From the NCBI RefSeq assembly GCF_004803695.1, contig NZ_CP039393.1:1-64000 (forward strand): a stretch of 64,000 nucleotides of DNA, written 5' to 3'. This stretch comes from Muribaculum gordoncarteri. Its GTDB lineage: Bacteria > Bacteroidota > Bacteroidia > Bacteroidales > Muribaculaceae. Of the stretch, positions 1-64,000 are shown piece after piece; within the stretch, counting starts at the first letter, position 1, and every line of letters begins with the position of its first letter. Below the pieces are notes generated by a model, which was not told the origin of the DNA, searched no databases, and saw only the letters and a program-made list of their open reading frames with translations. Both the position numbers and the translations under genes were made by a program.

Positions 1-2
1 TT

Positions 3-224
3 ATTGAGGAAAAGAATCGTAATATAAGAGAAACGCTGGATAATGTTGATAAAAATGTCTCATACTTGTTCATTATAGATGATGCAAATAGAACTGCCAT
101 TTGGGATGAGGCAATCGAGTTTTATGAGCATACCCTCAATAGTAATGTTAAATTTATTGCGACAGTTCGCAGTTATGCTCTTGATTCCGTAATTACAAAA
201 TGTTCTAATTTGGTAAAAAGTTGA
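3..224 (+). pseudogene. STAND-type NTPase, N-terminal fragment (frameshifted, cut by window edge)
   Basis: An open frame enters from the left edge and stops at TGA 222-224. It reads as the middle of a P-loop NTPase: a hydrophobic Walker-B-like strand ending in two acids (LFIIDDAN) followed about 30 residues later by a sensor-like segment (KFIATVRSYALD). The stop is reached only because of the A5 run at 215-219: removing one A lets translation run on as LVKVEQIAM straight into the next ORF, whose first residues look like the helical part that normally follows a STAND ATPase core. The Walker A motif and N-terminus lie outside the window. What I see is the motif pair and the frame relation; membership in the STAND class is inference. 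The shift may be a real mutation, a slippage site or a consensus error. Confidence 0.6.
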
Positions 225-234
225 GCAAATTGCA

Positions 235-2937
235 ATGTCAGAATCTCCGGAAGATCTTGCATCAAAAATTCTTACATCGTTTGGTATTACTAATGCACTG
301 TGGCACAAACGCATTAATAATATCACTGGTAAGAATATCAGATTAGCAGTGATGTGTGCTCAAATTGCTTTGGCTGGAAAAAAGTATAACGATTTAATTA
401 ATGTGGAAGGGGTTTATGACGCATATTACAAACCTTTCTTTGAGCGTTTAATTTCGGATTGTACGGATTGTAAGCTAATCAAGGTAGTTGCAATTATTTC
501 TTTTTACAAAGTTGTTGATTTAGAGGAGACTTCATTATTAGATCAAATTGAACACGTTTTTGGTCTTGAATCGTCAGAGTTTAAATCTATATGTCGTAAG
601 CTTGATGATTTGGAATGTATTAGTATAACAGATGATGATATTGCTACTATAGAGGATCAAAATTTTGGAACTTATGCATTCTATAAATGTTTCTATGTCC
701 TTAAAGAACTAAGTTTGTCGAATCTAATTGAGAACCTGCATAATCGAAGAGAACGATTGAGAGATAGTATATTTTCCGTATGGAATTGTTTCCATAAAAA
801 GGAGGTGATAGATTTCTCGCGAAGTTCTATCTCCGATGCATGGAAAAGTCTGTCTGTTTCTATCAAAGAAGAACGAGAAAAATGCGAGTTCTTAGAAGTA
901 TTTAGTGGTGCGATTCCTGCATTGACTTTTCTTTACATTAAGAATTTAATTAAAGAAAATAAATTTGATGATTTTAGTCATTCTTATGTAAATTCTGATA
1001 TAATTCTTTCCATACTTTCTAATTTCTCTCATTCAGAGGAATCTGATACCGCCACGGCATTAGCTCTCATAGTTGAGTTTTTGAAAAGCCATCCTAATAA
1101 AATGGAAAGTGCCGTAAAAATAATATCAGAACATTGGATATATGATGATATTGACTATGCCAATTCATACAAACGTGAAACGAATATCATTGAAGTTCTC
1201 ATAGATTTATCAAAGGAGAGTGAAACTGGCTTCATATTAGCTAGCTGCGTATTGCCATCATTTCTTAAGTTTTCATACCAATATTCACGCATAAAAGGAA
1301 GGAACTTCGTAATCGGACGTTATGCAGTAGTTATCACTGATGAACTGAAGACCAATCGTAAAAGAATATGGGAATGGATTAATAGCAATATCGTTAATTT
1401 AAATCAGTCAGTATTATTAAGTGATCTTTATGAAGATTTCTATGAAGTAAAATCTATTGCCCGAAAGCTAATAAGTGCTGAATTGGATTTTATAAACGAT
1501 TGTGTTAGCAAACTTAATATCACAGAAGATTTCAATGTGTGTAAGAATCTGGAAACTCTTCGTCAGAGAATAAAAGCTATTATGGGGAAAGACCTACTTC
1601 AGATAGATTGGTCTAAGGCAAATAGGCATTATCTTCTGGACTGTCAGATAAGCAAGGTTAGAAAACAGAGATGTAATAGATTATATGATTTTGAACGAGA
1701 AAATATTGCTCAAATAATAAAAACAAAATCAGTCACCGAACTCATAAATTTTTGTAAAGATATTGCACATATCTCACATTACAAAAATATCGGAGATGAC
1801 GTTAGGATATCATATGTAATTGAATGTGCTTTTGAACTAAGTCAGGAAAGTGGATTTGAACTTTGGCAATACTGTATTGATCAAGGATTGTATTTTATAC
1901 CAACTCGAATTATTTCAACGTATTATAGTAAGGGACATGATTTAGCAGAGCTTGTTGGATTTATTGGGTCTCAAAGGCTTAATCTAAAATCAGACTTATT
2001 GTTGGCTTATATCGTTATTATTGATAATGCATCATCTCTGGTTTCTGCATCGGATTTTTGTAAAGCTATACGTCATCACTCTTTAGAGTGGTTTACCATA
2101 GATGGTTTATGTAATAGATATTTTTCCGCTGAGAGTTTTGATAATGGATGTCGCTCCATAATGGCTGCTCTGATATACAGAATTCGCAATGCTATGTCTA
2201 TTGCTGGATCAGAAGAGTTTTTGTTGAAATTTTGCAAACGACATCAATCAAAAACAGATCTTGTCAAATATGCATACATCAGTGCTATTAAAAGTCAAGA
2301 TAAATTTGATTATAACCATAAATTACTTAAGTATTTATTGCAAATATCACCGCAGTTTTGGGTCGAATGTTGTAAAGCCTTTCCAACATTTGTCACTAAG
2401 TATCAAATCCATCCCTATGAGTTTATATGGGATATTGAGAACTATTCCATAGTTATTGAGTCGACACTACAGTATTATGGTGCTATGGCCTATTTTCCAT
2501 ATAGCGAAAAAGAGAATTTATATTCGTTCTTTTGTAATCTAAAGGATGATACTGCTGCAAATTTCATAGATGATATGATATATAAATACTGCCAAAACAG
2601 TAATATTTCCAGTATTATTTTTGAGATAATATCGTCATATATGGGTTCTTTTAGAATCCGTCATTACATTACATTCATTTCTTCCAATACCAACCTCACC
2701 GATTTTCGGCAATTAGATTTATTCCCTCATTCAATGACTGGCGGAGATAGTTTTGCACCTGCCATAAAATGTAGGATTGAGTTTCTGGAATCGCTAATTG
2801 TAGAGATAAGAAAATTGAAAGATAAAATAAATTATCTTGAGCATATTCAATATCTTACAGAGGAAAAAGAGTCATTGGTACGAGAGTATGAATTCGAACT
2901 AAAACGCGGTCACAAACATAAACTATACGATTTGTAA
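235..2937 (+). CDS. STAND-type NTPase, C-terminal part; large helical protein, defence-like
   Basis: A 900-residue AT-rich, Leu/Ile/Lys-rich frame. Its opening (SPEDLASKIL, then GITN..W..RI, then GKNIRLAVM) resembles the winged-helix/GxP region that follows the nucleotide-binding core of STAND NTPases, so the true protein probably starts upstream in the other frame and is joined to this one by removing one base at 215-219. The rest looks like a long all-helical superhelix without recognisable catalytic motif and ends in a charged coiled coil (about residues 845-890). I cannot name a family for the C-terminal sensor region. The stop TAA abuts the ATG of the RhuM-like gene, so the two are co-transcribed. 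The base composition is much more AT-rich than the core genes of the window, suggesting horizontal acquisition. If the frame break is real, the ATG at 235 would give a sensor domain lacking its ATPase. Confidence 0.6.
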   Translation: MSESPEDLASKILTSFGITNALWHKRINNITGKNIRLAVMCAQIALAGKKYNDLINVEGVYDAYYKPFFERLISDCTDCKLIKVVAIISFYKVVDLEETSLLDQIEHVFGLESSEFKSICRKLDDLECISITDDDIATIEDQNFGTYAFYKCFYVLKELSLSNLIENLHNRRERLRDSIFSVWNCFHKKEVIDFSRSSISDAWKSLSVSIKEEREKCEFLEVFSGAIPALTFLYIKNLIKENKFDDFSHSYVNSDIILSILSNFSHSEESDTATALALIVEFLKSHPNKMESAVKIISEHWIYDDIDYANSYKRETNIIEVLIDLSKESETGFILASCVLPSFLKFSYQYSRIKGRNFVIGRYAVVITDELKTNRKRIWEWINSNIVNLNQSVLLSDLYEDFYEVKSIARKLISAELDFINDCVSKLNITEDFNVCKNLETLRQRIKAIMGKDLLQIDWSKANRHYLLDCQISKVRKQRCNRLYDFERENIAQIIKTKSVTELINFCKDIAHISHYKNIGDDVRISYVIECAFELSQESGFELWQYCIDQGLYFIPTRIISTYYSKGHDLAELVGFIGSQRLNLKSDLLLAYIVIIDNASSLVSASDFCKAIRHHSLEWFTIDGLCNRYFSAESFDNGCRSIMAALIYRIRNAMSIAGSEEFLLKFCKRHQSKTDLVKYAYISAIKSQDKFDYNHKLLKYLLQISPQFWVECCKAFPTFVTKYQIHPYEFIWDIENYSIVIESTLQYYGAMAYFPYSEKENLYSFFCNLKDDTAANFIDDMIYKYCQNSNISSIIFEIISSYMGSFRIRHYITFISSNTNLTDFRQLDLFPHSMTGGDSFAPAIKCRIEFLESLIVEIRKLKDKINYLEHIQYLTEEKESLVREYEFELKRGHKHKLYDL

Positions 2938-3942
2938 ATGGATAACGGACAGATAATATTATTCCAGACGCAGGGCGGAGAGACGAAGATTGAGGTTCGG
3001 CTCTCAAATGAGACTGTGTGGCTCACTGCAGACCAGATGGCGGAGTTGTTTCAGCGCGACCGCTCAACTATACAACGTCATATCAAAAGAATCTACGATG
3101 AAGGTGAGTTAACCGCCGATTCAACTTGTGCATTTTTTGCACAAGTTCAAACGGAAGGGAAACGGCAGGTTGAGCGTAAGATTCCCATTTATAATCTTGA
3201 CATGATTATCAGCGTGGGTTATCGTGTCAACTCTCATCGTGGTGTGCAGTTCCGGCAGTGGGCTACTCAGGTGCTGAAGGAATATATGATAAAGGGGTTT
3301 GCGCTGAATGATGACCTGCTGAAAAATGCCGGACAAGGAAATTATTTTGATGAGCTGCTGGCGAGAATCCGAGATATACGCAGCTCTGAAAAGGTGTTCT
3401 ATCGCAAGGTACTTGAAATTTACGCCCTCAGCATCGACTATGACCCTCGCACCGCCATCACCCAACAGTTCTTCAAGACTGTTCAGAACAAAATGCACTT
3501 TGCCGCACACGGACATACTGCCGCAGAGGTTATCTATGACCGTGCCAATGCCGAAAAGGATTTCATGGGTTTGACAACATGGCGAGGTGCCATGCCTACC
3601 AAACATGAGGCTGAGATTGCGAAGAATTATCTCGCAGAAGAGGAGGTAGATATGCTGAACCGAATCGTCAACCTATATCTTGACTTTGCCGAACTTCAGG
3701 CCAAGAGCCATGTGCCGATGTATATGAAAGACTGGATTCAGAAGCTCGACGATTTCCTGAAGCTGTCGGGTAAGGAATTACTGAACCATGCCGGATGCGT
3801 CTCGGCCGAAGTTGCCAAGCTGAAAGCCAATGAGGAATACGACAAATTCCGTGAGCGTACCCAGTATCAACTATCCCCGGTCGAAATCCACTTCCTCGAA
3901 GCCTTTGAAGCCGAACAAAAGCGACTCCGCTCCAAGAAATAA
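2938..3942 (+). CDS. RhuM-family virulence/anti-repressor-like protein
   Basis: A 334-residue soluble protein. The N-terminal half has the RhuM pattern: a short strand segment (IEVRLSNETVWL), then a winged-helix-like stretch (LTADQMAELFQRDRSTIQRHI), a variable hinge, and NLDMIISVGYRVNS....FRQWATQVLKEY, typical of RhuM and related phage KilA/BRO-type modules. The C-terminal half is a helical domain with an HTAAEVIYDRANAEKD...GLTTW segment characteristic of longer RhuM proteins. RhuM was named from a Salmonella pathogenicity island; its biochemical role is unknown, though homologues are common in mobile and defence islands of Bacteroidota. The ATG directly follows the stop of the STAND-like gene (TAAATG), and the next gene starts 11 bases after its stop, so it sits inside an operon. 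Family assignment is fairly sure; function is not. Confidence 0.8.
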   Translation: MDNGQIILFQTQGGETKIEVRLSNETVWLTADQMAELFQRDRSTIQRHIKRIYDEGELTADSTCAFFAQVQTEGKRQVERKIPIYNLDMIISVGYRVNSHRGVQFRQWATQVLKEYMIKGFALNDDLLKNAGQGNYFDELLARIRDIRSSEKVFYRKVLEIYALSIDYDPRTAITQQFFKTVQNKMHFAAHGHTAAEVIYDRANAEKDFMGLTTWRGAMPTKHEAEIAKNYLAEEEVDMLNRIVNLYLDFAELQAKSHVPMYMKDWIQKLDDFLKLSGKELLNHAGCVSAEVAKLKANEEYDKFRERTQYQLSPVEIHFLEAFEAEQKRLRSKK

Positions 3943-3953
3943 ACAAAAGAAAA

Positions 3954-5369
3954 ATGAATACATCTAAAGATATATCGCAATTGATTGCCCATGCGAACGA
4001 AGACGATTTGCGCGATATTGTTTCAGGATGGGCCAACAAACATTCTGATTTCAAGGATTATATCCGAAATTGCCTCTGCCCTTCGGTAGAAAATGTGGAT
4101 TTCGCCCGCAAACTCAGTCAGGCCGTAAACCGCGAGACAAAAGAGTTCTTCTCGCGCCATGAAGTGAGAGAAGCGACTGACTGGAGCAATGTCTATAATG
4201 ACTTGATAAAGCCATGGAGCGAAAACGCAGACTCGCTGTCTACCGAGAAGCTATATGACCTGTGTGACGTAATAGTCAAAGAGGTCGGTATGCAGGTGAC
4301 TGATGAGGATTTTTACGGTGATGATTGGTATGGCGATGATTTTTCCGGCAGTATTCAGGATATAATGGATGTATTGGGAAACATTGTCGGACTTCTTATG
4401 ATTCGCGAGGATGTCAGCCACGATATTCTGAATTCTTTAGAAAAACTCATTAAAGCTGCTAAAAAGAAGGATGTGATAGACGACTACATTGGTTCGCCAT
4501 ACGATTTTATTCTTGAACTTATCGCACTCAGACGCGACAACGATGAAGTTACGTGTGGAATATACGATGCTCTGATTGACGAGAATCTGGGTGATGAGGC
4601 AGGGACGTGGGTGTGCCGTAAAATTGATTTTATCCGTTCAATGGGTCTTGCAGATGAAGCTCGCCAATATATGGAGGATGAAATACAGTATCCTGAAGTC
4701 TGCCTGAAATATTATAATGAGTTGCTTGATGCCGACAACTGGCTTGAGGCTATCCTCCTGCTCGACAGGGCGCAGGCAATCAAGGACAATGGCTCTTACT
4801 TCTATTCGCCAAAGACTCCGAACTGGCTTGAACTTAAACAGCAACTTCTTGTGGAACATGGCACATTGGAAGAACGTATAGATAATCTCAAACGCCTGTT
4901 CTATAACAGCTACAACGATAAAGCAAAATTCTATCATCAACTCAAGGAACTTGTTGACGGGGACAAATGGAACGCATTCTACCATAATCTGCTCTCAAAG
5001 GCAACCGGTTATAATGTCATTGATGAAATCGCCCCATTCCTCATAGAGGAAGGTGAGTTTGACTGGTTATTCCGTCTCGTGTCGGAAGCAACGGCAAAGG
5101 ATTCGACTGATTATCGGACTCCGTTAAAGTACGCCGGATCATTGCGTCAAACTCATTTTGAAGAAATGCAGGCGATCCTAATCCGTACAGTCCGTGCATA
5201 CGCTGCCGACCGTTTCCCCCAAAGAAAAAAGTCAATTCTTCCAAGTACTCATATTTCAGAGCAGACCTGGAATCGTTGTCAGAACTTGGGTATTCAAAAA
5301 CGCAAAAGGAAATTGTCGAATTTCTATTGCAGGAATATAGGTTCCGTCCATCTCTCACTAAAGAATTGA
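3954..5369 (+). CDS. Helical-repeat protein of unknown function, C-terminus frameshifted
   Basis: A 471-residue acidic, probably all-helical protein (repeating Leu/Ala/Asp/Glu helices, TPR- or HEAT-like spacing, for example the segments around residues 190-330). I recognise no catalytic motif; it loosely resembles the C-terminal helical part of SWIM-type proteins, which is a weak impression. The last roughly 50 residues (after DRF) are basic and low in predicted structure and look wrong. Shifting frame by one base at the C5/A6 runs (5216-5231) instead gives an ordinary continuation (SYFRADLESL, then GYSKTQKEIVEFLLQEYR, then SLTKELKSIKL) ending at TAA 5399-5401, which would overlap the ATG of the Fic gene in ATGAGTAA, a typical coupling overlap. 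That strongly suggests an ancestral reading frame of 3954-5401 and a one-base deletion or consensus error here. Confidence 0.6.
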   Translation: MNTSKDISQLIAHANEDDLRDIVSGWANKHSDFKDYIRNCLCPSVENVDFARKLSQAVNRETKEFFSRHEVREATDWSNVYNDLIKPWSENADSLSTEKLYDLCDVIVKEVGMQVTDEDFYGDDWYGDDFSGSIQDIMDVLGNIVGLLMIREDVSHDILNSLEKLIKAAKKKDVIDDYIGSPYDFILELIALRRDNDEVTCGIYDALIDENLGDEAGTWVCRKIDFIRSMGLADEARQYMEDEIQYPEVCLKYYNELLDADNWLEAILLLDRAQAIKDNGSYFYSPKTPNWLELKQQLLVEHGTLEERIDNLKRLFYNSYNDKAKFYHQLKELVDGDKWNAFYHNLLSKATGYNVIDEIAPFLIEEGEFDWLFRLVSEATAKDSTDYRTPLKYAGSLRQTHFEEMQAILIRTVRAYAADRFPQRKKSILPSTHISEQTWNRCQNLGIQKRKRKLSNFYCRNIGSVHLSLKN

Positions 5370-5393
5370 AGTCTATAAAACTGGAAACAGACA

Positions 5394-6266
5394 ATGAGTA
5401 AGAAGTCGATACGATTTTTCAATGATCGCGAGGTGAGGGCGGTTTGGGATGACGAGAATAACTGCTGGTGGTTCTCGGCTACGGATGTGGTGCGCGCTAT
5501 CAATAATGAGCCGGACTATACAAAGGCCGGCAACTATTGGCGTTGGCTTAAACGTAAGCTGAAACAGGAAGGTGTTCAACTCGTGAGTCCCACTCACGGG
5601 TTCAAATTCGAGGCCCCGGATGGCAAACAGCGTATTGCTGATGTTCTGAATAGCGATGGCGTTATCCTTCTTGCCAAGCATTATCCCAATAACCGGGCGA
5701 GCGGGTTTCTCGACTGGTTTACCTATAGTGATAATACCATTGACGGTCAGAGCCGAAAGAAAGCATACACTTTGTTTGAAAGCGGACTGCTGAACTCTCT
5801 TGAACCGGGCAGTATGAAATGCCTGCAACAGATTCATGCCTACTTGTTCGGCGGCCTATATGAGTTTGCCGGACAAATCAGGAACAAGAATATATCAAAG
5901 GGAGGTTTCACTTTTGCGAATTGCCTCCATTTTCCGACCATCATACCGACCATTGAGGGAATGCCGGAAACGACGCTTGACGAAATTGCCGACAAGTATG
6001 TGGAGATGAACGTGGTACATCCGTTTATGGAGGGCAACGGGCGCAGCACACGCATCTGGCTCGACCTGATGCTCCGCCGCTCGCTCAAACGCTGCGTGGA
6101 CTGGAGCCGGATTGATAAGAACGAATATCTGACAGCGATGCGAGAGAGCGTTGTCGACTCCACACATATAAAAACGCTGCTCGAAGGAGCCTTGACCGAC
6201 AAAATCAACGACCGCGAAATGTTCATGAAAGGCATCGACTACTCTTACTATTACGAAGAAGAGTGA
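5394..6266 (+). CDS. Fic family protein with N-terminal BRO-N-like domain
   Basis: A 290-residue protein with two parts. Residues about 5-95 (IRFFNDREVRAVWDDE...WWFSATDVVRAI) match the BRO-N type DNA-binding module of phage antirepressors. Residues about 130-270 form a Fic domain with fd-core features (LQQIHAYLFGGLYEFAGQIR) and the complete catalytic loop HPFMEGNGR at residues 209-217, including His209, the acidic residue Glu213 and the anion-binding Gly-Asn-Gly-Arg. Active Fic proteins transfer AMP or other nucleotide-derived groups from NTPs to target proteins. I do not see the (S/T)xxxE(G/N) inhibitory helix, so any antitoxin would have to be separate; none is evident beside it. It is the last gene of the 1-6.3 kb operon, and its start overlaps the inferred ancestral stop of the preceding gene. 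Target and biological role are unknown. Confidence 0.85.
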   Translation: MSKKSIRFFNDREVRAVWDDENNCWWFSATDVVRAINNEPDYTKAGNYWRWLKRKLKQEGVQLVSPTHGFKFEAPDGKQRIADVLNSDGVILLAKHYPNNRASGFLDWFTYSDNTIDGQSRKKAYTLFESGLLNSLEPGSMKCLQQIHAYLFGGLYEFAGQIRNKNISKGGFTFANCLHFPTIIPTIEGMPETTLDEIADKYVEMNVVHPFMEGNGRSTRIWLDLMLRRSLKRCVDWSRIDKNEYLTAMRESVVDSTHIKTLLEGALTDKINDREMFMKGIDYSYYYEEE

Positions 6267-6324
6267 ACCTAACTCAAAGTTGCGTGCAGGCCTTTTGCAC
6301 GTAATATGCACGTAAAAATAAAAG

Positions 6325-6367
6325 AAAGCGACTTAACTTGGTGATATTCACTTTATTAAGTCGCTTT
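6325..6367. terminator. Bidirectional terminator between fic and tRNA-Leu
   Basis: Perfect 12-bp inverted repeat AAAGCGACTTAA (6325-6336) and its complement (6356-6367) with a 19-base loop, flanked by A-rich sequence on the left and T-rich on the right. It lies between the rightward Fic gene and the leftward tRNA gene, so it can end both transcripts. Confidence 0.7.
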
Positions 6368-6369
6368 TG

Positions 6370-6453
6370 TGGTGCCCAGAACAGGACTCGAACCTGCACG
6401 CCTCGCAGCACTCGCACCTGAAACGAGCGCGTCTACCATTCCGCCACCTGGGC
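6370..6453 (-). tRNA. tRNA-Leu (CAG), CCA encoded
   Basis: Read on the minus strand, the 84-base sequence starts GCCCAGG and ends TCTGGGC-A-CCA, a 7-bp acceptor stem (one G-U pair), discriminator A and encoded CCA. The T arm is CAGG-TTCGAGT-CCTG. The anticodon stem CTCGT/GCGAG encloses the loop TTCAGGT, giving anticodon CAG, which reads the leucine codon CUG. The long variable arm (GTGCTGCGAGGCGTG region) is the class II feature expected of tRNA-Leu. The accessory island at 1-6.3 kb lies against its 3' end, a common integration side for mobile islands, though I see no duplicated tRNA end within the window. Confidence 0.95.
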
Positions 6454-6597
6454 TTTTGCGACTGCAAAGATACGCTTTGTTTTTGTATTTTCAAAATATT
6501 GTAGCAGTGTTTTTCGGCCGAAAATAAAAATATACCCAATGGTGATTGGGTATATGTCGATCGATTCACATCCTCATGTATTGCACTTAATAGGGTG

Positions 6598-6948
6598 TCA
6601 GTTTTTGTGAAACCACCATTTGAGCTTTTCCCACACGGTGGGCGGGTTGGCTTTCAGGTGAACGTTTACTCCCATGTCGTTTTTGTTGAGGAATATGATT
6701 GAGCTGTGGAGCACAATCGCTATTGTTTCTTCAAATTGCGAGAAGCCGTGCACGCGTTCAAGCGCTATTTTGTGAAATGGCGACATGGGGTCAAGACTCC
6801 CGATTACGATGTGTCCCTCCTCGTCAATCTCGACATTGTGATGCTCCGACGCGTAGTCGAAGAGCAGCCCTATGTCAAGATGTTCAATGCCCGGGGGCAA
6901 TTTGGCGTATTTCTTATATAGTTCGTCGATAACCTGTTTTGTAATCAT
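6598..6948 (-). CDS. Conserved-looking hypothetical protein, 116 aa
   Basis: A small soluble protein starting MITKQVIDELYKKYAK and ending in an amphipathic, Trp-rich tail (WEKLKWWFHKN). No signal peptide, membrane span or recognisable catalytic motif is visible. The middle (HHNVEIDEEGHIVIGSLDPMSPFHKIAL) looks like a compact alpha/beta fold. It is a single gene, read toward the tRNA gene, with no neighbour close enough to form an operon. I do not recognise it and give no function. Confidence 0.6.
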   Translation of the reverse strand: MITKQVIDELYKKYAKLPPGIEHLDIGLLFDYASEHHNVEIDEEGHIVIGSLDPMSPFHKIALERVHGFSQFEETIAIVLHSSIIFLNKNDMGVNVHLKANPPTVWEKLKWWFHKN

Positions 6949-7109
6949 AATTTCAGTACATACAAAATTCTGAAAATTTTTTGCATTAATAGTTAATATG
7001 CACTTATGCTTTGGAGGGAAACGCGGTAAACCTAAAATTGGTTTAAATTGAAGCGTTTATTAACATTTATTATCTGAAGACAATAGGTGACAAACATTGG
7101 TTGGGTAAA

Positions 7110-7150
7110 CAATGCGGCGGAAACGCATTTAAGCAATAACCGCCGCATTG
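7110..7150 (-). terminator. Hairpin downstream of the decarboxylase operon
   Basis: Perfect 11-bp inverted repeat CAATGCGGCGG (7110-7120) and its complement (7140-7150), 19-base loop, 16 bases beyond the stop of the beta-subunit gene. The stem is strong but there is no clear U-tract, so it is a probable rather than certain terminator. Confidence 0.5.
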
Positions 7151-7165
7151 ATATTTAGAAGTTTG

Positions 7166-8323
7166 TTATGCAAGGAATCCGAGGAGCACACCTGCTGCCA
7201 CGGCCGAACCGATAACACCTGCAACGTTGGGGCCCATGGCGTGCATGAGCAGGTAGTTGCTGGGGTCATATTCAAGACCAAGGTTGTTGGAGATTCGGGC
7301 CGACATCGGAACTGCCGATACGCCGGCGTTACCGATAAGCGGGTTGAGCTTCTTGCCCTTGGGCAATACAAGATTGAACAGCTTTACGAACAGTACGCCC
7401 GATGCCGATGCAATGATGAATGCCATGAATCCAAGTGCAAAGATGAAGATTGTGTCGAGTGTGAGGAATTCCGACGCCTGGGTCGATGCACCTACGGTCA
7501 TACCGAGAAGTATTGTAACGATGTCGGTGAGGGCGTTGCTTGCTGTCTTGGCAAGACGGTTGGTGACACCGCACTCACGGAGCAGGTTACCGAAGAAGAG
7601 CATACCGAGCAACGGAATACCCGAAGGCACTACGAAGCAGGTGAGCAGAAGTCCTACGATGGGGAAGATGATCTTCTCGTTCTGCGACACGGCGCGTGCG
7701 GGCTTCATCTTTATCAATCGCTCGTGCTTGGTTGTGAGCAGTCGCATGATTGGCGGCTGGATGAGCGGTACCAAGGCCATGTAGGAGTAGGCCGATACTG
7801 CGATTGCACCCATCAAGTTGGGGGCGAGCTTTGATGAAAGGAATATGGCGGTGGGGCCGTCGGCACCTCCGATGATTGCGATTGCACCTGCCTGGTCGGG
7901 GGCGAATCCCAATGCGAGAGCCACCATGTAGGCTCCGAAGATACCAAACTGTGCGGCTGCGCCTACGAGCATGAGCTTAGGATTGGCGATGAGGGCCGAG
8001 AAGTCGGTCATCGCACCGATTCCGAGGAAGATTAGCGGGGGATACCATCCGGCGCTTACGCCGTTGTAAAGGATGTTGAGCACTGAGCCTTCTTCGTAGA
8101 TGCCGATTTCAAGTCCGGCTTCGGCGTTGAAGGGGATATTACCTATAAGTATACCAAATCCGATGGGCACCAGAAGCATGGGCTCGAAGTTCTTCTTGAT
8201 GGCAAGCCAGATGAAGAACAGACCCACGACAAGCATCACCAGGTGTTGCCAGGTGGCATTGGCGAAGCCTGTCAGCTCCCAGAACTGATGGAAGTTGATA
8301 GCCATGAATTCGTGGAAAGTCAT
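7166..8323 (-). CDS. mmdB: Na+-translocating decarboxylase beta subunit (methylmalonyl-CoA/oxaloacetate decarboxylase type)
   Basis: A 385-residue, very hydrophobic inner-membrane protein with about nine to eleven membrane segments and the family hallmark [17 protein letters not shown] near the middle and [13 protein letters not shown] near the C-terminus. In this family the beta subunit decarboxylates the carboxybiotin on the carrier subunit and couples this to export of Na+. It is the last gene of the operon mce - carboxyltransferase - OadG-like - biotin carrier - beta, so with the epimerase at the head the complex most likely acts on (S)-methylmalonyl-CoA in the succinate-to-propionate pathway rather than on oxaloacetate. 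The length is slightly short of the family's longest members but covers the full channel. Substrate choice is inferred from context. Confidence 0.9.
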
Positions 8324-8380
8324 AATCTTGAGATTCTAATTGGATTGTAAATTCGTGATATTTGTTCTCTTCGGTTATGC

Positions 8381-8815
8381 TTAATCCAGAGTGATGAGCA
8401 CGGCTCCTTCAAGCACTGAGTCGCCGGCGCTTACATTGACCGATGCCACCTTTCCGTCGCGGCCTGCATGGATGGCGTTTTCCATCTTCATGGCCTCAAG
8501 CATGAGCACTGTGTCGGATGCCGAAACGGTGTCGCCCACCTTTACGTTGATCGACAGGATGGTTCCGGGCAGGGGAGCTTTTATCTGGAAGCCTCCGGCG
8601 CTTACATTGGGCTTGCTTACTACCTTTTCGCCTGTAGCTGTGCGCGGGGCAGCCGAGGGACGCGGAGCCGATACGATGCTTACGGGGCCCTGCTTCTTTT
8701 CAAGCTCTACTTTGTAGGGCATTCCGTTTACGAGAACCTCGGCCACGTTGTCGACGATGTCGCCAATCCCCACGTTGTAAGTGTTACCGTTGATTTTATA
8801 TTTATATTCTTTCAT
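8381..8815 (-). CDS. Biotin carboxyl carrier subunit of the decarboxylase
   Basis: A 144-residue protein: a short N-terminal beta segment (residues 1-45), a flexible Pro/Ala/Ser-rich linker (about 50-72) and a C-terminal biotinyl domain with the EAMKME motif; the biotin-accepting lysine is Lys110. It carries CO2 from the soluble carboxyltransferase to the membrane beta subunit. It lies 57 bases upstream of the beta-subunit gene and 55 bases downstream of the OadG-like gene in the same direction, with AT-rich gaps. It corresponds to the gamma/BCCP subunit in methylmalonyl-CoA decarboxylase nomenclature (mmdC); symbols vary between annotators so none is asserted. Confidence 0.9.
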   Translation of the reverse strand: MKEYKYKINGNTYNVGIGDIVDNVAEVLVNGMPYKVELEKKQGPVSIVSAPRPSAAPRTATGEKVVSKPNVSAGGFQIKAPLPGTILSINVKVGDTVSASDTVLMLEAMKMENAIHAGRDGKVASVNVSAGDSVLEGAVLITLD

Positions 8816-8870
8816 TTTGTGGTAATTGTTAAAACGAGTATTTAATGTATACTTTAATTATAGTGGAGAA

Positions 8871-9791
8871 TTAACGACGGGGAATCTCGCGGAGTCCGTA
8901 GATCTTGGAGCTCCACGGCGAGTAGCTCTTTCTCACCTTGTTTATGGTGAGGATTGTGCTTTCCTTGTCGTGGGTGTTGAGGTGTTCGTGCAGTGCCATT
9001 ACGATTGCGGCGATTTCCTCGCCCGAGTCGTGGGCCGGACGCTCTTCCTTGGCCAGAGCCTTGGTTTCGAGTCCTTGCGAACGTGCCTTGTTGGTCTGCG
9101 ATATACGTGCTCCTATGCGGCTTATGCCGTAGAAGCAGAGGCTAAGGAGCAACAGGGCGCTGAACACGATGCACATCGCCATGATCGACAGTCCGAATCC
9201 GTGTCCGTCGGTTTCGGCAAACATTTCCACCTTTGAGTTGGTGTCGATGATGATGTTGTTGCTGCTCGGGGTTATGTAGAGCAGGTCGCTGCCGTCGCGC
9301 ACTTCCCATGCCTCGGCGCCACTGCCTGCGCCGTCGACTTTGCGGGCGTAGGTTGTGTTGGCTTCAAGTGAGGCGGGGATGGTTATCGAGTCGATGAGTG
9401 TCACTCCGTTGGCGTCGTATATACCTATCCAGTTGTCCTGTCCGGGCTCAAGCTCGAAGCTGAGGTGGAAGGTGCCCTTGTTGGGCTCTCCGTCGGCCCA
9501 GAACACTACATGCTGGCGGGGAGGTATCTCGGTGTTGACATCGCCCAGGGGCACGGGGTACATCTTGGGCTTGTCGGGATTGTTGGTAAGATACACACTC
9601 GATATCTCCATCGGTGCATAAGTCGAGTTAAACAGCTCTATCCATGCATGGTGAAGGCCGTAGTCGTCGACATAGTTGCTGTCGTTCTGCACCATCACCT
9701 CGTTGATGCGCAATCCGCGTCGCCCTTGGGCGTAGGATGCGGCACTCAGGGTGATGACTGCAACGAGCAATAATAATATTCTCTTTTTCAT
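8871..9791 (-). CDS. OadG-like decarboxylase subunit fused to a lamin-tail domain
   Basis: A 306-residue protein with a signal peptide (MKKRILLLLVAVITLSAASYAQ), a lamin-tail-like immunoglobulin domain (about residues 26-135: INEVMVQN...WIELFN....PVPLG...PPRQHVVFWADGEP), one membrane span (about 202-224) and a cytoplasmic tail with a helix of the OadG kind (EEIAAIVMALHEHL). OadG/MmdD subunits are small one-span proteins that assemble the decarboxylase. Here the span follows a large exported domain, so the protein would present an Ig-like module in the periplasm and anchor the complex at its cytoplasmic end. Similar fusions occur in other Bacteroidota. Location between carboxyltransferase and biotin carrier genes supports the subunit role. 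What the lamin-tail domain binds is unknown. Confidence 0.8.
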   Translation of the reverse strand: MKKRILLLLVAVITLSAASYAQGRRGLRINEVMVQNDSNYVDDYGLHHAWIELFNSTYAPMEISSVYLTNNPDKPKMYPVPLGDVNTEIPPRQHVVFWADGEPNKGTFHLSFELEPGQDNWIGIYDANGVTLIDSITIPASLEANTTYARKVDGAGSGAEAWEVRDGSDLLYITPSSNNIIIDTNSKVEMFAETDGHGFGLSIMAMCIVFSALLLLSLCFYGISRIGARISQTNKARSQGLETKALAKEERPAHDSGEEIAAIVMALHEHLNTHDKESTILTINKVRKSYSPWSSKIYGLREIPRR

Positions 9792-9801
9792 TGCGTGTCG
9801 T

Positions 9802-11355
9802 TTATAGAGGAATATTGCCGTGCTTCTTGGCGGGGTTGGTCACTTTCTTGGTGGCGAGCTGCTGAAGAGCGCGGATTACGCGGAAACGAGTGTTGCGGGG
9901 TTCGATTACATCGTCGATGTAGCCGTACTTTGCTGCATTGTAGGGGTTGCAGAAGAGCTTGTTGTATTCGGCTTCCTTCTCGGCGAGAACCTTTGCGGGA
10001 TCGTCCGATTCCTTGGCTTCACGGGCATAGAGCACCTCTACTGCACCTGCACCGCCCATAACGGCGATTTCGGCGGTAGGCCATGCGTAGTTCATGTCGC
10101 CGCGGAGCTGCTTACAGCTCATCACGATGTGGCTTCCTCCGTAGCTCTTGCGCAGTGTCACGGTTACCTTGGGCACTGTGGCTTCGCCGTAAGCGTAGAG
10201 AAGCTTGGCTCCATGCAGGATTACGCCGTTGTACTCCTGGCCTGTACCGGGAAGGAATCCGGGAACATCGACGAGTGTTACCAACGGAATGTTGAATGCG
10301 TCGCAGAAGCGAACGAAGCGTGCGCCCTTGCGTGAGGCGTTGCTGTCAAGCACGCCGGCGAGATATTTGGGCTGGTTGGCTACGATACCTACCGACTGGC
10401 CGTTCATGCGGGCAAAACCTACGATGATGTTCTTGGCGTAGTCGCGCTGGATTTCGAGGAATTCGCCGTTGTCGATGATTGCGCCGATTACCTCATACAT
10501 GTCGTAGGGCTTGGTTGCACTGTCGGGGATTATGTCGTTGAGTGAATCCTCAAGACGGTCGATGGGATCGGTGCACTCAACCAACGGGGGCTCTTCAAGG
10601 TTGTTCTGCGGGATGAAGCTGAAGAGCTTGCGGATGATTTTGAGAGCCTCTTCGCCGTCTTCGGCTGCAAAGTGTGCAACACCGCTCTTGCAGGCGTGAA
10701 CATTGGCGCCGCCGAGAGCTTCCTGAGTTACATCTTCGCCGGTAACGGTCTTCACTACCTTGGGACCGGTGAGGAACATGTAGGAGATGCCCTTGGTCAT
10801 GATGGTGAAGTCGGTGAGGGCTGGAGAGTAAACTGCACCGCCGGCGCAGGGACCGAGAATACCTGAAATCTGAGGTATTACACCCGATGCCATGATGTTG
10901 CGCTGGAAAATTTCGGCATATCCGGCAAGCGCGTTGATGCCTTCCTGGATACGTGCACCTCCAGAGTCGTTAAGACCGATGACGGGAGCGCCCATCTTCA
11001 TGGCCATGTCCATGATCTTGCATATCTTCAAGGCCATGGTTTCCGAGAGTGAGCCGCCGAATACGGTGAAGTCCTGTGCAAATACGTACACAAGACGGCC
11101 GTCGATTGTTCCGTAACCTGTCACCACGCCGTCGCCGAGGTAGCTTTTCTTCTCCTGGCCGAAGTTGGTGCAACGATGGCGAACAAACATATCGAGTTCC
11201 TCAAACGAACCTTCGTCGAGCAGCTGGGCAATGCGTTCACGTGCCGTGTACTTACCTTTATCGTGTTGTTTCTGGATGGCTTTTTCGCCGCCACCTAAAC
11301 GAGCTTCGTTGCGTAATGCAATTAGCTCCTGAACTTTTTCGAGTTGATTGCTCAT
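9802..11355 (-). CDS. mmdA: Methylmalonyl-CoA decarboxylase alpha / acyl-CoA carboxylase carboxyltransferase subunit
   Basis: A 517-residue cytoplasmic crotonase-fold carboxyltransferase: [14 protein letters not shown] at the start, the oxyanion glycine motifs ([13 protein letters not shown] and [19 protein letters not shown]) in the N-half and the C-half signature ([13 protein letters not shown], then [23 protein letters not shown]). It moves the carboxyl group of the acyl-CoA to biotin. The same sequence family serves propionyl-CoA carboxylase; the neighbours (epimerase upstream, membrane beta subunit and OadG-like subunit downstream) point to the Na+-pumping decarboxylase making propionyl-CoA. 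It is 58 bases downstream of mce and 10 bases upstream of the OadG-like gene, all minus strand. Length is normal for the family. Confidence 0.92.
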
Positions 11356-11413
11356 GTCTATTTCTTTCCTTTGGAAATGTTGTTATTTAGCCGGCATTGC
11401 GCCGACCTTGATT

Positions 11414-11833
11414 TTATTTGTTGGGGTCTTCGCAAAGCTCGATGAGCGCACCGCAGGTCGACTTCGGGTGGAGGAATGCGATGTTGAGGCCTTCGGCACC
11501 CTTGCGGGGAGCCTTGTCGATAAGGCGGCAGCCTTTTTCCTCAGCTTCGGCAAGAGCGTTGGCTACACCGTCCTCCATAGCGAATGCTATGTGCTGGATG
11601 CCGCCGCGACCGCCGTTGTTGGCGATGAACTTGGATATTGCACTGTCGTCGCTTGTGCCTTCAAGAAGCTCGATTTTGGTTTGTCCTACTTTGAAGAAGG
11701 CTGTACGCACTTTCTGGTCGGCAACTTCCTCAATGGCAAAGCATTTAAGGCCAAGAATGTTCTCGTAGAAAGGTATAGCTTCGTCCAAGCTGGGAACGGC
11801 TATGCCCACGTGTTCGATGTGAGAAATGTTCAT
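11414..11833 (-). CDS. mce: Methylmalonyl-CoA epimerase
   Basis: A 139-residue glyoxalase/VOC-fold protein with the two paired beta-alpha-beta-beta-beta repeats. Metal-binding candidates are His8 (ISHIEHVGIAV), the glutamate in TKIELLEG, the His in GGIQHIAFAME and the C-terminal Glu in GALIELCED. It interconverts the (R)- and (S)-forms of methylmalonyl-CoA, which links methylmalonyl-CoA mutase to the decarboxylase encoded next. It is the first gene of the five-gene minus-strand operon, 58 bases before the carboxyltransferase. Length matches the family (about 135-150). Confidence 0.92.
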   Translation of the reverse strand: MNISHIEHVGIAVPSLDEAIPFYENILGLKCFAIEEVADQKVRTAFFKVGQTKIELLEGTSDDSAISKFIANNGGRGGIQHIAFAMEDGVANALAEAEEKGCRLIDKAPRKGAEGLNIAFLHPKSTCGALIELCEDPNK

Positions 11834-11927
11834 TTTGAAAATGTTTTAAATATGGTTCATTATATAAGTTAACTTGAAAAAAGCCGAGTCGACATCGCAT
11901 AAAACGCTGAAGCTACGGATTATTGTG

Positions 11928-11935
11928 CAAAATTA
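11928..11935 (-). promoter_or_regulatory. Probable -7 element of the mce-mmd operon
   Basis: On the minus strand TAATTTTG matches the Bacteroidales -7 consensus TAnnTTTG, about 95 bases before the mce start codon. No convincing -33 TTTG lies 19-21 bases upstream, so this is a weak call. The remaining 11.83-12.04 kb sequence holds no other recognisable signal. Confidence 0.35.
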
Positions 11936-12035
11936 ATAAATATTGTGGAACTTGCGATATTTTAGATATATTATTTGTGCCGATTATTTTAACATGAAAA
12001 ATGTGAATTTTTGGCAGATTCAGGAAATTGTGTCA

Positions 12036-13026
12036 CGGTAGTTTGACAGTTGCATTTTCATGAATCTTTTTTGCTGGCACGCTTGCACGTGTCAAATTTT
12101 ATTACTATCTTTGTAGCACCGTGTAGCAATCAACGGCAGGGCGGCATAATATGAAGCTGAAAATAACCAAGACAAAAAAGACTTCCATCCTTTATGTACA
12201 GAAGGCATACAGGGACAAGAACGGCAAAAGTACCTCAAGAATCCATGAGCGCCTTGGAACGCTTGAGGAAGTTCGTCAGAGATGCGGAGACAGAGATCCT
12301 GTTGAATGGGCCAGGGAATATATCGCCAGGCTTACGGCACAGGAGAAGGAGGGCCGGCAGGTGATAATATCACGTCTGTCGCCCACAAAGCTTATTGAAA
12401 AAGGCGAGGCTCAGAGTTGCGAGAGCGGATATCTGTTTCTTAAACGGCTGTACCATAAGGTCGGGATGGACAGGATATGCGAGGCAATCTCACGTAAACA
12501 TAAGTTCGACTTCGATTTCAACAAAGTTCTGGAGCTGATGGTCTACGAACGGCTTTTGAGACCGGCTTCAAAACTAGGTAATTATCGCAGGAGCGGAAGC
12601 TATATCGAGCCTTTTGATATAGAAAAACAGCATATCTACAGGAGTCTGGATATCCTGGACAGACACGGTGAATACATCCAGAAGAGACTTTTCCTTAATT
12701 CGTCAAAGGTTGTCGAACGGGATACGACCGTCATGTACTATGACTGCACCAACTATTTTTTCGAGAGAGAATCTGCCGATCCGGACTATGTGACAGACAA
12801 AAAAGGGAACGTTCATGAACGTATACGCAAGTACGGAGTCTCCAAGGAACATCGACCGAACCCCATCGTACAGATGGGTATGTTCATCGACAACTCCGGC
12901 ATGCCGGTTGCGATGTGCATCAATCCCGGCAATGCCAACGAACAGACTACCTTGATTCCAACTGAAAAGATTATAGTTGAGAAGATGGGGGTCAGCAAGA
13001 TTGTAGTCTGTACAGACGGAGGTCTC
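12036..13026 (+). repeat. 991-bp direct repeat: partial first copy of the IS1634-like element
   Basis: This stretch starts CGGTAGTTTGACAG and is repeated, apart from at least one base difference (GAA versus GGA in the codon after CCAGG), at 13026-14016. It contains the IS left end, promoter and the first roughly 290 codons of the transposase. The two copies join head-to-tail, sharing the junction base. It is best explained by a second copy inserting into the first followed by recombination between their 3' halves. Confidence 0.85.
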
Positions 13027-13053
13027 GGTAGTTTGACAGTTGCATTTTCATGA
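12151..13053 (+). pseudogene. Truncated IS1634-family transposase
   Basis: A 300-residue frame identical (one difference, Glu versus Gly at about residue 60) to the first 290 residues of the full transposase 990 bases downstream. It ends when the reading frame runs into the left end of the second copy, which adds an irrelevant tail (GSLTVAFS) after CTDGGL. It keeps the N-terminal region and the first catalytic aspartate segment (TTVMYYDCTNYFFE) but lacks the C-terminal third with the final catalytic glutamate, so it cannot be an active transposase. Its promoter (CTTG, 20 bp, TATCTTTG at 12106-12113) is intact, so a truncated product could be made and might interfere with the full-length enzyme; that is speculation. 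Confidence 0.85.
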
Positions 13054-13071
13054 ATCTTTTTTGCTGGCACG

Positions 13072-13103
13072 CTTGCACGTGTCAAATTTTATTACTATCT
13101 TTG
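13072..13103 (+). promoter_or_regulatory. Transposase promoter of the IS1634-like element
   Basis: CTTG (13072-13075), a 20-base spacer and TATCTTTG (13096-13103) fit the Bacteroidales -33/-7 consensus, about 38 bases before the transposase ATG. The same promoter stands at 12082-12113 in the truncated copy. Confidence 0.65.
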
Positions 13104-13140
13104 TAGCACCGTGTAGCAATCAACGGCAGGGCGGCATAAT

Positions 13141-14946
13141 ATGAAGCTGAAAATAACCAAGACAAAAAAGACTTCCATCCTTTATGTACAGAAGGCATAC
13201 AGGGACAAGAACGGCAAAAGTACCTCAAGAATCCATGAGCGCCTTGGAACGCTTGAGGAAGTTCGTCAGAGATGCGGAGACAGAGATCCTGTTGAATGGG
13301 CCAGGGGATATATCGCCAGGCTTACGGCACAGGAGAAGGAGGGCCGGCAGGTGATAATATCACGTCTGTCGCCCACAAAGCTTATTGAAAAAGGCGAGGC
13401 TCAGAGTTGCGAGAGCGGATATCTGTTTCTTAAACGGCTGTACCATAAGGTCGGGATGGACAGGATATGCGAGGCAATCTCACGTAAACATAAGTTCGAC
13501 TTCGATTTCAACAAAGTTCTGGAGCTGATGGTCTACGAACGGCTTTTGAGACCGGCTTCAAAACTAGGTAATTATCGCAGGAGCGGAAGCTATATCGAGC
13601 CTTTTGATATAGAAAAACAGCATATCTACAGGAGTCTGGATATCCTGGACAGACACGGTGAATACATCCAGAAGAGACTTTTCCTTAATTCGTCAAAGGT
13701 TGTCGAACGGGATACGACCGTCATGTACTATGACTGCACCAACTATTTTTTCGAGAGAGAATCTGCCGATCCGGACTATGTGACAGACAAAAAAGGGAAC
13801 GTTCATGAACGTATACGCAAGTACGGAGTCTCCAAGGAACATCGACCGAACCCCATCGTACAGATGGGTATGTTCATCGACAACTCCGGCATGCCGGTTG
13901 CGATGTGCATCAATCCCGGCAATGCCAACGAACAGACTACCTTGATTCCAACTGAAAAGATTATAGTTGAGAAGATGGGGGTCAGCAAGATTGTAGTCTG
14001 TACAGACGGAGGTCTCTCTTCTGAAGGCAACCGGTCATATAACTCCACAGCAGAAAGATCATTCATAACGGTGCAGTCAATAAAGAAACTGGAGGATAAT
14101 CTCAGGGACTGGTGTCTGGAACCGACAGGATGGAAACTTGTAAAGTCCGACACGGTACAAAAAGACAAGCGGTACCGGGATGCAGACGAGGATGAACTGG
14201 AGTTTGACCTGACTGATGCCGATACTGCCCGTTATTACGGAGACCGCACTTTTTATCGCGAGCGTTGGATTGTCAATGAAAAGACAAAGTTCTCTCAAAG
14301 ATTGATTGTGACATTTTCATACAAATACCGCGACTACCTCCGATTCCTGCGTCAACGCGAGATTGACAAGGCTGACAGCAATGCACGTGGAAACAGGACA
14401 TTGACCAAATCTTATAAGAGCCCTGACAGGTTCCTTTCCGAGACCTACGCCACAGAAGACGGCGAGGTTGCGGTATTCAGAACCGTCTCCCTGAATCTTG
14501 ACGCCATATCAGAAGAAGAAAAATATGACGGCTTCTATGCGATATGTACGGATCTGTCTGACAATGTGACGAAAATCATCGAACTGAACCATAACCGCTG
14601 GGAGTCGGAGGATGCCTTCAGGGTCATCAAGACTGACTTCAAGGGTCGACCCGTCTTCGTCTGGACGGCGGAACACATAAGGGCCCACTTCATTGTCTGC
14701 TTTATCACACTACTGCTCTTCAGAATAATGGAAAAGGAACTGAACTATAAATACACATCCTCCGCTATAATTGAGAAACTACGGTCAATGACTATGAACA
14801 TAGTCAAGGGAGAAGGCTACAAGCCTAACTTCACACGGGATGATCTTACCGATGACCTACATGCCAAAGCCGGCTTCAGACTCGACACCGAGATTGTTAC
14901 TCGTCAGAAAATCAAACAGATTATTGCTAATATTAAAAAAGGTTAA
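13141..14946 (+). CDS. IS1634-family transposase
   Basis: A 601-residue DDE transposase. The N-terminal 100 residues carry the family opening (KKTSILYVQKAYRDKNGKS...HERLGTLEEV). The catalytic core has a first acid in VMYYDCTNYFFE, a second in KIVVCTDGGLSS, a long insertion, and a C-terminal IIELNHNRWESEDAFRVIKTDF segment that supplies the glutamate, with HIRAHFIVCFITLLLFRIM following, as in IS1634 (formerly grouped with IS4). Length is normal for the family. It uses its own promoter inside the element. All catalytic segments appear present, so the enzyme may be active. The first 290 codons are duplicated upstream. Confidence 0.9.
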   Translation: MKLKITKTKKTSILYVQKAYRDKNGKSTSRIHERLGTLEEVRQRCGDRDPVEWARGYIARLTAQEKEGRQVIISRLSPTKLIEKGEAQSCESGYLFLKRLYHKVGMDRICEAISRKHKFDFDFNKVLELMVYERLLRPASKLGNYRRSGSYIEPFDIEKQHIYRSLDILDRHGEYIQKRLFLNSSKVVERDTTVMYYDCTNYFFERESADPDYVTDKKGNVHERIRKYGVSKEHRPNPIVQMGMFIDNSGMPVAMCINPGNANEQTTLIPTEKIIVEKMGVSKIVVCTDGGLSSEGNRSYNSTAERSFITVQSIKKLEDNLRDWCLEPTGWKLVKSDTVQKDKRYRDADEDELEFDLTDADTARYYGDRTFYRERWIVNEKTKFSQRLIVTFSYKYRDYLRFLRQREIDKADSNARGNRTLTKSYKSPDRFLSETYATEDGEVAVFRTVSLNLDAISEEEKYDGFYAICTDLSDNVTKIIELNHNRWESEDAFRVIKTDFKGRPVFVWTAEHIRAHFIVCFITLLLFRIMEKELNYKYTSSAIIEKLRSMTMNIVKGEGYKPNFTRDDLTDDLHAKAGFRLDTEIVTRQKIKQIIANIKKG

Positions 14947-14981
14947 ATATAGATAACCCCATTCCAGTGCTACATATATAG

Positions 14982-15021
14982 ACCCTTTTGCACATGGCTT
15001 CACGCCAATGTACAAAAGGGT
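14982..15021 (+). terminator. Hairpin after the IS1634-like transposase
   Basis: ACCCTTTTGCACATGG (14982-14997) pairs with CCAATGTACAAAAGGGT (15005-15021) with one mismatch and one bulge; a T-rich tract (TTGCTCGTTTTT) follows. It should end transcription leaving the element. Confidence 0.7.
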
Positions 15022-15118
15022 TTGCTCGTTTTTGGACTGTAAAAGATGGGATAATCCCCCACATAACCGCGTTACACCGCCAAAAATGTGGAAATCGCAA
15101 TCGATGTTTCGTTGCCGA

Positions 15119-15150
15119 TTTGCGGGGATGTGGAGTAATTTTTAACTTTG
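15119..15150 (+). promoter_or_regulatory. Promoter of the acetyltransferase gene
   Basis: Perfect TTTG (15119-15122), 20-base spacer, TAACTTTG (15143-15150). Transcription should start near 15157, which rules out the TTG at 15148 as a start codon and supports the ATG at 15175. Confidence 0.7.
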
Positions 15151-15174
15151 CCGAATAAAAACAATGTGGATGTT

Positions 15175-15660
15175 ATGAAGATAAGAGAAGTGCGCACCGA
15201 CGACGCAAAGGAAATTGCCGAAATATACAATCACTATGTAAGGACTTCGACCGTGACTTTCGACACGGTCATAGCCACCGAGGAGATGACGCGCAACCGC
15301 ATCGAGGCTATCGCTTCGCGCTATCCCTACTATGTGTGCGAGGACGAGGGCCGCGTGGTAGGCTATGCCTATGCCCATGAGTGGAAAGGACGCGGAGCCT
15401 ATCACAACACCCTTGAGGCTTCGGCCTACGTGCTCGACGGAATGACCGGACGCGGCATCGGCCGCAAGCTGATGGAGTGTCTTATCGACGACTGCCGCAA
15501 GCGCGGATTCCATGCCCTGATAGCCTGCATAACCACCGGCAACGAGGCGAGCGAGCGCATGGTGAAGTCGTTTGGCTTCTACGAGGCGTCGCATTTCCGC
15601 GAAGTGGGATATAAGTTCGGACAATTCCTCGACGACAGCGACTACGAGCTTCTGCTGTGA
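15175..15660 (+). CDS. GNAT N-acetyltransferase, phosphinothricin acetyltransferase-like
   Basis: A 161-residue single-domain GNAT protein. It opens IREVRTDDAKEIAEIYNHYV and carries the phosphinothricin-type pattern (TVTFDT near residues 23-28, then GYAYAHEWKGRGAYHNTLEASAYV) and the acetyl-CoA pyrophosphate loop GMTGRGIGRKLMECLI near residues 90-105, followed by GNEASERMVKSFGF. Members acetylate amino groups of small molecules such as phosphinothricin or methionine derivatives; the real substrate here is unknown. The ATG at 15175 is chosen because the promoter -7 element covers any earlier start. It is a lone gene, 83 bases ahead of the SDR gene. Confidence 0.88.
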   Translation: MKIREVRTDDAKEIAEIYNHYVRTSTVTFDTVIATEEMTRNRIEAIASRYPYYVCEDEGRVVGYAYAHEWKGRGAYHNTLEASAYVLDGMTGRGIGRKLMECLIDDCRKRGFHALIACITTGNEASERMVKSFGFYEASHFREVGYKFGQFLDDSDYELLL

Positions 15661-15743
15661 CACATATTTGAGGCTGCGATGAGCCGTGACGCAAACAATG
15701 GACGGCCCGGCTGTGTTACATCATAGTAACCAAGATTTTCAGG

Positions 15744-16514
15744 ATGATGAAACGAATTGTTATCATGGGGGCCTCGTCGGGGATAGGCCTCCGTACAGCC
15801 GAGATATTTGCTTTAACCGGATGGCATGTGGGCGTGGCGGCACGCAATGAGGGCCCGTTGAGGGCTTTGAAGGAGATGTTTCCCACTCAGGTGGAGTATG
15901 AGGTTATCGATGTAACCCGAAGTGACGCTCCCCACAAGCTTACAGAACTTATAAGGCGGCTTGGAGGCATGGATGTCTACTTCCATGTGGCCGGCATATT
16001 CAGCGAGAATCCCTGCCTTGATCTTGACAAGGAGGTGGCCGTGACCGAAACCAACACAACTGGCTTCGTGAGGATGGTCGACACGGCCTATCACTACTTC
16101 TGCCTCACGAGAATCAAGGGCACCATCGCCGCCGTGACATCGGTAGCCGGAGTAAAGGGCATAGGGCGGATGGCCGCCTACTCGGCATCGAAGCGTTTCC
16201 AATGGAACTATCTTGAGGCGCTTGAACAGCTTTCCAACAACAAGCGCGCCGGAATATCATTTGTCGATATACGCCCGGGATGGGTGCGCACCCCGCTTCT
16301 CGACAAAGAGCGCAAATATCCGGTGAGCATGTCGCTCGACCATGTTGCTCCGCTCGTTGTCGATGCGATAGAGCGCAAGATACGCATAGCCGTCGTCGAC
16401 TGGCGGTGGGCCATAGGGGTGTTCTTCTGGCGTTTGATTCCGGGATGCCTCTGGGTGAAGATGCCCGTAAAGGTGTCGAGGGCGGTTAAGCGCATACCCC
16501 GACCCGCCAAATGA
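15744..16514 (+). CDS. Short-chain dehydrogenase/reductase (SDR)
   Basis: A 256-residue classical SDR with the nucleotide-binding motif GASSGIG at residues 9-15, a central VAG/NxTG region, catalytic serine in AAVTSVAGVKG and the active-site pair in YSASK (Tyr and Lys about residues 147-151). It catalyses NAD(P)(H)-dependent oxidation or reduction of an unknown alcohol or ketone. The C-terminus (about 215-256) is hydrophobic and basic (GVFFWRLIPGCLWVKMPVKVSRAVKRI), suggesting membrane association. It lies directly upstream of the T9SS cluster in the same direction, 50 bases before porT, but nothing ties it functionally to secretion. Confidence 0.88.
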   Translation: MMKRIVIMGASSGIGLRTAEIFALTGWHVGVAARNEGPLRALKEMFPTQVEYEVIDVTRSDAPHKLTELIRRLGGMDVYFHVAGIFSENPCLDLDKEVAVTETNTTGFVRMVDTAYHYFCLTRIKGTIAAVTSVAGVKGIGRMAAYSASKRFQWNYLEALEQLSNNKRAGISFVDIRPGWVRTPLLDKERKYPVSMSLDHVAPLVVDAIERKIRIAVVDWRWAIGVFFWRLIPGCLWVKMPVKVSRAVKRIPRPAK

Positions 16515-16564
16515 TGTAACGGTCGATACAATAAGCCGCGACCTGCATTCGTTTACATTTTGTA

Positions 16565-17299
16565 ATGAGTGCGGGTCGCGTCATATTGTCACGTTTCGTT
16601 GTCGTTCTCATCCTGATAGCCGGGGTGGGATGTCACGCTTGTGCGCAGCGCAACAACCGCGTGATGAACCGCCCATATACCGACCTGAGGCCGTGGCATC
16701 TCGGATTCAGCGTGGGGCTGCACACCCAGGACCTTCAGCTGACGCATAGCGGATATGTCACGCCCGGCGGCGAGTCATGGTTTGTCGAGCAGCCCGACTT
16801 CTCGCCGGGATTCTGTGTGGGCGGACTTGTAGATTTCCGGCTCAACGAGTGGTTCAGCCTCAGGGTGTCGCCGGGCATCTATTTCGGCAACCGCAGCCTG
16901 GTGATGCGCGACTACGAGAGCGGAGCCGTGGAGCGTCAGGACATCAAGAGCAATCAGGTGGTGCTGCCTGTCGACCTGAAGTATGCGTCGTTGCGCTACC
17001 GCAACGTGCGTCCCTATCTTGTGGGCGGCGTAATGGGCGCATTTGATGTGTCGAAGCGACATGCCCGCGACCTGTTGCAGCTCAATAGTGCCGATGTCCT
17101 TGTGTCGTTGGGGTTGGGGTGTGACATCTATCTCCCTTATTTCAAGTTGTGCCCCGAACTGAAGTTCTGCTTCGGGCTTACCGACATGCTGCGTCACGAC
17201 CGTCCCGACCTTGCCGACGACCCCGACCGTTACAAGTTCACGCAGTCGCTTTCCAAGGCGGTTACGCGCATGGTTGTACTAACCTTCTACTTTGAGTGA
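16565..17299 (+). CDS. porT: Type IX secretion system protein PorT/SprT family
   Basis: A 244-residue outer-membrane beta-barrel protein with an N-terminal signal segment (hydrophobic to about residue 26, CHACAQ) and the PorT signature NRPYTDLRPWHLGFSVGLHTQDLQL, plus alternating-residue strands to a C-terminal aromatic strand (VVLTFYFE). PorT was identified in Porphyromonas gingivalis as essential for gingipain secretion and is a conserved T9SS accessory of the outer membrane. Its stop is followed 3 bases later by porP, so both are co-expressed, and it heads the order porT-porP-gldK-gldL-gldM-gldN. Length is typical. Confidence 0.85.
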   Translation: MSAGRVILSRFVVVLILIAGVGCHACAQRNNRVMNRPYTDLRPWHLGFSVGLHTQDLQLTHSGYVTPGGESWFVEQPDFSPGFCVGGLVDFRLNEWFSLRVSPGIYFGNRSLVMRDYESGAVERQDIKSNQVVLPVDLKYASLRYRNVRPYLVGGVMGAFDVSKRHARDLLQLNSADVLVSLGLGCDIYLPYFKLCPELKFCFGLTDMLRHDRPDLADDPDRYKFTQSLSKAVTRMVVLTFYFE

Positions 17300-17302
17300 C
17301 GC

Positions 17303-18280
17303 ATGACACGGATTAACCGCATATTGTCGCTGATTGCCGTTACGGTCGCATCGCTTGCCGTCACCGTCGACGCGCAGGTCGACATGATGATGACCAACTA
17401 TGTCGAAGCACTCAACTACTACAATGCCGCCGCCATAGGCACGAGCGACTACCTGCGCGTGAGGGTAGGCGGCCGTTGGGACCGTATAGGTACCGACCCG
17501 GCTCCCAAGTCGTTCATGCTCACAGGCGACATGCCGCTTCCCCTCCTCGGCAACAAGCTCGCGGCAGGAGTGGTGGCGCAGCGTGAAAGCATGGGGCTTT
17601 ACCGCAACATCACCGCAGGATTACAGTGCGGCTACAAGATAACGACCGGACGAAGCTCGAGCGTCACGCTCGCGGTTCAGGCCGGCATCATCGACAATGA
17701 GTTCCGGTGGTCGGAGAGGGAGCTTCCCGAAGGTGACGCCGCAAGTGACGAAGCCGGTGACATGCCGGTAGAAGACGAACGACATTCGGCTGTGGACCTG
17801 TCGCTTGGGGCGTTCTATAACTCGCGTCACTTCTGGGCGGGAGTGTCGGTGACGCATCTCACCCGGTCGCAGGTCACGCTCGATGTCGACGGCGACGGTG
17901 ACAACGCCGTCACGTTTAATGCCGGGCGCAAGTTTTATTTGATGGCCGGCGGCAATATTCCTATAAAAAACACGTTATTTGAGATACAGCCGTCAATGCT
18001 TCTGAGAGTCGACCGCGACCGCGTGACGGGCCAGCTGACGGCCCGTGTGCGTTACAACCGCTTCCTGTGGGCCGGCGTGGCATGGCGTCACGACGATGCC
18101 GTGGCACTGCTGCTCGGAGCTGAGTTCAGCAACATCTTCATCGGCTACAGTTACGACCGTGCCGTGGCCGATGTGTCACGCCGGGGACGGGGCAGTCACG
18201 AGGTGTGGGGCGGCTACAAGGTAAAGCTTGACTTCGGGCCGCGCAACCGATACGGGCATAAAAGCATACGCATAATGTAA
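17303..18280 (+). CDS. porP: Type IX secretion system outer-membrane protein PorP/SprF family
   Basis: A 325-residue protein with signal peptide (MTRINRILSLIAVTVASLAVTVDA) followed by QVDMMMTNYVEALNYYNAAAIG, the typical PorP opening, and a beta-barrel rich in alternating hydrophobic strands (for example VTLAVQAGII, FYLMAGGNIPI, VALLLGAEFSNIFIGYSYD). PorP/SprF proteins associate with the PorK/N (GldK/N) ring and help attach cargo in the outer membrane. It lies between porT and gldK with 3- and 10-base gaps, so it is part of the T9SS transcription unit. Slightly acidic insert at about residues 145-158 (EGDAASDEAGDMPVEDE) is unusual but within an expected surface loop. Confidence 0.88.
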   Translation: MTRINRILSLIAVTVASLAVTVDAQVDMMMTNYVEALNYYNAAAIGTSDYLRVRVGGRWDRIGTDPAPKSFMLTGDMPLPLLGNKLAAGVVAQRESMGLYRNITAGLQCGYKITTGRSSSVTLAVQAGIIDNEFRWSERELPEGDAASDEAGDMPVEDERHSAVDLSLGAFYNSRHFWAGVSVTHLTRSQVTLDVDGDGDNAVTFNAGRKFYLMAGGNIPIKNTLFEIQPSMLLRVDRDRVTGQLTARVRYNRFLWAGVAWRHDDAVALLLGAEFSNIFIGYSYDRAVADVSRRGRGSHEVWGGYKVKLDFGPRNRYGHKSIRIM

Positions 18281-18875
18281 TCATCACAATATGAAAGGAG
18301 TATCGACAAGATTATCAATCATTATAATAGCCTCGGCCATGGCGGTGTCATGTGCCGTGGGAGGGCATGGAAACTCCGGCGGCGAGGTTACCGGCGTGGG
18401 CGGCGTGTCGTGGAGCGAACTTACGCCCTATGGCATGGTGCTTGTCGACCGAGGGTCGATAATGGCAGGTCCGGCCGAAGCCGACAGCGCATGGAACCTG
18501 CGAGCCGACGCCCGCGGAGTGTCGGTCGACGGATTCTGGATGGATGAAACCGAAATCACCAATGCCAAGTACAAGCAGTTTGTCTACTGGGTGCGTGACT
18601 CCATAATCCGCGAGCGACTTGCCGACCCGGCCTATGGCGGCAACGACGAGTTTCGCATCGAGGAGGACCGTGACGGCAATCCCGTGGGGCCCTATCTCAA
18701 CTGGAGCAAGCCCATTCCGTGGCGTAACGCCGACGAGGACGAGCGGCGTGCCATCGAGAGCATGTACCGCGTGAATCCGGTGACGGGAGTGCATGAGCTC
18801 GACCCCGAGCAGCTCACCTACCGTTACGAGGTGTACAACTACACCGAGGCGGCCAAGCGAAAGAACCGCCTGAAC

Positions 18876-18884
18876 CCGGCACGG
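18876..18884 (+). repeat. Left 9-bp target-site duplication of IS copy 1
   Basis: CCGGCACGG, repeated exactly at 20268-20276 on the other side of the IS. Confidence 0.95.
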
Positions 18885-20267
18885 TTCTAGTGGTCGGAAG
18901 AGGTTTGTAACGATAGTATTTTGATTTTTAGATTATTGACCTCTGATTTCATTGATTTTACTTGAGCCTCAAGTCTTTTTATCGTTTCTGTCTGATATCT
19001 AATCAATTCTGTCATGATGGCCTGTTTGGCTATGCGTGGCCCCATATTATGGGCAATGGAATATATTTTAACCAGCAGGGCGACAATCAGGGTCATATAC
19101 AGCATTACCTGTATTCCGTGTACATTTGTTGATATAAAATGTGAAAAGCTCAGATCCTGTTTGAGAAATTTAAAGAATACCTCAATATCCCAGCGCCTTC
19201 GGTAATATTGGACAATTTCGATGGCATCTTTCTCAAAGTTATTGGTAATCAAGACCATCTCGTCATCATAGTGTCGGGCGTGGCGTCTGGTGTTTCGTGG
19301 AGATTCCGGACGCGGTGTCTTGAATCTAACCCGTATAATCCTGTAAAGGCATGAGGTATCCCATTTGTCGGATTGTTTGGCTCTGAGATAACCCTTGTCA
19401 TCCGCGGTCACTACCACTTCATTGTCTGCCAGCACAGAGTCTTCGGGCAACATCGTTTCTACGGGTTGTGTGCAGCGGTTTAGGTTGAGCCTCCCGACGA
19501 AGAAGGCCCGGTTCTGTTTTGTCAGTTTCGCGATACATTTGAAATCATCCACATCCTTCAAGCCTCTGTCAAAGACATATCCATTCGACATCCCCGCCCT
19601 TTTACGCAGACATTGTGCCACAGTCTTGCTTATCGGGGCATTGTCGGCAGAATATGTCCTTTCTGTAAAGACATTGGCCGCCACAACGTTGAGTCCGTTA
19701 TAAGCCATGGTGTACTTGAGTTGTCTCCGGTCTGAAGATGTATTTTTTGTCATGCCGGTAGAGAAACCCTCCACAAGTTTGTTTGAGGTCTCGGCGACCA
19801 TGGTGCTGTCAACGCGTATTATTTGCATGTCATCCAGTACAGCATCGGGTACATACTTAAGATATTTGGAGCATATCAGTGCATATGCCTCTTTGAAAAA
19901 ATCTATATTTATCCTGGTCAGCCGCTCGCTGAAAGATGAATGAACCACCACTGTGCGCTTGCTGTCAGAGGTGCCATTTGTGTCCGTCATCAGCGGGATG
20001 CCATTTTTTATCGATATAATCCTTTGACTGACCTGAGATGAAGACAGCATTGCAAATATGCAGTCGACCATCATGTCTACTCCACGTAATTTTTTTGCTT
20101 TGTAATCGACCTTTGTTTTGGCCGCTATCTCTGAGATTTTATCGTATGGGAGGTTTTTTATCACCCCGATGGCTGTTACATTATCTTTTGGGTGCTGTGT
20201 AGTCATATCTGTTTTTTTGATATAACAACCAGGCTCGACTTTTTGCTGTGTCTTCCGACCACTAGAA
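18885..20267 (-). mobile_element. IS4-family insertion sequence, copy 1 (in gldK)
   Basis: A 1,383-bp element bounded by TTCTAGTGGTCGGAAGA and its exact complement (17-bp inverted repeats) with 9-bp target duplications. It carries one transposase gene on the minus strand, opposite to gldK. A second copy of identical length lies at 26490-27872 in opposite orientation, differing in at least three codons. Confidence 0.95.
18887..20206 (-). CDS. IS4-family transposase, copy 1
   Basis: A 439-residue DDE transposase starting MTTQHPKDNVTAIGV; the longer upstream frame is gldK antisense and IS leader. A first acid lies in QIIRVDSTMVAET, a second in NGYVFDRGLKDVDDF and the C-terminal IS4 signature Y-(2)-R-(3)-E-(6)-K is exact in YRRRWDIEVFFKFLK. 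A C-terminal coiled coil follows (IKRLEAQVKSMKSEVNNLKIKI in pieces). The stop codon TAG is part of the right terminal inverted repeat, an economical feature. Relative to copy 2 it has Val for Asp in MMVDC, Val for Ala in NVFTER and Arg for Leu in QNRAFF; whether these affect activity is unknown. Confidence 0.93.
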   Translation of the reverse strand: MTTQHPKDNVTAIGVIKNLPYDKISEIAAKTKVDYKAKKLRGVDMMVDCIFAMLSSSQVSQRIISIKNGIPLMTDTNGTSDSKRTVVVHSSFSERLTRINIDFFKEAYALICSKYLKYVPDAVLDDMQIIRVDSTMVAETSNKLVEGFSTGMTKNTSSDRRQLKYTMAYNGLNVVAANVFTERTYSADNAPISKTVAQCLRKRAGMSNGYVFDRGLKDVDDFKCIAKLTKQNRAFFVGRLNLNRCTQPVETMLPEDSVLADNEVVVTADDKGYLRAKQSDKWDTSCLYRIIRVRFKTPRPESPRNTRRHARHYDDEMVLITNNFEKDAIEIVQYYRRRWDIEVFFKFLKQDLSFSHFISTNVHGIQVMLYMTLIVALLVKIYSIAHNMGPRIAKQAIMTELIRYQTETIKRLEAQVKSMKSEVNNLKIKILSLQTSSDH

Positions 20268-20276
20268 CCGGCACGG
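20268..20276 (+). repeat. Right 9-bp target-site duplication of IS copy 1
   Basis: CCGGCACGG, identical to 18876-18884; the gldK frame resumes directly after it. Confidence 0.95.
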
Positions 20277-21141
20277 CGCGAATACAACACCGACAAGCCG
20301 GTGCCCACGCGCGACCCGGTGATATCGAAGGACACGGCCTACATAAACGACGACGGCGAGATTGTGCGCGAAACCATAACCCGTGCGCTGACCGGCGACT
20401 ACGACTTCGTGAACACCTATATAGTAAATGTCTACCCCGACACCACCGCGTGGATCAACGACTTCGACAACTCGTTTAACGAGCCCTACGTGCGGCTCTA
20501 CTTCTCCCACGGCGGTTACAGCGACTATCCCGTGGTGGGAGTGAGCTGGGAGCAGGCTATGGCATTCAGCAACTGGCGCACCGACTTCCTGCGCAAGTCG
20601 CTCGGCAAGGATGGCATCCACATCGAGCCTTACCGCCTGCCCACCGAGGCCGAGTGGGAGTATGCGGCCCGAGCCGGAAAGAGCGAAAACAAATATCCCT
20701 GGGACGGTGACCTGCCGATGAGCGAGGACAAGGGGTGCTTCTATGCCAACTTCAAGCCCGGCGAAGGCAACTACACGCGCGACGGCCACATAATAACCTC
20801 CAAGGTGGGAACCTACGCCCCCAACGACTTCGGCCTATACGACATGGCCGGAAACGTGAGCGAGTGGACCTCGACCGCCTACAACGAGAGCGTGAGCCGC
20901 CTCACAAGCGATGTAAATCCCGAATACCGATATGACGCTGCCGTCGACGACCCCTACCGCATGAAGCGCAAGATAGTGCGCGGCGGCTCGTGGAAGGATG
21001 TGCAGCACAACGTGCGCAGCGACCTGCGCATGTGGGAGTACCAGAACGAGCAGCGCAGCTACATAGGATTCCGTAACGTGCGCACACGCATCGGATTTGC
21101 CAAGGGGCGCAACAAATAACTCTCAATAGACTACTGTGACA

Positions 21142-21897
21142 ATGGGAAAAATCAAGAGATACCGTAACCGCGTAGAGCGTTTCCTGTCAAGCGACCGCGG
21201 ACAGAGCTTTTTCAATTTCGCCTATTCGATAGGCGCCGCCATCGTGATATGGGGTGCGCTTTTCAAGATTCTCGACCTGCCCGGCGGCGACCTTCTTCTC
21301 ACCGTGGGCATGGGCACCGAGGTGATAATGTTCATCCTGACGGCTTTCGACCGTCCGCCGCGTGAATACCGGTGGGAGGATGTGTTTCCCGTTCTCGACT
21401 CGCACCGTGACGCCGACCGCCCGGTCATGACCGGTGCATCGGGTCTTGCAGTGGCTCCGGCGGCACCCCGCCAGGCATCGGGCGATGTGAATGACCATGT
21501 GGCACGCATAGCCGAGGCCGCCGACGCACTCGCCGGGGTGTCGGCCACGCTTATGGAGCAGTACAAGGCGGCGGGAAGCGACAGCGAGGAGATAAGCCGC
21601 GTGTCGGCCGACTACCTTGAGCAGATGCGCAGCCTCACCCGCAATATCGCCGGACTCAACGCCATCTACGAGCTGCAACTGAAGAATGCCGGGTCGCAGC
21701 TTGAAACGATCGACCGCGTCAACCGGGGCATGAACGATGTGCGTGACATGTATGAACATTCATCGGAGATGACGCGCCGCTACCGCGAGGAGGCCGAGAA
21801 GATGACCGAGCACATGCAGCAGCTCAACGCAATATACGAAAAGATGCTAACGGCCATGACCGCCAATCCGTTGTCGGCCGTGTCGTCCAACCGATAA
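21142..21897 (+). CDS. gldL: T9SS inner-membrane motor protein GldL
   Basis: A 251-residue protein with two N-terminal membrane helices (FFNFAYSIGAAIVIWGALFK, about residues 22-43, and LLLTVGMGTEVIMFILTAF, about 50-70) and a long cytoplasmic helical tail with coiled coils (about 115-245). GldL and GldM form the proton-driven inner-membrane motor that energises the T9SS. The usual glutamate in the second span (GTEVIMF) is present. The ATG at 21142 is preferred over the GTG two codons earlier. It follows gldK by 22 bases and precedes gldM by 9, so its expression probably depends on transcription through the interrupted gldK. Confidence 0.92.
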   Translation: MGKIKRYRNRVERFLSSDRGQSFFNFAYSIGAAIVIWGALFKILDLPGGDLLLTVGMGTEVIMFILTAFDRPPREYRWEDVFPVLDSHRDADRPVMTGASGLAVAPAAPRQASGDVNDHVARIAEAADALAGVSATLMEQYKAAGSDSEEISRVSADYLEQMRSLTRNIAGLNAIYELQLKNAGSQLETIDRVNRGMNDVRDMYEHSSEMTRRYREEAEKMTEHMQQLNAIYEKMLTAMTANPLSAVSSNR

Positions 21898-21906
21898 AGA
21901 CTTACG

Positions 21907-23475
21907 ATGGGAAGTAACAATACACGCAATCTGTCGCCGCGTCAGAAGATGATAAACCTGATGTATATCGTCCTGACGGCCATGCTTGCCCTGAGCGTGT
22001 CGAGCGATGTGCTCGACGGTTTCGGTCAGGTCGATGAGGGGTTGTCGCGCTCCAACGCGAATGTGGAGTCGCGCAACACCGCGCTTCTCGACCGGCTTGA
22101 GGCTGTAGCGTCGCAGAATCCCGAGAAGGGGGGAGCATGGCGCGACAAGGCGGTGGAGATACACTCGATGACCGGCAGCCTATATGCGCTCATCGACACG
22201 CTGAAACTCGCCATTGCGGTGGAGGCCGACGGAGAGGATGCCGACCCGGGCAATCTGCGTCACCCCGAAAACCGCGAAGCCTCGTCGGTGGTGATGGTGA
22301 CTGCGCCTGATGCCCGCGGCGAAGAGCTACGCAAGGCCATCGAGCGTTATCGCGAGCAGGTGACGGCGCTTGTGCCCGACCCGGTGAAGCGTGACAACCT
22401 GCAACGCGCACTGTCGACCGACCCCATGCTGCGTGACGGCGCACTCGCCAAGCGGCCGTGGGAGGAGGCACTGTTCCTGTCAAAACCGGCCGTGGCTTCG
22501 GTGACCATGCTCACCAAGTTGCAGAACGACCTGCTCTATGCCGAGGGCGAGGTGCTGGGCGCACTTCTTGCCAATGTCGATGCCGGCGATGTGAGAGTCA
22601 ACGAGCTGAGAGCCTTTGTGATACCGTCGTCGCGCAACGTGATGCGCGGAGCGAGCTACCGGGCCGACATTGTGCTTGCCGCAGTCGACACGACACAGCG
22701 CCCGAGGGTCTATATCGACGGCCGCCGCCTCGACAACGACCGCGGAGTGCTCGAAATCGACGCTTCGGCTACGGGAGCGTTCAGCTACTCGGGCTACATC
22801 GAGCTGCCACACCACGACGGCACTGTTACGCGTCACGACTTCGAGTCGACTTACAATGTGATCGAGCCCGGCGCTACTGTGTCGGCCAAGATGATGAACG
22901 TGCTGTATGCCGGAATCGACAATCCGCTTGGAATCTCGGTGCTGGGCGTGCCTCAGTCGTCGGTGAGCGCGACAATGACCAACGGCTCACTCGTGCGCCG
23001 CGGCGACGAGTGGATTGCCCGCCCCGACCGCATAGGCGAACAGGCGGTGGTGACGGTGGCCGCCGACATCGACGGCAGCCGCCGTCAGGTGGCCTCGACC
23101 GGCTTCATGGTGCGCCGTCTGCCCGATCCCGCTCCCTATATGACGATCACCGATCAGGCGGGCAACAAGGTGCGCTATCGCGGTTCCAAGCCCATTGCCA
23201 AGTCGCAGCTCATGCAGGCTCAGGGGGTTGAGGCGGCAATCGACGACAATCTGCTCGATGTCAACTACCGGGTTCTCGGGTTTGAAACGTTGTTTTTCGA
23301 CTCGATGGGAAATGCGATGCCCGAACTGTCGGACGGCCCCCGGTTCTCGTCGCGACAGCGCGAGGCGTTCAGGCGCTTGTCGCGCGGTAAGCGATTCTTC
23401 ATCTCGCGTGTACGCGCTGTGGGTCCCGACGGCGTGGAACGTGACATCTCGCCCATGGAAGTTATTGTAAATTAG
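21907..23475 (+). CDS. gldM: T9SS inner-membrane/periplasmic protein GldM
   Basis: A 522-residue protein with a short cytoplasmic N-terminus (NLSPRQKMINLMYIVLTAML), a single membrane helix (about residues 17-36) and a large periplasmic region made of a helical first domain and beta domains (ATVSAKMMNVLYAGIDNPLGISVLGV is the conserved D2/D3 boundary pattern, given here as two adjoining pieces NVLYAGIDNPLGISV). GldM partners GldL as the rotary/energising part of the T9SS and reaches the GldK-GldN ring. Length and layout are normal. Tight spacing to gldL (9 bases) and gldN (22 bases). Confidence 0.93.
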   Translation: MGSNNTRNLSPRQKMINLMYIVLTAMLALSVSSDVLDGFGQVDEGLSRSNANVESRNTALLDRLEAVASQNPEKGGAWRDKAVEIHSMTGSLYALIDTLKLAIAVEADGEDADPGNLRHPENREASSVVMVTAPDARGEELRKAIERYREQVTALVPDPVKRDNLQRALSTDPMLRDGALAKRPWEEALFLSKPAVASVTMLTKLQNDLLYAEGEVLGALLANVDAGDVRVNELRAFVIPSSRNVMRGASYRADIVLAAVDTTQRPRVYIDGRRLDNDRGVLEIDASATGAFSYSGYIELPHHDGTVTRHDFESTYNVIEPGATVSAKMMNVLYAGIDNPLGISVLGVPQSSVSATMTNGSLVRRGDEWIARPDRIGEQAVVTVAADIDGSRRQVASTGFMVRRLPDPAPYMTITDQAGNKVRYRGSKPIAKSQLMQAQGVEAAIDDNLLDVNYRVLGFETLFFDSMGNAMPELSDGPRFSSRQREAFRRLSRGKRFFISRVRAVGPDGVERDISPMEVIVN

Positions 23476-23497
23476 AATAATCAGGAGAAAATAAATT

Positions 23498-24574
23498 ATG
23501 AATGTCATGACTTCGATATATCGCTACGCGCTGGCGCTGTGCATGGTCGCTGCCGCCGGTGCTCTGTCGGCTCAGAATGCATCGACCTCCTCGGGCGTGA
23601 GGCGCGTAGGGGGCGACGACAAGCGCCCAGCCTCGCAGGCTCAGGTGAGCGACCGCATGCAGATGCGACAGGCCGCCGACTCGCGCGTTCCCGACGATGA
23701 CGCGCAGTGGATGAAGGTGGTGTATCGTTCGCTCGACCTCGCCAAGGTGCCCAATGCGTCGCTCTACTATCCGCAGGAGGTGGTTGACGGACAGGAGAAT
23801 CTGTTCCGCATCATCATGAACCGCTTTGCGTCGGGCGAGCTTACGGCCTACGAGTATCTCGACGGGCGGGAGATGTTTACCGAGCAGTATCGGGTCAACC
23901 CTGTCGATGTGCTTGAGCGTTTCCACGTGCCTTACACCGAGGCTGGAAGCGGAGCGCGTCGCCGTTATGTGGTCGAAGAGAGCGATGTGCCCTGCAACGA
24001 GGTGCTGAGCTACTACATAATAGAGCGATGGGAGCTCGACCGCTCCACGACGCGCATGACAACGACGGTGCAGGCGCTGTGTCCGGTGCTTCACCGTGCC
24101 GGCGACTTCGGCGGCGAGGATGTGCGCTATCCCATGTTCTGGATAAAGATGGATGACCTGCGCCCCTATCTGCTGTCGACAACGACATTTGTCGACGACG
24201 ACAACAACGCATCGCGCTACACCTACGACGACTTCTTCGCCCTGTCGCTCTATGACGGCGAAATCTACAAGACGCGCAACCTGCGCAACCTGTCGATGAT
24301 GCAGATGTATCCCGACCCCGACGACCGCCGTCGCGCCCAGGACAGCATCCAGCACAGGCTTGAAACGTTTGACGACATGATGTGGGTGCCTACTCGCGAG
24401 GAGGTGCAGGCACGTGGCGGCGCAGAGTCGGCCGACTCGGTTGCCGTGGGCGAGTACCGCAAGGAGGCCAAGCCGGCGTCACATTCGCGCAAACCGGCCA
24501 AGGTGAAGGCTCCAAAGAAGCCCAAGTCGTCGGCCGACAGCGGAGCGAAGCGCTCGGTGCGTCGCCGCCGTTGA
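23498..24574 (+). CDS. gldN: T9SS periplasmic ring protein GldN
   Basis: A 358-residue secreted protein: signal peptide to about residue 26 (ALCMVAAAGALSAQ), a low-complexity linker, then the GldN/PorN domain (WMKVVYRSLDLAKVPNASLY, NLFRIIMNRFASGELTAYEYLDG, then VLCPVLHRAGDFGGEDV-like segment FWIKMDDLRPYL) to about residue 290. The C-terminal 60 residues are basic and Ala/Lys/Pro-rich (KPAKVKAPKKPKSS) and probably unstructured. GldN (PorN) binds GldK and GldM. With gldK broken, ring assembly should fail. It is the last gene of the T9SS cluster; no strong terminator separates it from pckA, which has its own promoter. Confidence 0.9.
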   Translation: MNVMTSIYRYALALCMVAAAGALSAQNASTSSGVRRVGGDDKRPASQAQVSDRMQMRQAADSRVPDDDAQWMKVVYRSLDLAKVPNASLYYPQEVVDGQENLFRIIMNRFASGELTAYEYLDGREMFTEQYRVNPVDVLERFHVPYTEAGSGARRRYVVEESDVPCNEVLSYYIIERWELDRSTTRMTTTVQALCPVLHRAGDFGGEDVRYPMFWIKMDDLRPYLLSTTTFVDDDNNASRYTYDDFFALSLYDGEIYKTRNLRNLSMMQMYPDPDDRRRAQDSIQHRLETFDDMMWVPTREEVQARGGAESADSVAVGEYRKEAKPASHSRKPAKVKAPKKPKSSADSGAKRSVRRRR

Positions 24575-24651
24575 AAAAATACCTTAATATGCGCTTGTAA
24601 TCGGGAGGGAAGCATTAAAAAAATGTAATACGGAAAAATTTCTTTATTTAA

Positions 24652-24684
24652 TTGTCACCGTTATCAAAAAAGTGACTATCTTTG
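24652..24684 (+). promoter_or_regulatory. pckA promoter
   Basis: TTG (24652-24654), 22-base spacer, TATCTTTG (24677-24684), giving an AT-rich 5' leader of about 65 bases before the pckA ATG. The spacer is a base or two longer than usual. Confidence 0.6.
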
Positions 24685-24757
24685 TAGGCGATTTAGAGTA
24701 CATAGCCCATAACTAAGTATATACATCTAATAAACTCAATTAAATAAAGTCTACAAA

Positions 24758-26365
<1,608 letters not shown>

Positions 26366-26414
26366 TTCATGCAAGTAGTGACTGACTAACTTTCACGACT
26401 ATAAAATTTTCCCC

Positions 26415-26450
26415 GGAAGGTGGACGCCCACGCGCCCACCTCCTTTTTTT
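26415..26450 (+). terminator. pckA rho-independent terminator
   Basis: GGAAGGTGG-ACGC, CCAC loop, GCG-CCCACCTCC, followed by seven Ts (26444-26450). About 50 bases past the pckA stop. Confidence 0.85.
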
Positions 26451-26480
26451 GCGCCTGCCGTCCAATGGTGGGGGTGCAAC

Positions 26481-26489
26481 CCGCAAGGG
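26481..26489 (+). repeat. Left 9-bp target-site duplication of IS copy 2
   Basis: CCGCAAGGG, repeated exactly at 27873-27881. Confidence 0.95.
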
Positions 26490-27872
26490 TTCTAGTGGTC
26501 GGAAGACACAGCAAAAAGTCGAGCCTGGTTGTTATATCAAAAAAACAGATATGACTACACAGCACCCAAAAGATAATGTAACAGCCATCGGGGTGATAAA
26601 AAACCTCCCATACGATAAAATCTCAGAGATAGCGGCCAAAACAAAGGTCGATTACAAAGCAAAAAAATTACGTGGAGTAGACATGATGGACGACTGCATA
26701 TTTGCAATGCTGTCTTCATCTCAGGTCAGTCAAAGGATTATATCGATAAAAAATGGCATCCCGCTGATGACGGACACAAATGGCACCTCTGACAGCAAGC
26801 GCACAGTGGTGGTTCATTCATCTTTCAGCGAGCGGCTGACCAGGATAAATATAGATTTTTTCAAAGAGGCATATGCACTGATATGCTCCAAATATCTTAA
26901 GTATGTACCCGATGCTGTACTGGATGACATGCAAATAATACGCGTTGACAGCACCATGGTCGCCGAGACCTCAAACAAACTTGTGGAGGGTTTCTCTACC
27001 GGCATGACAAAAAATACATCTTCAGACCGGAGACAACTCAAGTACACCATGGCTTATAACGGACTCAACGTTGTGGCGGCCAATGCCTTTACAGAAAGGA
27101 CATATTCTGCCGACAATGCCCCGATAAGCAAGACTGTGGCACAATGTCTGCGTAAAAGGGCGGGGATGTCGAATGGATATGTCTTTGACAGAGGCTTGAA
27201 GGATGTGGATGATTTCAAATGTATCGCGAAACTGACAAAACAGAACCTGGCCTTCTTCGTAGGGAGGCTCAACCTAAACCGCTGCACACAACCCGTAGAA
27301 ACGATGTTGCCCGAAGACTCTGTGCTGGCAGACAATGAAGTGGTAGTGACCGCGGATGACAAGGGTTATCTCAGAGCCAAACAATCCGACAAATGGGATA
27401 CCTCATGCCTTTACAGGATTATACGGGTTAGATTCAAGACACCGCGTCCGGAATCTCCACGAAACACCAGACGCCACGCCCGACACTATGATGACGAGAT
27501 GGTCTTGATTACCAATAACTTTGAGAAAGATGCCATCGAAATTGTCCAATATTACCGAAGGCGCTGGGATATTGAGGTATTCTTTAAATTTCTCAAACAG
27601 GATCTGAGCTTTTCACATTTTATATCAACAAATGTACACGGAATACAGGTAATGCTGTATATGACCCTGATTGTCGCCCTGCTGGTTAAAATATATTCCA
27701 TTGCCCATAATATGGGGCCACGCATAGCCAAACAGGCCATCATGACAGAATTGATTAGATATCAGACAGAAACGATAAAAAGACTTGAGGCTCAAGTAAA
27801 ATCAATGAAATCAGAGGTCAATAATCTAAAAATCAAAATACTATCGTTACAAACCTCTTCCGACCACTAGAA
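26490..27872 (+). mobile_element. IS4-family insertion sequence, copy 2
   Basis: 1,383 bp, same 17-bp terminal inverted repeats as copy 1 and its own perfect 9-bp target duplication. It sits in the intergenic space after the pckA terminator. Orientation is opposite to copy 1, so the pair flanks gldK 3' part, gldL, gldM, gldN and pckA as inverted repeats. Confidence 0.95.
26551..27870 (+). CDS. IS4-family transposase, copy 2
   Basis: A 439-residue transposase nearly identical to copy 1 (three amino-acid differences: Asp in MMDDC, Ala in NAFTER, Leu in QNLAFF). The same DDE segments and Y-(2)-R-(3)-E-(6)-K signature are intact. The start ATG at 26551 is chosen because the upstream extension runs through the terminal repeat and host sequence. 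The stop TAG lies inside the right terminal repeat. Confidence 0.93.
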   Translation: MTTQHPKDNVTAIGVIKNLPYDKISEIAAKTKVDYKAKKLRGVDMMDDCIFAMLSSSQVSQRIISIKNGIPLMTDTNGTSDSKRTVVVHSSFSERLTRINIDFFKEAYALICSKYLKYVPDAVLDDMQIIRVDSTMVAETSNKLVEGFSTGMTKNTSSDRRQLKYTMAYNGLNVVAANAFTERTYSADNAPISKTVAQCLRKRAGMSNGYVFDRGLKDVDDFKCIAKLTKQNLAFFVGRLNLNRCTQPVETMLPEDSVLADNEVVVTADDKGYLRAKQSDKWDTSCLYRIIRVRFKTPRPESPRNTRRHARHYDDEMVLITNNFEKDAIEIVQYYRRRWDIEVFFKFLKQDLSFSHFISTNVHGIQVMLYMTLIVALLVKIYSIAHNMGPRIAKQAIMTELIRYQTETIKRLEAQVKSMKSEVNNLKIKILSLQTSSDH

Positions 27873-27881
27873 CCGCAAGGG
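27873..27881 (+). repeat. Right 9-bp target-site duplication of IS copy 2
   Basis: CCGCAAGGG, identical to 26481-26489. Confidence 0.95.
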
Positions 27882-27903
27882 GTTGTGGAGGGTTGGGGTC
27901 ACG

Positions 27904-27945
27904 GCTTGTCCGCGGGTAGGGCTTTCGCCCAACCCGCGGACAAGC
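27904..27945. terminator. Very stable hairpin between IS copy 2 and the GH30 gene
   Basis: GCTTGTCCGCGGGT (27904-27917) and its exact complement (27932-27945) form a 14-bp stem with an inner GGGC/GCCC stem around TTTC. A further small palindrome ATATGCC-TATC-GGCATAT follows. It lies beyond the 3' end of the leftward GH30 gene and could end that transcript; no clear U-tract, so it may also be a dispersed intergenic repeat. Confidence 0.5.
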
Positions 27946-28050
27946 ACATGATATGCCTATCGGCATATACCATCTGGCCACGCCCCGCATGCTGTGGATG
28001 GGTCTGTTTGGGTGTATATGATTGCATATACGCGGCGCGGCCGGCGGCGG

Positions 28051-29565
28051 TTACTCCAGGAAGGTGTTGAAGGAGTGGGGGGCGAGGGTGGTGTTGATGT
28101 AGCGGTCGCCGAGCTTGAGGCTGAAGGGGGCTTCGCTGTCGGCGAAGTTGCCGGCGATCACCACGTGCTTGCCCTGCGGATTCACTGCCACGAGCACCGG
28201 CATGGTGCCTTTCTGGTCGCCTTTCCAGCCCACGATGCGCGAGCCTTTGGGGAGGAACTGGCAGTAGTGTCGCGCGGCATAGTACTCGGGCGTGAGGGTG
28301 GCCTTGCGCTCCTTGGAGTCGACGCGTATCAGCGCGTTCTGCTTCCATCCCCAGGGACTTTCGCCGTTGTCGGCCAGGATGAAGTTCCAGAAGTTGTATT
28401 CGTTGCATCCGTTGCCCAGATAGTGGTTGATGAGCTCGAATGTGTGTTCGGCTGCCGGCCAGTCAAAGCTTCCCCAGCCGCATTCGCTCTCCGAGCAGAT
28501 GTAGGACCAGTCGGGGTGCTGTGCCCTGATGGCGGCGAGTATGTCGCGTCCTTCCCACTGGAAGCCCATGCCCGAAATCGACTTGTTGAGCTCGCTGTCG
28601 CTCAGCACCTTCTCCACATGGTCCTGACGGTTGGTGTTGAACGTGCCGAGATAGAGCTTCACCTCGGGATGGTTGCGCTTAAGCGCGGGGGCGAGATAGT
28701 CGCGGTTGAAGCGTATCGTGCCTTCGGCGGTCCAGGCGCATCCGGGGTAGGGGGTGTAGCTGTAGGCCTCGTTCTGATACATAACCATGTCGATGGGTAT
28801 GCCCTGCTCTTTGTAGGCGTCGATGAAGCGGCAGAAGTAGTTGGCGTAGGCGTTAAGGTAGCGCGGATCCTGTATCATGTAGTCGGTCGTGGCAAGCTGA
28901 CGCGGAAACACTCCGTCGCGGGCTCCGGTGAGCTTCATCTCGTCCTCGTCGATTTCGGCCGATTCGGTGCCGAAGAGCAGATAGTTCTGCTTCTCCGACA
29001 GATTGTTGTATTTGCTGCTCACCACGGGGTAGTCGCCGTTGATTTTCATCCAACTCGGCGGACACCACGGCGATATCCAGCAGGTGATGTCGGGGTTATA
29101 CTTCTGCGCGGCGCGGATGAAGGGTATTATCGCCTGCTTGTCGCGGTCGATGTTGAAGTGGTTGAGGTTGAAGTCGCCCTCGACCTCGTCGCAGCTGTAC
29201 CATGAGCGGGCGTAGTCGTTGGCTCCCGGCGATATGCGTCCACGGGTCACGCGCAGGTCGCCGTCGGGGGCGAATACGCGGTGCAGAATCTCGTCCTGCT
29301 CCTCGCGGGTGAGCATCGACAGCGCGTCCCAGTCGAGTTCGTTGAAAGTTATGCCCCAAGCCTTGAATTCCTGCCCCTTGGCGTCGCGTGCCACTTCGAG
29401 CACGGGTGCTGTGGCGGCTTTTTTCTCCATTTTGCCTTTGGTGCTGCTCCATTCGTTGCCTTGGGTCGACGAGATGTGGGTGTAGGACTGTGCCGACATG
29501 TCGGTTGCCGCTGTCGCGAGCAGTGCCGACAGTGCTATTGCTGTGATTCGGGCGTTCATTGTCAT
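28051..29565 (-). CDS. Glycoside hydrolase family 30-like beta-glycosidase, secreted
   Basis: A 504-residue exported protein: signal peptide (NARITAIALSALLATAATDMSAQ in the first 26 residues), then a (beta/alpha)8 barrel of GH30 type. The acid/base glutamate is in MVMYQNEAYS (about residue 267) and the nucleophile in YICSESECGWG (about residue 352); CWISPWCPPSWMK and the early GWGISFNEL-like piece AWGITFNELDW fit the family. The C-terminal beta-sandwich (about 420-504: VAVNPQGKHVVIAGNF) is the usual side domain. GH30 enzymes act on beta-linked xylans, galactans, glucans or fucosides; I cannot assign the substrate. It is downstream of, and 44 bases from, a GH43 gene on the same strand, implying they degrade one glycan together. 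Confidence 0.85.
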   Translation of the reverse strand: MTMNARITAIALSALLATAATDMSAQSYTHISSTQGNEWSSTKGKMEKKAATAPVLEVARDAKGQEFKAWGITFNELDWDALSMLTREEQDEILHRVFAPDGDLRVTRGRISPGANDYARSWYSCDEVEGDFNLNHFNIDRDKQAIIPFIRAAQKYNPDITCWISPWCPPSWMKINGDYPVVSSKYNNLSEKQNYLLFGTESAEIDEDEMKLTGARDGVFPRQLATTDYMIQDPRYLNAYANYFCRFIDAYKEQGIPIDMVMYQNEAYSYTPYPGCAWTAEGTIRFNRDYLAPALKRNHPEVKLYLGTFNTNRQDHVEKVLSDSELNKSISGMGFQWEGRDILAAIRAQHPDWSYICSESECGWGSFDWPAAEHTFELINHYLGNGCNEYNFWNFILADNGESPWGWKQNALIRVDSKERKATLTPEYYAARHYCQFLPKGSRIVGWKGDQKGTMPVLVAVNPQGKHVVIAGNFADSEAPFSLKLGDRYINTTLAPHSFNTFLE

Positions 29566-29609
29566 GATTGGTTTATGATGTTGATGTTGTGGATGTTATG
29601 TCGGTGTAA

Positions 29610-30611
29610 TCAGCGGGTGGGGACTACCGGCTTTATCGAGCCGTCGGGGTTGAACTCCATGCGGTCGATGCACACTTCGCGATGCCAGCCCGGGCCTTTG
29701 TCGCGGTCGATGTACTCCTTGTTGATGCGGTGGTACACGATGCACCACTCGTCGGTGCCGGGGATGTTGAGCACCGAGTTGTGGGCCGGGCCGTAGATCT
29801 CCTTGTCGGGACGCTGGATGAGTATCGTGCAGGGGTCGGCCACCTTGATGGGGCCGAGGGGGCTGTCGGATGTTCCGTAGGCCACGTGGTAGTTGGGCGA
29901 GCCCGTGTCGTCGACCGACCACAGGAAGTAGTAGATGCCGTTGCGGTAGAACACGTAGGGAGCTTCGCGGAAGGCGTAGGTTTCCAGTGTGCCGCCCTGC
30001 GGAGTCATCACGGTTATCGTTTCCTCCTTCAGCGAGGTCATGTCGTCGTTGAGTTCGGCGCCGGCCATGTAGCCGTTGCCCCAGTAGAGGTAGTATTTTC
30101 CCGAAGCCGGGTCGCGGAACACATCAACATCGATCTGCTGCCCATGTCCGGCGGGAGAGTCCTTGACTAAGGGGCGGCCGAGGTCGACAAATGGGCCTGT
30201 GGGGCTGTCGGCCACGGCAACGCCTATCTCCTTGCGGTTGTCCTCGGGCGAGTGTCCGCTGTAGTAGAAGTAGTATCGGTAGCCGTCGCCCTCCTTGCGC
30301 TCGATAATGGCGGGGGCCCATGCGTTGCCGCTGGCCCAGGGCACCTGTTCCGACTTCACGTCGAGCATTATGCCGTCGTCGTGCCAGTCGGTGAGGTTGT
30401 CCGATGAGAACACGTGGAAATACCAACCACCCCATCCCGGCTGTCCGTCGGTGGTGGAGTAGATGTAGTAGCGACCCGTGTTTTCCGAGTATAGGATTTC
30501 GGGGTCGGCGTGAAATCCGGGCAAAATGGGGTTGTGGGCCCGGTCGGATAATGTGTGGGCCGAGGCCGACATGGCGGCCGCGACGCAAAGTGACAATAAT
30601 ATAGTTCGCAT
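29610..30611 (-). CDS. Glycoside hydrolase family 43-like enzyme, secreted
   Basis: A 333-residue protein; the ATG at 30611 starts a clean signal peptide (MRTILLSLCVAAAMSASAH), whereas the longer upstream frame runs through the promoter. Five-bladed propeller features of GH43 are visible: general base Asp in NPILPGFHADPEI, the pKa-modulating Asp in QQIDVDVFRD and the acid Glu in YAFREAPYVFYRNGIYYF, plus WAPAII. Such enzymes cleave arabinose, xylose or galactose from plant polysaccharides; subfamily not assigned. It is the first gene of a two-gene unit with the GH30 gene and has a perfect promoter about 20 bases upstream. No SusC/D pair is nearby, so it is not part of a full polysaccharide utilisation locus in this window. 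Confidence 0.85.
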   Translation of the reverse strand: MRTILLSLCVAAAMSASAHTLSDRAHNPILPGFHADPEILYSENTGRYYIYSTTDGQPGWGGWYFHVFSSDNLTDWHDDGIMLDVKSEQVPWASGNAWAPAIIERKEGDGYRYYFYYSGHSPEDNRKEIGVAVADSPTGPFVDLGRPLVKDSPAGHGQQIDVDVFRDPASGKYYLYWGNGYMAGAELNDDMTSLKEETITVMTPQGGTLETYAFREAPYVFYRNGIYYFLWSVDDTGSPNYHVAYGTSDSPLGPIKVADPCTILIQRPDKEIYGPAHNSVLNIPGTDEWCIVYHRINKEYIDRDKGPGWHREVCIDRMEFNPDGSIKPVVPTR

Positions 30612-30638
30612 ATACAAGAAACGGATATTTGATAAACC

Positions 30639-30670
30639 CAAAGATAGCCAATAAAATCCATCCGTGCAAA
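30639..30670 (-). promoter_or_regulatory. Promoter of the GH43-GH30 unit
   Basis: On the minus strand: TTTG (30667-30670), 20-base spacer, TATCTTTG (30639-30646). Transcription should start near 30632, about 20 bases before the GH43 ATG at 30611. Confidence 0.75.
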
Positions 30671-30706
30671 TCCCGCCGGCCCCCGGGATGATGGGAGCGG
30701 TGTATG

Positions 30707-30730
30707 CCGGTATATAATCCGGTATATAAT
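30707..30730 (+). repeat. Tandem 12-bp repeat (two units)
   Basis: CCGGTATATAAT occurs twice back to back, about 40-60 bases upstream of the GH43 promoter; possibly a regulator site or chance. Confidence 0.5.
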
Positions 30731-30858
30731 AATGTGTAATGTTTGGAATGGATGGGAAATGGGGGCATGACGCATAGAGCGTTATATATGGGTATGGATG
30801 CTTGATGGGATGCAATTTCCCCACACTTCATTAGCAAATCCGCGCGTTAGCGCTTAGA

Positions 30859-30974
30859 GCTGCGATAGCTGCTCAATAAGGTTAGCCCCATGCTGCACGT
30901 GCCTTTAGGTACGTGCAGCATGGGGTCATGTGCAGGTTCCCCACCATACCGAGGGCTGCGTTAGCTGCCCAATA
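30859..30974. repeat. Composite intergenic repeat: direct repeats around a 15-bp-stem hairpin
   Basis: GCTGCGATAGCTGCTCAATA (30859-30878) and GCTGCGTTAGCTGCCCAATA (30955-30974) match at 18 of 20 bases. Between them CCCCATGCTGCACGT (30886-30900) pairs perfectly with 30911-30925 around a 10-base loop. The hairpin could block transcription between the invertible promoter on the right and the GH43 unit on the left. Confidence 0.65.
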
Positions 30975-31033
30975 GATGCCATCATCCCAGGGGATGGGGG
31001 TGCAGAGCGGGGATGTTAAAGTGAAAGGGGAAA

Positions 31034-31225
31034 TAGTATCTCTTGGTAGGAGATACTAACTAAGAGATTACAAATCTATGTAAAATGTTTGAATTAAACA
31101 AAATATTTTTTGGATAAAATGTGTTCAAGATGCTTAAAATTATTCGGTCAATTTTAACTTAAAATCACAACCCACCTGGCCCTCAGCCCCTTACCCCACG
31201 TAGTATCTCCTACCAAGAGATACTA
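31034..31225. promoter_or_regulatory. Invertible promoter segment (25-bp inverted repeats)
   Basis: Two perfect 25-bp inverted repeats, 31034-31058 and 31201-31225, flank 142 bases. Each repeat is itself two 9-bp inverted arms (TAGTATCTC and GAGATACTA) around an asymmetric 7-bp core (TTGGTAG on the left, CTACCAA on the right), which is the architecture of a tyrosine-recombinase crossover site. The enclosed DNA has no ORF but contains a perfect promoter. The core asymmetry means recombination between the two sites would invert, not delete, the segment. No recombinase gene lies in the window, so one encoded elsewhere would be needed. Confidence 0.8.
31071..31102 (-). promoter_or_regulatory. Promoter inside the invertible segment, now pointing left
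   Basis: Minus strand TTTG (31099-31102), 20-base spacer, TAGATTTG (31071-31078): an exact match to the Bacteroides consensus. As sequenced it fires away from the lipoprotein gene at 31397. After inversion the -7 box would lie at about 31181-31188 and transcription would start near 31195, giving a leader of about 200 bases before the lipoprotein ATG. No comparable rightward promoter exists in the segment now; TAATTTTG at 31258-31265 lacks a -33 box. Confidence 0.75.
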
Positions 31226-31396
31226 TGCGAGGAGGCCTTATCGATTAGGATATATAGTAATTTTGAGGAAAACGCTTACAGAGTTCAAAGTGTGGGATAG
31301 ACCATGAAATTACTGTATTGCAGAATGTTAAACTATATTTTTAGTATTTTTTAATAATTATTTAACCCAATTATTTACCATTTAAGTAAAACTACA

Positions 31397-34231
31397 ATGA
31401 AAAAGTTGACTTACTTAGTCGCTTCGCTGTTGACTACAGCGACAGTCGGTATGACTTTCACCGGCTGTATCGACAATGATGAGCCCTACGGCATTGAGCA
31501 ACTGCGTGGTGCCAAGGCTGAATTGCTTAAGTCCAAGAAGGCTCTTATTGAGGCTGATGCTCAGTATAAGCTTGCTTTGGCTGAGGCTGAAAAAGTGAAG
31601 GCTGCTGCTGAAGCTGCCAAGTTTGATGCCGAGCGTGCAAAAACCGAAGCTGAAATCGCTGAAATTCGTCAGAGAATGGATGATGCAGCACGCATTGCCG
31701 AGCAGACGTTGCAGAATCTCAAGGTTGCTTATGAGCAGGCCCTTTTGGCCTACGAGAAGGAAAGATTGGAACTCTCTCAACAGCAGCAGACTATTCTCGA
31801 TGGATTCTACAGAAAATACTTCACCGCTCTTAACAATTACAACGAGAAGTATATGGAGTATGTGAGAGCCCAGAAGGATCTTGTAGCGAATGCTCTCGAC
31901 CCCGATGGTATTGCTTATGATGCCAAGAAGCGTGTAGAAGATGCTGTTGCCAACGCTCAGAAGGCTCTTGATGACGCTCAGGCCAATATCGAGGACTATA
32001 ATGAGCAGCTCGCCGACGCAAAGACCTGGAAGCCTTCGGAACTCGGCGCAAAACTCACCGCTTATCAGGATCAGGTTGAGGAAAATACCGAGAAGATGAA
32101 GCTCATTGACCTTACTATTGCTGAAAACAACAACGAAAGCGAAGAGGGTAAGGCTCTTGTAGCAGCAAAGAAGGCTTTAGACGCTCTGTATAACGAAGAG
32201 GTAGAGATTCCGGCTTATACTTTCAATGCCGATGGCGCAATCACTATCCCCGGCTTGACTGAACCTGAGGAAGTTATAGGTGAAGGATGGAGCTATACTT
32301 GGAATAGTCAATACGGCTACCACGGTTATAATGACGCTTTTAACCGCCTTGGTAATTTCAAGAATAGCATTCGCCGTTATGTCCTTGATGACAACGATGT
32401 TGAGTGGACTAAGGCAGAAATCAATAACCTTGAGGCTGAAAAGAAGGAAAAAACTGCTGAATTCGACAACCTGTTTGCCGGCTGGAAGATGTTTGCCGAC
32501 GCTTATAATGTAGGTGCTGCTCCCAAGTATGACGCCATCATCGGTTACGATGAGCTTAAGAAGGCTGTTGACGCTTACAATGCACAGGTTCCCGCAACTC
32601 AGGCTGCCAAGGATGCATATTATGCCGCTCAGAAGGCCGCTCAGGAGGCTTGGGATGCTTATAACGAGAAGAACAATCTCGAAGGTGATGCTTGGAGTGA
32701 CTATTATGAAGCAGTAAATGCCGCAAACGAGGCTTATAATAAAGCTGTAGAGGCTGCAAATAATGAACTTGACAAAACTATCACCGCGCTTAACAATGCT
32801 GTAGTTAAGGCTCAGCAGGAAAAGAATGCTGCTGATAGCAAGTATATGATTGCACAGGGTTTGGCTGATAAGTACGATGATAACGACCTTAAGGAGGCCG
32901 CTTTAGCAGCTCTGAAAGTGGCTGAAGATGCAGCTAAGGCTCTTGAAACCGCTGAAAAAGCAAGAGATGAGCAGGCTCCTAAGGCTCAGGCAAAGGCTGA
33001 AAAGGCTAATGATCTTGCTGCTGCCACCCGTGACAACGCTATCACCGATGCTGAAAAGGCACGTAAACTTGCCATTAACGATGCTCCTCAGATTGCCGAT
33101 CCGTTGCTTGATGCCGCTAATGCTGCCGATAACAAGGTAAATGAGGCACAAGATGCTTATAACGAAGCATGGAATGAATTAAGCGAACTTGTTAGAGTAT
33201 GGGATAACGAAACTCAGAGTTATACCGGTGTTTATGGCGCTATAGACAATCAAGTTGAAGAGATTAATAAAGAATATCAGTATGAGGAAGAGTGGTATGA
33301 TGGCGAAAATTGGCATACATACACATGGATGCCTGCCTCCGATTATTCATTGTTCTATCAATTCGAGAATGAAGTCAACGGCTCTCAGTGGGATGCAGAA
33401 GTAGCTATACCTGAATGTTCGGTTGCTGATGTATGTGCTTATTCTTCTTCCAACATGAAATATAATATCATCGCTTTGTCAAATAAGATATATGGAAGTT
33501 ACTATTATGATAAAAATGATGACGATATCTTAGGCATACCTTCAGCTCAGTTGATACCTCTTACCAAGGACGATATCGACAAGATGCTTGCCAAGTATGG
33601 TGTAGATGAAATTAACTACCCCAACAGCTATAATTATTATTTTGGCTTGTTCGGAATAACTCTCTATTATGACAATCGCATCGAGGTAGCTAACGCTTAC
33701 ATCACCAACAAGCCTGCTATTGAGGCTGCATTTGAGGATGTTCAAACTCAGATTGACAATCTTGTCGCTTCTCGTGAAGAATTGTCAGATAAGATTGATG
33801 AAGCAGGCAAGGCTGTAGAGGCTGCTCAGGAAGCTGTTGATGAGCTTAACGCTGATTCATGGGCTGAGTATTATGAACTTCAGCGTCAGAATGATGTTGC
33901 CGATAAGATGATTATTGCTATCTCGGCGGCTGCTGAGGCAACCGGTGTTGCTCAGACCGAGCAGTGGACTCAGGAAACTATCGACGCGGCTATCGAGAAT
34001 ATCGAACAAAGCATCAAGGATGAAGAAGAGAGCATACCCGACCTTGAAGAGGCATTGGCAAGAGCTAAATACATCCTTGACCAGTACGAAAAGGGTCTTA
34101 TAAGCTCAGCCGAACTTGCAGCTCTTGATGTAGAAGAGGCTAAGCTTGCAATGGATGCAGCCAAGGAGAAACTTGACGCAGCCAAGGCTCGCCTTGATGC
34201 AGCTATCAAGAGTGTAGAGAACGCTGAATAA
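31397..34231 (+). CDS. Large coiled-coil surface lipoprotein, putative phase-variable S-layer-like protein
   Basis: A 944-residue protein. The signal is a lipoprotein signal with Cys24 (TFTGC), followed by IDNDEP; acidic residues just after the Cys resemble the surface-export signal of Bacteroidota lipoproteins. Residues about 35-300, 400-600 and 760-944 are Ala/Glu/Lys/Asp-rich and strongly predicted coiled coil with many heptads; they alternate with compact, Tyr/Trp-rich globular inserts (about 270-330 and 610-750). No enzyme motif. The following gene encodes an outer-membrane barrel, 50 bases downstream. The pair, behind an invertible promoter, resembles in organisation the phase-variable BT1927-BT1926 surface-layer locus of Bacteroides thetaiotaomicron; I have not tested sequence homology, so the S-layer role is inference. 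Confidence 0.75.
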   Translation: MKKLTYLVASLLTTATVGMTFTGCIDNDEPYGIEQLRGAKAELLKSKKALIEADAQYKLALAEAEKVKAAAEAAKFDAERAKTEAEIAEIRQRMDDAARIAEQTLQNLKVAYEQALLAYEKERLELSQQQQTILDGFYRKYFTALNNYNEKYMEYVRAQKDLVANALDPDGIAYDAKKRVEDAVANAQKALDDAQANIEDYNEQLADAKTWKPSELGAKLTAYQDQVEENTEKMKLIDLTIAENNNESEEGKALVAAKKALDALYNEEVEIPAYTFNADGAITIPGLTEPEEVIGEGWSYTWNSQYGYHGYNDAFNRLGNFKNSIRRYVLDDNDVEWTKAEINNLEAEKKEKTAEFDNLFAGWKMFADAYNVGAAPKYDAIIGYDELKKAVDAYNAQVPATQAAKDAYYAAQKAAQEAWDAYNEKNNLEGDAWSDYYEAVNAANEAYNKAVEAANNELDKTITALNNAVVKAQQEKNAADSKYMIAQGLADKYDDNDLKEAALAALKVAEDAAKALETAEKARDEQAPKAQAKAEKANDLAAATRDNAITDAEKARKLAINDAPQIADPLLDAANAADNKVNEAQDAYNEAWNELSELVRVWDNETQSYTGVYGAIDNQVEEINKEYQYEEEWYDGENWHTYTWMPASDYSLFYQFENEVNGSQWDAEVAIPECSVADVCAYSSSNMKYNIIALSNKIYGSYYYDKNDDDILGIPSAQLIPLTKDDIDKMLAKYGVDEINYPNSYNYYFGLFGITLYYDNRIEVANAYITNKPAIEAAFEDVQTQIDNLVASREELSDKIDEAGKAVEAAQEAVDELNADSWAEYYELQRQNDVADKMIIAISAAAEATGVAQTEQWTQETIDAAIENIEQSIKDEEESIPDLEEALARAKYILDQYEKGLISSAELAALDVEEAKLAMDAAKEKLDAAKARLDAAIKSVENAE

Positions 34232-34281
34232 TCTCACCGTCATCCAATTAGAAACAACAACAATCATTTAATATCGAAAAA

Positions 34282-35169
34282 ATGATTAAACGACTTTGCA
34301 CAATCTTATTGTCGGCACTTCTGGTCGCTCCCACCGTGTGGGGGCAGACCGGGGGATGCCCCGACAAGGGATGCGCATCGTTTGCACCGCACAAGGGTCA
34401 ATGGGAGTTCTCGTTGATGCTCGGCAGCAGCGGCTCGGTCTATGGCGACGACCAGACCGCCCTGCTCCCGATGTACAACTCCAACTACGGTTCGATCGGT
34501 CTTCCCAACGGCGGGACGGCCACTTCGGGCAACCTGAGCGGCTACTTGAACCTCACAGGGTTTGACAACAACAGTCTTGTAAACATACTCGGCATTCAGG
34601 CCAAATATTTCTTCCATGACAGCTGGGCGGTAAATCTGTCGGCGGGCATGAACATCGGAGTAACTCCGAAGAAGGACTATATCGAGGCCGAATATGAGGA
34701 TCTGGACAACCTCCGCATCCCCGACCAGAAGTATGTCAACGCGCAGGTCAACAACAACTGGTATATCAACGCCGGAGTTGACCGCTACTTCAAGACGAGC
34801 AACGAGCGCATACACCCTTATGTGGGAGTGACGATAGGGATGCAGATGGCCCGCATCCACACCAAGCAGCCCTACACGGGCATCATGGTTGACGATGAGG
34901 ACCTAAGCGACCTCGGCGAGCAAATCGAGGAGGCCGTCTACCTTGCCCCGGGTCGTGTGGGCCAGATGATAGCGCTTAAGGGCGCGGCTGTAGCAGGTAT
35001 CGAGTACAGCCTGACACGCGGCATGTTCCTTGCCGTAGAGTGTCAGCCGGTATCCTACCGCTACGACCTTATCCAGATGGCACCGCAGGGCTTTGACAAG
35101 TACAATCTGTGTCACCATAACATCAAGCTCATAGACATGCCTATCGTAAAACTCGGATTCCGATTCTGA
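34282..35169 (+). CDS. Outer-membrane beta-barrel protein, partner of the surface lipoprotein
   Basis: A 295-residue exported protein with signal peptide (MIKRLCTILLSALLVAPTVWG) and a short Cys-containing mature N-terminus (GGCPDKGCASF), followed by alternating beta strands (WEFSLMLGSSGSVYG, WAVNLSAGMNIGV, NNWYINAGVDRYF, IHPYVGVTIGMQMA, MFLAVECQPVSYRYD) and a terminal strand ending in Phe (VKLGFRF), typical of an 8-12 stranded outer-membrane barrel. It lies 50 bases after the lipoprotein gene without its own promoter and before a terminator, so it is probably expressed only with it. A role as anchor or exporter for the lipoprotein is inferred from this pairing. Confidence 0.75.
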   Translation: MIKRLCTILLSALLVAPTVWGQTGGCPDKGCASFAPHKGQWEFSLMLGSSGSVYGDDQTALLPMYNSNYGSIGLPNGGTATSGNLSGYLNLTGFDNNSLVNILGIQAKYFFHDSWAVNLSAGMNIGVTPKKDYIEAEYEDLDNLRIPDQKYVNAQVNNNWYINAGVDRYFKTSNERIHPYVGVTIGMQMARIHTKQPYTGIMVDDEDLSDLGEQIEEAVYLAPGRVGQMIALKGAAVAGIEYSLTRGMFLAVECQPVSYRYDLIQMAPQGFDKYNLCHHNIKLIDMPIVKLGFRF

Positions 35170-35194
35170 TTTTACAGAGGTACAACAATCCTGA

Positions 35195-35228
35195 AGAGGG
35201 CGGAGCGGCAGCAGCCGTGCCGCCCTCT
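35195..35228 (+). terminator. Terminator after the lipoprotein/barrel pair
   Basis: AGAGGGCGG (35195-35203) pairs exactly with CCGCCCTCT (35220-35228), with an inner CGGC/GCCG stem; CTATAATT follows. Twenty-five bases past the barrel-gene stop. Confidence 0.7.
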
Positions 35229-35254
35229 CTATAATTGACTAATCAATATTGACG

Positions 35255-35824
35255 ATGAAGACAATCAATTTTATTGTGACGCTGCTTCTTGTGGCTGCAT
35301 TTACGGCCTGCGGCAGCGGAGCATCCAACAAGCCCGAATGTACGGTGACTATAGTGTCGCCGGGCGAGGAGTATGCGCAGGCGGTGCTCTACGATGTCGA
35401 CAACCGGGTGCTTGACTCGGTGGTGTTCAGCAACAACGAAGCTGTGATGGTGCGCCGCGACACGGCCGAGATGCCCTATCTGGGCTTTCTGCGCTTCTAC
35501 AATCCGGCCGACTCGCTCGACTTTATCGAGCTTCCGATGGCGGTTGAGCGCGGCGACGTGAACATCGACCTGAGCCACGGCATCGGCCTGTCGGGCACGC
35601 CGCTTAACGAGCGTGTTCACGGGTTCCTGATAGCTCGCGCACGGCTTAACTCGCAGTTTGACATCGAAAACGACACTACCGTGACGGTGGAGGGGCTTCG
35701 CAAGGCGTTCTCGCAGTTCTACGTTGAGCAGATTAATGCCAACCGTGATAATGTGTTGGGCGACTTCCTTCGTGAATCCTACGGAATCCACGTTCTGCCG
35801 GCCGACCGCCCGAAGCTGAAGTGA
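35255..35824 (+). CDS. Lipoprotein with DUF4369-like domain
   Basis: A 189-residue protein with lipoprotein signal (LLLVAAFTAC, Cys19 counted from the ATG at 35255; the TTG two codons earlier is not preferred). The body (VTIVSPGEEYAQAVLYDVDNRVLDSVVF... broken beta strands, then NERVHGFLIARARL and LRKAFSQFYVEQINANRDN) resembles the N-terminal DUF4369 region that in Bacteroidota often precedes a TlpA-type thioredoxin domain, but here the thioredoxin part is absent: the protein stops after GIHVLPADRPKLK. It may be a naturally short family member or a truncation. It follows the terminator of the barrel gene, so it may be a separate unit. Confidence 0.6.
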   Translation: MKTINFIVTLLLVAAFTACGSGASNKPECTVTIVSPGEEYAQAVLYDVDNRVLDSVVFSNNEAVMVRRDTAEMPYLGFLRFYNPADSLDFIELPMAVERGDVNIDLSHGIGLSGTPLNERVHGFLIARARLNSQFDIENDTTVTVEGLRKAFSQFYVEQINANRDNVLGDFLRESYGIHVLPADRPKLK

Positions 35825-35918
35825 CGGGGTTGCGCGGCCGCGGTGGCGGTTGCTGTTGCTTATGCGGGCTTTTGCCTCGCTTTGGCGGGTATAAAATATA
35901 ATAGGCACGCGCTTATTA

Positions 35919-35979
35919 GCTGTGGGGCTGTCCGGCCTAAAGCAATACGGTGGGGCATTAGCCGGGCAGCCACCGCAGC
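35919..35979 (+). terminator. Long imperfect hairpin after the DUF4369-like gene
   Basis: GGCTGTCCGGC (35926-35936) pairs with GCCGGGCAGCC (35961-35971) with one G-U or mismatch; pairing extends outward to 35919 and 35979 imperfectly. A pyrimidine-rich stretch follows. Probable terminator or intergenic repeat. Confidence 0.4.
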
Positions 35980-36025
35980 TCCTCTCCCTTCTTTACCAAC
36001 ATAAAACCGTAAATTATTGAAAAAG

Positions 36026-36373
36026 ATGGATATATGCGATCGCATCAATGCGATAATACAACATGAGAATATGAATGTTTCATCGTTTGCGCGTCACATC
36101 GGAGTCGGCGACCAAACGGTGAGGGGCGTCGTGGTTATGCGCCGCAACAAACCCGGCTACGACTTCCTGCTGAAGGTGGTAAGGGCATTTGACTGGCTTG
36201 ATACCGACTGGCTCATCACCGGCGAGGGCAACATGGTGCGCAGTCTGAAGCAGCAGCCCGACGCCGCGCCCGTCACCGACCAGGTCGACGCCCTCTTGAC
36301 AATCATCCGCGAAAAAGACGAACGCATCGAGCAGCTCATCCGCGAAAACACCCTCCTCCGCCACAACCCGTAA
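36026..36373 (+). CDS. Small helix-turn-helix protein with C-terminal coiled coil
   Basis: A 115-residue protein. Residues about 3-65 look like a phage-repressor/XRE type helix-turn-helix (ICDRINAIIQHENMNVSSFARHIGVGDQTVRGVV, here cited in parts: INAIIQHENMNVSSFA, GVGDQTVRGV) ending with DTDWLITGEGNM, the usual end of this domain. Residues 85-112 form a short coiled coil (LLTIIREKDERIEQLIREN) that would dimerise it. Such short proteins are abundant in gut Bacteroidales and some may regulate neighbouring genes, but no target is evident. The ATG at 36026 is preferred to the TTG at 36017. Confidence 0.7.
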   Translation: MDICDRINAIIQHENMNVSSFARHIGVGDQTVRGVVVMRRNKPGYDFLLKVVRAFDWLDTDWLITGEGNMVRSLKQQPDAAPVTDQVDALLTIIREKDERIEQLIRENTLLRHNP

Positions 36374-36400
36374 TCCCGCGCGGCCCAGCGTATATGTGCT

Positions 36401-36417
36401 ACCCCTTGCGGGTTGCA
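36401..36417 (-). repeat. Second copy of the 17-nt dispersed repeat
   Basis: The minus strand reads TGCAACCCGCAAGGGGT, identical to the sequence into which IS copy 2 inserted at 26.5 kb. It sits between two convergent genes. Confidence 0.55.
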
Positions 36418-36419
36418 TA

Positions 36420-36719
36420 CTACCATCCGAGGGATTTAGCGGGGGTGTGTTTGTTGTTGAGGTGGGCAGCGTTTACGCGGTAGACGAGGATGGTGACGAG
36501 GACGACAAAGATGATTGCAAAGAGCCCGGCGCAGCCTTGCAGGAGCAGCTGCACGGTGGTCGATGTGCCGACCCACCCGAAGGCATTTATCAAAAGTAGT
36601 ATTATAGCGATGGCGATTGATGCGATTGCAGCATATTTCAATCGCAAATTGGGTTTTTCGTTATAGTACTTTTCAAGCTCCCTGCGATGTGCTTCCTTCT
36701 TTTCAAAATAGTTAGCCAT
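36420..36719 (-). CDS. Small two-span membrane protein
   Basis: A 99-residue protein starting MANYFEKKEAHRRELEKYYNE (charged helix, residues 1-25) followed by two membrane helices (about 29-50, AAIASIAIAIILLLINAFGW, and 56-80, LLLQGCAGLFAIIFVVLVTI) and a short tail (AAHLNNKHTPAKSLGW). No family recognised. It lies 15 bases downstream... on the minus strand after the TlpA-like gene is read the other way round: the TlpA-like gene starts at 38174 and ends at 36741, so this gene follows it by 21 bases and may be its operon partner. The ATG at 36725 two codons earlier is an alternative. Confidence 0.55.
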   Translation of the reverse strand: MANYFEKKEAHRRELEKYYNEKPNLRLKYAAIASIAIAIILLLINAFGWVGTSTTVQLLLQGCAGLFAIIFVVLVTILVYRVNAAHLNNKHTPAKSLGW

Positions 36720-36740
36720 AATCATTTGATATTTTGGTGA

Positions 36741-38174
36741 TTAGAGGAGGGTGTCGAGGGTGGTGGGGATGTTGTTCTGCTTTTTGAGGAGGACTGTCGA
36801 GGGGCGGTCGGTGTTCCATTCGACTATCTTTCCGTCGGGGCCTACGAGAATGTAGGTGGGGTAGCCGATGGTGCTATAGATGGGCGCCGACTCATTGTGC
36901 ATGATTACAGTGTTGACATCGTTGAGGTTGTAGCGCGTGATCATGTTTTTCCATCGCTGATTGTCGGGATTGCCGCAGCACACAGTCACTACCTGAAGAT
37001 TGTCGGCCTTGTCGCCAAGCGCTTTCTTGAATTCATCCATTTGTCGGAACTCTTCAAGGCAGGGGCCGCATCCGATCGACCAGAAGTCGAGCAGCACCGG
37101 CTTGCCCTTGAAGCTGTCGAGCGACAATTCACGACCCTCGCTGTCGATAAGCTTCATGGGCGGCAGGTCGCTTCCCGTGCTTGTGAGCTTGTAGGTTTCG
37201 ACAGCTTCCGACAACAGGCTCCTTAGCCACGGGGTGGTTATGCCCTCGATCGTCTTGTCGGCAAACGGACGGATTTTTTCATAGGGGTCAAATACCATGC
37301 AGTTGCAGAGCTGATAGGCGTTGACAACATCGGCAGTGAGCGAGTCGGGCGAGATGCCTCTTGATGCCCGGATTATGTTGTAGTAGTCATCGTTGGATAA
37401 CAGGGAGTCATTGTTGACATTTAAAGTAGCATTGAAGGTTACATATCGTGATGCAAAATCGCGTGTCTTGGGATACTTCATATCGTCGCCGGTGATGCAT
37501 TTATAGGGCTCGGATGATTTCAGGGCTGCCTGACCTGCGGTGATGCGTGGCAGCAAGTCGGGCCGTCCGGCGATAAAACCGACGACGCCGAAGTAAGCGT
37601 CATGTGCAAAGTAGTTGTGATTGGCCAACATTCCTGACGAAGCCTCGAAATCATCTATCAGCTTGTTGTAGTCGTTGATGTAGTCGTTGATGCTGTCGAC
37701 GAGCGCCGATTTGGCCGAATCGGTTAATGCGTAGTAGGATGCGACATTAATGTCGAGAAACCGCTTGCGCATGTTTTTGTGGCATAGCAGCGCAAATTCA
37801 AGGTCGCGGTTGAAGTCCTTGTCGTTGCTTGAAAGAGTGAGCTTGCCGTCATGACAGTTTACTGTCACCGTTTTATCGGGCATCAAAGGTATTGACACGG
37901 CATCGTTGTTGACATACAGGTAGGCTTCCTGCAGGGGGCCTTCGATGTCGATCGTGCTTTGGAAGTTGCCGTCGTTGTCGATGGTAATCTCCTTGGAATA
38001 GTTGTCAAGGTATCCGGTTACGGCCATTTCAAACAGATTGCCGAATGACGGGTCGACATTTCCGTTTATTACGAAACTTCCTTTTTCGCCTAATGAGGAG
38101 ATGTTGTCGCCGGCATGCAATCCCAAGGCAGCCGTGAGCATAAGCAATGATGCGATAATGTGATTGGTGTTCAT
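36741..38174 (-). CDS. Exported TlpA-like thioredoxin-fold protein
   Basis: A 477-residue periplasmic protein: signal peptide (MNTNHIIASLLMLTAALGLHAG), an N-terminal beta domain of DUF4369 type (about 30-130), a helical middle (about 130-330) and a C-terminal thioredoxin domain (about 340-460) with the redox motif CGPC in DFWSIGCGPCLEEF and the cis-Pro loop GYPTYILV. Proteins of this layout in Bacteroidota are thiol-disulfide oxidoreductases, often reductive, for example in cytochrome maturation or oxidative defence; the specific partner is unknown. It has its own promoter upstream and the small membrane protein gene follows. Confidence 0.82.
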   Translation of the reverse strand: MNTNHIIASLLMLTAALGLHAGDNISSLGEKGSFVINGNVDPSFGNLFEMAVTGYLDNYSKEITIDNDGNFQSTIDIEGPLQEAYLYVNNDAVSIPLMPDKTVTVNCHDGKLTLSSNDKDFNRDLEFALLCHKNMRKRFLDINVASYYALTDSAKSALVDSINDYINDYNKLIDDFEASSGMLANHNYFAHDAYFGVVGFIAGRPDLLPRITAGQAALKSSEPYKCITGDDMKYPKTRDFASRYVTFNATLNVNNDSLLSNDDYYNIIRASRGISPDSLTADVVNAYQLCNCMVFDPYEKIRPFADKTIEGITTPWLRSLLSEAVETYKLTSTGSDLPPMKLIDSEGRELSLDSFKGKPVLLDFWSIGCGPCLEEFRQMDEFKKALGDKADNLQVVTVCCGNPDNQRWKNMITRYNLNDVNTVIMHNESAPIYSTIGYPTYILVGPDGKIVEWNTDRPSTVLLKKQNNIPTTLDTLL

Positions 38175-38213
38175 AAATCAGCTGATGTGAAAACAGATAC
38201 AAATTCCGATACG

Positions 38214-38245
38214 CAAAAGTAGCAAAAATTATCCAATGCCGATTG
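38214..38245 (-). promoter_or_regulatory. Promoter of the TlpA-like gene
   Basis: Minus strand TTG (38243-38245), 21-base spacer, TACTTTTG (38214-38221), about 35 bases before the predicted transcription start-to-ATG region at 38174. Confidence 0.55.
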
Positions 38246-38279
38246 ATTGCAACAAGATTTTATGAATTGGTGAAAATCA

Positions 38280-38313
38280 GGGAGGCTGTGTCGAAAGTGC
38301 GGCACAGCCTCCC
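38280..38313 (-). terminator. Terminator of the RND efflux operon
   Basis: GGGAGGCTGTG (38280-38290) pairs exactly with CACAGCCTCCC (38303-38313), 12-base loop, 25 bases past the transporter stop on the minus strand. Confidence 0.7.
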
Positions 38314-38337
38314 ATTGAAATATGAAGAATGAAGGGT

Positions 38338-41300
38338 TTAAATCGAACCTTTCGGGATGTCGTCGGACGACTGTGCGGGCACATCGTCCACACCCTTGAA
38401 GAATTTGCTCAGCACCTTCTCCTGGAACGTTTGCATCATGTCCCAGAAATTGGGGACAAAGAGGGTTCCGAGGATTGCATTGAGCAACATTCCGAATACT
38501 ACGGCCGTACCAAGCGAAACGCGGCTTTCGGCTCCCGCACCCGTGGCAAACATCATGGGCATTACGCCCAAGATGAAGGCTATCGCTGTCATCATGATGG
38601 GTCGGAAACGTATCACACCGGCATCGAGTGCCGCCTGCTTTATCGTCACTCCGCTCCTGCGGAAATAGGTGGCATACTCCACGATGAGGATCGCGTTCTT
38701 GGCCGACAGGCCGAGCAACAGGATAAGTCCTATCTGAGTGTAGATGCTTATGCTCTGGCTCATGAACATACATCCGAGCACGGTTCCCAGGATGGCTATA
38801 GGCATCGACAGCACTACCGCTATAGGGTCGGTCCAGCTCTCATACTGGGCTGCGAGCACGAGCAGTGTAAGGATGATGGCAAAGAGGAACACGGCCGTCA
38901 CCGTGGTGCCCGACTGGGTTTCCTGATAGGCTTCGCCGGTCCATGCGTAGGAGTAGTTGTTGCCGAGAGTCTTCTTGACAAGCTGCTCCATGGCCTTGAT
39001 GCCGTCGCTCGAGCTGACGCCGTGGGCCACATTGGCCGTTATCGCCGCCGTGGCATACATGTTGTAGCGCGATGCCGTGGGCTGTCCCATCACCGACTCT
39101 ATTGTCGTGAACGAGGCAAAGGGCACCATCTCGCCGCCCGAGTTGCGCACGCTCAGCTTCATCACATCCTCGATGTTGCCTCGGGCGCTGTCGTCGCCTT
39201 TAAGCGTCACCTGATATACGCGGCCAAACTCCACGAAGTCGTTGACATAGCTGCCGCCCATGTAGTAGGCGAGCGTCGAGAATACATCGCTCATCGTGAG
39301 CCCCTGGAGCTTTACGCGGTCACGGTCGATGTTGAGGCGGTACTGCGGCACTTCGCCCTGATACATCGTAGTGATAGAGCTGATGCGGGGCTCATCCTTG
39401 GCCGCTTCCTGAATGCTTGCTATAGCCTTCATCATCTCGGCTGCGCCCAGGTTGTTTATGTCGAGAAGCTGCATCTCAAGACCCGACGACATACCCAGTC
39501 CGGGAATCGTGGGCGGATTTACCGAGAACACTATCGCCTCCTGATAGCTGTCGGCGATGTTGCGCACGCTGTCGATCATCGCAAACACGCTTTGGCTCTT
39601 GGACTTGCGCTCCTTCCACGGCTTCAGCACAACGACGAGCGAACCCATGTTGGACGACGCGCCACCGCCGAGGAACGAGAATCCCGATATCGCCATGACA
39701 TCCGACACTTCGGGCAATCGGCGGCGTATCTCGTCGGAGAGGCTGTTGACCACCTTCTCGGTACGTTCGAGCGAAGCTCCCTGCGGCAGCTGGATCGACG
39801 ACATGAAGTAGCCCTGGTCCTCCTGCGGGATGTAGGATGTAGGCCATTTCAGGAATGCAATGATTCCTATCACGGCTATTATGACAAATGCAAGTATGGC
39901 GAGCTTGGCATGGTTGAGCGCATGGCCCACCACTCGCTTGTAGAATGCCTCGACGGCGTTATATCCCTTGTTGAATACCTTGTAGATGACATTCTTGGTG
40001 TTCTTGTTGCGTGGCGTGAGGAAGAGGGCGCAAAGAGCCGGGGTGAGCGTGAGCGCGTTGAATCCCGAGAATGCCGTCGACACGGCTATGGTGAGCGCAA
40101 ATTGCTTGTAGAGCTGTCCCGTGATTCCGCTTACGAAGGCCGTAGGGATGAATACCGAGAGCAGCACGAGCACCTCGCCGATCACCGGGCCGGTCAGCTC
40201 GTTCATCGCCTTCTCGGCCGACTGTCGCCTTGAAAGCTTGCCTTCATCGACAAGACGCGAGCAGTCCTCGACCACGACTATCGCATCGTCGACCACAATC
40301 GCAATGGCGAGCACGAGGCCGAAGAGCGTAAGCGTGTTTATGGTGAATCCCATGAGCTTCATGACTGCGAATGTGGCGATGAGTGACACCGGAATGGTGA
40401 GCATGGGTATTATCACCGCGCGCCAGTTCTGAAGGAATATGAGAATCACAATCATCACGATGAGTGTAGTTTCGACGAATGTCACTGCAACCTCCTCGAT
40501 TGAGGCTGTGACAAACTGCGATGTATCCTCGATCACCGAGTACTTCACGCCCGGCGGGAAGTATTGGCTGAGCCTGTCAAGCTCCTTCTTGGCGGCCTTC
40601 GACACATCGAGCGCGTTGGCACCGGGGAGCTGTTTGATTCCGAGCAGTGCGGCCTCCTTGCCCGATACAAGAGTCGTAGCCGCGTAGCTGATGCTTCCGA
40701 GGTCGACACGTGCCACATCGCGCAGACGCAGCAGTCCGTCGCCGTCGGAGCGTATTATGATGTTGCCGAACTCCTCGGGGCTCTGCAGTCGGCCCTGGGA
40801 AACGAGCGTGAACTGGAACGCATCGGCTCCGGCCGTCGGGGCTGCGCCCACATCACCTGCCGACACCTCCATGTTCTGTGACTGGATTGCCGAAAGCACA
40901 TCGCCCGGAGTGAGTCCGCGGGCACGCATCAGTTCGGGATCGAGCCATACACGCATGCTGTAGTTGCCTCCGCCGAAAGCCTGAACGCCACCCACGCCCT
41001 TGACGCGCGAGAGCTCGTTGACAAGGTTGATGTTGGCGTAGTTGGTGAGGTAGAGAGCGTCATACTTACCGGTGCTGTCGCCTTCGAGGGCGCAGAACAG
41101 CACGATGTTGGTCGACTCCTTGTTGACCGTTATGCCCTGCTGCTTCACTGCGGCCGGCAGTGTAGGCTCGGCCTGGTTCAGTCGGTTCTGCACGTCGATA
41201 GCGGCCTGGTCGATGTCGGTACCCTGCTCAAATGTCACGGTCAGCGAGTAGCTGCCGTCGGAACCGGAGTTGGAGCTCATGTAGAGCATGTTTTCCACTC

Positions 41301-41514
41301 CGTTGATCTGTTCCTCGATAGGAACGCCGATTGTGCGAGCCACGGTTTCGGCATTGGCTCCCGGATAGGAGGCCATCACGCTTACCGTGGGCGGCGTTAT
41401 GTCGGGGTACTGCGCCACCGGGAGCGATGACACAGTGAGCAATCCCGCCAGCACCATTAGAACGGCAAGCACCGTGGCGAAAATCGGTCGGTCTATGAAA
41501 AATTTTGAAAACAT
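38338..41514 (-). CDS. RND multidrug efflux transporter, AcrB/MexB type (HAE1)
   Basis: A 1,058-residue inner-membrane pump of full family length. It starts with FFIDRPIFATVLAVLMVLAG, the typical first span; the two porter domains contain GVGGVQAFGGGNYSMRVWLD, and the proton-relay aspartates are present in the fourth span (AIAIVVDDAIVVVED). The second half repeats the layout (MSQSISIYTQIGLILLLGL, ILIVEYA). Charged tail KFFKGVDDVPAQSSDDIP. It exports hydrophobic or amphiphilic compounds using the proton gradient, with the adaptor and outer-membrane channel encoded just upstream; the overlapping frame on the other strand is a shadow. Substrates unknown. Confidence 0.95.
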   Translation of the reverse strand: MFSKFFIDRPIFATVLAVLMVLAGLLTVSSLPVAQYPDITPPTVSVMASYPGANAETVARTIGVPIEEQINGVENMLYMSSNSGSDGSYSLTVTFEQGTDIDQAAIDVQNRLNQAEPTLPAAVKQQGITVNKESTNIVLFCALEGDSTGKYDALYLTNYANINLVNELSRVKGVGGVQAFGGGNYSMRVWLDPELMRARGLTPGDVLSAIQSQNMEVSAGDVGAAPTAGADAFQFTLVSQGRLQSPEEFGNIIIRSDGDGLLRLRDVARVDLGSISYAATTLVSGKEAALLGIKQLPGANALDVSKAAKKELDRLSQYFPPGVKYSVIEDTSQFVTASIEEVAVTFVETTLIVMIVILIFLQNWRAVIIPMLTIPVSLIATFAVMKLMGFTINTLTLFGLVLAIAIVVDDAIVVVEDCSRLVDEGKLSRRQSAEKAMNELTGPVIGEVLVLLSVFIPTAFVSGITGQLYKQFALTIAVSTAFSGFNALTLTPALCALFLTPRNKNTKNVIYKVFNKGYNAVEAFYKRVVGHALNHAKLAILAFVIIAVIGIIAFLKWPTSYIPQEDQGYFMSSIQLPQGASLERTEKVVNSLSDEIRRRLPEVSDVMAISGFSFLGGGASSNMGSLVVVLKPWKERKSKSQSVFAMIDSVRNIADSYQEAIVFSVNPPTIPGLGMSSGLEMQLLDINNLGAAEMMKAIASIQEAAKDEPRISSITTMYQGEVPQYRLNIDRDRVKLQGLTMSDVFSTLAYYMGGSYVNDFVEFGRVYQVTLKGDDSARGNIEDVMKLSVRNSGGEMVPFASFTTIESVMGQPTASRYNMYATAAITANVAHGVSSSDGIKAMEQLVKKTLGNNYSYAWTGEAYQETQSGTTVTAVFLFAIILTLLVLAAQYESWTDPIAVVLSMPIAILGTVLGCMFMSQSISIYTQIGLILLLGLSAKNAILIVEYATYFRRSGVTIKQAALDAGVIRFRPIMMTAIAFILGVMPMMFATGAGAESRVSLGTAVVFGMLLNAILGTLFVPNFWDMMQTFQEKVLSKFFKGVDDVPAQSSDDIPKGSI

Positions 41515-41533
41515 GACGGTTGAGGCATTACGT

Positions 41534-42655
41534 TTACTTTATCACCGGGTTGACCGGCATACCGTTGCGCACCTTCAGCAGTGCCGATGTCACGTAGCGC
41601 GACTGCGGCGTGATGCCTTCGGTGACCACTCGCAGGGTGTCGTTGTAGAGATCGCCCACCTTGATAGGCGTATAGATCACCTTGTCGGAGTCGTTGACCA
41701 CATAAAGGTACTTGCCGAGCTGATCGGTGCCTATCGAAGCGTCCCTCACGAGTATGGCCTTGGGGTCGGTGTCGTAGGGCAGGTGTACCGTCACATACAT
41801 TCCGTCGCGGAGTTCGCCGTAGGGATTGTCGACCTGCGCCTTCAACTCGAGAGTACCTGTGCTCTTGTCGATTGTGGGGGCGGTGTAGAAGAGGTCGGCG
41901 GTATAGGAGTGGGGAAGCGTGTCGGTGAATGTCAGCGGCACGTGACGATAGGAGGACTCGTCACTGGTTCCGCGTGAGTTGAGCATGCGCTGATACTGTG
42001 TGTCCTCAATCTGGAATATTATCACGACCTTTGAATCGTCATATATCTGTGCGAGGGTGAACGGAGCGCCTTCACCGCTTATGAACGACCCCGGGTCGAC
42101 TGTCGATGTGGTTATGTGTCCTGTTATCGGGGCTCTTACGGTGCAGTAGCCGAGATTGGTCTGAGCCGTGCTCAATGAAGCCTGTGCCTGCTTGATAGCC
42201 GCTTCGGCCTGCTCCATCGAACTTTGGGCGTGTATCACATCCATCTGCGACACGGCATCGCTTTCGAGCGCCTTCTTCATGGCCGCGTACTGATTGGAAG
42301 CGTATTCATATTCGCTCTTAGCCGTTTGCAGTGCGGCTGATGCCTGCTGCACGGCGTCGCGATATTTGGTGGGCTCGATCGTGAAGAGTACCTGTCCTTT
42401 CTTGACGAGCGAACCGCCGTCGTAGGTTCTTGTAAGCAGAGTTCCGTTGACGCGTCCCACCACGGCGGCCGATGCGTTGGCCGAGATGTATCCGGGATAG
42501 GTCTTGTAGATTGTTATTGAATCGGTTACGGGCATCGCTACTTCGACGGCCATTTCACCGCCTTCCTGATGAGCCGGGCTCTTGTGGCTGCATGCGGCGA
42601 GAGTAATCATTGCCAGTCCCGGCAATGTTAAGCGCAGGAGAGTCGATTGTTTCAT
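41534..42655 (-). CDS. RND efflux periplasmic adaptor (membrane fusion protein)
   Basis: A 373-residue lipoprotein (lipobox ITLAAC, Cys22) with the adaptor layout: beta-barrel/lipoyl half motif (VVGRVNGTLLTRTYDGGSLVKKGQVLF), a coiled-coil hairpin (about 95-165, ASAALQTAKSEYEYASNQYA, MEQAEAAIKQAQASL), second lipoyl half (GYCTVRAPITGHITTSTVDPG) and a membrane-proximal beta domain with LRDGMYVTVHLPYD. It connects the RND pump to the outer-membrane channel. It is the middle gene of three, 28 bases after the channel gene and 19 before the pump. Confidence 0.93.
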   Translation of the reverse strand: MKQSTLLRLTLPGLAMITLAACSHKSPAHQEGGEMAVEVAMPVTDSITIYKTYPGYISANASAAVVGRVNGTLLTRTYDGGSLVKKGQVLFTIEPTKYRDAVQQASAALQTAKSEYEYASNQYAAMKKALESDAVSQMDVIHAQSSMEQAEAAIKQAQASLSTAQTNLGYCTVRAPITGHITTSTVDPGSFISGEGAPFTLAQIYDDSKVVIIFQIEDTQYQRMLNSRGTSDESSYRHVPLTFTDTLPHSYTADLFYTAPTIDKSTGTLELKAQVDNPYGELRDGMYVTVHLPYDTDPKAILVRDASIGTDQLGKYLYVVNDSDKVIYTPIKVGDLYNDTLRVVTEGITPQSRYVTSALLKVRNGMPVNPVIK

Positions 42656-42683
42656 TGCTATAGGGTGTTTGTTTTTTTATAAT

Positions 42684-44105
42684 TCAAAGTTGTGTTATGT
42701 CCCATCCGCCGCCGAGCGCCTGATAGAGGGCCACGAGCGAGGTGAGAGCCTTGCCTTGTGCCGCCACAAGCGAGTTCTGGTTTTCGAGCAGGCTCATCTG
42801 TGCGTCGACCACGTTGCTGAAAGCCGAGAGGTCGCTCTTGTAGAGGTCGACCGACAGCTCAAGCGACTTGCGGCTCTGCTCGATCACCTTTTTCAGCATC
42901 TCGATGTTGTCGAGAGTGGCAAGATAGGTCGACATGGCGTTGTCGACCTCCTCGACGGCGGTCATCACGGTGAGATTGTAGTTGTCCATCTCGATTTCCA
43001 TCGAGGCACGTGCCGAGGCCATGTTGTAGTTGCGTGCGAGTCCGTCGAATATGGTCCACGACAGGGTGGGGGCTATAGCGTAGGTGAAGCTGTCGTTTTT
43101 GAACATGTCGCCTATCCGGTGGGCCGAAGTGCCTATCGAGCCGTTGAGCGTGAGCGTAGGCAGAAACTCTTTCTTGGCGATTCCGAGCTGAGCGGCCGAT
43201 GCTGCGAGCTGATACTCGGCCTCGACAATGTCGGGGCGTCGGCGCAGCAGCTCCATCGGAATTCCGGCGGTGACGATGTGGTGGTAGGATGGCAAGGGGG
43301 CAGTTGCCGACAGTCGTTCGTTCAAGGCTTCGGGGTATTCGCCGAGCAGCAGTGCGAGAGCGTTGATGGTGGTGTGAATCGACGATTTCAGCTGCGGAAG
43401 CGTAGCCTGGGTCGAGTAGAACACAATCCTGGCCTGTGTCACATCGAGCATGGAGCAGAGTCCCGCTTCATGCCGCGCCTCGGTCATCTTCAATATCTTT
43501 TCCTGCGAGGCTATGTGCTCCTGAGCCACAAGCAGTTCGGCCTGCCACATGCGCAGCGTTATGTAGGTCTTGGCTATGTTGCTGCACAGTGAGGTCATCA
43601 CGGCGGCATATTCGGCTCGGGTGGCGTTGTAGGATGCTTTGGCACCCTTGGCTTTTGTGGCTATTCGTCCGAATATGTCTATCTCCCAGCTCATGTCTAT
43701 GCCGAGCGAAAAGTAGTCGACCGTGCTTGCGCGTGTCATCACGCTGCCGAGCGCACCCGAGTTGCGTGACTTGGTCCAGCCTCCGCTCAGATTGAATGTC
43801 GGGAAGTAGCCGGCACGTATCGAGTTGAGCGACTGGCGTGCCACCTCGATGCGCCGGGCGGCCATGAGTATGTTGTAGTTGTTGTTTTCGCCTGCTGTGA
43901 TGAGCGAGTCGAGCACGGGATCCTCAAAGTAACTCCACCATCGGTCGTCGGATGGCAGCTCCTGACTGAAGTTCTCGTTATAAGTCCACTGCTCGGGAAG
44001 TGAATCATTAAGTACCCTGAGCGGCTTGAAGTCGTCGGCATTCATCGCCGACGGAGCAAGCAACAGGCCTGTAATCAGGTAAAATGAAATCGATTTGATA
44101 CGCAT
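42684..44105 (-). CDS. TolC-family outer-membrane efflux channel
   Basis: A 473-residue exported protein with signal peptide (MRIKSISFYLITGLLLAPSAMNA) and two repeats of the OEP domain: WWSYFEDPVLDSLITAGENNN...ARRIEVARQSLNSIRAGYFPTFNLSG in the first, and LRRRPDIVEAEYQLAASAAQLGIAKKEFLPTLTLNG in the second (both cited in pieces). Trimeric channels of this family complete RND pumps. Unlike many NodT-type members it has no lipobox cysteine. It is the first gene of the efflux operon on the minus strand. Confidence 0.92.
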   Translation of the reverse strand: MRIKSISFYLITGLLLAPSAMNADDFKPLRVLNDSLPEQWTYNENFSQELPSDDRWWSYFEDPVLDSLITAGENNNYNILMAARRIEVARQSLNSIRAGYFPTFNLSGGWTKSRNSGALGSVMTRASTVDYFSLGIDMSWEIDIFGRIATKAKGAKASYNATRAEYAAVMTSLCSNIAKTYITLRMWQAELLVAQEHIASQEKILKMTEARHEAGLCSMLDVTQARIVFYSTQATLPQLKSSIHTTINALALLLGEYPEALNERLSATAPLPSYHHIVTAGIPMELLRRRPDIVEAEYQLAASAAQLGIAKKEFLPTLTLNGSIGTSAHRIGDMFKNDSFTYAIAPTLSWTIFDGLARNYNMASARASMEIEMDNYNLTVMTAVEEVDNAMSTYLATLDNIEMLKKVIEQSRKSLELSVDLYKSDLSAFSNVVDAQMSLLENQNSLVAAQGKALTSLVALYQALGGGWDITQL

Positions 44106-44131
44106 ATTCGGAAAGACTCAGTTGTTATTCC

Positions 44132-44160
44132 GAGTGCCTTCGATTAGTTGGGAGGCACTC
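44132..44160 (-). terminator. Hairpin between DUF721 gene and efflux operon
   Basis: GAGTGCCT (44132-44139) pairs with AGGCACTC (44153-44160), 13-base loop, located after the recF-DUF721 pair on the minus strand and ahead of the efflux operon. The surrounding sequence (GTTATT...AATAAC) extends the symmetry loosely. It may be a terminator or an operator of the efflux operon. Confidence 0.4.
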
Positions 44161-44237
44161 TTAGTAATAACTTTCGGTGTGTGCAATCCGTTTACGTATC
44201 TACATTAGATTTAAGTTATTTTAAGTCAATGGCTGTG

Positions 44238-44528
44238 TCAATGTAGTTCGATGGAGGTTATTACATCGGCTCCAACAGCCTCGTTGAGCAGCTGCACGAG
44301 CCGGCTGCGGTGATAGGACAGCTCGTTTTTCAGCGAGGCCGAGCTGATGTAAACGTGCATCACGCCACGGTCGACATAGCGGCGTGTGGTGTATCGGTTG
44401 ATGCCGGGACCCACGACCTCCTGCCACAGATAGGCGGCGCGTTGTTCGCGGAATCGGGTTTCAAGTCCGTCGTTGCGCAACGCCTCGTTTATGATGTCGT
44501 TGAGTAGTTTGGGTTCAGTGCGTTTCAT
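44238..44528 (-). CDS. DUF721 (DciA-like) family protein
   Basis: A 96-residue protein starting MKRTEPKLLNDIINEALRND and carrying the DUF721 core (LWQEVVGPGINRYTTRRYVDRGVMHVYI, SASLKNELSYHRSRLVQLLNE; cited in parts). In other bacteria DUF721/DciA proteins help load the replicative helicase. The ATG at 44528 overlaps the recF stop by 14 bases (ATGAAACGCACTGA), implying translational coupling with recF, a common Bacteroidota arrangement. An earlier ATG at 44546 is less likely. Confidence 0.82.
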   Translation of the reverse strand: MKRTEPKLLNDIINEALRNDGLETRFREQRAAYLWQEVVGPGINRYTTRRYVDRGVMHVYISSASLKNELSYHRSRLVQLLNEAVGADVITSIELH

Positions 44529-45630
44529 GATTGTTAATCGGTTCAACGGTTCCGTGACTTACGAGCCACAGCTTGTAGTCGCCCGTGGTGCGTGACATTA
44601 TGTCGTCGAGATGGGTGCGGTTGGTGTCGGTTATGAATATCTGTCCGAAGTCGCTTTGCGTCACAAGTTCCATTATGCGCTCCACCCTTGTTGCATCGAG
44701 CTTGTCGAAAATGTCGTCGAGCAGCAGCAGCGGCATCATTCCGCACGAGCTTCTCAGAAATTCATATTGCGCGAGGCGCAGTGCAAGCGAGTAGGTTTTG
44801 CACTGACCCTGCGAGCCTGCGCGACGCATGGGCATGTCGTCGATCAGCATTTCGATGTCGTCGCGGTGAGGCCCCACCGAGGTGTGTCCCACAATTTCGT
44901 CATGACGGCGTGCGCTGTCGAGGAGCGATGTCATTGATGTCCCCGGCGATGAGAGCGTGCTTATGTATCGGAGTGTCACGTTCTCGCCCTCGCCGGCTAT
45001 GGCGTGGTAGAAGGTGTTGAATATCTCGGTCAGGGTTTCGACCCATCGTGAACGTGCGTTGTGCAGGTAGGTTGCGGCCATGTCCATTTGCAGCTCGACG
45101 GCCATGTAAAGATTGTGATCGACCGAGTGGTCGCGCAACAGGCGGTTGCGCTGCTCGAGTGCGCGGTTGTAGCGGAGCAGGTTGTCGAGATATACAGGGT
45201 CGCTCTGTGAAATCACCATGTCCATGAGTCGACGGCGTTCGTCGCCGGCACCTCTTATGAGGTCGATGTCGATAGGAGCCGCTATTACGAGCGGAAACGC
45301 TCCTATGTGACTTGACAGCCGGTCATACTCTTTGCCTCCGCGCTTCAGCGACTTGCGCTTGCCTCGCGACATACCCAGCACAAGTTCCTCTTCGGCTCCC
45401 CGGCGCAGATAGTTGCCTTTGAGTATGGCAAAGTCCTCGCCTCGCCGCATGACCATGGAGTCGGTCATCCCGGTGAAGCTTTTGCAGAAGCTGAGGTAGT
45501 AGACGGCGTCGAGCAGGTTGCTCTTGCCCATGCCGTTGTTGCCGAGGAAGCAGTTGACCTTGGGTGAAAACTCCAGCCGTGCCTCCTCGAAATTCTTGAA
45601 ATTGGTGATTGAAAGATGTCTTAATATCAT
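44515..45630 (-). CDS. recF: DNA replication and repair protein RecF
   Basis: A 371-residue SMC-like ATPase starting MILRHLSITNFKNFEEARLEF. Walker A is GNNGMGKSNLLDAV (about residues 30-37), the signature-like segment lies in RAGSQGQCKTYSLALRLAQ and Walker B in MPLLLLDDIFDKLDATR, followed by the D-loop and a His/Asp segment (QIFITDTNRTHL). It binds gaps at stalled forks and helps load RecA through RecO and RecR. The ATG at 45630 is chosen because it matches family starts; a frame extension to 45651 runs into the upstream terminator. Translationally coupled to the DUF721 gene. Confidence 0.95.
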   Translation of the reverse strand: MILRHLSITNFKNFEEARLEFSPKVNCFLGNNGMGKSNLLDAVYYLSFCKSFTGMTDSMVMRRGEDFAILKGNYLRRGAEEELVLGMSRGKRKSLKRGGKEYDRLSSHIGAFPLVIAAPIDIDLIRGAGDERRRLMDMVISQSDPVYLDNLLRYNRALEQRNRLLRDHSVDHNLYMAVELQMDMAATYLHNARSRWVETLTEIFNTFYHAIAGEGENVTLRYISTLSSPGTSMTSLLDSARRHDEIVGHTSVGPHRDDIEMLIDDMPMRRAGSQGQCKTYSLALRLAQYEFLRSSCGMMPLLLLDDIFDKLDATRVERIMELVTQSDFGQIFITDTNRTHLDDIMSRTTGDYKLWLVSHGTVEPINNHETH

Positions 45631-45652
45631 AGTCAGTACAAACTTACACAAA

Positions 45653-45681
45653 AATCCCCGAAATCTTGCGATTCGGGGATT
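45653..45681 (-). terminator. Terminator of the CE15-like esterase gene
   Basis: AATCCCCGAA (45653-45662) and TTCGGGGATT (45672-45681) form a perfect 10-bp stem with a 9-base loop; on the minus strand it is followed by a T-run. It ends the esterase transcript just before recF. Confidence 0.85.
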
Positions 45682-45725
45682 GTAAAATTTTGCTGACTTA
45701 GAGTTTTGCGGTGGTTGTTAGGCTG

Positions 45726-46940
45726 TTATTTCTCGGCCCAGGGCATCCATTTCATGTAGTCGACCTCGCTGAACATGTCGGCGCGGGTGATGTTGGTGTC
45801 GATTTCGGGCTTGTCGAGCAGGAATCGGTCGACAAATGCCTCAACCTCTGGATACTGGCTCTCGGGAAGCTGGCAGTGGCCGTGGTTGCCTTCGATTGAG
45901 AATCCCATGCGCTCCTCGATGCCGAATGTGCGCCACACTTCGCGCGCTGCACGGCTTGACACATAGTTTGACTCGTCGGCGAGCCACTCGAAATCGGTGT
46001 TTCCAAGCACGAGCAAGGCTCGGGGTGCTATGAGCGCAGCCACCTGGTGGTGGTCGATGGGGAGTCGCGACACATTCTCTTCGGCAAACTGTGCCATGCT
46101 TTCAAGGAACCATGAGTAGTTGGTGCGTCCGAGTGTTTCCACGTTGCCGAGAGTTTCCGACACTCTCCAGGCGTCGACTCCGCCGCCTCCGGGCTCCTGT
46201 GCTATTGTGAGGGCTATGCGCTCGTCAAGCGCTCCTGAGAATAACGCCATCTTTCCGGCAAACGAGCATCCGGTTATGCCAAGGTGTTTCAAGTCGATGC
46301 GCGATTGCTCGCCCACGATCTCAAGTCCGTCGATAATTCGGCTCACACCCCAGGGCCATGCGCTGTAGGCTCCTATTTGTATCATGTCGGGGTATATGCG
46401 GTTGATGGGCTCGGTGCCGCGTTTCTGGGTGTGCGACATCACCTGCGTGAAGTTGAATGCTATACCGGCAATGTTGCGGCTCTCGAATATCTGCGGAGGC
46501 AGCGATCCGTAGGGGAATCCCACGCCTATCATGGCCGGGAAGGGCCCGTCGCCTTCGGGATATTTTATAGTGGCCGAGAGGTTGAGGGTTTCGCCTCCGT
46601 TGTGCACGGTCACGCGCAGGGTATCATTGTCCATGAATGCCTCGATGCTGTCGCGGCTCACTACCGGCTTTTCGCCTATTTCGTAGTGGTAGAGCTGCTG
46701 GATTATTTCGGAGCGGTGGCGCGCCCAGTCATCGAATCGGGTTGAGCGTCCGCTACCGTCGGCCCATGCAAACGGGTCGGGCAGGGTGGCTATTTCGGGA
46801 AGCTGCTGCAGTCCCGGCATCTCGATTGCGGGATAGTTGTCGGCAGTGTTCTCGCGGTCGTAGACTGTCGGTATTTCCTTGGGTTGGCATGACGCGAGCA
46901 TAATCGCAATCAGCGGCAGGGAGAGGGTTGATAATTTCAT
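45726..46940 (-). CDS. Secreted CE15-like glucuronoyl esterase, lipoprotein
   Basis: A 404-residue lipoprotein (LIAIMLASC, Cys18) with an alpha/beta-hydrolase fold. The nucleophile motif GCSFAGK (serine in HLGITGCSFAGKMALFSG) is the CE15 variant of the G-x-S-x-G elbow, followed by the acid region AQEPGGGGVDAWR and the catalytic His in EGNHGHCQLP. CE15 enzymes cleave ester links between glucuronic acid side chains of xylan and lignin alcohols; bacterial members also take other uronate esters. This fits a plant-fibre diet together with the GH30/GH43 genes, though they are 15 kb apart. Single-gene unit with its own terminator. Confidence 0.8.
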   Translation of the reverse strand: MKLSTLSLPLIAIMLASCQPKEIPTVYDRENTADNYPAIEMPGLQQLPEIATLPDPFAWADGSGRSTRFDDWARHRSEIIQQLYHYEIGEKPVVSRDSIEAFMDNDTLRVTVHNGGETLNLSATIKYPEGDGPFPAMIGVGFPYGSLPPQIFESRNIAGIAFNFTQVMSHTQKRGTEPINRIYPDMIQIGAYSAWPWGVSRIIDGLEIVGEQSRIDLKHLGITGCSFAGKMALFSGALDERIALTIAQEPGGGGVDAWRVSETLGNVETLGRTNYSWFLESMAQFAEENVSRLPIDHHQVAALIAPRALLVLGNTDFEWLADESNYVSSRAAREVWRTFGIEERMGFSIEGNHGHCQLPESQYPEVEAFVDRFLLDKPEIDTNITRADMFSEVDYMKWMPWAEK

Positions 46941-47086
46941 CGGCTTAAAATTAGGTTAATTAAGTTATGACTTCAATCAGTAAAAAAGGTTTAACGGGCG
47001 CTTGTGTAAAAGTTGCGGGGCAGGGTGGTGTAGATGAATCGCGGTGAAATCAGATGCGTGAAATCGAGGAGGTTAATCACATTTAG

Positions 47087-47101
47087 TTAGAATGATTCTA
47101 A
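47087..47101. promoter_or_regulatory. 7-1-7 palindrome, Fur/PerR-type operator candidate
   Basis: TTAGAAT-G-ATTCTAA is a perfect 7-1-7 inverted repeat, matching the PerR consensus TTATAATnATTATAA at 13 of 15 positions and the Fur consensus less well. It lies 54 bases upstream of the -7 box of the porin-imelysin-cytochrome operon. Binding by a Fur-family regulator is inferred from shape and from the iron/haem content of the operon. Confidence 0.55.
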
Positions 47102-47154
47102 ATAACGGGTGAATTTCATCATTTTTGAGTATTTAGCGGGTTAGAGGGTAAAAC

Positions 47155-47162
47155 TAATTTTG
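47155..47162 (+). promoter_or_regulatory. -7 element of the haem/imelysin operon
   Basis: TAATTTTG fits TAnnTTTG, 22 bases before the porin ATG. The nearest TTTG (47124-47127) is 27 bases upstream, too far for a standard promoter, which would fit a regulated, activator-dependent or weak promoter. Confidence 0.45.
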
Positions 47163-47184
47163 CATAAACAAAAATTAACCAAAA

Positions 47185-48498
47185 ATGAGTATGTACATAG
47201 TGCGAAATTCACTCTTGGCCCTGACCGTTGCAGCAGGTTGCGCATCGGGTTATGCGCAGGATTCAACCGCAGTCGACAGTTACGACAAGTTCCGCTTTGG
47301 CGGTTACGGTGAAATTGTGGCATCGTTCAAGGATTATGGTATAAACCGCTTTCAGAAGGATGGCGCGACACGCGAAAACCGCAATACGATATCGATTCCG
47401 CGATTTGTCCTTGCGCTTGACTACAAATTCAATCCCAAGTGGGTACTTGGCGCTGAAATCGAGTTTGAATCGGGCGGCACCGGCTCGGCTTATGAAATTG
47501 AGAACACCGAAAACGGTGAGTATGAAACCGAGATAGAGAAGGGCGGCGAGGTGGCTCTTGAGCAGTTTCATATAACGCGCGTCATATCCCGCGGGCTGAA
47601 TGTGCGTGTAGGACATCAGATAGTGCCTGTGGGGCTTACCAATGCCCACCATGAGCCTATCAACTTCTTCGGCACCGAGCGCCCCGAGGGTGAAACAACA
47701 CTCCTGCCTTCGACATGGCATGAAACGGGATTGTCGCTGTTTGGCTCGTTGGGGCGTGGCTACGGCCGATTGGACTATGAGGTTATGGCTGTGGCCGCAC
47801 TTAATGCCAACGGCTTTGACCGCAATGAGTGGATCGCCGGCGGTAAGCAGGGATTCTTTGAAAACGACAATTTCACATCGCCGGGCTATGTCGTGCGCAT
47901 TGATTACCGGGGTGTGCCCGGATTGCGCACCGGAGTTTCGGCCTACTACTGCCGAAACACGGGAGCCAACTCCGACAAGTCGCAGACCTATAAGAGCTAC
48001 GGGCGTATTCCGCTCACGCTGGTGTCGTGGGATGCACAGTACCGCAACCGCTATGTCACGGCACGGGCCAACGTGCTTTACGGCCATCTCGGAAACAGTG
48101 CGGCCGTAAACGATGTCAACGGTAAGCTATCCAACGCATCGCCCTATAGCCGGCTCACGCCTGTAGCCAAGAATGCACTCGCCTACAGTGCCGAAGTCGG
48201 AGTCAATTTAGCCTCTGTTTCGGGCATCAGGCAGTGTCCTGTCATCTATCCTTTTGTGCAGTATGAGTATTACAATCCCCAGCAGAGGGTGGAGCAGCCC
48301 CGCACCCCCGACAAGCGTCTTGAAGTGAGCAAGTGGAGTGCCGGATTAAACTGGTTTGCATTGCCGGGCCTCGTCGTGAAGGCCGACTATACGACACGCC
48401 GGATAGGGACTTCGCGTGTGTTTGGTCGCGGAGAGTACAACAGCGAGAATGAATTTTCAATCGGAATCGCCTACATAGGGTGGTTCATAAGCCGATAG
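47185..48498 (+). CDS. Outer-membrane porin-like protein, first gene of haem/imelysin operon
   Basis: A 437-residue exported protein with signal peptide (NSLLALTVAAGCASGYAQ) and beta-barrel strands throughout: FRFGGYGEIVASF, RFVLALDYKFNPKWVLGAEIE, NVRVGHQIVPVGLTN, YVVRIDYRGVPGLRTGVSAYY, ending FSIGIAYIGWFISR. The HH-EPINFF...WHETGLSLFG segment is typical of phosphate-selective (OprO/P) type porins in Bacteroidota. It heads the seven-gene operon, 37 bases before the imelysin gene. Transported ligand unknown; iron or an iron chelate is a context-based guess. Confidence 0.75.
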   Translation: MSMYIVRNSLLALTVAAGCASGYAQDSTAVDSYDKFRFGGYGEIVASFKDYGINRFQKDGATRENRNTISIPRFVLALDYKFNPKWVLGAEIEFESGGTGSAYEIENTENGEYETEIEKGGEVALEQFHITRVISRGLNVRVGHQIVPVGLTNAHHEPINFFGTERPEGETTLLPSTWHETGLSLFGSLGRGYGRLDYEVMAVAALNANGFDRNEWIAGGKQGFFENDNFTSPGYVVRIDYRGVPGLRTGVSAYYCRNTGANSDKSQTYKSYGRIPLTLVSWDAQYRNRYVTARANVLYGHLGNSAAVNDVNGKLSNASPYSRLTPVAKNALAYSAEVGVNLASVSGIRQCPVIYPFVQYEYYNPQQRVEQPRTPDKRLEVSKWSAGLNWFALPGLVVKADYTTRRIGTSRVFGRGEYNSENEFSIGIAYIGWFISR

Positions 48499-48535
48499 TA
48501 ACTACAATAATCAATAACAAAAACAATAACCCAAG

Positions 48536-49693
48536 ATGAAGAGAACATCAATCACAACGGCCTTTGCCGTAGCCCTGACACTGGGCCTTACATCATGCGG
48601 AAGCGACAATCAGCCCGACAATCCCGGCGATGACACAGTCAATGCCAAGGATATAGACTACACTTCGGCCAACTCCAAGAGCTGGCACAATTACATGATC
48701 AATGTAGCCCTCCTGCTTAGCGATGACGCTCAAAGCCTTTGCGACGCATGGACGGTGAGCTATAATGGGGACGAACCTTTTGCGGCGACATTCAAGAATC
48801 ACTCCAAAGGAGCCTATCAGAGCGCGTTGAATTGCCTGGAGCAGATTGTCGACGGTTGTGCCGACATAGCCAATGAGGTGGGTACCGCTAAAATCGGCGA
48901 CCCTTACAATCTCTACATGGCCGGACGCACCGAGGAGGCGTTATATGCCGTGGAGTCGTGGTACAGCTGGCACTCGCGTGACGACTACACCAACAATATC
49001 CGCTCAATACGCAACTCCTACTACGGCTCGCTTGACGGAACGGTGAACACGCACTCGATGTCGGCACTCATAGCCGAGGCCGATCCCGACTTCGATGCAC
49101 GCTTGAAGGCCGCGATACAAAAGGCGGCCGACGACATACAGGCCATACCTCAGCCCTTCCGCAATCACATAAACAGCTCTGAGGCCAATGTCGCGATGGA
49201 GTCATGTGCCTCACTCGAAGCGTTACTTAGCAACGACCTGAAGCGTGCGCTTAACTCCATGTCGGGCAATGACGAGATGCTTGACGCAATCGTGGAGAGT
49301 TATGTCGACGAAGTGGTTGTGCCTACCTACCGTAACCTTGTGTCATGTAACAATGCATTGCGTGACGCAGTGAATCGACTTGCCCGAAATCCGTCGGATG
49401 CCGCATTTGAGTCGGCTTGTGACGCATGGCTTGAAGCGCGTGAGCCGTGGGAGAAGAGCGAGGCATTCCTGTTCGGCCCCGTGGACCAACTCGGCCTTGA
49501 CCCCAACATGGACAGCTGGCCTCTCGACCAGAATGCAATAGTGCAGAACCTGAACACCGGCAGCTTCGACAACCTTGACTGGAGCGACGGCGACAGTGAC
49601 GATGTGATAGAGGCAGCTCAGAACCTGCGCGGATTTCACACTCTTGAGTTTCTGCTCTTCAAGGACGGACAACCGCGCCGAATCAAGGAGTGA
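48536..49693 (+). CDS. Imelysin-family (M75-like) lipoprotein
   Basis: A 385-residue lipoprotein (TLGLTSC, Cys20, then GSDNQPDNPGDD) with the helical imelysin fold. The conserved GxHxxE motif is present in LRGFHTLEFLLF near the C-terminus, and the paired N-terminal helix motif in YDVTYANSKSWHNYMINVALLL-like segment (ANSKSWHNYMINVALLLSDD). Imelysin-like proteins (EfeO/EfeM, IrpA, ICMP) are periplasmic and linked to iron uptake rather than proven proteolysis. The gene lies between a porin and a di-haem oxidoreductase; its stop TGA is 8 bases before the next ATG. In related bacteria imelysin and DUF1111 thiol oxidoreductase genes recur together. Confidence 0.85.
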   Translation: MKRTSITTAFAVALTLGLTSCGSDNQPDNPGDDTVNAKDIDYTSANSKSWHNYMINVALLLSDDAQSLCDAWTVSYNGDEPFAATFKNHSKGAYQSALNCLEQIVDGCADIANEVGTAKIGDPYNLYMAGRTEEALYAVESWYSWHSRDDYTNNIRSIRNSYYGSLDGTVNTHSMSALIAEADPDFDARLKAAIQKAADDIQAIPQPFRNHINSSEANVAMESCASLEALLSNDLKRALNSMSGNDEMLDAIVESYVDEVVVPTYRNLVSCNNALRDAVNRLARNPSDAAFESACDAWLEAREPWEKSEAFLFGPVDQLGLDPNMDSWPLDQNAIVQNLNTGSFDNLDWSDGDSDDVIEAAQNLRGFHTLEFLLFKDGQPRRIKE

Positions 49694-49701
49694 CACCTGA
49701 C

Positions 49702-51138
49702 ATGAACCGACTGTTTATAATAAAGAGTATATCGGCACTCGTCGTTGCGCTGGCCCTCATGTCGTGTGACGACGAGGGGCTCGATGTGCTCGACATCGAG
49801 GTTCCCGAAGGCTATGCTCTCTCGGCGGGCACCTCTACCATATTCATGAACTCGTCAAAAGCCTACGACAGCGAGGCCGAGTGGGTGACCGGAGCATTGG
49901 CGAGCCGCTTCACGCGAGGCGACAGGCTCTACGACGACATGCGCACGAGCAGCAACGACTATGGAGGCGGCCTTGGCCCTGTCTATGCCGGATATTCGTG
50001 CGGAAGCTGCCATGGCAATGCCGGACGCACCAAGCCGGCACTGTGGAGCGACGGCGGTTCGGGCCCTTACGGATTCTCGGCGATGCTCGTCTATGTCACG
50101 CGCAAAAACGGAGCGTTTTTCAAGGATTACGGGCGCGTGATTCACGATCAGGCAATATACGGAGTCAGTGCCGAGGGCAAGCTGAAGGTTGAGTGGCGTT
50201 ACGAATCGGGAAGTTTTCCCGACGGTGAAACCTATGAACTCGCTTGTCCCTCCTACACGATTACCGACTGGTATGCCGACGAGATAGACCCTGACGACCT
50301 GTTTTGCACGGTGCGCATTCCACTGCGTCACGTGGGGATGGGACAGATTATGTCGCTCGATCCCGTCGAGATAGAGGCGCTTGCCTCACGCAGCAACTAT
50401 CCCGAATACGGCATAAGCGGCCGATGCAACTACGTGACCGAGCGAGGGGTGTTGTCGTTGGGCGTGTCGGGCAACAAGGCCCAGCATGCCGACCTCACGG
50501 TGGAGCTTGGATTTTCAAGCGACATGGGTGTCACCAACAGCCGATACCCCGAAGAGATATGTGAAGGGCAGATTCAGATTAACCAAGGGTCGATGATGGG
50601 GCTACTCTATGACAAGCTTGACGTGTCGACCGAGGATATGGAGAATGTCGACCTCTACATGCAGTCGCTTGGCGTGCCGGCCAGGCGCAATGTCAATGAT
50701 CCCGAGGTGAAGATGGGGGAGCGCATGTTCTATGAGGCCAAGTGTCATTTGTGTCACGTGACTACGCTGCACACGAGGCCTCGCGGGTCGGTGCTGCTCA
50801 ACGGAACACAGCTGCCGTGGCTCGGCAACCAGACGATACATCCCTACTCCGACTTCCTGCTTCACGACATGGGCTCGGAGATAATGGGAGTGGGACTTAA
50901 TGACAACTATGTGTCGGGCCTTGCCCGTGGCAATGAGTGGCGCACAACCCCGTTGTGGGGAATCGGGCTTCAGGAGAAGGTGAACGGACACACCTGCTTC
51001 CTGCACGACGGCCGTGCGCGCAACTTCGTTGAGGCAATAATGTGGCACGGCGGTGAAGGCGAAGCGTCACGTAATCTTTTCAAGGCGATGACTAAAGAGC
51101 GGCGCGACGCGCTTGTGAAGTTTCTGGAATCGCTTTAG
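49702..51138 (+). CDS. Di-haem oxidoreductase, DUF1111 thiol-oxidoreductase-like
   Basis: A 478-residue lipoprotein or anchored protein (VVALALMSCDDEG) with two c-type haem-binding motifs: CGSCH in YAGYSCGSCHGNAGR and CHLCH in FYEAKCHLCHVTTLH. The flanking segments (GGLGPVYAG, LHTRPRGSVLLNGTQ, LHDMGSEIMGVGL, RTTPLWGIGL, CFLHDGRARNFVEAIMWHGGEGE) match the DUF1111 family, related to di-haem cytochrome c peroxidases. It is expected to work in the periplasm on a small substrate or metal. The ATG at 49702 is preferred to GTG 49690, which overlaps the imelysin stop. Its haems need the ResB-CcsA ligase encoded at the end of the operon. Confidence 0.88.
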   Translation: MNRLFIIKSISALVVALALMSCDDEGLDVLDIEVPEGYALSAGTSTIFMNSSKAYDSEAEWVTGALASRFTRGDRLYDDMRTSSNDYGGGLGPVYAGYSCGSCHGNAGRTKPALWSDGGSGPYGFSAMLVYVTRKNGAFFKDYGRVIHDQAIYGVSAEGKLKVEWRYESGSFPDGETYELACPSYTITDWYADEIDPDDLFCTVRIPLRHVGMGQIMSLDPVEIEALASRSNYPEYGISGRCNYVTERGVLSLGVSGNKAQHADLTVELGFSSDMGVTNSRYPEEICEGQIQINQGSMMGLLYDKLDVSTEDMENVDLYMQSLGVPARRNVNDPEVKMGERMFYEAKCHLCHVTTLHTRPRGSVLLNGTQLPWLGNQTIHPYSDFLLHDMGSEIMGVGLNDNYVSGLARGNEWRTTPLWGIGLQEKVNGHTCFLHDGRARNFVEAIMWHGGEGEASRNLFKAMTKERRDALVKFLESL

Positions 51139-51169
51139 ATGTCACTGACAATCAATTAAATGCAAGTAT

Positions 51170-52384
51170 ATGAAAAAGATTTTTGCGATAATGTCGATTA
51201 TGCTGATGCTGCACGCGACGGCATCGGCGCAATATGACGCCGATACTGAAAACGGGGTCGTGTCACTTGCCGGTCGCGACGGCTTTACATGGAGCAGCAA
51301 CAGCGGCGACTTTGTGTTCAAGCCCTATCTGCTTGTGCAGACCTCGGCCAATTACAACTACTATGACGACGAGGGGCTTGATGCCGCCTACAATCAGGAC
51401 AATGTGGCCAACAGCGGATTTGCAATACCCTATGCCGTACTTGGATTTACCGGCAAGGCTTTCGGAATAGTCACCTACAACCTGTCGATAAATGCAGCGG
51501 CAAGCGGGGGCAACCTGCTTCAACAGGCATGGGCCGATGTGAAGCTTCGCGATGAGGTGGCGGTGCGTGTGGGTAAATTCAAGACCCCCTTTTCACATGC
51601 GATTCTCACGACTCTGGGCGAAACGCTGATGCCTTCGCTGCCGTCATCGCTCACTACACCGGTCATAATGCCACACTCGCTGAACGCGGTAGCTCCTAAG
51701 ATAGGTACGGGATTTGATCTCGGAGTCGAGGTTCACGGCATGATACGCGACCGATGGGGCTATCAGGCCGGAATATTCAACGGCACGGGGTCGGCCATCA
51801 ACAGCGCCACCAAGACATTCAGCGACGACTGGCACATACCGTCGCTGCTCTATGCCTGCCGCTTCACTTTCCAGCCAAAAGGCGTTATGCCTGCGACACA
51901 GGGCAATCCGCGTCAGCTCGATCTCGACAGGATGCTCATAGGCGTGTCGGCGTCGCTCAATGTCGAGAGTGAAAACGAAAGCACCAACGACTTTCGTGCA
52001 GGGGCCGAGTTTGCCTGGCTTAAAGGACGAATGTATATCGGTGCCGAGCTTTACTACATGCGTGTGGGCTTCACCAAGCGACAGAAGATTCATGACTCCT
52101 ACAGCTACACGGGAGGTTACATCCAGGGAGGTTACTTCATCACCGACAGGCTGCAGGGTGCGTTGCGTTACGACCTCATGGACCGTAACGGGCTCGACCG
52201 CGGAGGCTTGCTGAACATGCCTGCGGCGGGAATAAATTATTTTTTCAAGGGGTGCAATCTGAAGCTGCAGGCCATGTATCAGTACATGGGTCGTGTGGGT
52301 CATGACAGCCAGCTCGACCGTGACAATGACAACCTTGGACTGGCCATGCACTCGGGTACAGTGATGATTCAATATACATTCTGA
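51170..52384 (+). CDS. Outer-membrane porin, second of the operon
   Basis: A 404-residue exported beta-barrel (signal MKKIFAIMSIMLMLHATASA). Strand pattern and motifs FKPYLLVQTSANYNYYDD, QAWADVKLRDEVAVRVGKFKTPFS, KIGTGFDLGVEVHGMIRDRWGYQAGIFNGTG and a terminal strand VMIQYTF mark it as an OprO/P-like porin of Bacteroidota. Its stop overlaps the start of the next gene (ATGATGA), so translation is coupled with the small cytochrome. Having two distinct porins in one transcription unit suggests dedicated uptake or release of the operon's substrate. Confidence 0.82.
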   Translation: MKKIFAIMSIMLMLHATASAQYDADTENGVVSLAGRDGFTWSSNSGDFVFKPYLLVQTSANYNYYDDEGLDAAYNQDNVANSGFAIPYAVLGFTGKAFGIVTYNLSINAAASGGNLLQQAWADVKLRDEVAVRVGKFKTPFSHAILTTLGETLMPSLPSSLTTPVIMPHSLNAVAPKIGTGFDLGVEVHGMIRDRWGYQAGIFNGTGSAINSATKTFSDDWHIPSLLYACRFTFQPKGVMPATQGNPRQLDLDRMLIGVSASLNVESENESTNDFRAGAEFAWLKGRMYIGAELYYMRVGFTKRQKIHDSYSYTGGYIQGGYFITDRLQGALRYDLMDRNGLDRGGLLNMPAAGINYFFKGCNLKLQAMYQYMGRVGHDSQLDRDNDNLGLAMHSGTVMIQYTF

Positions 52385-53100
52385 TGATGAATCGAGCTAT
52401 TTTTACTATTTTTGTAACTGTAGTCGGATTTTTGATGTTTTTGGCATCATGTGATGACGGACCGGTTTACGGCAGCGCCGAGCTGAAGCCCGAAAACGGA
52501 CTCGTGCTGAAGCTTACCGGAGAGCTTTCGGGAACCGGCCGGTGGAACGCGGGAGGCTACAGCCTTGTCGTGGCCGGGTTTGACGACAGCGATTACGCCG
52601 TTATCACGAAATCGGTGCCTCAGTCGGCCGACGGAGCCGCTGTAACGGTGGTTATGTCGGGCATAGGGGAGAGCGTTACATCGCTTGAGCTGTGTGTCAT
52701 CAATCGTCTTCGCCGCCGTGTGGTGACATTTGCCTCGGTGTCGACAATATCGGACGATGACACGGTGAGATTGCCGGTAGGACGCATGGATGTCAGCGTC
52801 TACAGCGCACTGCAGGCCGGAGTGTTTGACGCCTCGTGTGTACAGTGTCACGGTGGCAGCAACCATGCAGCGGCCGGGCTCTACCTCACCGGCGGCCGCA
52901 GCCGCGAGTCGCTTGTCGACATCCCTTCGACTGTTGTCGGAGATGCCGTGCGTGTATTACCAGGCAATGCCGATGAAAGCATCCTCTACGGGGTTGTGTC
53001 AACCGACATGACTTGCGGATGGAGCTTCGATCACTCGGCTTTGCTCGATGTAACATCGGTCGAATTCATTAAAAACTGGATTAACAATGGAGCAGAATAA
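52384..53100 (+). CDS. Mono-haem cytochrome c-like lipoprotein
   Basis: A 238-residue lipoprotein (TVVGFLMFLASC, Cys about 23, then DDGP) with a beta-rich N-terminal part (about 30-130) and one c-type haem motif CVQCH in VFDASCVQCHGGSNHAAAGL at about residue 155, followed by YLTGGRSRESLVDI and a candidate distal ligand Met in STDMTCGW. It may pass electrons to or from the di-haem protein. Overlaps the porin stop by one base and the Rid-family gene by 14 bases. Confidence 0.8.
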   Translation: MMNRAIFTIFVTVVGFLMFLASCDDGPVYGSAELKPENGLVLKLTGELSGTGRWNAGGYSLVVAGFDDSDYAVITKSVPQSADGAAVTVVMSGIGESVTSLELCVINRLRRRVVTFASVSTISDDDTVRLPVGRMDVSVYSALQAGVFDASCVQCHGGSNHAAAGLYLTGGRSRESLVDIPSTVVGDAVRVLPGNADESILYGVVSTDMTCGWSFDHSALLDVTSVEFIKNWINNGAE

Positions 53101-54283
53101 CATAACAAAATACAGTCACGTTACAATAGAGAATAACAACGCAATGGAGTACAGTCATGTCACACTCGGCAGCGGAAGCGTTGATGTGACGCTTGCCGCA
53201 TTCAAGCCTGCGGAGGGTGTTGCCGAGTATCACGCCATGTTCCGATGCCTGATTCCGGGCACAACCTTCAGCGAGCAGCTTGACGGCGTGCTTCAAGCTT
53301 ACGACGAGCTGTCGGCTACGCTCGGCCGTGATGTGCGTCCGGTGTTCAAGCGTTACTTCCTGAGCGATGCCGCCAATCAGGCGTGTGAGATACCGGCCGA
53401 GAGCGAATGTGCCGTTTCGGTAATCGAGCAGTCGCCACTTGACGGCACAAAGATTGCACTTTGGGTGTACTTCCAGGATGATGTGACGGTGAAAAACCTG
53501 TATAACGGACTTTTTGAGGTGACGCACGGTGATTACCGTCACTTCTGGCAGGGAAACGCCTGTGCGCCCGACCTTCAGTCGGAGGTGGCCACACGCGCAT
53601 TGTTGTGCGATTACGCCCTGAGGCTTGAGGACGAGGGCTGCACACTGGCCCGCAACTGCATGCGCACGTGGTTTTTTGTCCAGAATGTCGATGTGAACTA
53701 TTCAGGTGTCGTGAAGGGGCGCAATGAGGTGTTTGCAACCAACGAGCTAACCCGTGACACACACTTCATAGCAAGTACCGGAATATGTGGACGACATGCC
53801 GACCCACGTGTGACGGTGACGATGGACACTTATGCCGTCGACGGATTGCGTGACGGTCAGCACGGCTATCTCTACGCTCCCGACTATATCAATCCCACCT
53901 ATGAATACGGTGTGTCGTTTGAACGTGGCGCCTACATCGACTACGGCGACCGCCGTCATGTGCTCGTTTCGGGTACGGCCAGCATCAACAATGAAGGCAA
54001 AATCATGTATCCGGGCGACATAAGGCGTCAGACAATGAGAATGTGGGACAATGTTCACGCTCTTCTTGACGAGGCCGGTTGCTCGTGGGGAAATGTTGGC
54101 TACATCATCGTCTATCTTCGCGACCTGTCGGACTATGCCGTGGTCAATTCGATGTTCCGTGAACGTTTCCCCGACATTCCGCATGTGATAGTTCTTGCTC
54201 CGGTGTGCCGTCCCGGCTGGCTTGTCGAGATGGAGTGTATGGCGGTCAAGCCATGTCACAATGAGTGTTATGCGCGTTTTTAA
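53087..54283 (+). CDS. Rid/chorismatase-like (YjgF superfamily) protein
   Basis: A 398-residue protein with no signal peptide. The C-terminal half has the Rid-fold pattern: GVSFERGAYIDYGDRRHVLVSGTASIN, then YPGDIRRQTMRMWDNVHALLDEAGCSWGNVGYIIVYLRDLSDY (cited in short pieces: VSGTASINNEGKIMYPGD, NVGYIIVYLRDL). The long N-terminal half (about 1-180) aligns in layout with FkbO/Hyg5-type chorismatase-like proteins. Similar genes are found beside cytochrome c biogenesis genes in Bacteroidota. Rid proteins deaminate reactive enamines or imines; whether this one is catalytic is unknown. It overlaps both neighbours (14 and 23 bases), so it is integral to the operon. Confidence 0.75.
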   Translation: MEQNNITKYSHVTIENNNAMEYSHVTLGSGSVDVTLAAFKPAEGVAEYHAMFRCLIPGTTFSEQLDGVLQAYDELSATLGRDVRPVFKRYFLSDAANQACEIPAESECAVSVIEQSPLDGTKIALWVYFQDDVTVKNLYNGLFEVTHGDYRHFWQGNACAPDLQSEVATRALLCDYALRLEDEGCTLARNCMRTWFFVQNVDVNYSGVVKGRNEVFATNELTRDTHFIASTGICGRHADPRVTVTMDTYAVDGLRDGQHGYLYAPDYINPTYEYGVSFERGAYIDYGDRRHVLVSGTASINNEGKIMYPGDIRRQTMRMWDNVHALLDEAGCSWGNVGYIIVYLRDLSDYAVVNSMFRERFPDIPHVIVLAPVCRPGWLVEMECMAVKPCHNECYARF

Positions 54284-56180
54284 GCGTGTCGCGATAACGG
54301 TCTACATCGTTACGACGGCGGTGTTGGCCGTCACCACATTCATGTCGCCGTCGGTCTACTCGTCGGTGTGGTTTGTCACGTTGCTTGCATTGTGGGGCGT
54401 TACGCTCGTCGCGGGCATGGTGATGACCGGCATGTGGCACCGGTTGCCGTCGTTTCTGTTGCACTCGTCGTTTGTGCTGATGCTTGCGGGCGGGCTGGTG
54501 ACCTACGTTTCAGGCGAGAAGGGTTACGTGACAATGTCGCCGGGCGATGAGGTGTCGTCGTTTAATCTTGAATCGGGAGGAGTGTCGCAGCTGTCTGTGA
54601 CATTGCGGCTCGACAGCTTCCATGTGGAATATTATCCCGGCGGCGTGGCTCCGAAGGATTATGTCAGCTTCATCCGTGTCGACGGCGAGCCTTGCCGCAT
54701 ATCGATGAACAATATACTTGAACGTGACGGTTATCGTTTCTACCAGTCGTCCTACGATGGACGGGGCGGCACACTGCTTACTGTGAACCATGATCCGTGG
54801 GGCACGGGCATAAGCTATGCCGGATACATGTTGCTTGCCGTGGGCGGCTTGATGCTGATGTTGTGGCATAAAGGGCGGTTCATGACATTGTTGCGCGGAT
54901 TGAGCGTTGTCGCGATGCTGTTGTTGTGCTACAATGTGGCCGATGCCTCCTCGATAAAGGGAATTACCCGCGAGCAGGGCGATTCGCTTGCGTCACGGCA
55001 GGTCATCTACAATGGCAGGGTGGCTCCATTCAACACTCTTGCGCGTGACTTCGTGACGAAGCTGTCGGGCAGCGCATCCTATAGGGGGCTGTCGGTCGAG
55101 CAGGTCGTAGCCTCATGGCTGTTATATCCCGAGGAGTGGCAACACCAGCCCATAATATCGATAGAGAGCGACGAATTGTGTAGCAGGCTCGGCATCGAGG
55201 GTGGCATGGCGCGAATGACCGACCTCTTTGACGATGAGGGTCGTTACAGGCTGGAGGCGATGTATAAAGGCACCGACCGCGGACTTGACCGTGACATACT
55301 TGAAGTGGACGAAAAGGTGGGGCTGGTGCTGATGCTTACCTCCGATGAGCTGATAGTGCCGCGTGGCGATGATGTGGCTCCGTTGTCACGGGCCAAGGTC
55401 GCGGTGGAGATTGCGTATAACCGATTGCCGCTTGAACGGATTTTCTTCATGTTCACACTGTCGATGGCCGTGATTGCTTTTTTAGCGTTTGCCATGAAGT
55501 GGCGTTGTCGCAGGCTGCTTGTCGCGGCACTCTATGTTTCGCTGTCGCTTCAGGCGTTGAATTACGCCATGCGATGGTATGTGTCGGGCTCGATTCCGCT
55601 TGCCGACGGTTACGAAACCATGCAGTTCCTGTCGTTGGCAGTTCTTGTGCTGACCTGTGTTATTTACCGGCGAAATGAGTTTGCATTGCCGTCGGGCATG
55701 CTGCTTGCCGGTTTTGCCGGACTTGTGGCGTGGCTCGGCGAGTCGAATCCGACGATAACGCCGCTGTTGCCTGTGCTGTCGTCGCCTTGGCTGAGCCTGC
55801 ACGTGACATTGGTGATGATAGCCTATGCGCTGCTTTCGTTCACGATGCTCAACGGCATTGTGGCTCTCGCTATGAAGCGTGAGCGTGAGCGGCTGATGGC
55901 GATGAGTACGGTGCTGCTCTATCCGGGAGTGGTGCTGCTCGGCATCGGAATATTCGCCGGTGCAGTGTGGGCCAATGTGTCATGGGGGCGATATTGGGGA
56001 TGGGACCCGAAGGAAACATGGGCATTGATTACATTCTTGGTCTATGCGGTGCCGCTTCACACTTCGATTGCCAAGTTGCGCACTCCGCTCAACTTCCATA
56101 TCTACCTGATTCTGGCATTCCTGACCGTGATAATGACCTACTTCGGCGTCAACCTCCTGCCCTCGCTGCACGCGTATTAA
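54261..56180 (+). CDS. ResB-CcsA fusion, cytochrome c haem ligase (system II)
   Basis: A 639-residue polytopic protein. The N-terminal part (spans at about 8-30, 37-58, 62-80, then a large periplasmic domain) is ResB-like; the C-terminal part (about 415-639) is CcsA-like with eight or so helices, conserved histidines (LHVTLVMIAYALLSF, VPLHTSIAK) and the tryptophan-rich haem-handling motif WGRYWGWDPKETWALITF. Fused ResB-CcsA proteins are complete cytochrome c synthetases: they export haem and ligate it to CxxCH motifs. It provides the maturation function for the two cytochromes encoded upstream. The ATG at 54261 overlaps the Rid gene; ATG 54270 is an alternative. Confidence 0.92.
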   Translation: MSVMRVFKRVAITVYIVTTAVLAVTTFMSPSVYSSVWFVTLLALWGVTLVAGMVMTGMWHRLPSFLLHSSFVLMLAGGLVTYVSGEKGYVTMSPGDEVSSFNLESGGVSQLSVTLRLDSFHVEYYPGGVAPKDYVSFIRVDGEPCRISMNNILERDGYRFYQSSYDGRGGTLLTVNHDPWGTGISYAGYMLLAVGGLMLMLWHKGRFMTLLRGLSVVAMLLLCYNVADASSIKGITREQGDSLASRQVIYNGRVAPFNTLARDFVTKLSGSASYRGLSVEQVVASWLLYPEEWQHQPIISIESDELCSRLGIEGGMARMTDLFDDEGRYRLEAMYKGTDRGLDRDILEVDEKVGLVLMLTSDELIVPRGDDVAPLSRAKVAVEIAYNRLPLERIFFMFTLSMAVIAFLAFAMKWRCRRLLVAALYVSLSLQALNYAMRWYVSGSIPLADGYETMQFLSLAVLVLTCVIYRRNEFALPSGMLLAGFAGLVAWLGESNPTITPLLPVLSSPWLSLHVTLVMIAYALLSFTMLNGIVALAMKRERERLMAMSTVLLYPGVVLLGIGIFAGAVWANVSWGRYWGWDPKETWALITFLVYAVPLHTSIAKLRTPLNFHIYLILAFLTVIMTYFGVNLLPSLHAY

Positions 56181-56185
56181 GCTGA

Positions 56186-57406
56186 CTATTGCTTTTTTAA
56201 TTCCTTTAGTTTGTCGGTCGCTTGCTCATACCCTTGATCGGCGGCTTTAGTGTACCATTTTATTGCAGTATCGATATCTTGCTTAACCCCTAATCCATAT
56301 TGATACATGTATCCGAGATTATATTGTGCAGAGCTGTAATTCTGCATTGCCGATTGTCGGAACCACCAAATCGCAGTGGAATAGTCTTGCTTGACTCCGA
56401 ACCCTTTAAAATACATGAATCCTATATTGTTTTTTGCTGAGCAACAGTTTTGTAGGGATGCTTTGCGGAACCATTCTAATGCTTTGTTATAATCCTTTGT
56501 TATTCCGATGCCTTTTAAGCATCTATATCCCATTTCATCCTGGGCTTTGTAGTATCCTTTTGATGCTGCCTGTTCATACCAATGTGTAGCCGTATTCTCA
56601 TTTTAAAAAACTCCTAATCCTTTTTCATATATAAGGCCTAAATTGTAGGCCGATAGAAAATGTCCTTGTTTAGCTGCTTTTAAAAAGAGATTAAATGCAG
56701 CCTTGTCATCCTGAGGAACTATATCTCCGCTTTGATAGAACTTAGCCATGCGAAACAGGGCTTTGTCATAGTTTTGGTCAGCTGATTTCCTAAACCATTT
56801 CAGTGCTTTTGATAAATCTTTTTTTACTCCATAACCGTCGGCATATATTACTGCAAGGCAGTATTGTGATTTCGCATCGTTTTGGTTGGCCGCAACTTCA
56901 AGTAATGGCAATGCTTCTACGAAACGACGACTATTGTACAGTTCTATTCCTGACTCTATTGTTTTGGTTTCAGGCTTGTTGACTTTCTTCTCTTTTGGAG
57001 GATTTTGGTCCTTTAGCAGCGATAATAGATCGTTGATTAGTATTGTGTCAATTGGATGTTCGTTTATATTACGCCACGTTATGTTGGAGAATACAAGCCG
57101 CATAGCCGGCGGTAATTTAGAGTCGTCAATAATATATGGAAGGATTGTGTTTTTAGGCTTTTCGTTGAATGCGAATGTTATTTCGCTTTTTGTAAACTTG
57201 GATTCATAAGAGTTGTTGCTTGCAAGGAACAGGAAAAGTTTGCAGTCGATTATTGCATTAGCTAATATCTCCGGAAATTCCATGGCTCCGCCAATACCTT
57301 GCCAATCTATAAAATAGGATATTTTTGCACGGTCAAGGGCTTTGCATATACGATTGGCTGTTTCAGAATCTTTTCGACTGTAACTTATGAATATGTCTTT
57401 GCCCAT
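56186..57406 (-). pseudogene. TIR-domain protein with Sel1 repeats, broken by an in-frame stop
   Basis: Read through one stop codon the gene encodes 405 residues. Residues 1-130 form a TIR domain (GKDIFISYSRKDSETANRICKAL, given in part as DIFISYSRKD, then KLFLFLASNNSYESKFTKSEITFAF with a glutamate at the usual NADase position). Residues about 155-405 are Sel1-type TPR repeats (SQYCLAVIYADGYGVKKDLSKALKWF, AYNLGLIYEKGLGV, KNNIGFMYFKGFGVKQDYSTAIWWF in pieces). TAA at 56603-56605 (minus strand) interrupts the repeat GLGVF*NENTATHWYEQAA; the frame before and after is the same, so a single substitution (for example AAA to TAA) is enough. AT-rich relative to neighbours and alone in its direction: likely a transferred gene. 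A truncated TIR with four repeats (267 residues) could still be made. Confidence 0.85.
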
Positions 57407-57440
57407 GGATTAATTTACGATTTAAAAATTCAGTTTGTAC

Positions 57441-57448
57441 AAATTTAG
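57441..57448 (-). promoter_or_regulatory. -7 element for the TIR-Sel1 gene
   Basis: Minus strand TAAATTTG fits TAnnTTTG, 35 bases before the TIR ATG; no clear -33 box at the right distance. Confidence 0.35.
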
Positions 57449-57555
57449 TAAAAATCATTAATATTGAGGTATTAGGGTGAGATATTTACTGATTTATTAT
57501 GTATAAGGTCCGGTTTCCTGTAGGCCGGGCGAGAGTTCGGGATTTGTGGATAACG

Positions 57556-57588
57556 GAAAAAGCCCTTCGGAGTGTGAAGGGCTTTTTC
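57556..57588. terminator. Strong rho-independent terminator
   Basis: GAAAAAGCCCTTC (57556-57568) pairs exactly with GAAGGGCTTTTTC (57576-57588), 7-base loop, with T-runs in both directions. It ends the leftward barrel gene at 57620. Confidence 0.9.
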
Positions 57589-57619
57589 GTGGATATGCAG
57601 CTAAAAGATGTGCTGTTGT

Positions 57620-58363
57620 TTAGAAGTTGTAGCCGAGGGTGAATGTCCATGCTTTGTTGTGACCGTCGGGGTGTTTCTCGGTTTGAGGCAGCTCGCGCAA
57701 AACGTTGCGGCAGCTGAAGTGGTAGTGCGCACCGATGTAGTAGTGCTGCATGACGAGAACACCGAGTCCCATCTTCAGTCCCCAGTCGTAGGTCTGCACC
57801 ATTCCTTTGTCGCCGAAGCAGTCGCTCTTGAAGTCGCGACCTATTACCTGCGGAGCTGTAGGCTCGGTGTCGGATGTGCCGTAGACGGTGTATTTGTTGG
57901 CGCCGCCGAATCCCCATGCAAAGTAGGGACCGAAGTCGATCTGTACCTGAGCGAGCTCGGCCACACCCAGTCGCAATGATGCGAGGATGGGTATTCTGAT
58001 ATAATTGCCGGTAAGCTGGCCGTCGATAGCCTTCAGCACATTGTCGGAATTGACAAGATAGTGATAGGTGCTTTTACGGGTGTCCAAGAATATTCCGGGC
58101 TGAATCGAGAAGAAATTGCGCAGATTTATGTCGACAACCATTCCGGCTGAGAAGCCGCCTTTCCATTGGTTGTGGTTCCACTTGATGTCTTGAAATGCGT
58201 CATCATAGTTGGTGGTGAGGTTGGAGGTGTTGAAGCCCGCTCTCACACCTACCTGAAACAGCTTGGCGGGTACACCGTAGTCGATGAGGGTCTGGGCTTG
58301 CGATGATACTGATATTCCTATAAGCAGAAGCGCTGCAAATAGACGGGAAATGGTTTTAGTCAT
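57620..58363 (-). CDS. Outer-membrane beta-barrel protein (PorT-like fold)
   Basis: A 247-residue exported protein (signal MTKTISRLFAALLLIGISVSSQAQ) with an eight-stranded barrel pattern: KLFQVGVRAGFNTSNLT, WKGGFSAGMVVDINL, FFSIQPGIFLDTRK, YIRIPILASLRLG, AQVQIDFGPYFAWGFGG, DWGLKMGLGVLVMQHYYIGAHYHF, and terminal WTFTLGYNF. This is the common Bacteroidota OMP_b-brl type domain. Function unknown; such proteins are often stress-related or structural. Single gene with its own terminator. Confidence 0.8.
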   Translation of the reverse strand: MTKTISRLFAALLLIGISVSSQAQTLIDYGVPAKLFQVGVRAGFNTSNLTTNYDDAFQDIKWNHNQWKGGFSAGMVVDINLRNFFSIQPGIFLDTRKSTYHYLVNSDNVLKAIDGQLTGNYIRIPILASLRLGVAELAQVQIDFGPYFAWGFGGANKYTVYGTSDTEPTAPQVIGRDFKSDCFGDKGMVQTYDWGLKMGLGVLVMQHYYIGAHYHFSCRNVLRELPQTEKHPDGHNKAWTFTLGYNF

Positions 58364-58536
58364 AATATTGGAAGTATAATTTAATAATTGATAGTGTAAA
58401 ATTACTTAATAAGATTGAATAATACAATATCGCGGGCTGATAAATATACAAATAGACAAACAATACGGATAACATGGATAATTGCCGCAAATTCGTAGAA
58501 ATTTGACACACAAATTGATTTTCCTCAGCTGAAAGG

Positions 58537-58566
58537 TTGACAATTGAACAATTAGAGTTATTTTTG
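58537..58566 (+). promoter_or_regulatory. Promoter of the M16 protease gene
   Basis: TTG (58537-58539), 19-base spacer, TATTTTTG (58559-58566), about 25 bases before the expected start-to-ATG region at 58598. Confidence 0.6.
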
Positions 58567-58597
58567 CAAAAATTTATCACAAATCATAATTATTATT

Positions 58598-61516
58598 ATG
58601 AAATCAATCATCAATTACATTCTCGCGATTGTGATGCTGTCGATGACGGCGTTTTCAATCCATGCAGCGAAGTATGAGTACAGGACTGTACCCAACGACC
58701 CGCTGAAAGCCAAACTCTACACACTACCCAACGGTCTTAAGATTTACATGACCGTAAACAAGGATCAGCCGCGTATACAAACGTATATAGCAGTGCGCGT
58801 GGGTGGAAAGAACGACCCCGCCGAAACCACCGGACTTGCTCACTACTTCGAGCATCTGATGTTTAAAGGCACTCAGAATTTCGGAACATCGGATTACAAG
58901 GCCGAGGAGCCTCTACTCGATGAGATAGAGCGACTCTTTGAGGTGTACCGCAAGACTACCGACGAGGCCGAGCGTGCCGCGCTCTATCACCGCATCGACA
59001 GCGTGAGCTACGAGGCTTCCAAGATAGCTATTCCCAATGAGTATGACAAGCTTATGGCCGCCATCGGTGCATCGGGAACCAACGCATTCACCTCCTACGA
59101 TGTAACCTGCTACACCGAGGACATCCCCTCTAATCAAATCGAGAACTGGGCGCGCATCCAGGCCGACCGCTTCGAGCATCCGGTGCTGCGCGGATTCCAC
59201 ACCGAGCTTGAAACAATCTATGAGGAGAAGAACCGCTCTCTTACCAGCGACTCCCGCAAGGCTTACGAGAAGATGCTCTCGCTGCTCTTCCCCAACCATC
59301 CCTACGGAACTCAGACAGTGCTCGGAACTCAGGAGCATCTTAAGAATCCCTCGATCACCAATGTCAAGAACTATCACTCGCAGTGGTATGTGCCCAACAA
59401 CATGGCAATATGCGTGAGCGGTGATTTCGACCCCGACAACATGGTCGACATCATCACCAAGTACTTCGGCAACCTGAAGCCCAATCCCAATCTGCCCGTG
59501 TTGAAGTTCAAGGAGGAGGCACCCATCACGACTCCCATCAAGGGCGATGTTATGGGTAACGAATCGGAAATGCTGTTTATCGGATGGCCTTTCCCCGGAG
59601 CCGGAAGCCGTGAGGTTGAGGTGCTCGACATTCTCAGTTCTATATTGAGCAACCAGGGCGATGCCGGATTGATCGACATTGACATAAACCAGCAGCATAA
59701 GGCGCTTGCCGCCGGTGCCGGAATGTACAACATGGCCGACCGCACCGCATTCATGCTCATCGGCGCTCCCAAGGAGGGCCAGACACTTGACGAGGTGCGC
59801 GACCTGCTTCTCGCCGAAATCGACAAGCTGCGCAAGGGCGAATTTGACGAAAGCCTTATCGAAGCTACGATCAACAACTATAAGCGCAATGTTCAGAGCA
59901 GCATCGAGAGCAATGACAATCGTGTGAGCATGTTCCTCGACTCATTTGTCAACGGTACGGACTGGGCCGACGATGTAGCGTCGATCGACCGTCAGTCAAA
60001 GCTCACCAAGAAGGATATCGTGGACTTTGCCAACAAGTATCTCGGCGACAACAACTATGCCATCGTCTACAAGCGTCAGGGCAAGGACACCACCGAGCTT
60101 AAGATGTCGAAGCCCGCGCTCACTCCCATCGTGATGAACCGTGAGATGTCGAGCGACTTCCTCAAGGAGATTCAGTCGAGCAATGTGAAGCCCATCGAGC
60201 CGGTGTTCCTCGACTACAACAAGGACCTCACTATCTTCAATACAAAGAAGAGCAACATTCCGGTGCTTTACAAGAAGAATGAAACCAACGGATTGTTTGA
60301 CCTCACCTATGTGTTTGAAATGGGTAACCGTCACAACCGTCTGTTGGGTACTGCCGCTCAGTATCTCGACCTGCTCGGCACCAAGGACATGACCGCCGAA
60401 CAGATAAAGAATGAGCTCTACCGACTCGGATGCACTTTCTATATCAGCCCCAACACCGACCGCCTCTATGTGCGCATCAACGGACTTAGCGAGAACATGC
60501 CCCAGGCCGTGGCTCTTGTCGAGAAGCTGATGAACGAGGCTGTTGTCGACACCGAGGCTTATAACGGACTCGTGAGCCGCATATTGAAGTCACGCGACAA
60601 CAACAAGAGCAGCGAAAGCGCCAACCAGCGTGCGCTGCAGTCCTACATGATCTATGGTGATGCCGCCAAGAAGCTCAATCTCACCAACGATGAACTTCTC
60701 AATCTCGACCCGGCCAAGCTCACCGAGGCTATACGCGACCTCAATTCCTACAAGCACCGCATAATCTACTACGGCCCCTACAGCGAAACCGAACTGACAT
60801 CGCTCGTTGACCGCGAACACAAGACTCCGGCTGCGTTGAAGGATGTTCCCAATGTTCCCCGCCTTAAGATGAGAGAAACCACCGAGCCTATCATCTATGT
60901 GGCTCCCTACGACTCCAAGCAGCTGAAGATGATGCAGTACTCCAACAACGGCGAGAAGTACAATCCGTCGATTGAGCCTGTAGTAACCCTCTACAACGAG
61001 TATTTCGGAGGCAGCATGAACTCGATCGTGTTCCAGGAGATGCGCGAGAGCCGCAGTCTTGCCTACTCGGCAGGCGCTTACTTGTCGTCGCCCTCTTATC
61101 TCGACCAGCCCTACGTTTATATAACCTCTATAGGTACACAGAATGACAAGCTCTTCGACGCTATAAACGCATTTGACGAGATTATCAACAACATGCCGCA
61201 GAGTGCACCCGCATTCGCGCTTGCCAAGGAGGGTCTTGACGCCCGCTTGCGCACCGAACGCGAAATCAAGGACATGGTTGCATGGTCCTACATAAACGCT
61301 CAGGACCTTGGCGAAACAACCGATGTGCGCCGCCGCATATTTGAGGCTCTTCCCTCACTCACACTTGAGAATCTCACCGATTTCCAGAAAGCCGACATAG
61401 CAGGACGCACCTACAACTACTGCATCCTCGCCAATATCGACGACATCGACCTTGACGCTCTCGGCAAGCTTGGCAAGGTGGTTGTCCTCACGACCGATGA
61501 CATATTCGGTTATTGA
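58598..61516 (+). CDS. M16-family zinc metalloprotease (PqqL/pitrilysin type), exported
   Basis: A 972-residue protein with signal peptide (IINYILAIVMLSMTAFSIHAA) and the four-domain M16 layout. The inverted zinc motif HxxEH is intact at residues 82-86 (HYFEHLMFKG), with the distal zinc-binding glutamate expected in ELETIYEEKNRS and the second-half Arg-Tyr region in FQEMRESRSLAYSAGAYL. The C-terminal half is the usual inactive domain pair. Such clamshell proteases in the periplasm of Bacteroidota degrade peptides released by other proteases. It has its own promoter and a strong terminator, so it is a single-gene unit. Length is normal for the fused two-half form. Confidence 0.93.
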   Translation: MKSIINYILAIVMLSMTAFSIHAAKYEYRTVPNDPLKAKLYTLPNGLKIYMTVNKDQPRIQTYIAVRVGGKNDPAETTGLAHYFEHLMFKGTQNFGTSDYKAEEPLLDEIERLFEVYRKTTDEAERAALYHRIDSVSYEASKIAIPNEYDKLMAAIGASGTNAFTSYDVTCYTEDIPSNQIENWARIQADRFEHPVLRGFHTELETIYEEKNRSLTSDSRKAYEKMLSLLFPNHPYGTQTVLGTQEHLKNPSITNVKNYHSQWYVPNNMAICVSGDFDPDNMVDIITKYFGNLKPNPNLPVLKFKEEAPITTPIKGDVMGNESEMLFIGWPFPGAGSREVEVLDILSSILSNQGDAGLIDIDINQQHKALAAGAGMYNMADRTAFMLIGAPKEGQTLDEVRDLLLAEIDKLRKGEFDESLIEATINNYKRNVQSSIESNDNRVSMFLDSFVNGTDWADDVASIDRQSKLTKKDIVDFANKYLGDNNYAIVYKRQGKDTTELKMSKPALTPIVMNREMSSDFLKEIQSSNVKPIEPVFLDYNKDLTIFNTKKSNIPVLYKKNETNGLFDLTYVFEMGNRHNRLLGTAAQYLDLLGTKDMTAEQIKNELYRLGCTFYISPNTDRLYVRINGLSENMPQAVALVEKLMNEAVVDTEAYNGLVSRILKSRDNNKSSESANQRALQSYMIYGDAAKKLNLTNDELLNLDPAKLTEAIRDLNSYKHRIIYYGPYSETELTSLVDREHKTPAALKDVPNVPRLKMRETTEPIIYVAPYDSKQLKMMQYSNNGEKYNPSIEPVVTLYNEYFGGSMNSIVFQEMRESRSLAYSAGAYLSSPSYLDQPYVYITSIGTQNDKLFDAINAFDEIINNMPQSAPAFALAKEGLDARLRTEREIKDMVAWSYINAQDLGETTDVRRRIFEALPSLTLENLTDFQKADIAGRTYNYCILANIDDIDLDALGKLGKVVVLTTDDIFGY

Positions 61517-61551
61517 TAATACTGTCAGTTGACTGAAACGTGTTGCATAAA

Positions 61552-61586
61552 GTCGCCGGTTTCCCGGGTTTCGGGAATCCGGCGAC
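61552..61586 (+). terminator. Terminator of the M16 protease gene
   Basis: GTCGCCGGTTTCCCG (61552-61566) and CGGGAATCCGGCGAC (61572-61586) pair with a single mismatch; CTCTTTTT follows. Confidence 0.88.
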
Positions 61587-61656
61587 CTCTTTTTGTAAGG
61601 AGTGGCCGACGGTTGCCCGGAGGGTGGAACCGATACTGAATTATTGTGGCGAAATG

Positions 61657-61688
61657 TTTGTAAAGTTTAAATTGTTGGGTTAATTTTG
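61657..61688 (+). promoter_or_regulatory. Promoter of the YitT-family gene
   Basis: TTTG (61657-61660), 20-base spacer, TAATTTTG (61681-61688), a perfect Bacteroidales consensus, about 40 bases before the chosen ATG. It shows that a start at 61686 is not possible. Confidence 0.75.
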
Positions 61689-61733
61689 CACTTCAAAATT
61701 GGGAATTTTAATCAACAGTTAATCGGTATCTCT

Positions 61734-62681
61734 ATGCCAAAATTATCACGCAACATCTGGCTGTCGTCCAAGGACTATGTATTTATTGTCCTGGGTTTGT
61801 GCATCTACGCATTCGGGTTCACTGCTTTTGTTCTCCCTGAAAAGGTCGTTATCGGCGGTCTTGTCGGAGTGGGTTCACTCGTATATTTCCTTACCGACAT
61901 TCCTGTGGCCATCACCTCCTATGTATGCAACCTGCTGTTGCTCGCAATCGCCTATAAAATCGTAGGCCGTCAGTTTGTGGTGCGCACAGTGTTCGGCGCC
62001 ACGGTGCTGAACCTTCTCATAGGTATAATGCAGCCTCTTTTTCCCGAACCGCTCATTGCCCAGCAAACGTTTATGAACATCATCATCGGCGGTGTCCTTT
62101 GCGGAGTGGGCATCGGATTGGCATTCACCCATAACGGCAGCACGGGCGGCACCGACATCGTGGCCGCGATGGTGTCGAAGCGCAGCAACGTGTCGATAGG
62201 CCGCATGATGATATATTGCGATTTCTTGATCATATCGTCGAGCTTCTTCCTCTTTCATCAGATTGACAAGGTGGTCTACGGTCTTGTGGTCACATTCCTT
62301 GCATCGTTCATGACCGACCAGGTGATAAACACCAACCGTCAGGCCGTCCAGTTCACCATCATATCGCGTTACTGGGAGGAGATAGCCACGGCCATAAACA
62401 ATGAGGCCCGTCGAGGCTGCACCGTGCTCTCGGGAATGGGCTGGTACACCAAGCATGAGGTTAAGATGCTCATTGTCATGTGTCGCAAGATAGAGTCGGT
62501 AACCATATTCCGCATCGTCAAGTCGATCGACAAGGATGCATTCATCACTCAGGCCAATGTCAACGGAGTCTATGGCCAGGGATTTGACATGGTAAAGCTG
62601 AAGATGAAGCCCAGCAAGAATCATGACGGACTCGAAGAGCCGGCTCATGCAGTGCCTCATGATGCGATAAAACAAGAATAA
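61734..62681 (+). CDS. YitT-family membrane protein (DUF161/DUF2179)
   Basis: A 315-residue inner-membrane protein starting MPKLSRNIWLSSKDYVFIVLG. Five or six membrane helices cover residues about 14-220 (YVFIVLGLCIYAFGFTAFVL, VGVGSLVYFLTDIPVAI, GGVLCGVGIGLAFTHNGSTGGTDIVA) and a C-terminal cytoplasmic DUF2179 domain lies at about 222-300 (RRGCTVLSGMGWYTKHEVKMLIVMCRK). The TGGTDI and GxTVL motifs are family hallmarks. YitT proteins are widespread putative transporters of unknown substrate. Single-gene unit with its own promoter. Confidence 0.9.
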   Translation: MPKLSRNIWLSSKDYVFIVLGLCIYAFGFTAFVLPEKVVIGGLVGVGSLVYFLTDIPVAITSYVCNLLLLAIAYKIVGRQFVVRTVFGATVLNLLIGIMQPLFPEPLIAQQTFMNIIIGGVLCGVGIGLAFTHNGSTGGTDIVAAMVSKRSNVSIGRMMIYCDFLIISSSFFLFHQIDKVVYGLVVTFLASFMTDQVINTNRQAVQFTIISRYWEEIATAINNEARRGCTVLSGMGWYTKHEVKMLIVMCRKIESVTIFRIVKSIDKDAFITQANVNGVYGQGFDMVKLKMKPSKNHDGLEEPAHAVPHDAIKQE

Positions 62682-62727
62682 TAGAAGAAAAAAAGTGTAA
62701 ATGTGACATTTATTAGCGAAAAATGGC

Positions 62728-62735
62728 TATCTTTG
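62728..62735 (+). promoter_or_regulatory. -7 element of the serine palmitoyltransferase gene
   Basis: TATCTTTG, about 70 bases before the ATG. The expected -33 position has GTGACATT, without a perfect TTTG. Confidence 0.5.
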
Positions 62736-62806
62736 CAGCCTGCATTTTGGTAAGAAGTGCCATTTAGGCAGAAGTCAGTCACAAAACGCTTACTTACACA
62801 TAGACT

Positions 62807-63994
62807 ATGAAGCTATTACAAGCTAAACTGGACAAGTATCAGGAACCGCAGAAAGCTAAGGCTGCGGGCATTTATCCTTATTTTAGAGAAATATCGAGCG
62901 AACAGGACCCTGAGGTTATAATCAATGGCCGCAAGGTGCTGATGTTTGGCTCCAATTGCTACAGCGGCCTCGTGAACCATCCCAAAATCAAGGAAGCGGC
63001 CATTGCTGCAATTAAGAAGTACGGCACGGGATGTGCCGGTTCGCCGTTCTTGAACGGTACGCTTGACATCCACAAGGAGTTGGAGGCAAAGCTTGCTGAA
63101 TACGTTGGAAAGGAAGACGCTATGATCTATTCAACCGGATTCGGTGTGAATCTCGGTGTCGTTTCCACATTGACAGGCCGTGAGGATTACATCCTCTGGG
63201 ATGAGCAGGACCACGCTTCCATCATCGAGGGCCGTCGATTGTCGTTCTCTCAGTCGTTGAAGTACAAGCACAATGACATGGAGTCGCTTGAAAACCAGTT
63301 GAAGAAGTGCGATCCCTCAAAGGTAAAGCTTATAGTCACCGACGGCGTTTTCTCGATGGAGGGCGATGTAGCCAATCTTCCTGAAATAGTGCGTCTTGCC
63401 AAGAAGTATGATGCAAGCGTGATGGTCGACGAGGCTCACGGTATCGGAGTGTTCGGCCGCGGAGGTCGCGGAACATGCAATCATTTCGGAGTTTCCAAGG
63501 ATGTGGATCTCATCATGGGAACATTCAGCAAGTCATTTGCATCGCTCGGCGGATTTATCGCCTGCGACAAGTCGATCACCAACTATCTGCGTCACCATTC
63601 ACGTTCCTATATATTCACAGCCAGCATAACTCCCGCATCGACTGCCGCAGCTATGGCCGCGCTTGAAATCATGCAGCAGGAGCCTCAGCTTCAGGAGCAG
63701 CTTTGGGAGCTCACCCACTATGCGCTTGACGGATTCCGCAACATGGGCTGCGAGATAGGCAACACCTCGACTCCCATCATTCCGCTCTTCATCCGCGACA
63801 ACTACAAGACATTTGCCATCACTCGCGACCTTCTCGAGGAGGGCATATTTGTCAACCCCGTGGTTTCGCCTGCAGTGGCTCCCCAGGATACGCTGATACG
63901 CTTCAGCCTCATGGCCACTCACACCAAGGATCAGGTAACTACCGCCCTTGAGAAGATCCAGAAGGTGTTCAAGAAGCACGGAATATTGAAATAG
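62807..63994 (+). CDS. spt: Serine palmitoyltransferase-like alpha-oxoamine synthase
   Basis: A 395-residue cytoplasmic PLP enzyme. The substrate and cofactor motifs are all present: NCYSGLVNHPKI, GTGCAGSPFLNGT near residues 68-80, DEQDHASIIEGRRLS, the aspartate and histidine pair VDEAHGIGVFG (about 209-219), and the PLP lysine Lys242 in GTFSKSFASLGGF. Alpha-oxoamine synthases include KBL, BioF and SPT; the GTFSKSFASLGGF context, EGRRLSFSQ segment and Bacteroidota host favour SPT, which condenses serine with a fatty acyl-CoA or acyl carrier to begin sphingolipid synthesis, a hallmark of Bacteroides-type gut bacteria. Glycine C-acetyltransferase is the main alternative. Single gene at the right end of the window. 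Confidence 0.85.
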   Translation: MKLLQAKLDKYQEPQKAKAAGIYPYFREISSEQDPEVIINGRKVLMFGSNCYSGLVNHPKIKEAAIAAIKKYGTGCAGSPFLNGTLDIHKELEAKLAEYVGKEDAMIYSTGFGVNLGVVSTLTGREDYILWDEQDHASIIEGRRLSFSQSLKYKHNDMESLENQLKKCDPSKVKLIVTDGVFSMEGDVANLPEIVRLAKKYDASVMVDEAHGIGVFGRGGRGTCNHFGVSKDVDLIMGTFSKSFASLGGFIACDKSITNYLRHHSRSYIFTASITPASTAAAMAALEIMQQEPQLQEQLWELTHYALDGFRNMGCEIGNTSTPIIPLFIRDNYKTFAITRDLLEEGIFVNPVVSPAVAPQDTLIRFSLMATHTKDQVTTALEKIQKVFKKHGILK

Positions 63995-64000
63995 TATATC

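Follow-up and report, generated by a model that had tools for sequence, protein, structure and literature searches.

The window, by which we mean the whole 64-kb stretch of Muribaculum gordoncarteri DNA analysed here, contains a likely operon of three plus-strand genes, which encode a 944-aa surface lipoprotein with a lipobox-like TFTGC recognized by eye (31397..34231), a 295-aa barrel protein of the OmpA_like family PF16961 that is its probable anchor or partner (34282..35169), and a 189-aa small lipoprotein-like protein (35255..35824). The large lipoprotein appears to be a remote relative of the S-layer protein BT1927. It matches the profile of the BT1927 family, NF053619, at 8e-21 and 74.3 bits, and since this score is below the curated cut-off of 1300 and the match is strongest over residues 1-49, we refer to the protein as BT1927-like and not as a member of the family. 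Homologues of the lipoprotein likewise fall below the cut-off (32.5 bits for the one in G367, 53.7 and 20.3 for the pieces in G273), L083 does not match the profile at E 0.01, and a search with the profile over 393 genomes of the order at E 1e-15 is uninformative on relatives of BT1927, as it returned no match anywhere, including 14 controls and the genome under study. When the lipoprotein was compared with the PDB by sequence the best E was 0.48, and 23 genome_contigs stretches fitted its pattern, none of which was confirmed.

Of 397 genomes of the family, 4 encode the lipoprotein or a homologue of it. In all four the gene is directly followed by that of a PF16961 protein, i.e. by an adjacent outer membrane β-barrel partner, and then by a small lipoprotein-like ORF, which in G227 and G367 was recognized by position and the start of its translation and in G273 is 48% identical to that of the window. 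Between the window and G273, which belong to different genera, the barrel is 82% identical (34282-35169 versus 2545-3432 of L213), whereas identity of the lipoprotein is 41% in the compared part. This difference would be expected if an exposed coat diversifies while its anchor does not. The predicted product of the operon is an S-layer. The left neighbour of the operon is a minus-strand GH43 gene. Positions 30900-30992 belong to a repeat that is dispersed through the genome, where eleven further, partial copies match it at 79-100% over 23-91 nt. One of these copies is found to the left of a SusC inverton (L018, near 7086-7109), and a 19-bp hairpin (30886-30925) adjoins this repeat. A DDE transposase ORF (PF01609) at 26449-27870 is likely to represent an insertion sequence.

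Inverted repeats and promoter upstream of the operon

A repeat search upstream of the operon found a left site, IR-L (31033..31058, plus strand, core TTGGTAG), and a right site, IR-R (31201..31226, minus strand, core CTACCAA), the latter being the exact reverse complement of the former, on either side of a putatively invertible segment of 142 bp (31059..31200). The original prediction had been of two perfect 25-bp repeats 142 bases apart, and they are indeed perfect (100% complementary) and spaced by 142 nt, but their length is 26 nt. It was correct in describing 9-bp arms around an asymmetric 7-bp core, each repeat consisting of TAGTATCTC, the 7-nt core and GAGATACTA, and in placing the large lipoprotein gene about 170 bases to the right, as the start at 31397 is 171 nt past the 25-bp arm. 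With uniform bases, 64 kb of DNA would by chance contain about 8.5e-9 perfect inverted repeats of 26 bp whose arms lie within 600 bp, and the window has two matches to GTATCTC-N7-GAGATAC when up to 2 mismatches are allowed, as opposed to 0.13 expected from shuffles. Recombination-site-type inverted repeats around a short segment are one feature expected of an inverton, and it is this arrangement that is found here.

A consensus match to the Bacteroidales promoter, TTTG-N20-TAGATTTG, is found on the minus strand at 31071-31102, just as an exact promoter had been claimed between the repeats. It points left, away from the lipoprotein operon, the end of its -7 box lies 12 nt inward of the 25-bp IR-L, and it is the one full match inside the segment, patterns of this type being found 5 times in the window versus 0.37 expected. 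When the segment is turned over in silico the promoter comes to lie at 31157-31188 on the plus strand and is aimed at the lipoprotein operon, which bears out a further part of the prediction. As to the claim that the lipoprotein gene has no equally good promoter as sequenced, a lone -7 box, TAATTTTG, with no -33 element is present on the plus strand outside the segment (31258-31265), and because this box lies downstream of the segment, a weak constitutive transcription of the operon from it is possible. The GH43 gene has a promoter match of its own at 30639-30670, and the segment promoter is therefore without an obvious customer to the left.

The mechanism we propose is that a tyrosine recombinase would bind both sites, exchange strands in the asymmetric core and turn the segment over. 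In the orientation sequenced the single promoter would fire leftward and the operon of lipoprotein, OmpA_like barrel and small lipoprotein would be OFF, and in the inverted one transcription would start near 31192-31195 and proceed through IR-R into the operon, which would be ON.

Paired sites in the genome and in relatives

In the genome, which comprises 3.43 Mb on 3 contigs, the same site, with the core CTCTT-NNN-AAGAG, is found as an inverted pair at a minimum of eight loci, and one site type thus recurs at several distant loci in the manner of a master-invertase regulon. In the window pair (31034/31201) the promoter faces away from the S-layer genes as assembled. The pair at 288440/288760 has glycosyltransferase-like genes on its left and DUF3575-DUF3868-fimbrillin genes on its right, with the promoter facing away from the fimbria genes, and at 1013203/1013391, next to the NusG-like leader gene of a polysaccharide-type locus, it likewise faces away from the capsule genes. 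The promoter is directed towards the gene at 1642902/1643074 (a GH35/GH43 protein) and at 2721377/2721551 (a SusC operon), it points leftward between two divergent SusC operons at 2514081/2514428 and between two divergent DUF3575 operons, the right one with fimbrillin, at 2987293/2987702, and no promoter was found at 1557979/1558175 beside an M13 peptidase. Family labels at the eight loci are profile matches, while SusD partners, glycosyltransferase and capsule were read from position and translations. Judged from these labels, most of the seven other loci serve surface structures, and at the divergent loci a single promoter would serve either operon in turn. In L016 (6940-7600) and L210 (6565-8410) the inverton sits between divergent operons whose leaders or signal peptides are near-identical, the arrangement of an either/or switch.

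The 7-nt cores are reverse-complementary in 8/8 of these pairs, which were hand-picked as pairs. Among 34 pairs taken regardless of core, 30 have central trinucleotides that are reverse complements of each other and none has a direct repeat there, the remaining four being pairs that join neighbouring or chance sites, and the 3-nt core varies from locus to locus. A tyrosine recombinase exchanges strands between sites whose cores match, whereas protein-binding operators are under no such constraint, and since it is only strand exchange that requires it, the complementarity within pairs points to recombination sites rather than operators.

A second regularity concerns the promoter. An outward TANNTTTG stands beside a site in 7/8 pairs of the genome, the M13 peptidase pair being the exception, and when 53 unique pairs from this genome and its relatives are considered, 48 have an outward -7 box of this sequence within 40 nt of a site. 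It is present on one side in 47/53, on both sides in 1 and on neither in 5 (3.04 expected by shuffling; 2 inward-facing), and its distance to the site is 7-13 nt in 47/51 boxes and 8-11 nt in 44/51, with a mode of 9. The 53 pairs were chosen for complementary cores, the core rule being counted in the 34-pair set only, and include some near copies (L076/L088 are 97.9% identical inside), and the pair at 2514081/2514428 falls outside the motif of this set and is counted among the eight. At NusG-like capsule-type loci the promoter was by reading found towards the gene in L060, L097 and L217 and away from it in L075, L077, L084, L085 and L218, and the occurrence of both states is indirect, these being different loci.

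Both regularities bear on the notion that the two palindromes are an operator pair for a dimeric repressor or activator, perhaps by looping, and that no inversion takes place. Each 25-mer is near-palindromic and copies do recur beside promoters of functionally related genes, but operators need no rule by which an asymmetric core varies by locus and is yet inverted within 30 of the 34 pairs, the outward -7 box is confined to one end of the great majority of segments, and the pairs adjoin one clade of tyrosine recombinases and not others, as described below, all of which makes an operator pair a highly improbable explanation. A role of the site in RNA, as a hairpin or terminator with a 9-bp stem and a 7-nt loop acting on transcript ends or stability, may be suggested by the folding of IR-R at -9.4 kcal/mol, which only 1/200 shuffles equalled, and by its position near the 5' end of ON transcripts. 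It would however leave both the core inversion within pairs and the linkage to recombinases unexplained, and no terminator-like site was called in 30600-31500, so that as an account of the repeats it seems to us to have next to no probability, although a 5'-hairpin role could coexist with inversion.

As to the distribution of the site, AGTATCTCTTNNNAAGAGATACT was found in 25 genome_contigs stretches, of which 22 are titled Bacteroidales, two are unrelated and one is titled Clostridium, the site positions in this last stretch coinciding with those of G208, a genome of the same family. When up to 2 mismatches are allowed, the strict site is found in 24/397 family genomes (40 sites) and the reversed control in 18 (19 sites; tallied from the table), and since the control is nearly as frequent, some of the 24 site-bearing genomes are chance and co-occurrence with a recombinase gives weak support; of the 2-mismatch sites beyond the genome under study, many may be of this kind. 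Single sites with 3 mismatches are likewise often chance, as the genome under study has at least 64 sites with up to 3 mismatches versus at least 36 for the reversed control. The relaxed 17-mer ATCTCTTNNNAAGAGAT, with up to 1 mismatch, is present in 13/14 genomes of the same genus with 46 sites versus 0 for the reversed control. The homologous operon in G227, whose lipoprotein is 28% identical, has the same site 66 nt upstream of the gene; no convincing site was found in 3.8 kb upstream of the S-layer homologue of G273 (best 7 mismatches) or in the 286 nt read upstream of that of G367. In viral_contigs the strict site and the left flank with the site were both found 0 times and a looser form once, as a single site on a phage-like contig (L198), and a search of plasmid sequences gave no match. 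In another genome of the genus (L219/L232, G003:C1:1319830-1321270) a site pair 1.4 kb apart surrounds a 366-aa ORF that by eye is IS-transposase-like, which is perhaps an inverton enlarged by insertion.

The associated tyrosine recombinases

Some of the sites in genome_contigs stretches adjoin tyrosine recombinase genes, and the recombinases linked to the site form a clade that is 44-68% identical to its member L090. Among the best 30 clade matches of a protein search with L128, a clade member discussed below, 14 have CTCTN5AGAG inverted repeats nearby, versus 0/59 other tyrosine recombinases. In 21/47 rows, or 19/44 distinct genes, a site pair follows the recombinase gene at a distance of 5-990 nt 3' of the stop codon, the rows including three gene repeats (L059/L184, L150/L192, L139/L196) and three members first found via the site (L052, L059, L090), and in no row was a pair found 5' of the gene within flanks of about 1.5 kb or less. 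A PF00589 search found the clade in 11/12 site-bearing genomes, picked from the 24 for better sites, G244 being the one from which it is absent. The recombinase is furthermore present in 22/24 strict-site genomes versus 198/373 without the site (Fisher p 1.7e-4), the site set being noisy, and the clade recombinase is found in 12/13 other genomes of the same genus without the strict site, which suggests that the arm sequences differ within the genus. The L090 inverton (2334-4250) lies between the clade recombinase and a second recombinase-like ORF, and one recombinase may here be controlled by the switch of another; a search of the 40 nt next to each of its sites showed no -7 box, TAACTTTG being 54 nt from the right one.

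The genome under study has 38 PF00589 matches, of which two are clade members, namely the orphan L128 of 412 aa (G000:C1:984363-985601) and a shorter paralogue of 308 aa, L133 (C1:1122196-1123122). L128 comprises an arm-binding, a SAM-like and a catalytic domain (PF00589 36.7 bits, cut-off 27.1) and contains the motifs LRGMS, YVARHSWAS, GMGH and TTRIYL, with a Tyr in YVARHSWAS where XerC/D-like proteins have His. The conserved Arg, the GH and the Tyr nucleophile presumably lie within these motifs, and L128 has by this assignment the catalytic domain of a predicted tyrosine recombinase. No site pair adjoins L128, which is 28 kb from the capsule-type inverton, and none of the eight invertons has a PF00589 match within 16 kb. 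Since the two clade members lie elsewhere and L128 is without an adjacent pair, the enzyme probably acts in trans, and L128 or L133 is probably the recombinase of the window and of at least seven other invertons at capsule-type, fimbrial, SusC, peptidase and glycosidase genes.

The near-fixed distance between -7 box and site implies that the transcription start would fall on the border of the recombination site, and if recombinase and polymerase exclude each other there, transcription and inversion would compete. Bound recombinase would then block the promoter and active polymerase would shield the site, such that an expressed locus is protected and a silent one flips. We offer this as a speculation that we are inclined to doubt; if true, one orphan recombinase would set eight loci with each switch weighted by its own expression, and the site would in addition be the 5'-terminal hairpin of every ON transcript.

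The proposed inversion, known systems and the cell surface

The flipped form, for which the original prediction had pointed to related genomes, was not found in four comparable pairs of loci (L074/L096, L076/L088, L093/L095 and L054/L057), each of which shares one orientation. In G227, the contigs C20 and C38 have identical copies of the site at their very start or 30 nt into the sequence, copies that would face each other if joined, and these breaks suggest an assembly of mixed orientation, although the repeat alone could also cause a break. A former inverton that is locked OFF with no enzyme acting on it, its operon being silent or read from the box at 31258-31265, would agree with the uniform orientations, with the existence of that lone -7 box and with the finding that its contig has no PF00589 match closer than 228 kb to the locus. 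It is however unlikely, since the arms are identical over 26 bp and are the best kept of the eight pairs (25/25 versus 17-24/25), and since the two clade recombinases of the genome both keep the motifs conserved among aligned members. The phase-variable promoter switch, OFF as sequenced, that had originally been proposed is on the other hand supported by the site pairs, the core rule, the promoter rule, the recombinase linkage and the resemblance to BT1927, and we consider it very probable that the 142-bp segment is a recombinase-driven invertible promoter, i.e. an inverton.

This resemblance is to BT1927/BT1926 of Bacteroides thetaiotaomicron, where an invertible promoter precedes the genes of a 100-kDa S-layer lipoprotein and a predicted β-barrel partner and the S-layer is OFF in most wild-type cells (PMC12548429, PMC12578637), the window likewise having an invertible-type promoter, a surface lipoprotein and a β-barrel partner. 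The likeness lies in the proteins and the layout, the window lipoprotein reaching 74 bits where the family cut-off is 1300. Mpi of Bacteroides fragilis is a serine recombinase and differs in this from the clade linked to the window sites, which is of the tyrosine type (PF00589). According to PMC4747536, Mpi exerts global control of 13 inversions, seven of which are of capsule promoters, and the tyrosine recombinase Tsr19 (BF2766) of the same species inverts two regions and Tsr0667 three SusC/SusD clusters and nine other regions. Tsr19 and Tsr0667 are similar to what is proposed here in that one enzyme serves several surface-gene promoters, but Tsr19 is near one of its targets, whereas the candidates L128 and L133 adjoin none of their presumed targets in this genome.

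In the PMC open subset no paper on this site or recombinase clade was found among the matches listed, none on the topic of S-layers in Muribaculaceae by title among the matches listed, none joining inverton and Muribaculaceae or inversion and genera of that family, and none joining invertible promoter, recombination site and start site. Nor did any of the matches listed for invertible promoters or phase variation in the family contain its name. Bacteroides is already known for an invertible S-layer promoter (BT1927) and for master invertases (Mpi, Tsr0667, Tsr19). To these the present analysis adds the linkage of a site to a clade of recombinases, the spacing rule and the set of eight loci.

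Muribaculaceae are abundant in the mouse gut, and if our reading is true, the phase-variable S-layer shown in Bacteroides extends to this family. The code CTCTT-NNN-AAGAG, when paired and with a -7 box some 10 nt inward of one site, would furthermore find surface switches in assemblies without the need for reads. Finally, with candidate master recombinases named, it would become directly testable whether one enzyme remodels coat, capsule, fimbriae and nutrient receptors in a coordinated way, and it may be that a single enzyme reshapes the cell surface by way of these loci.
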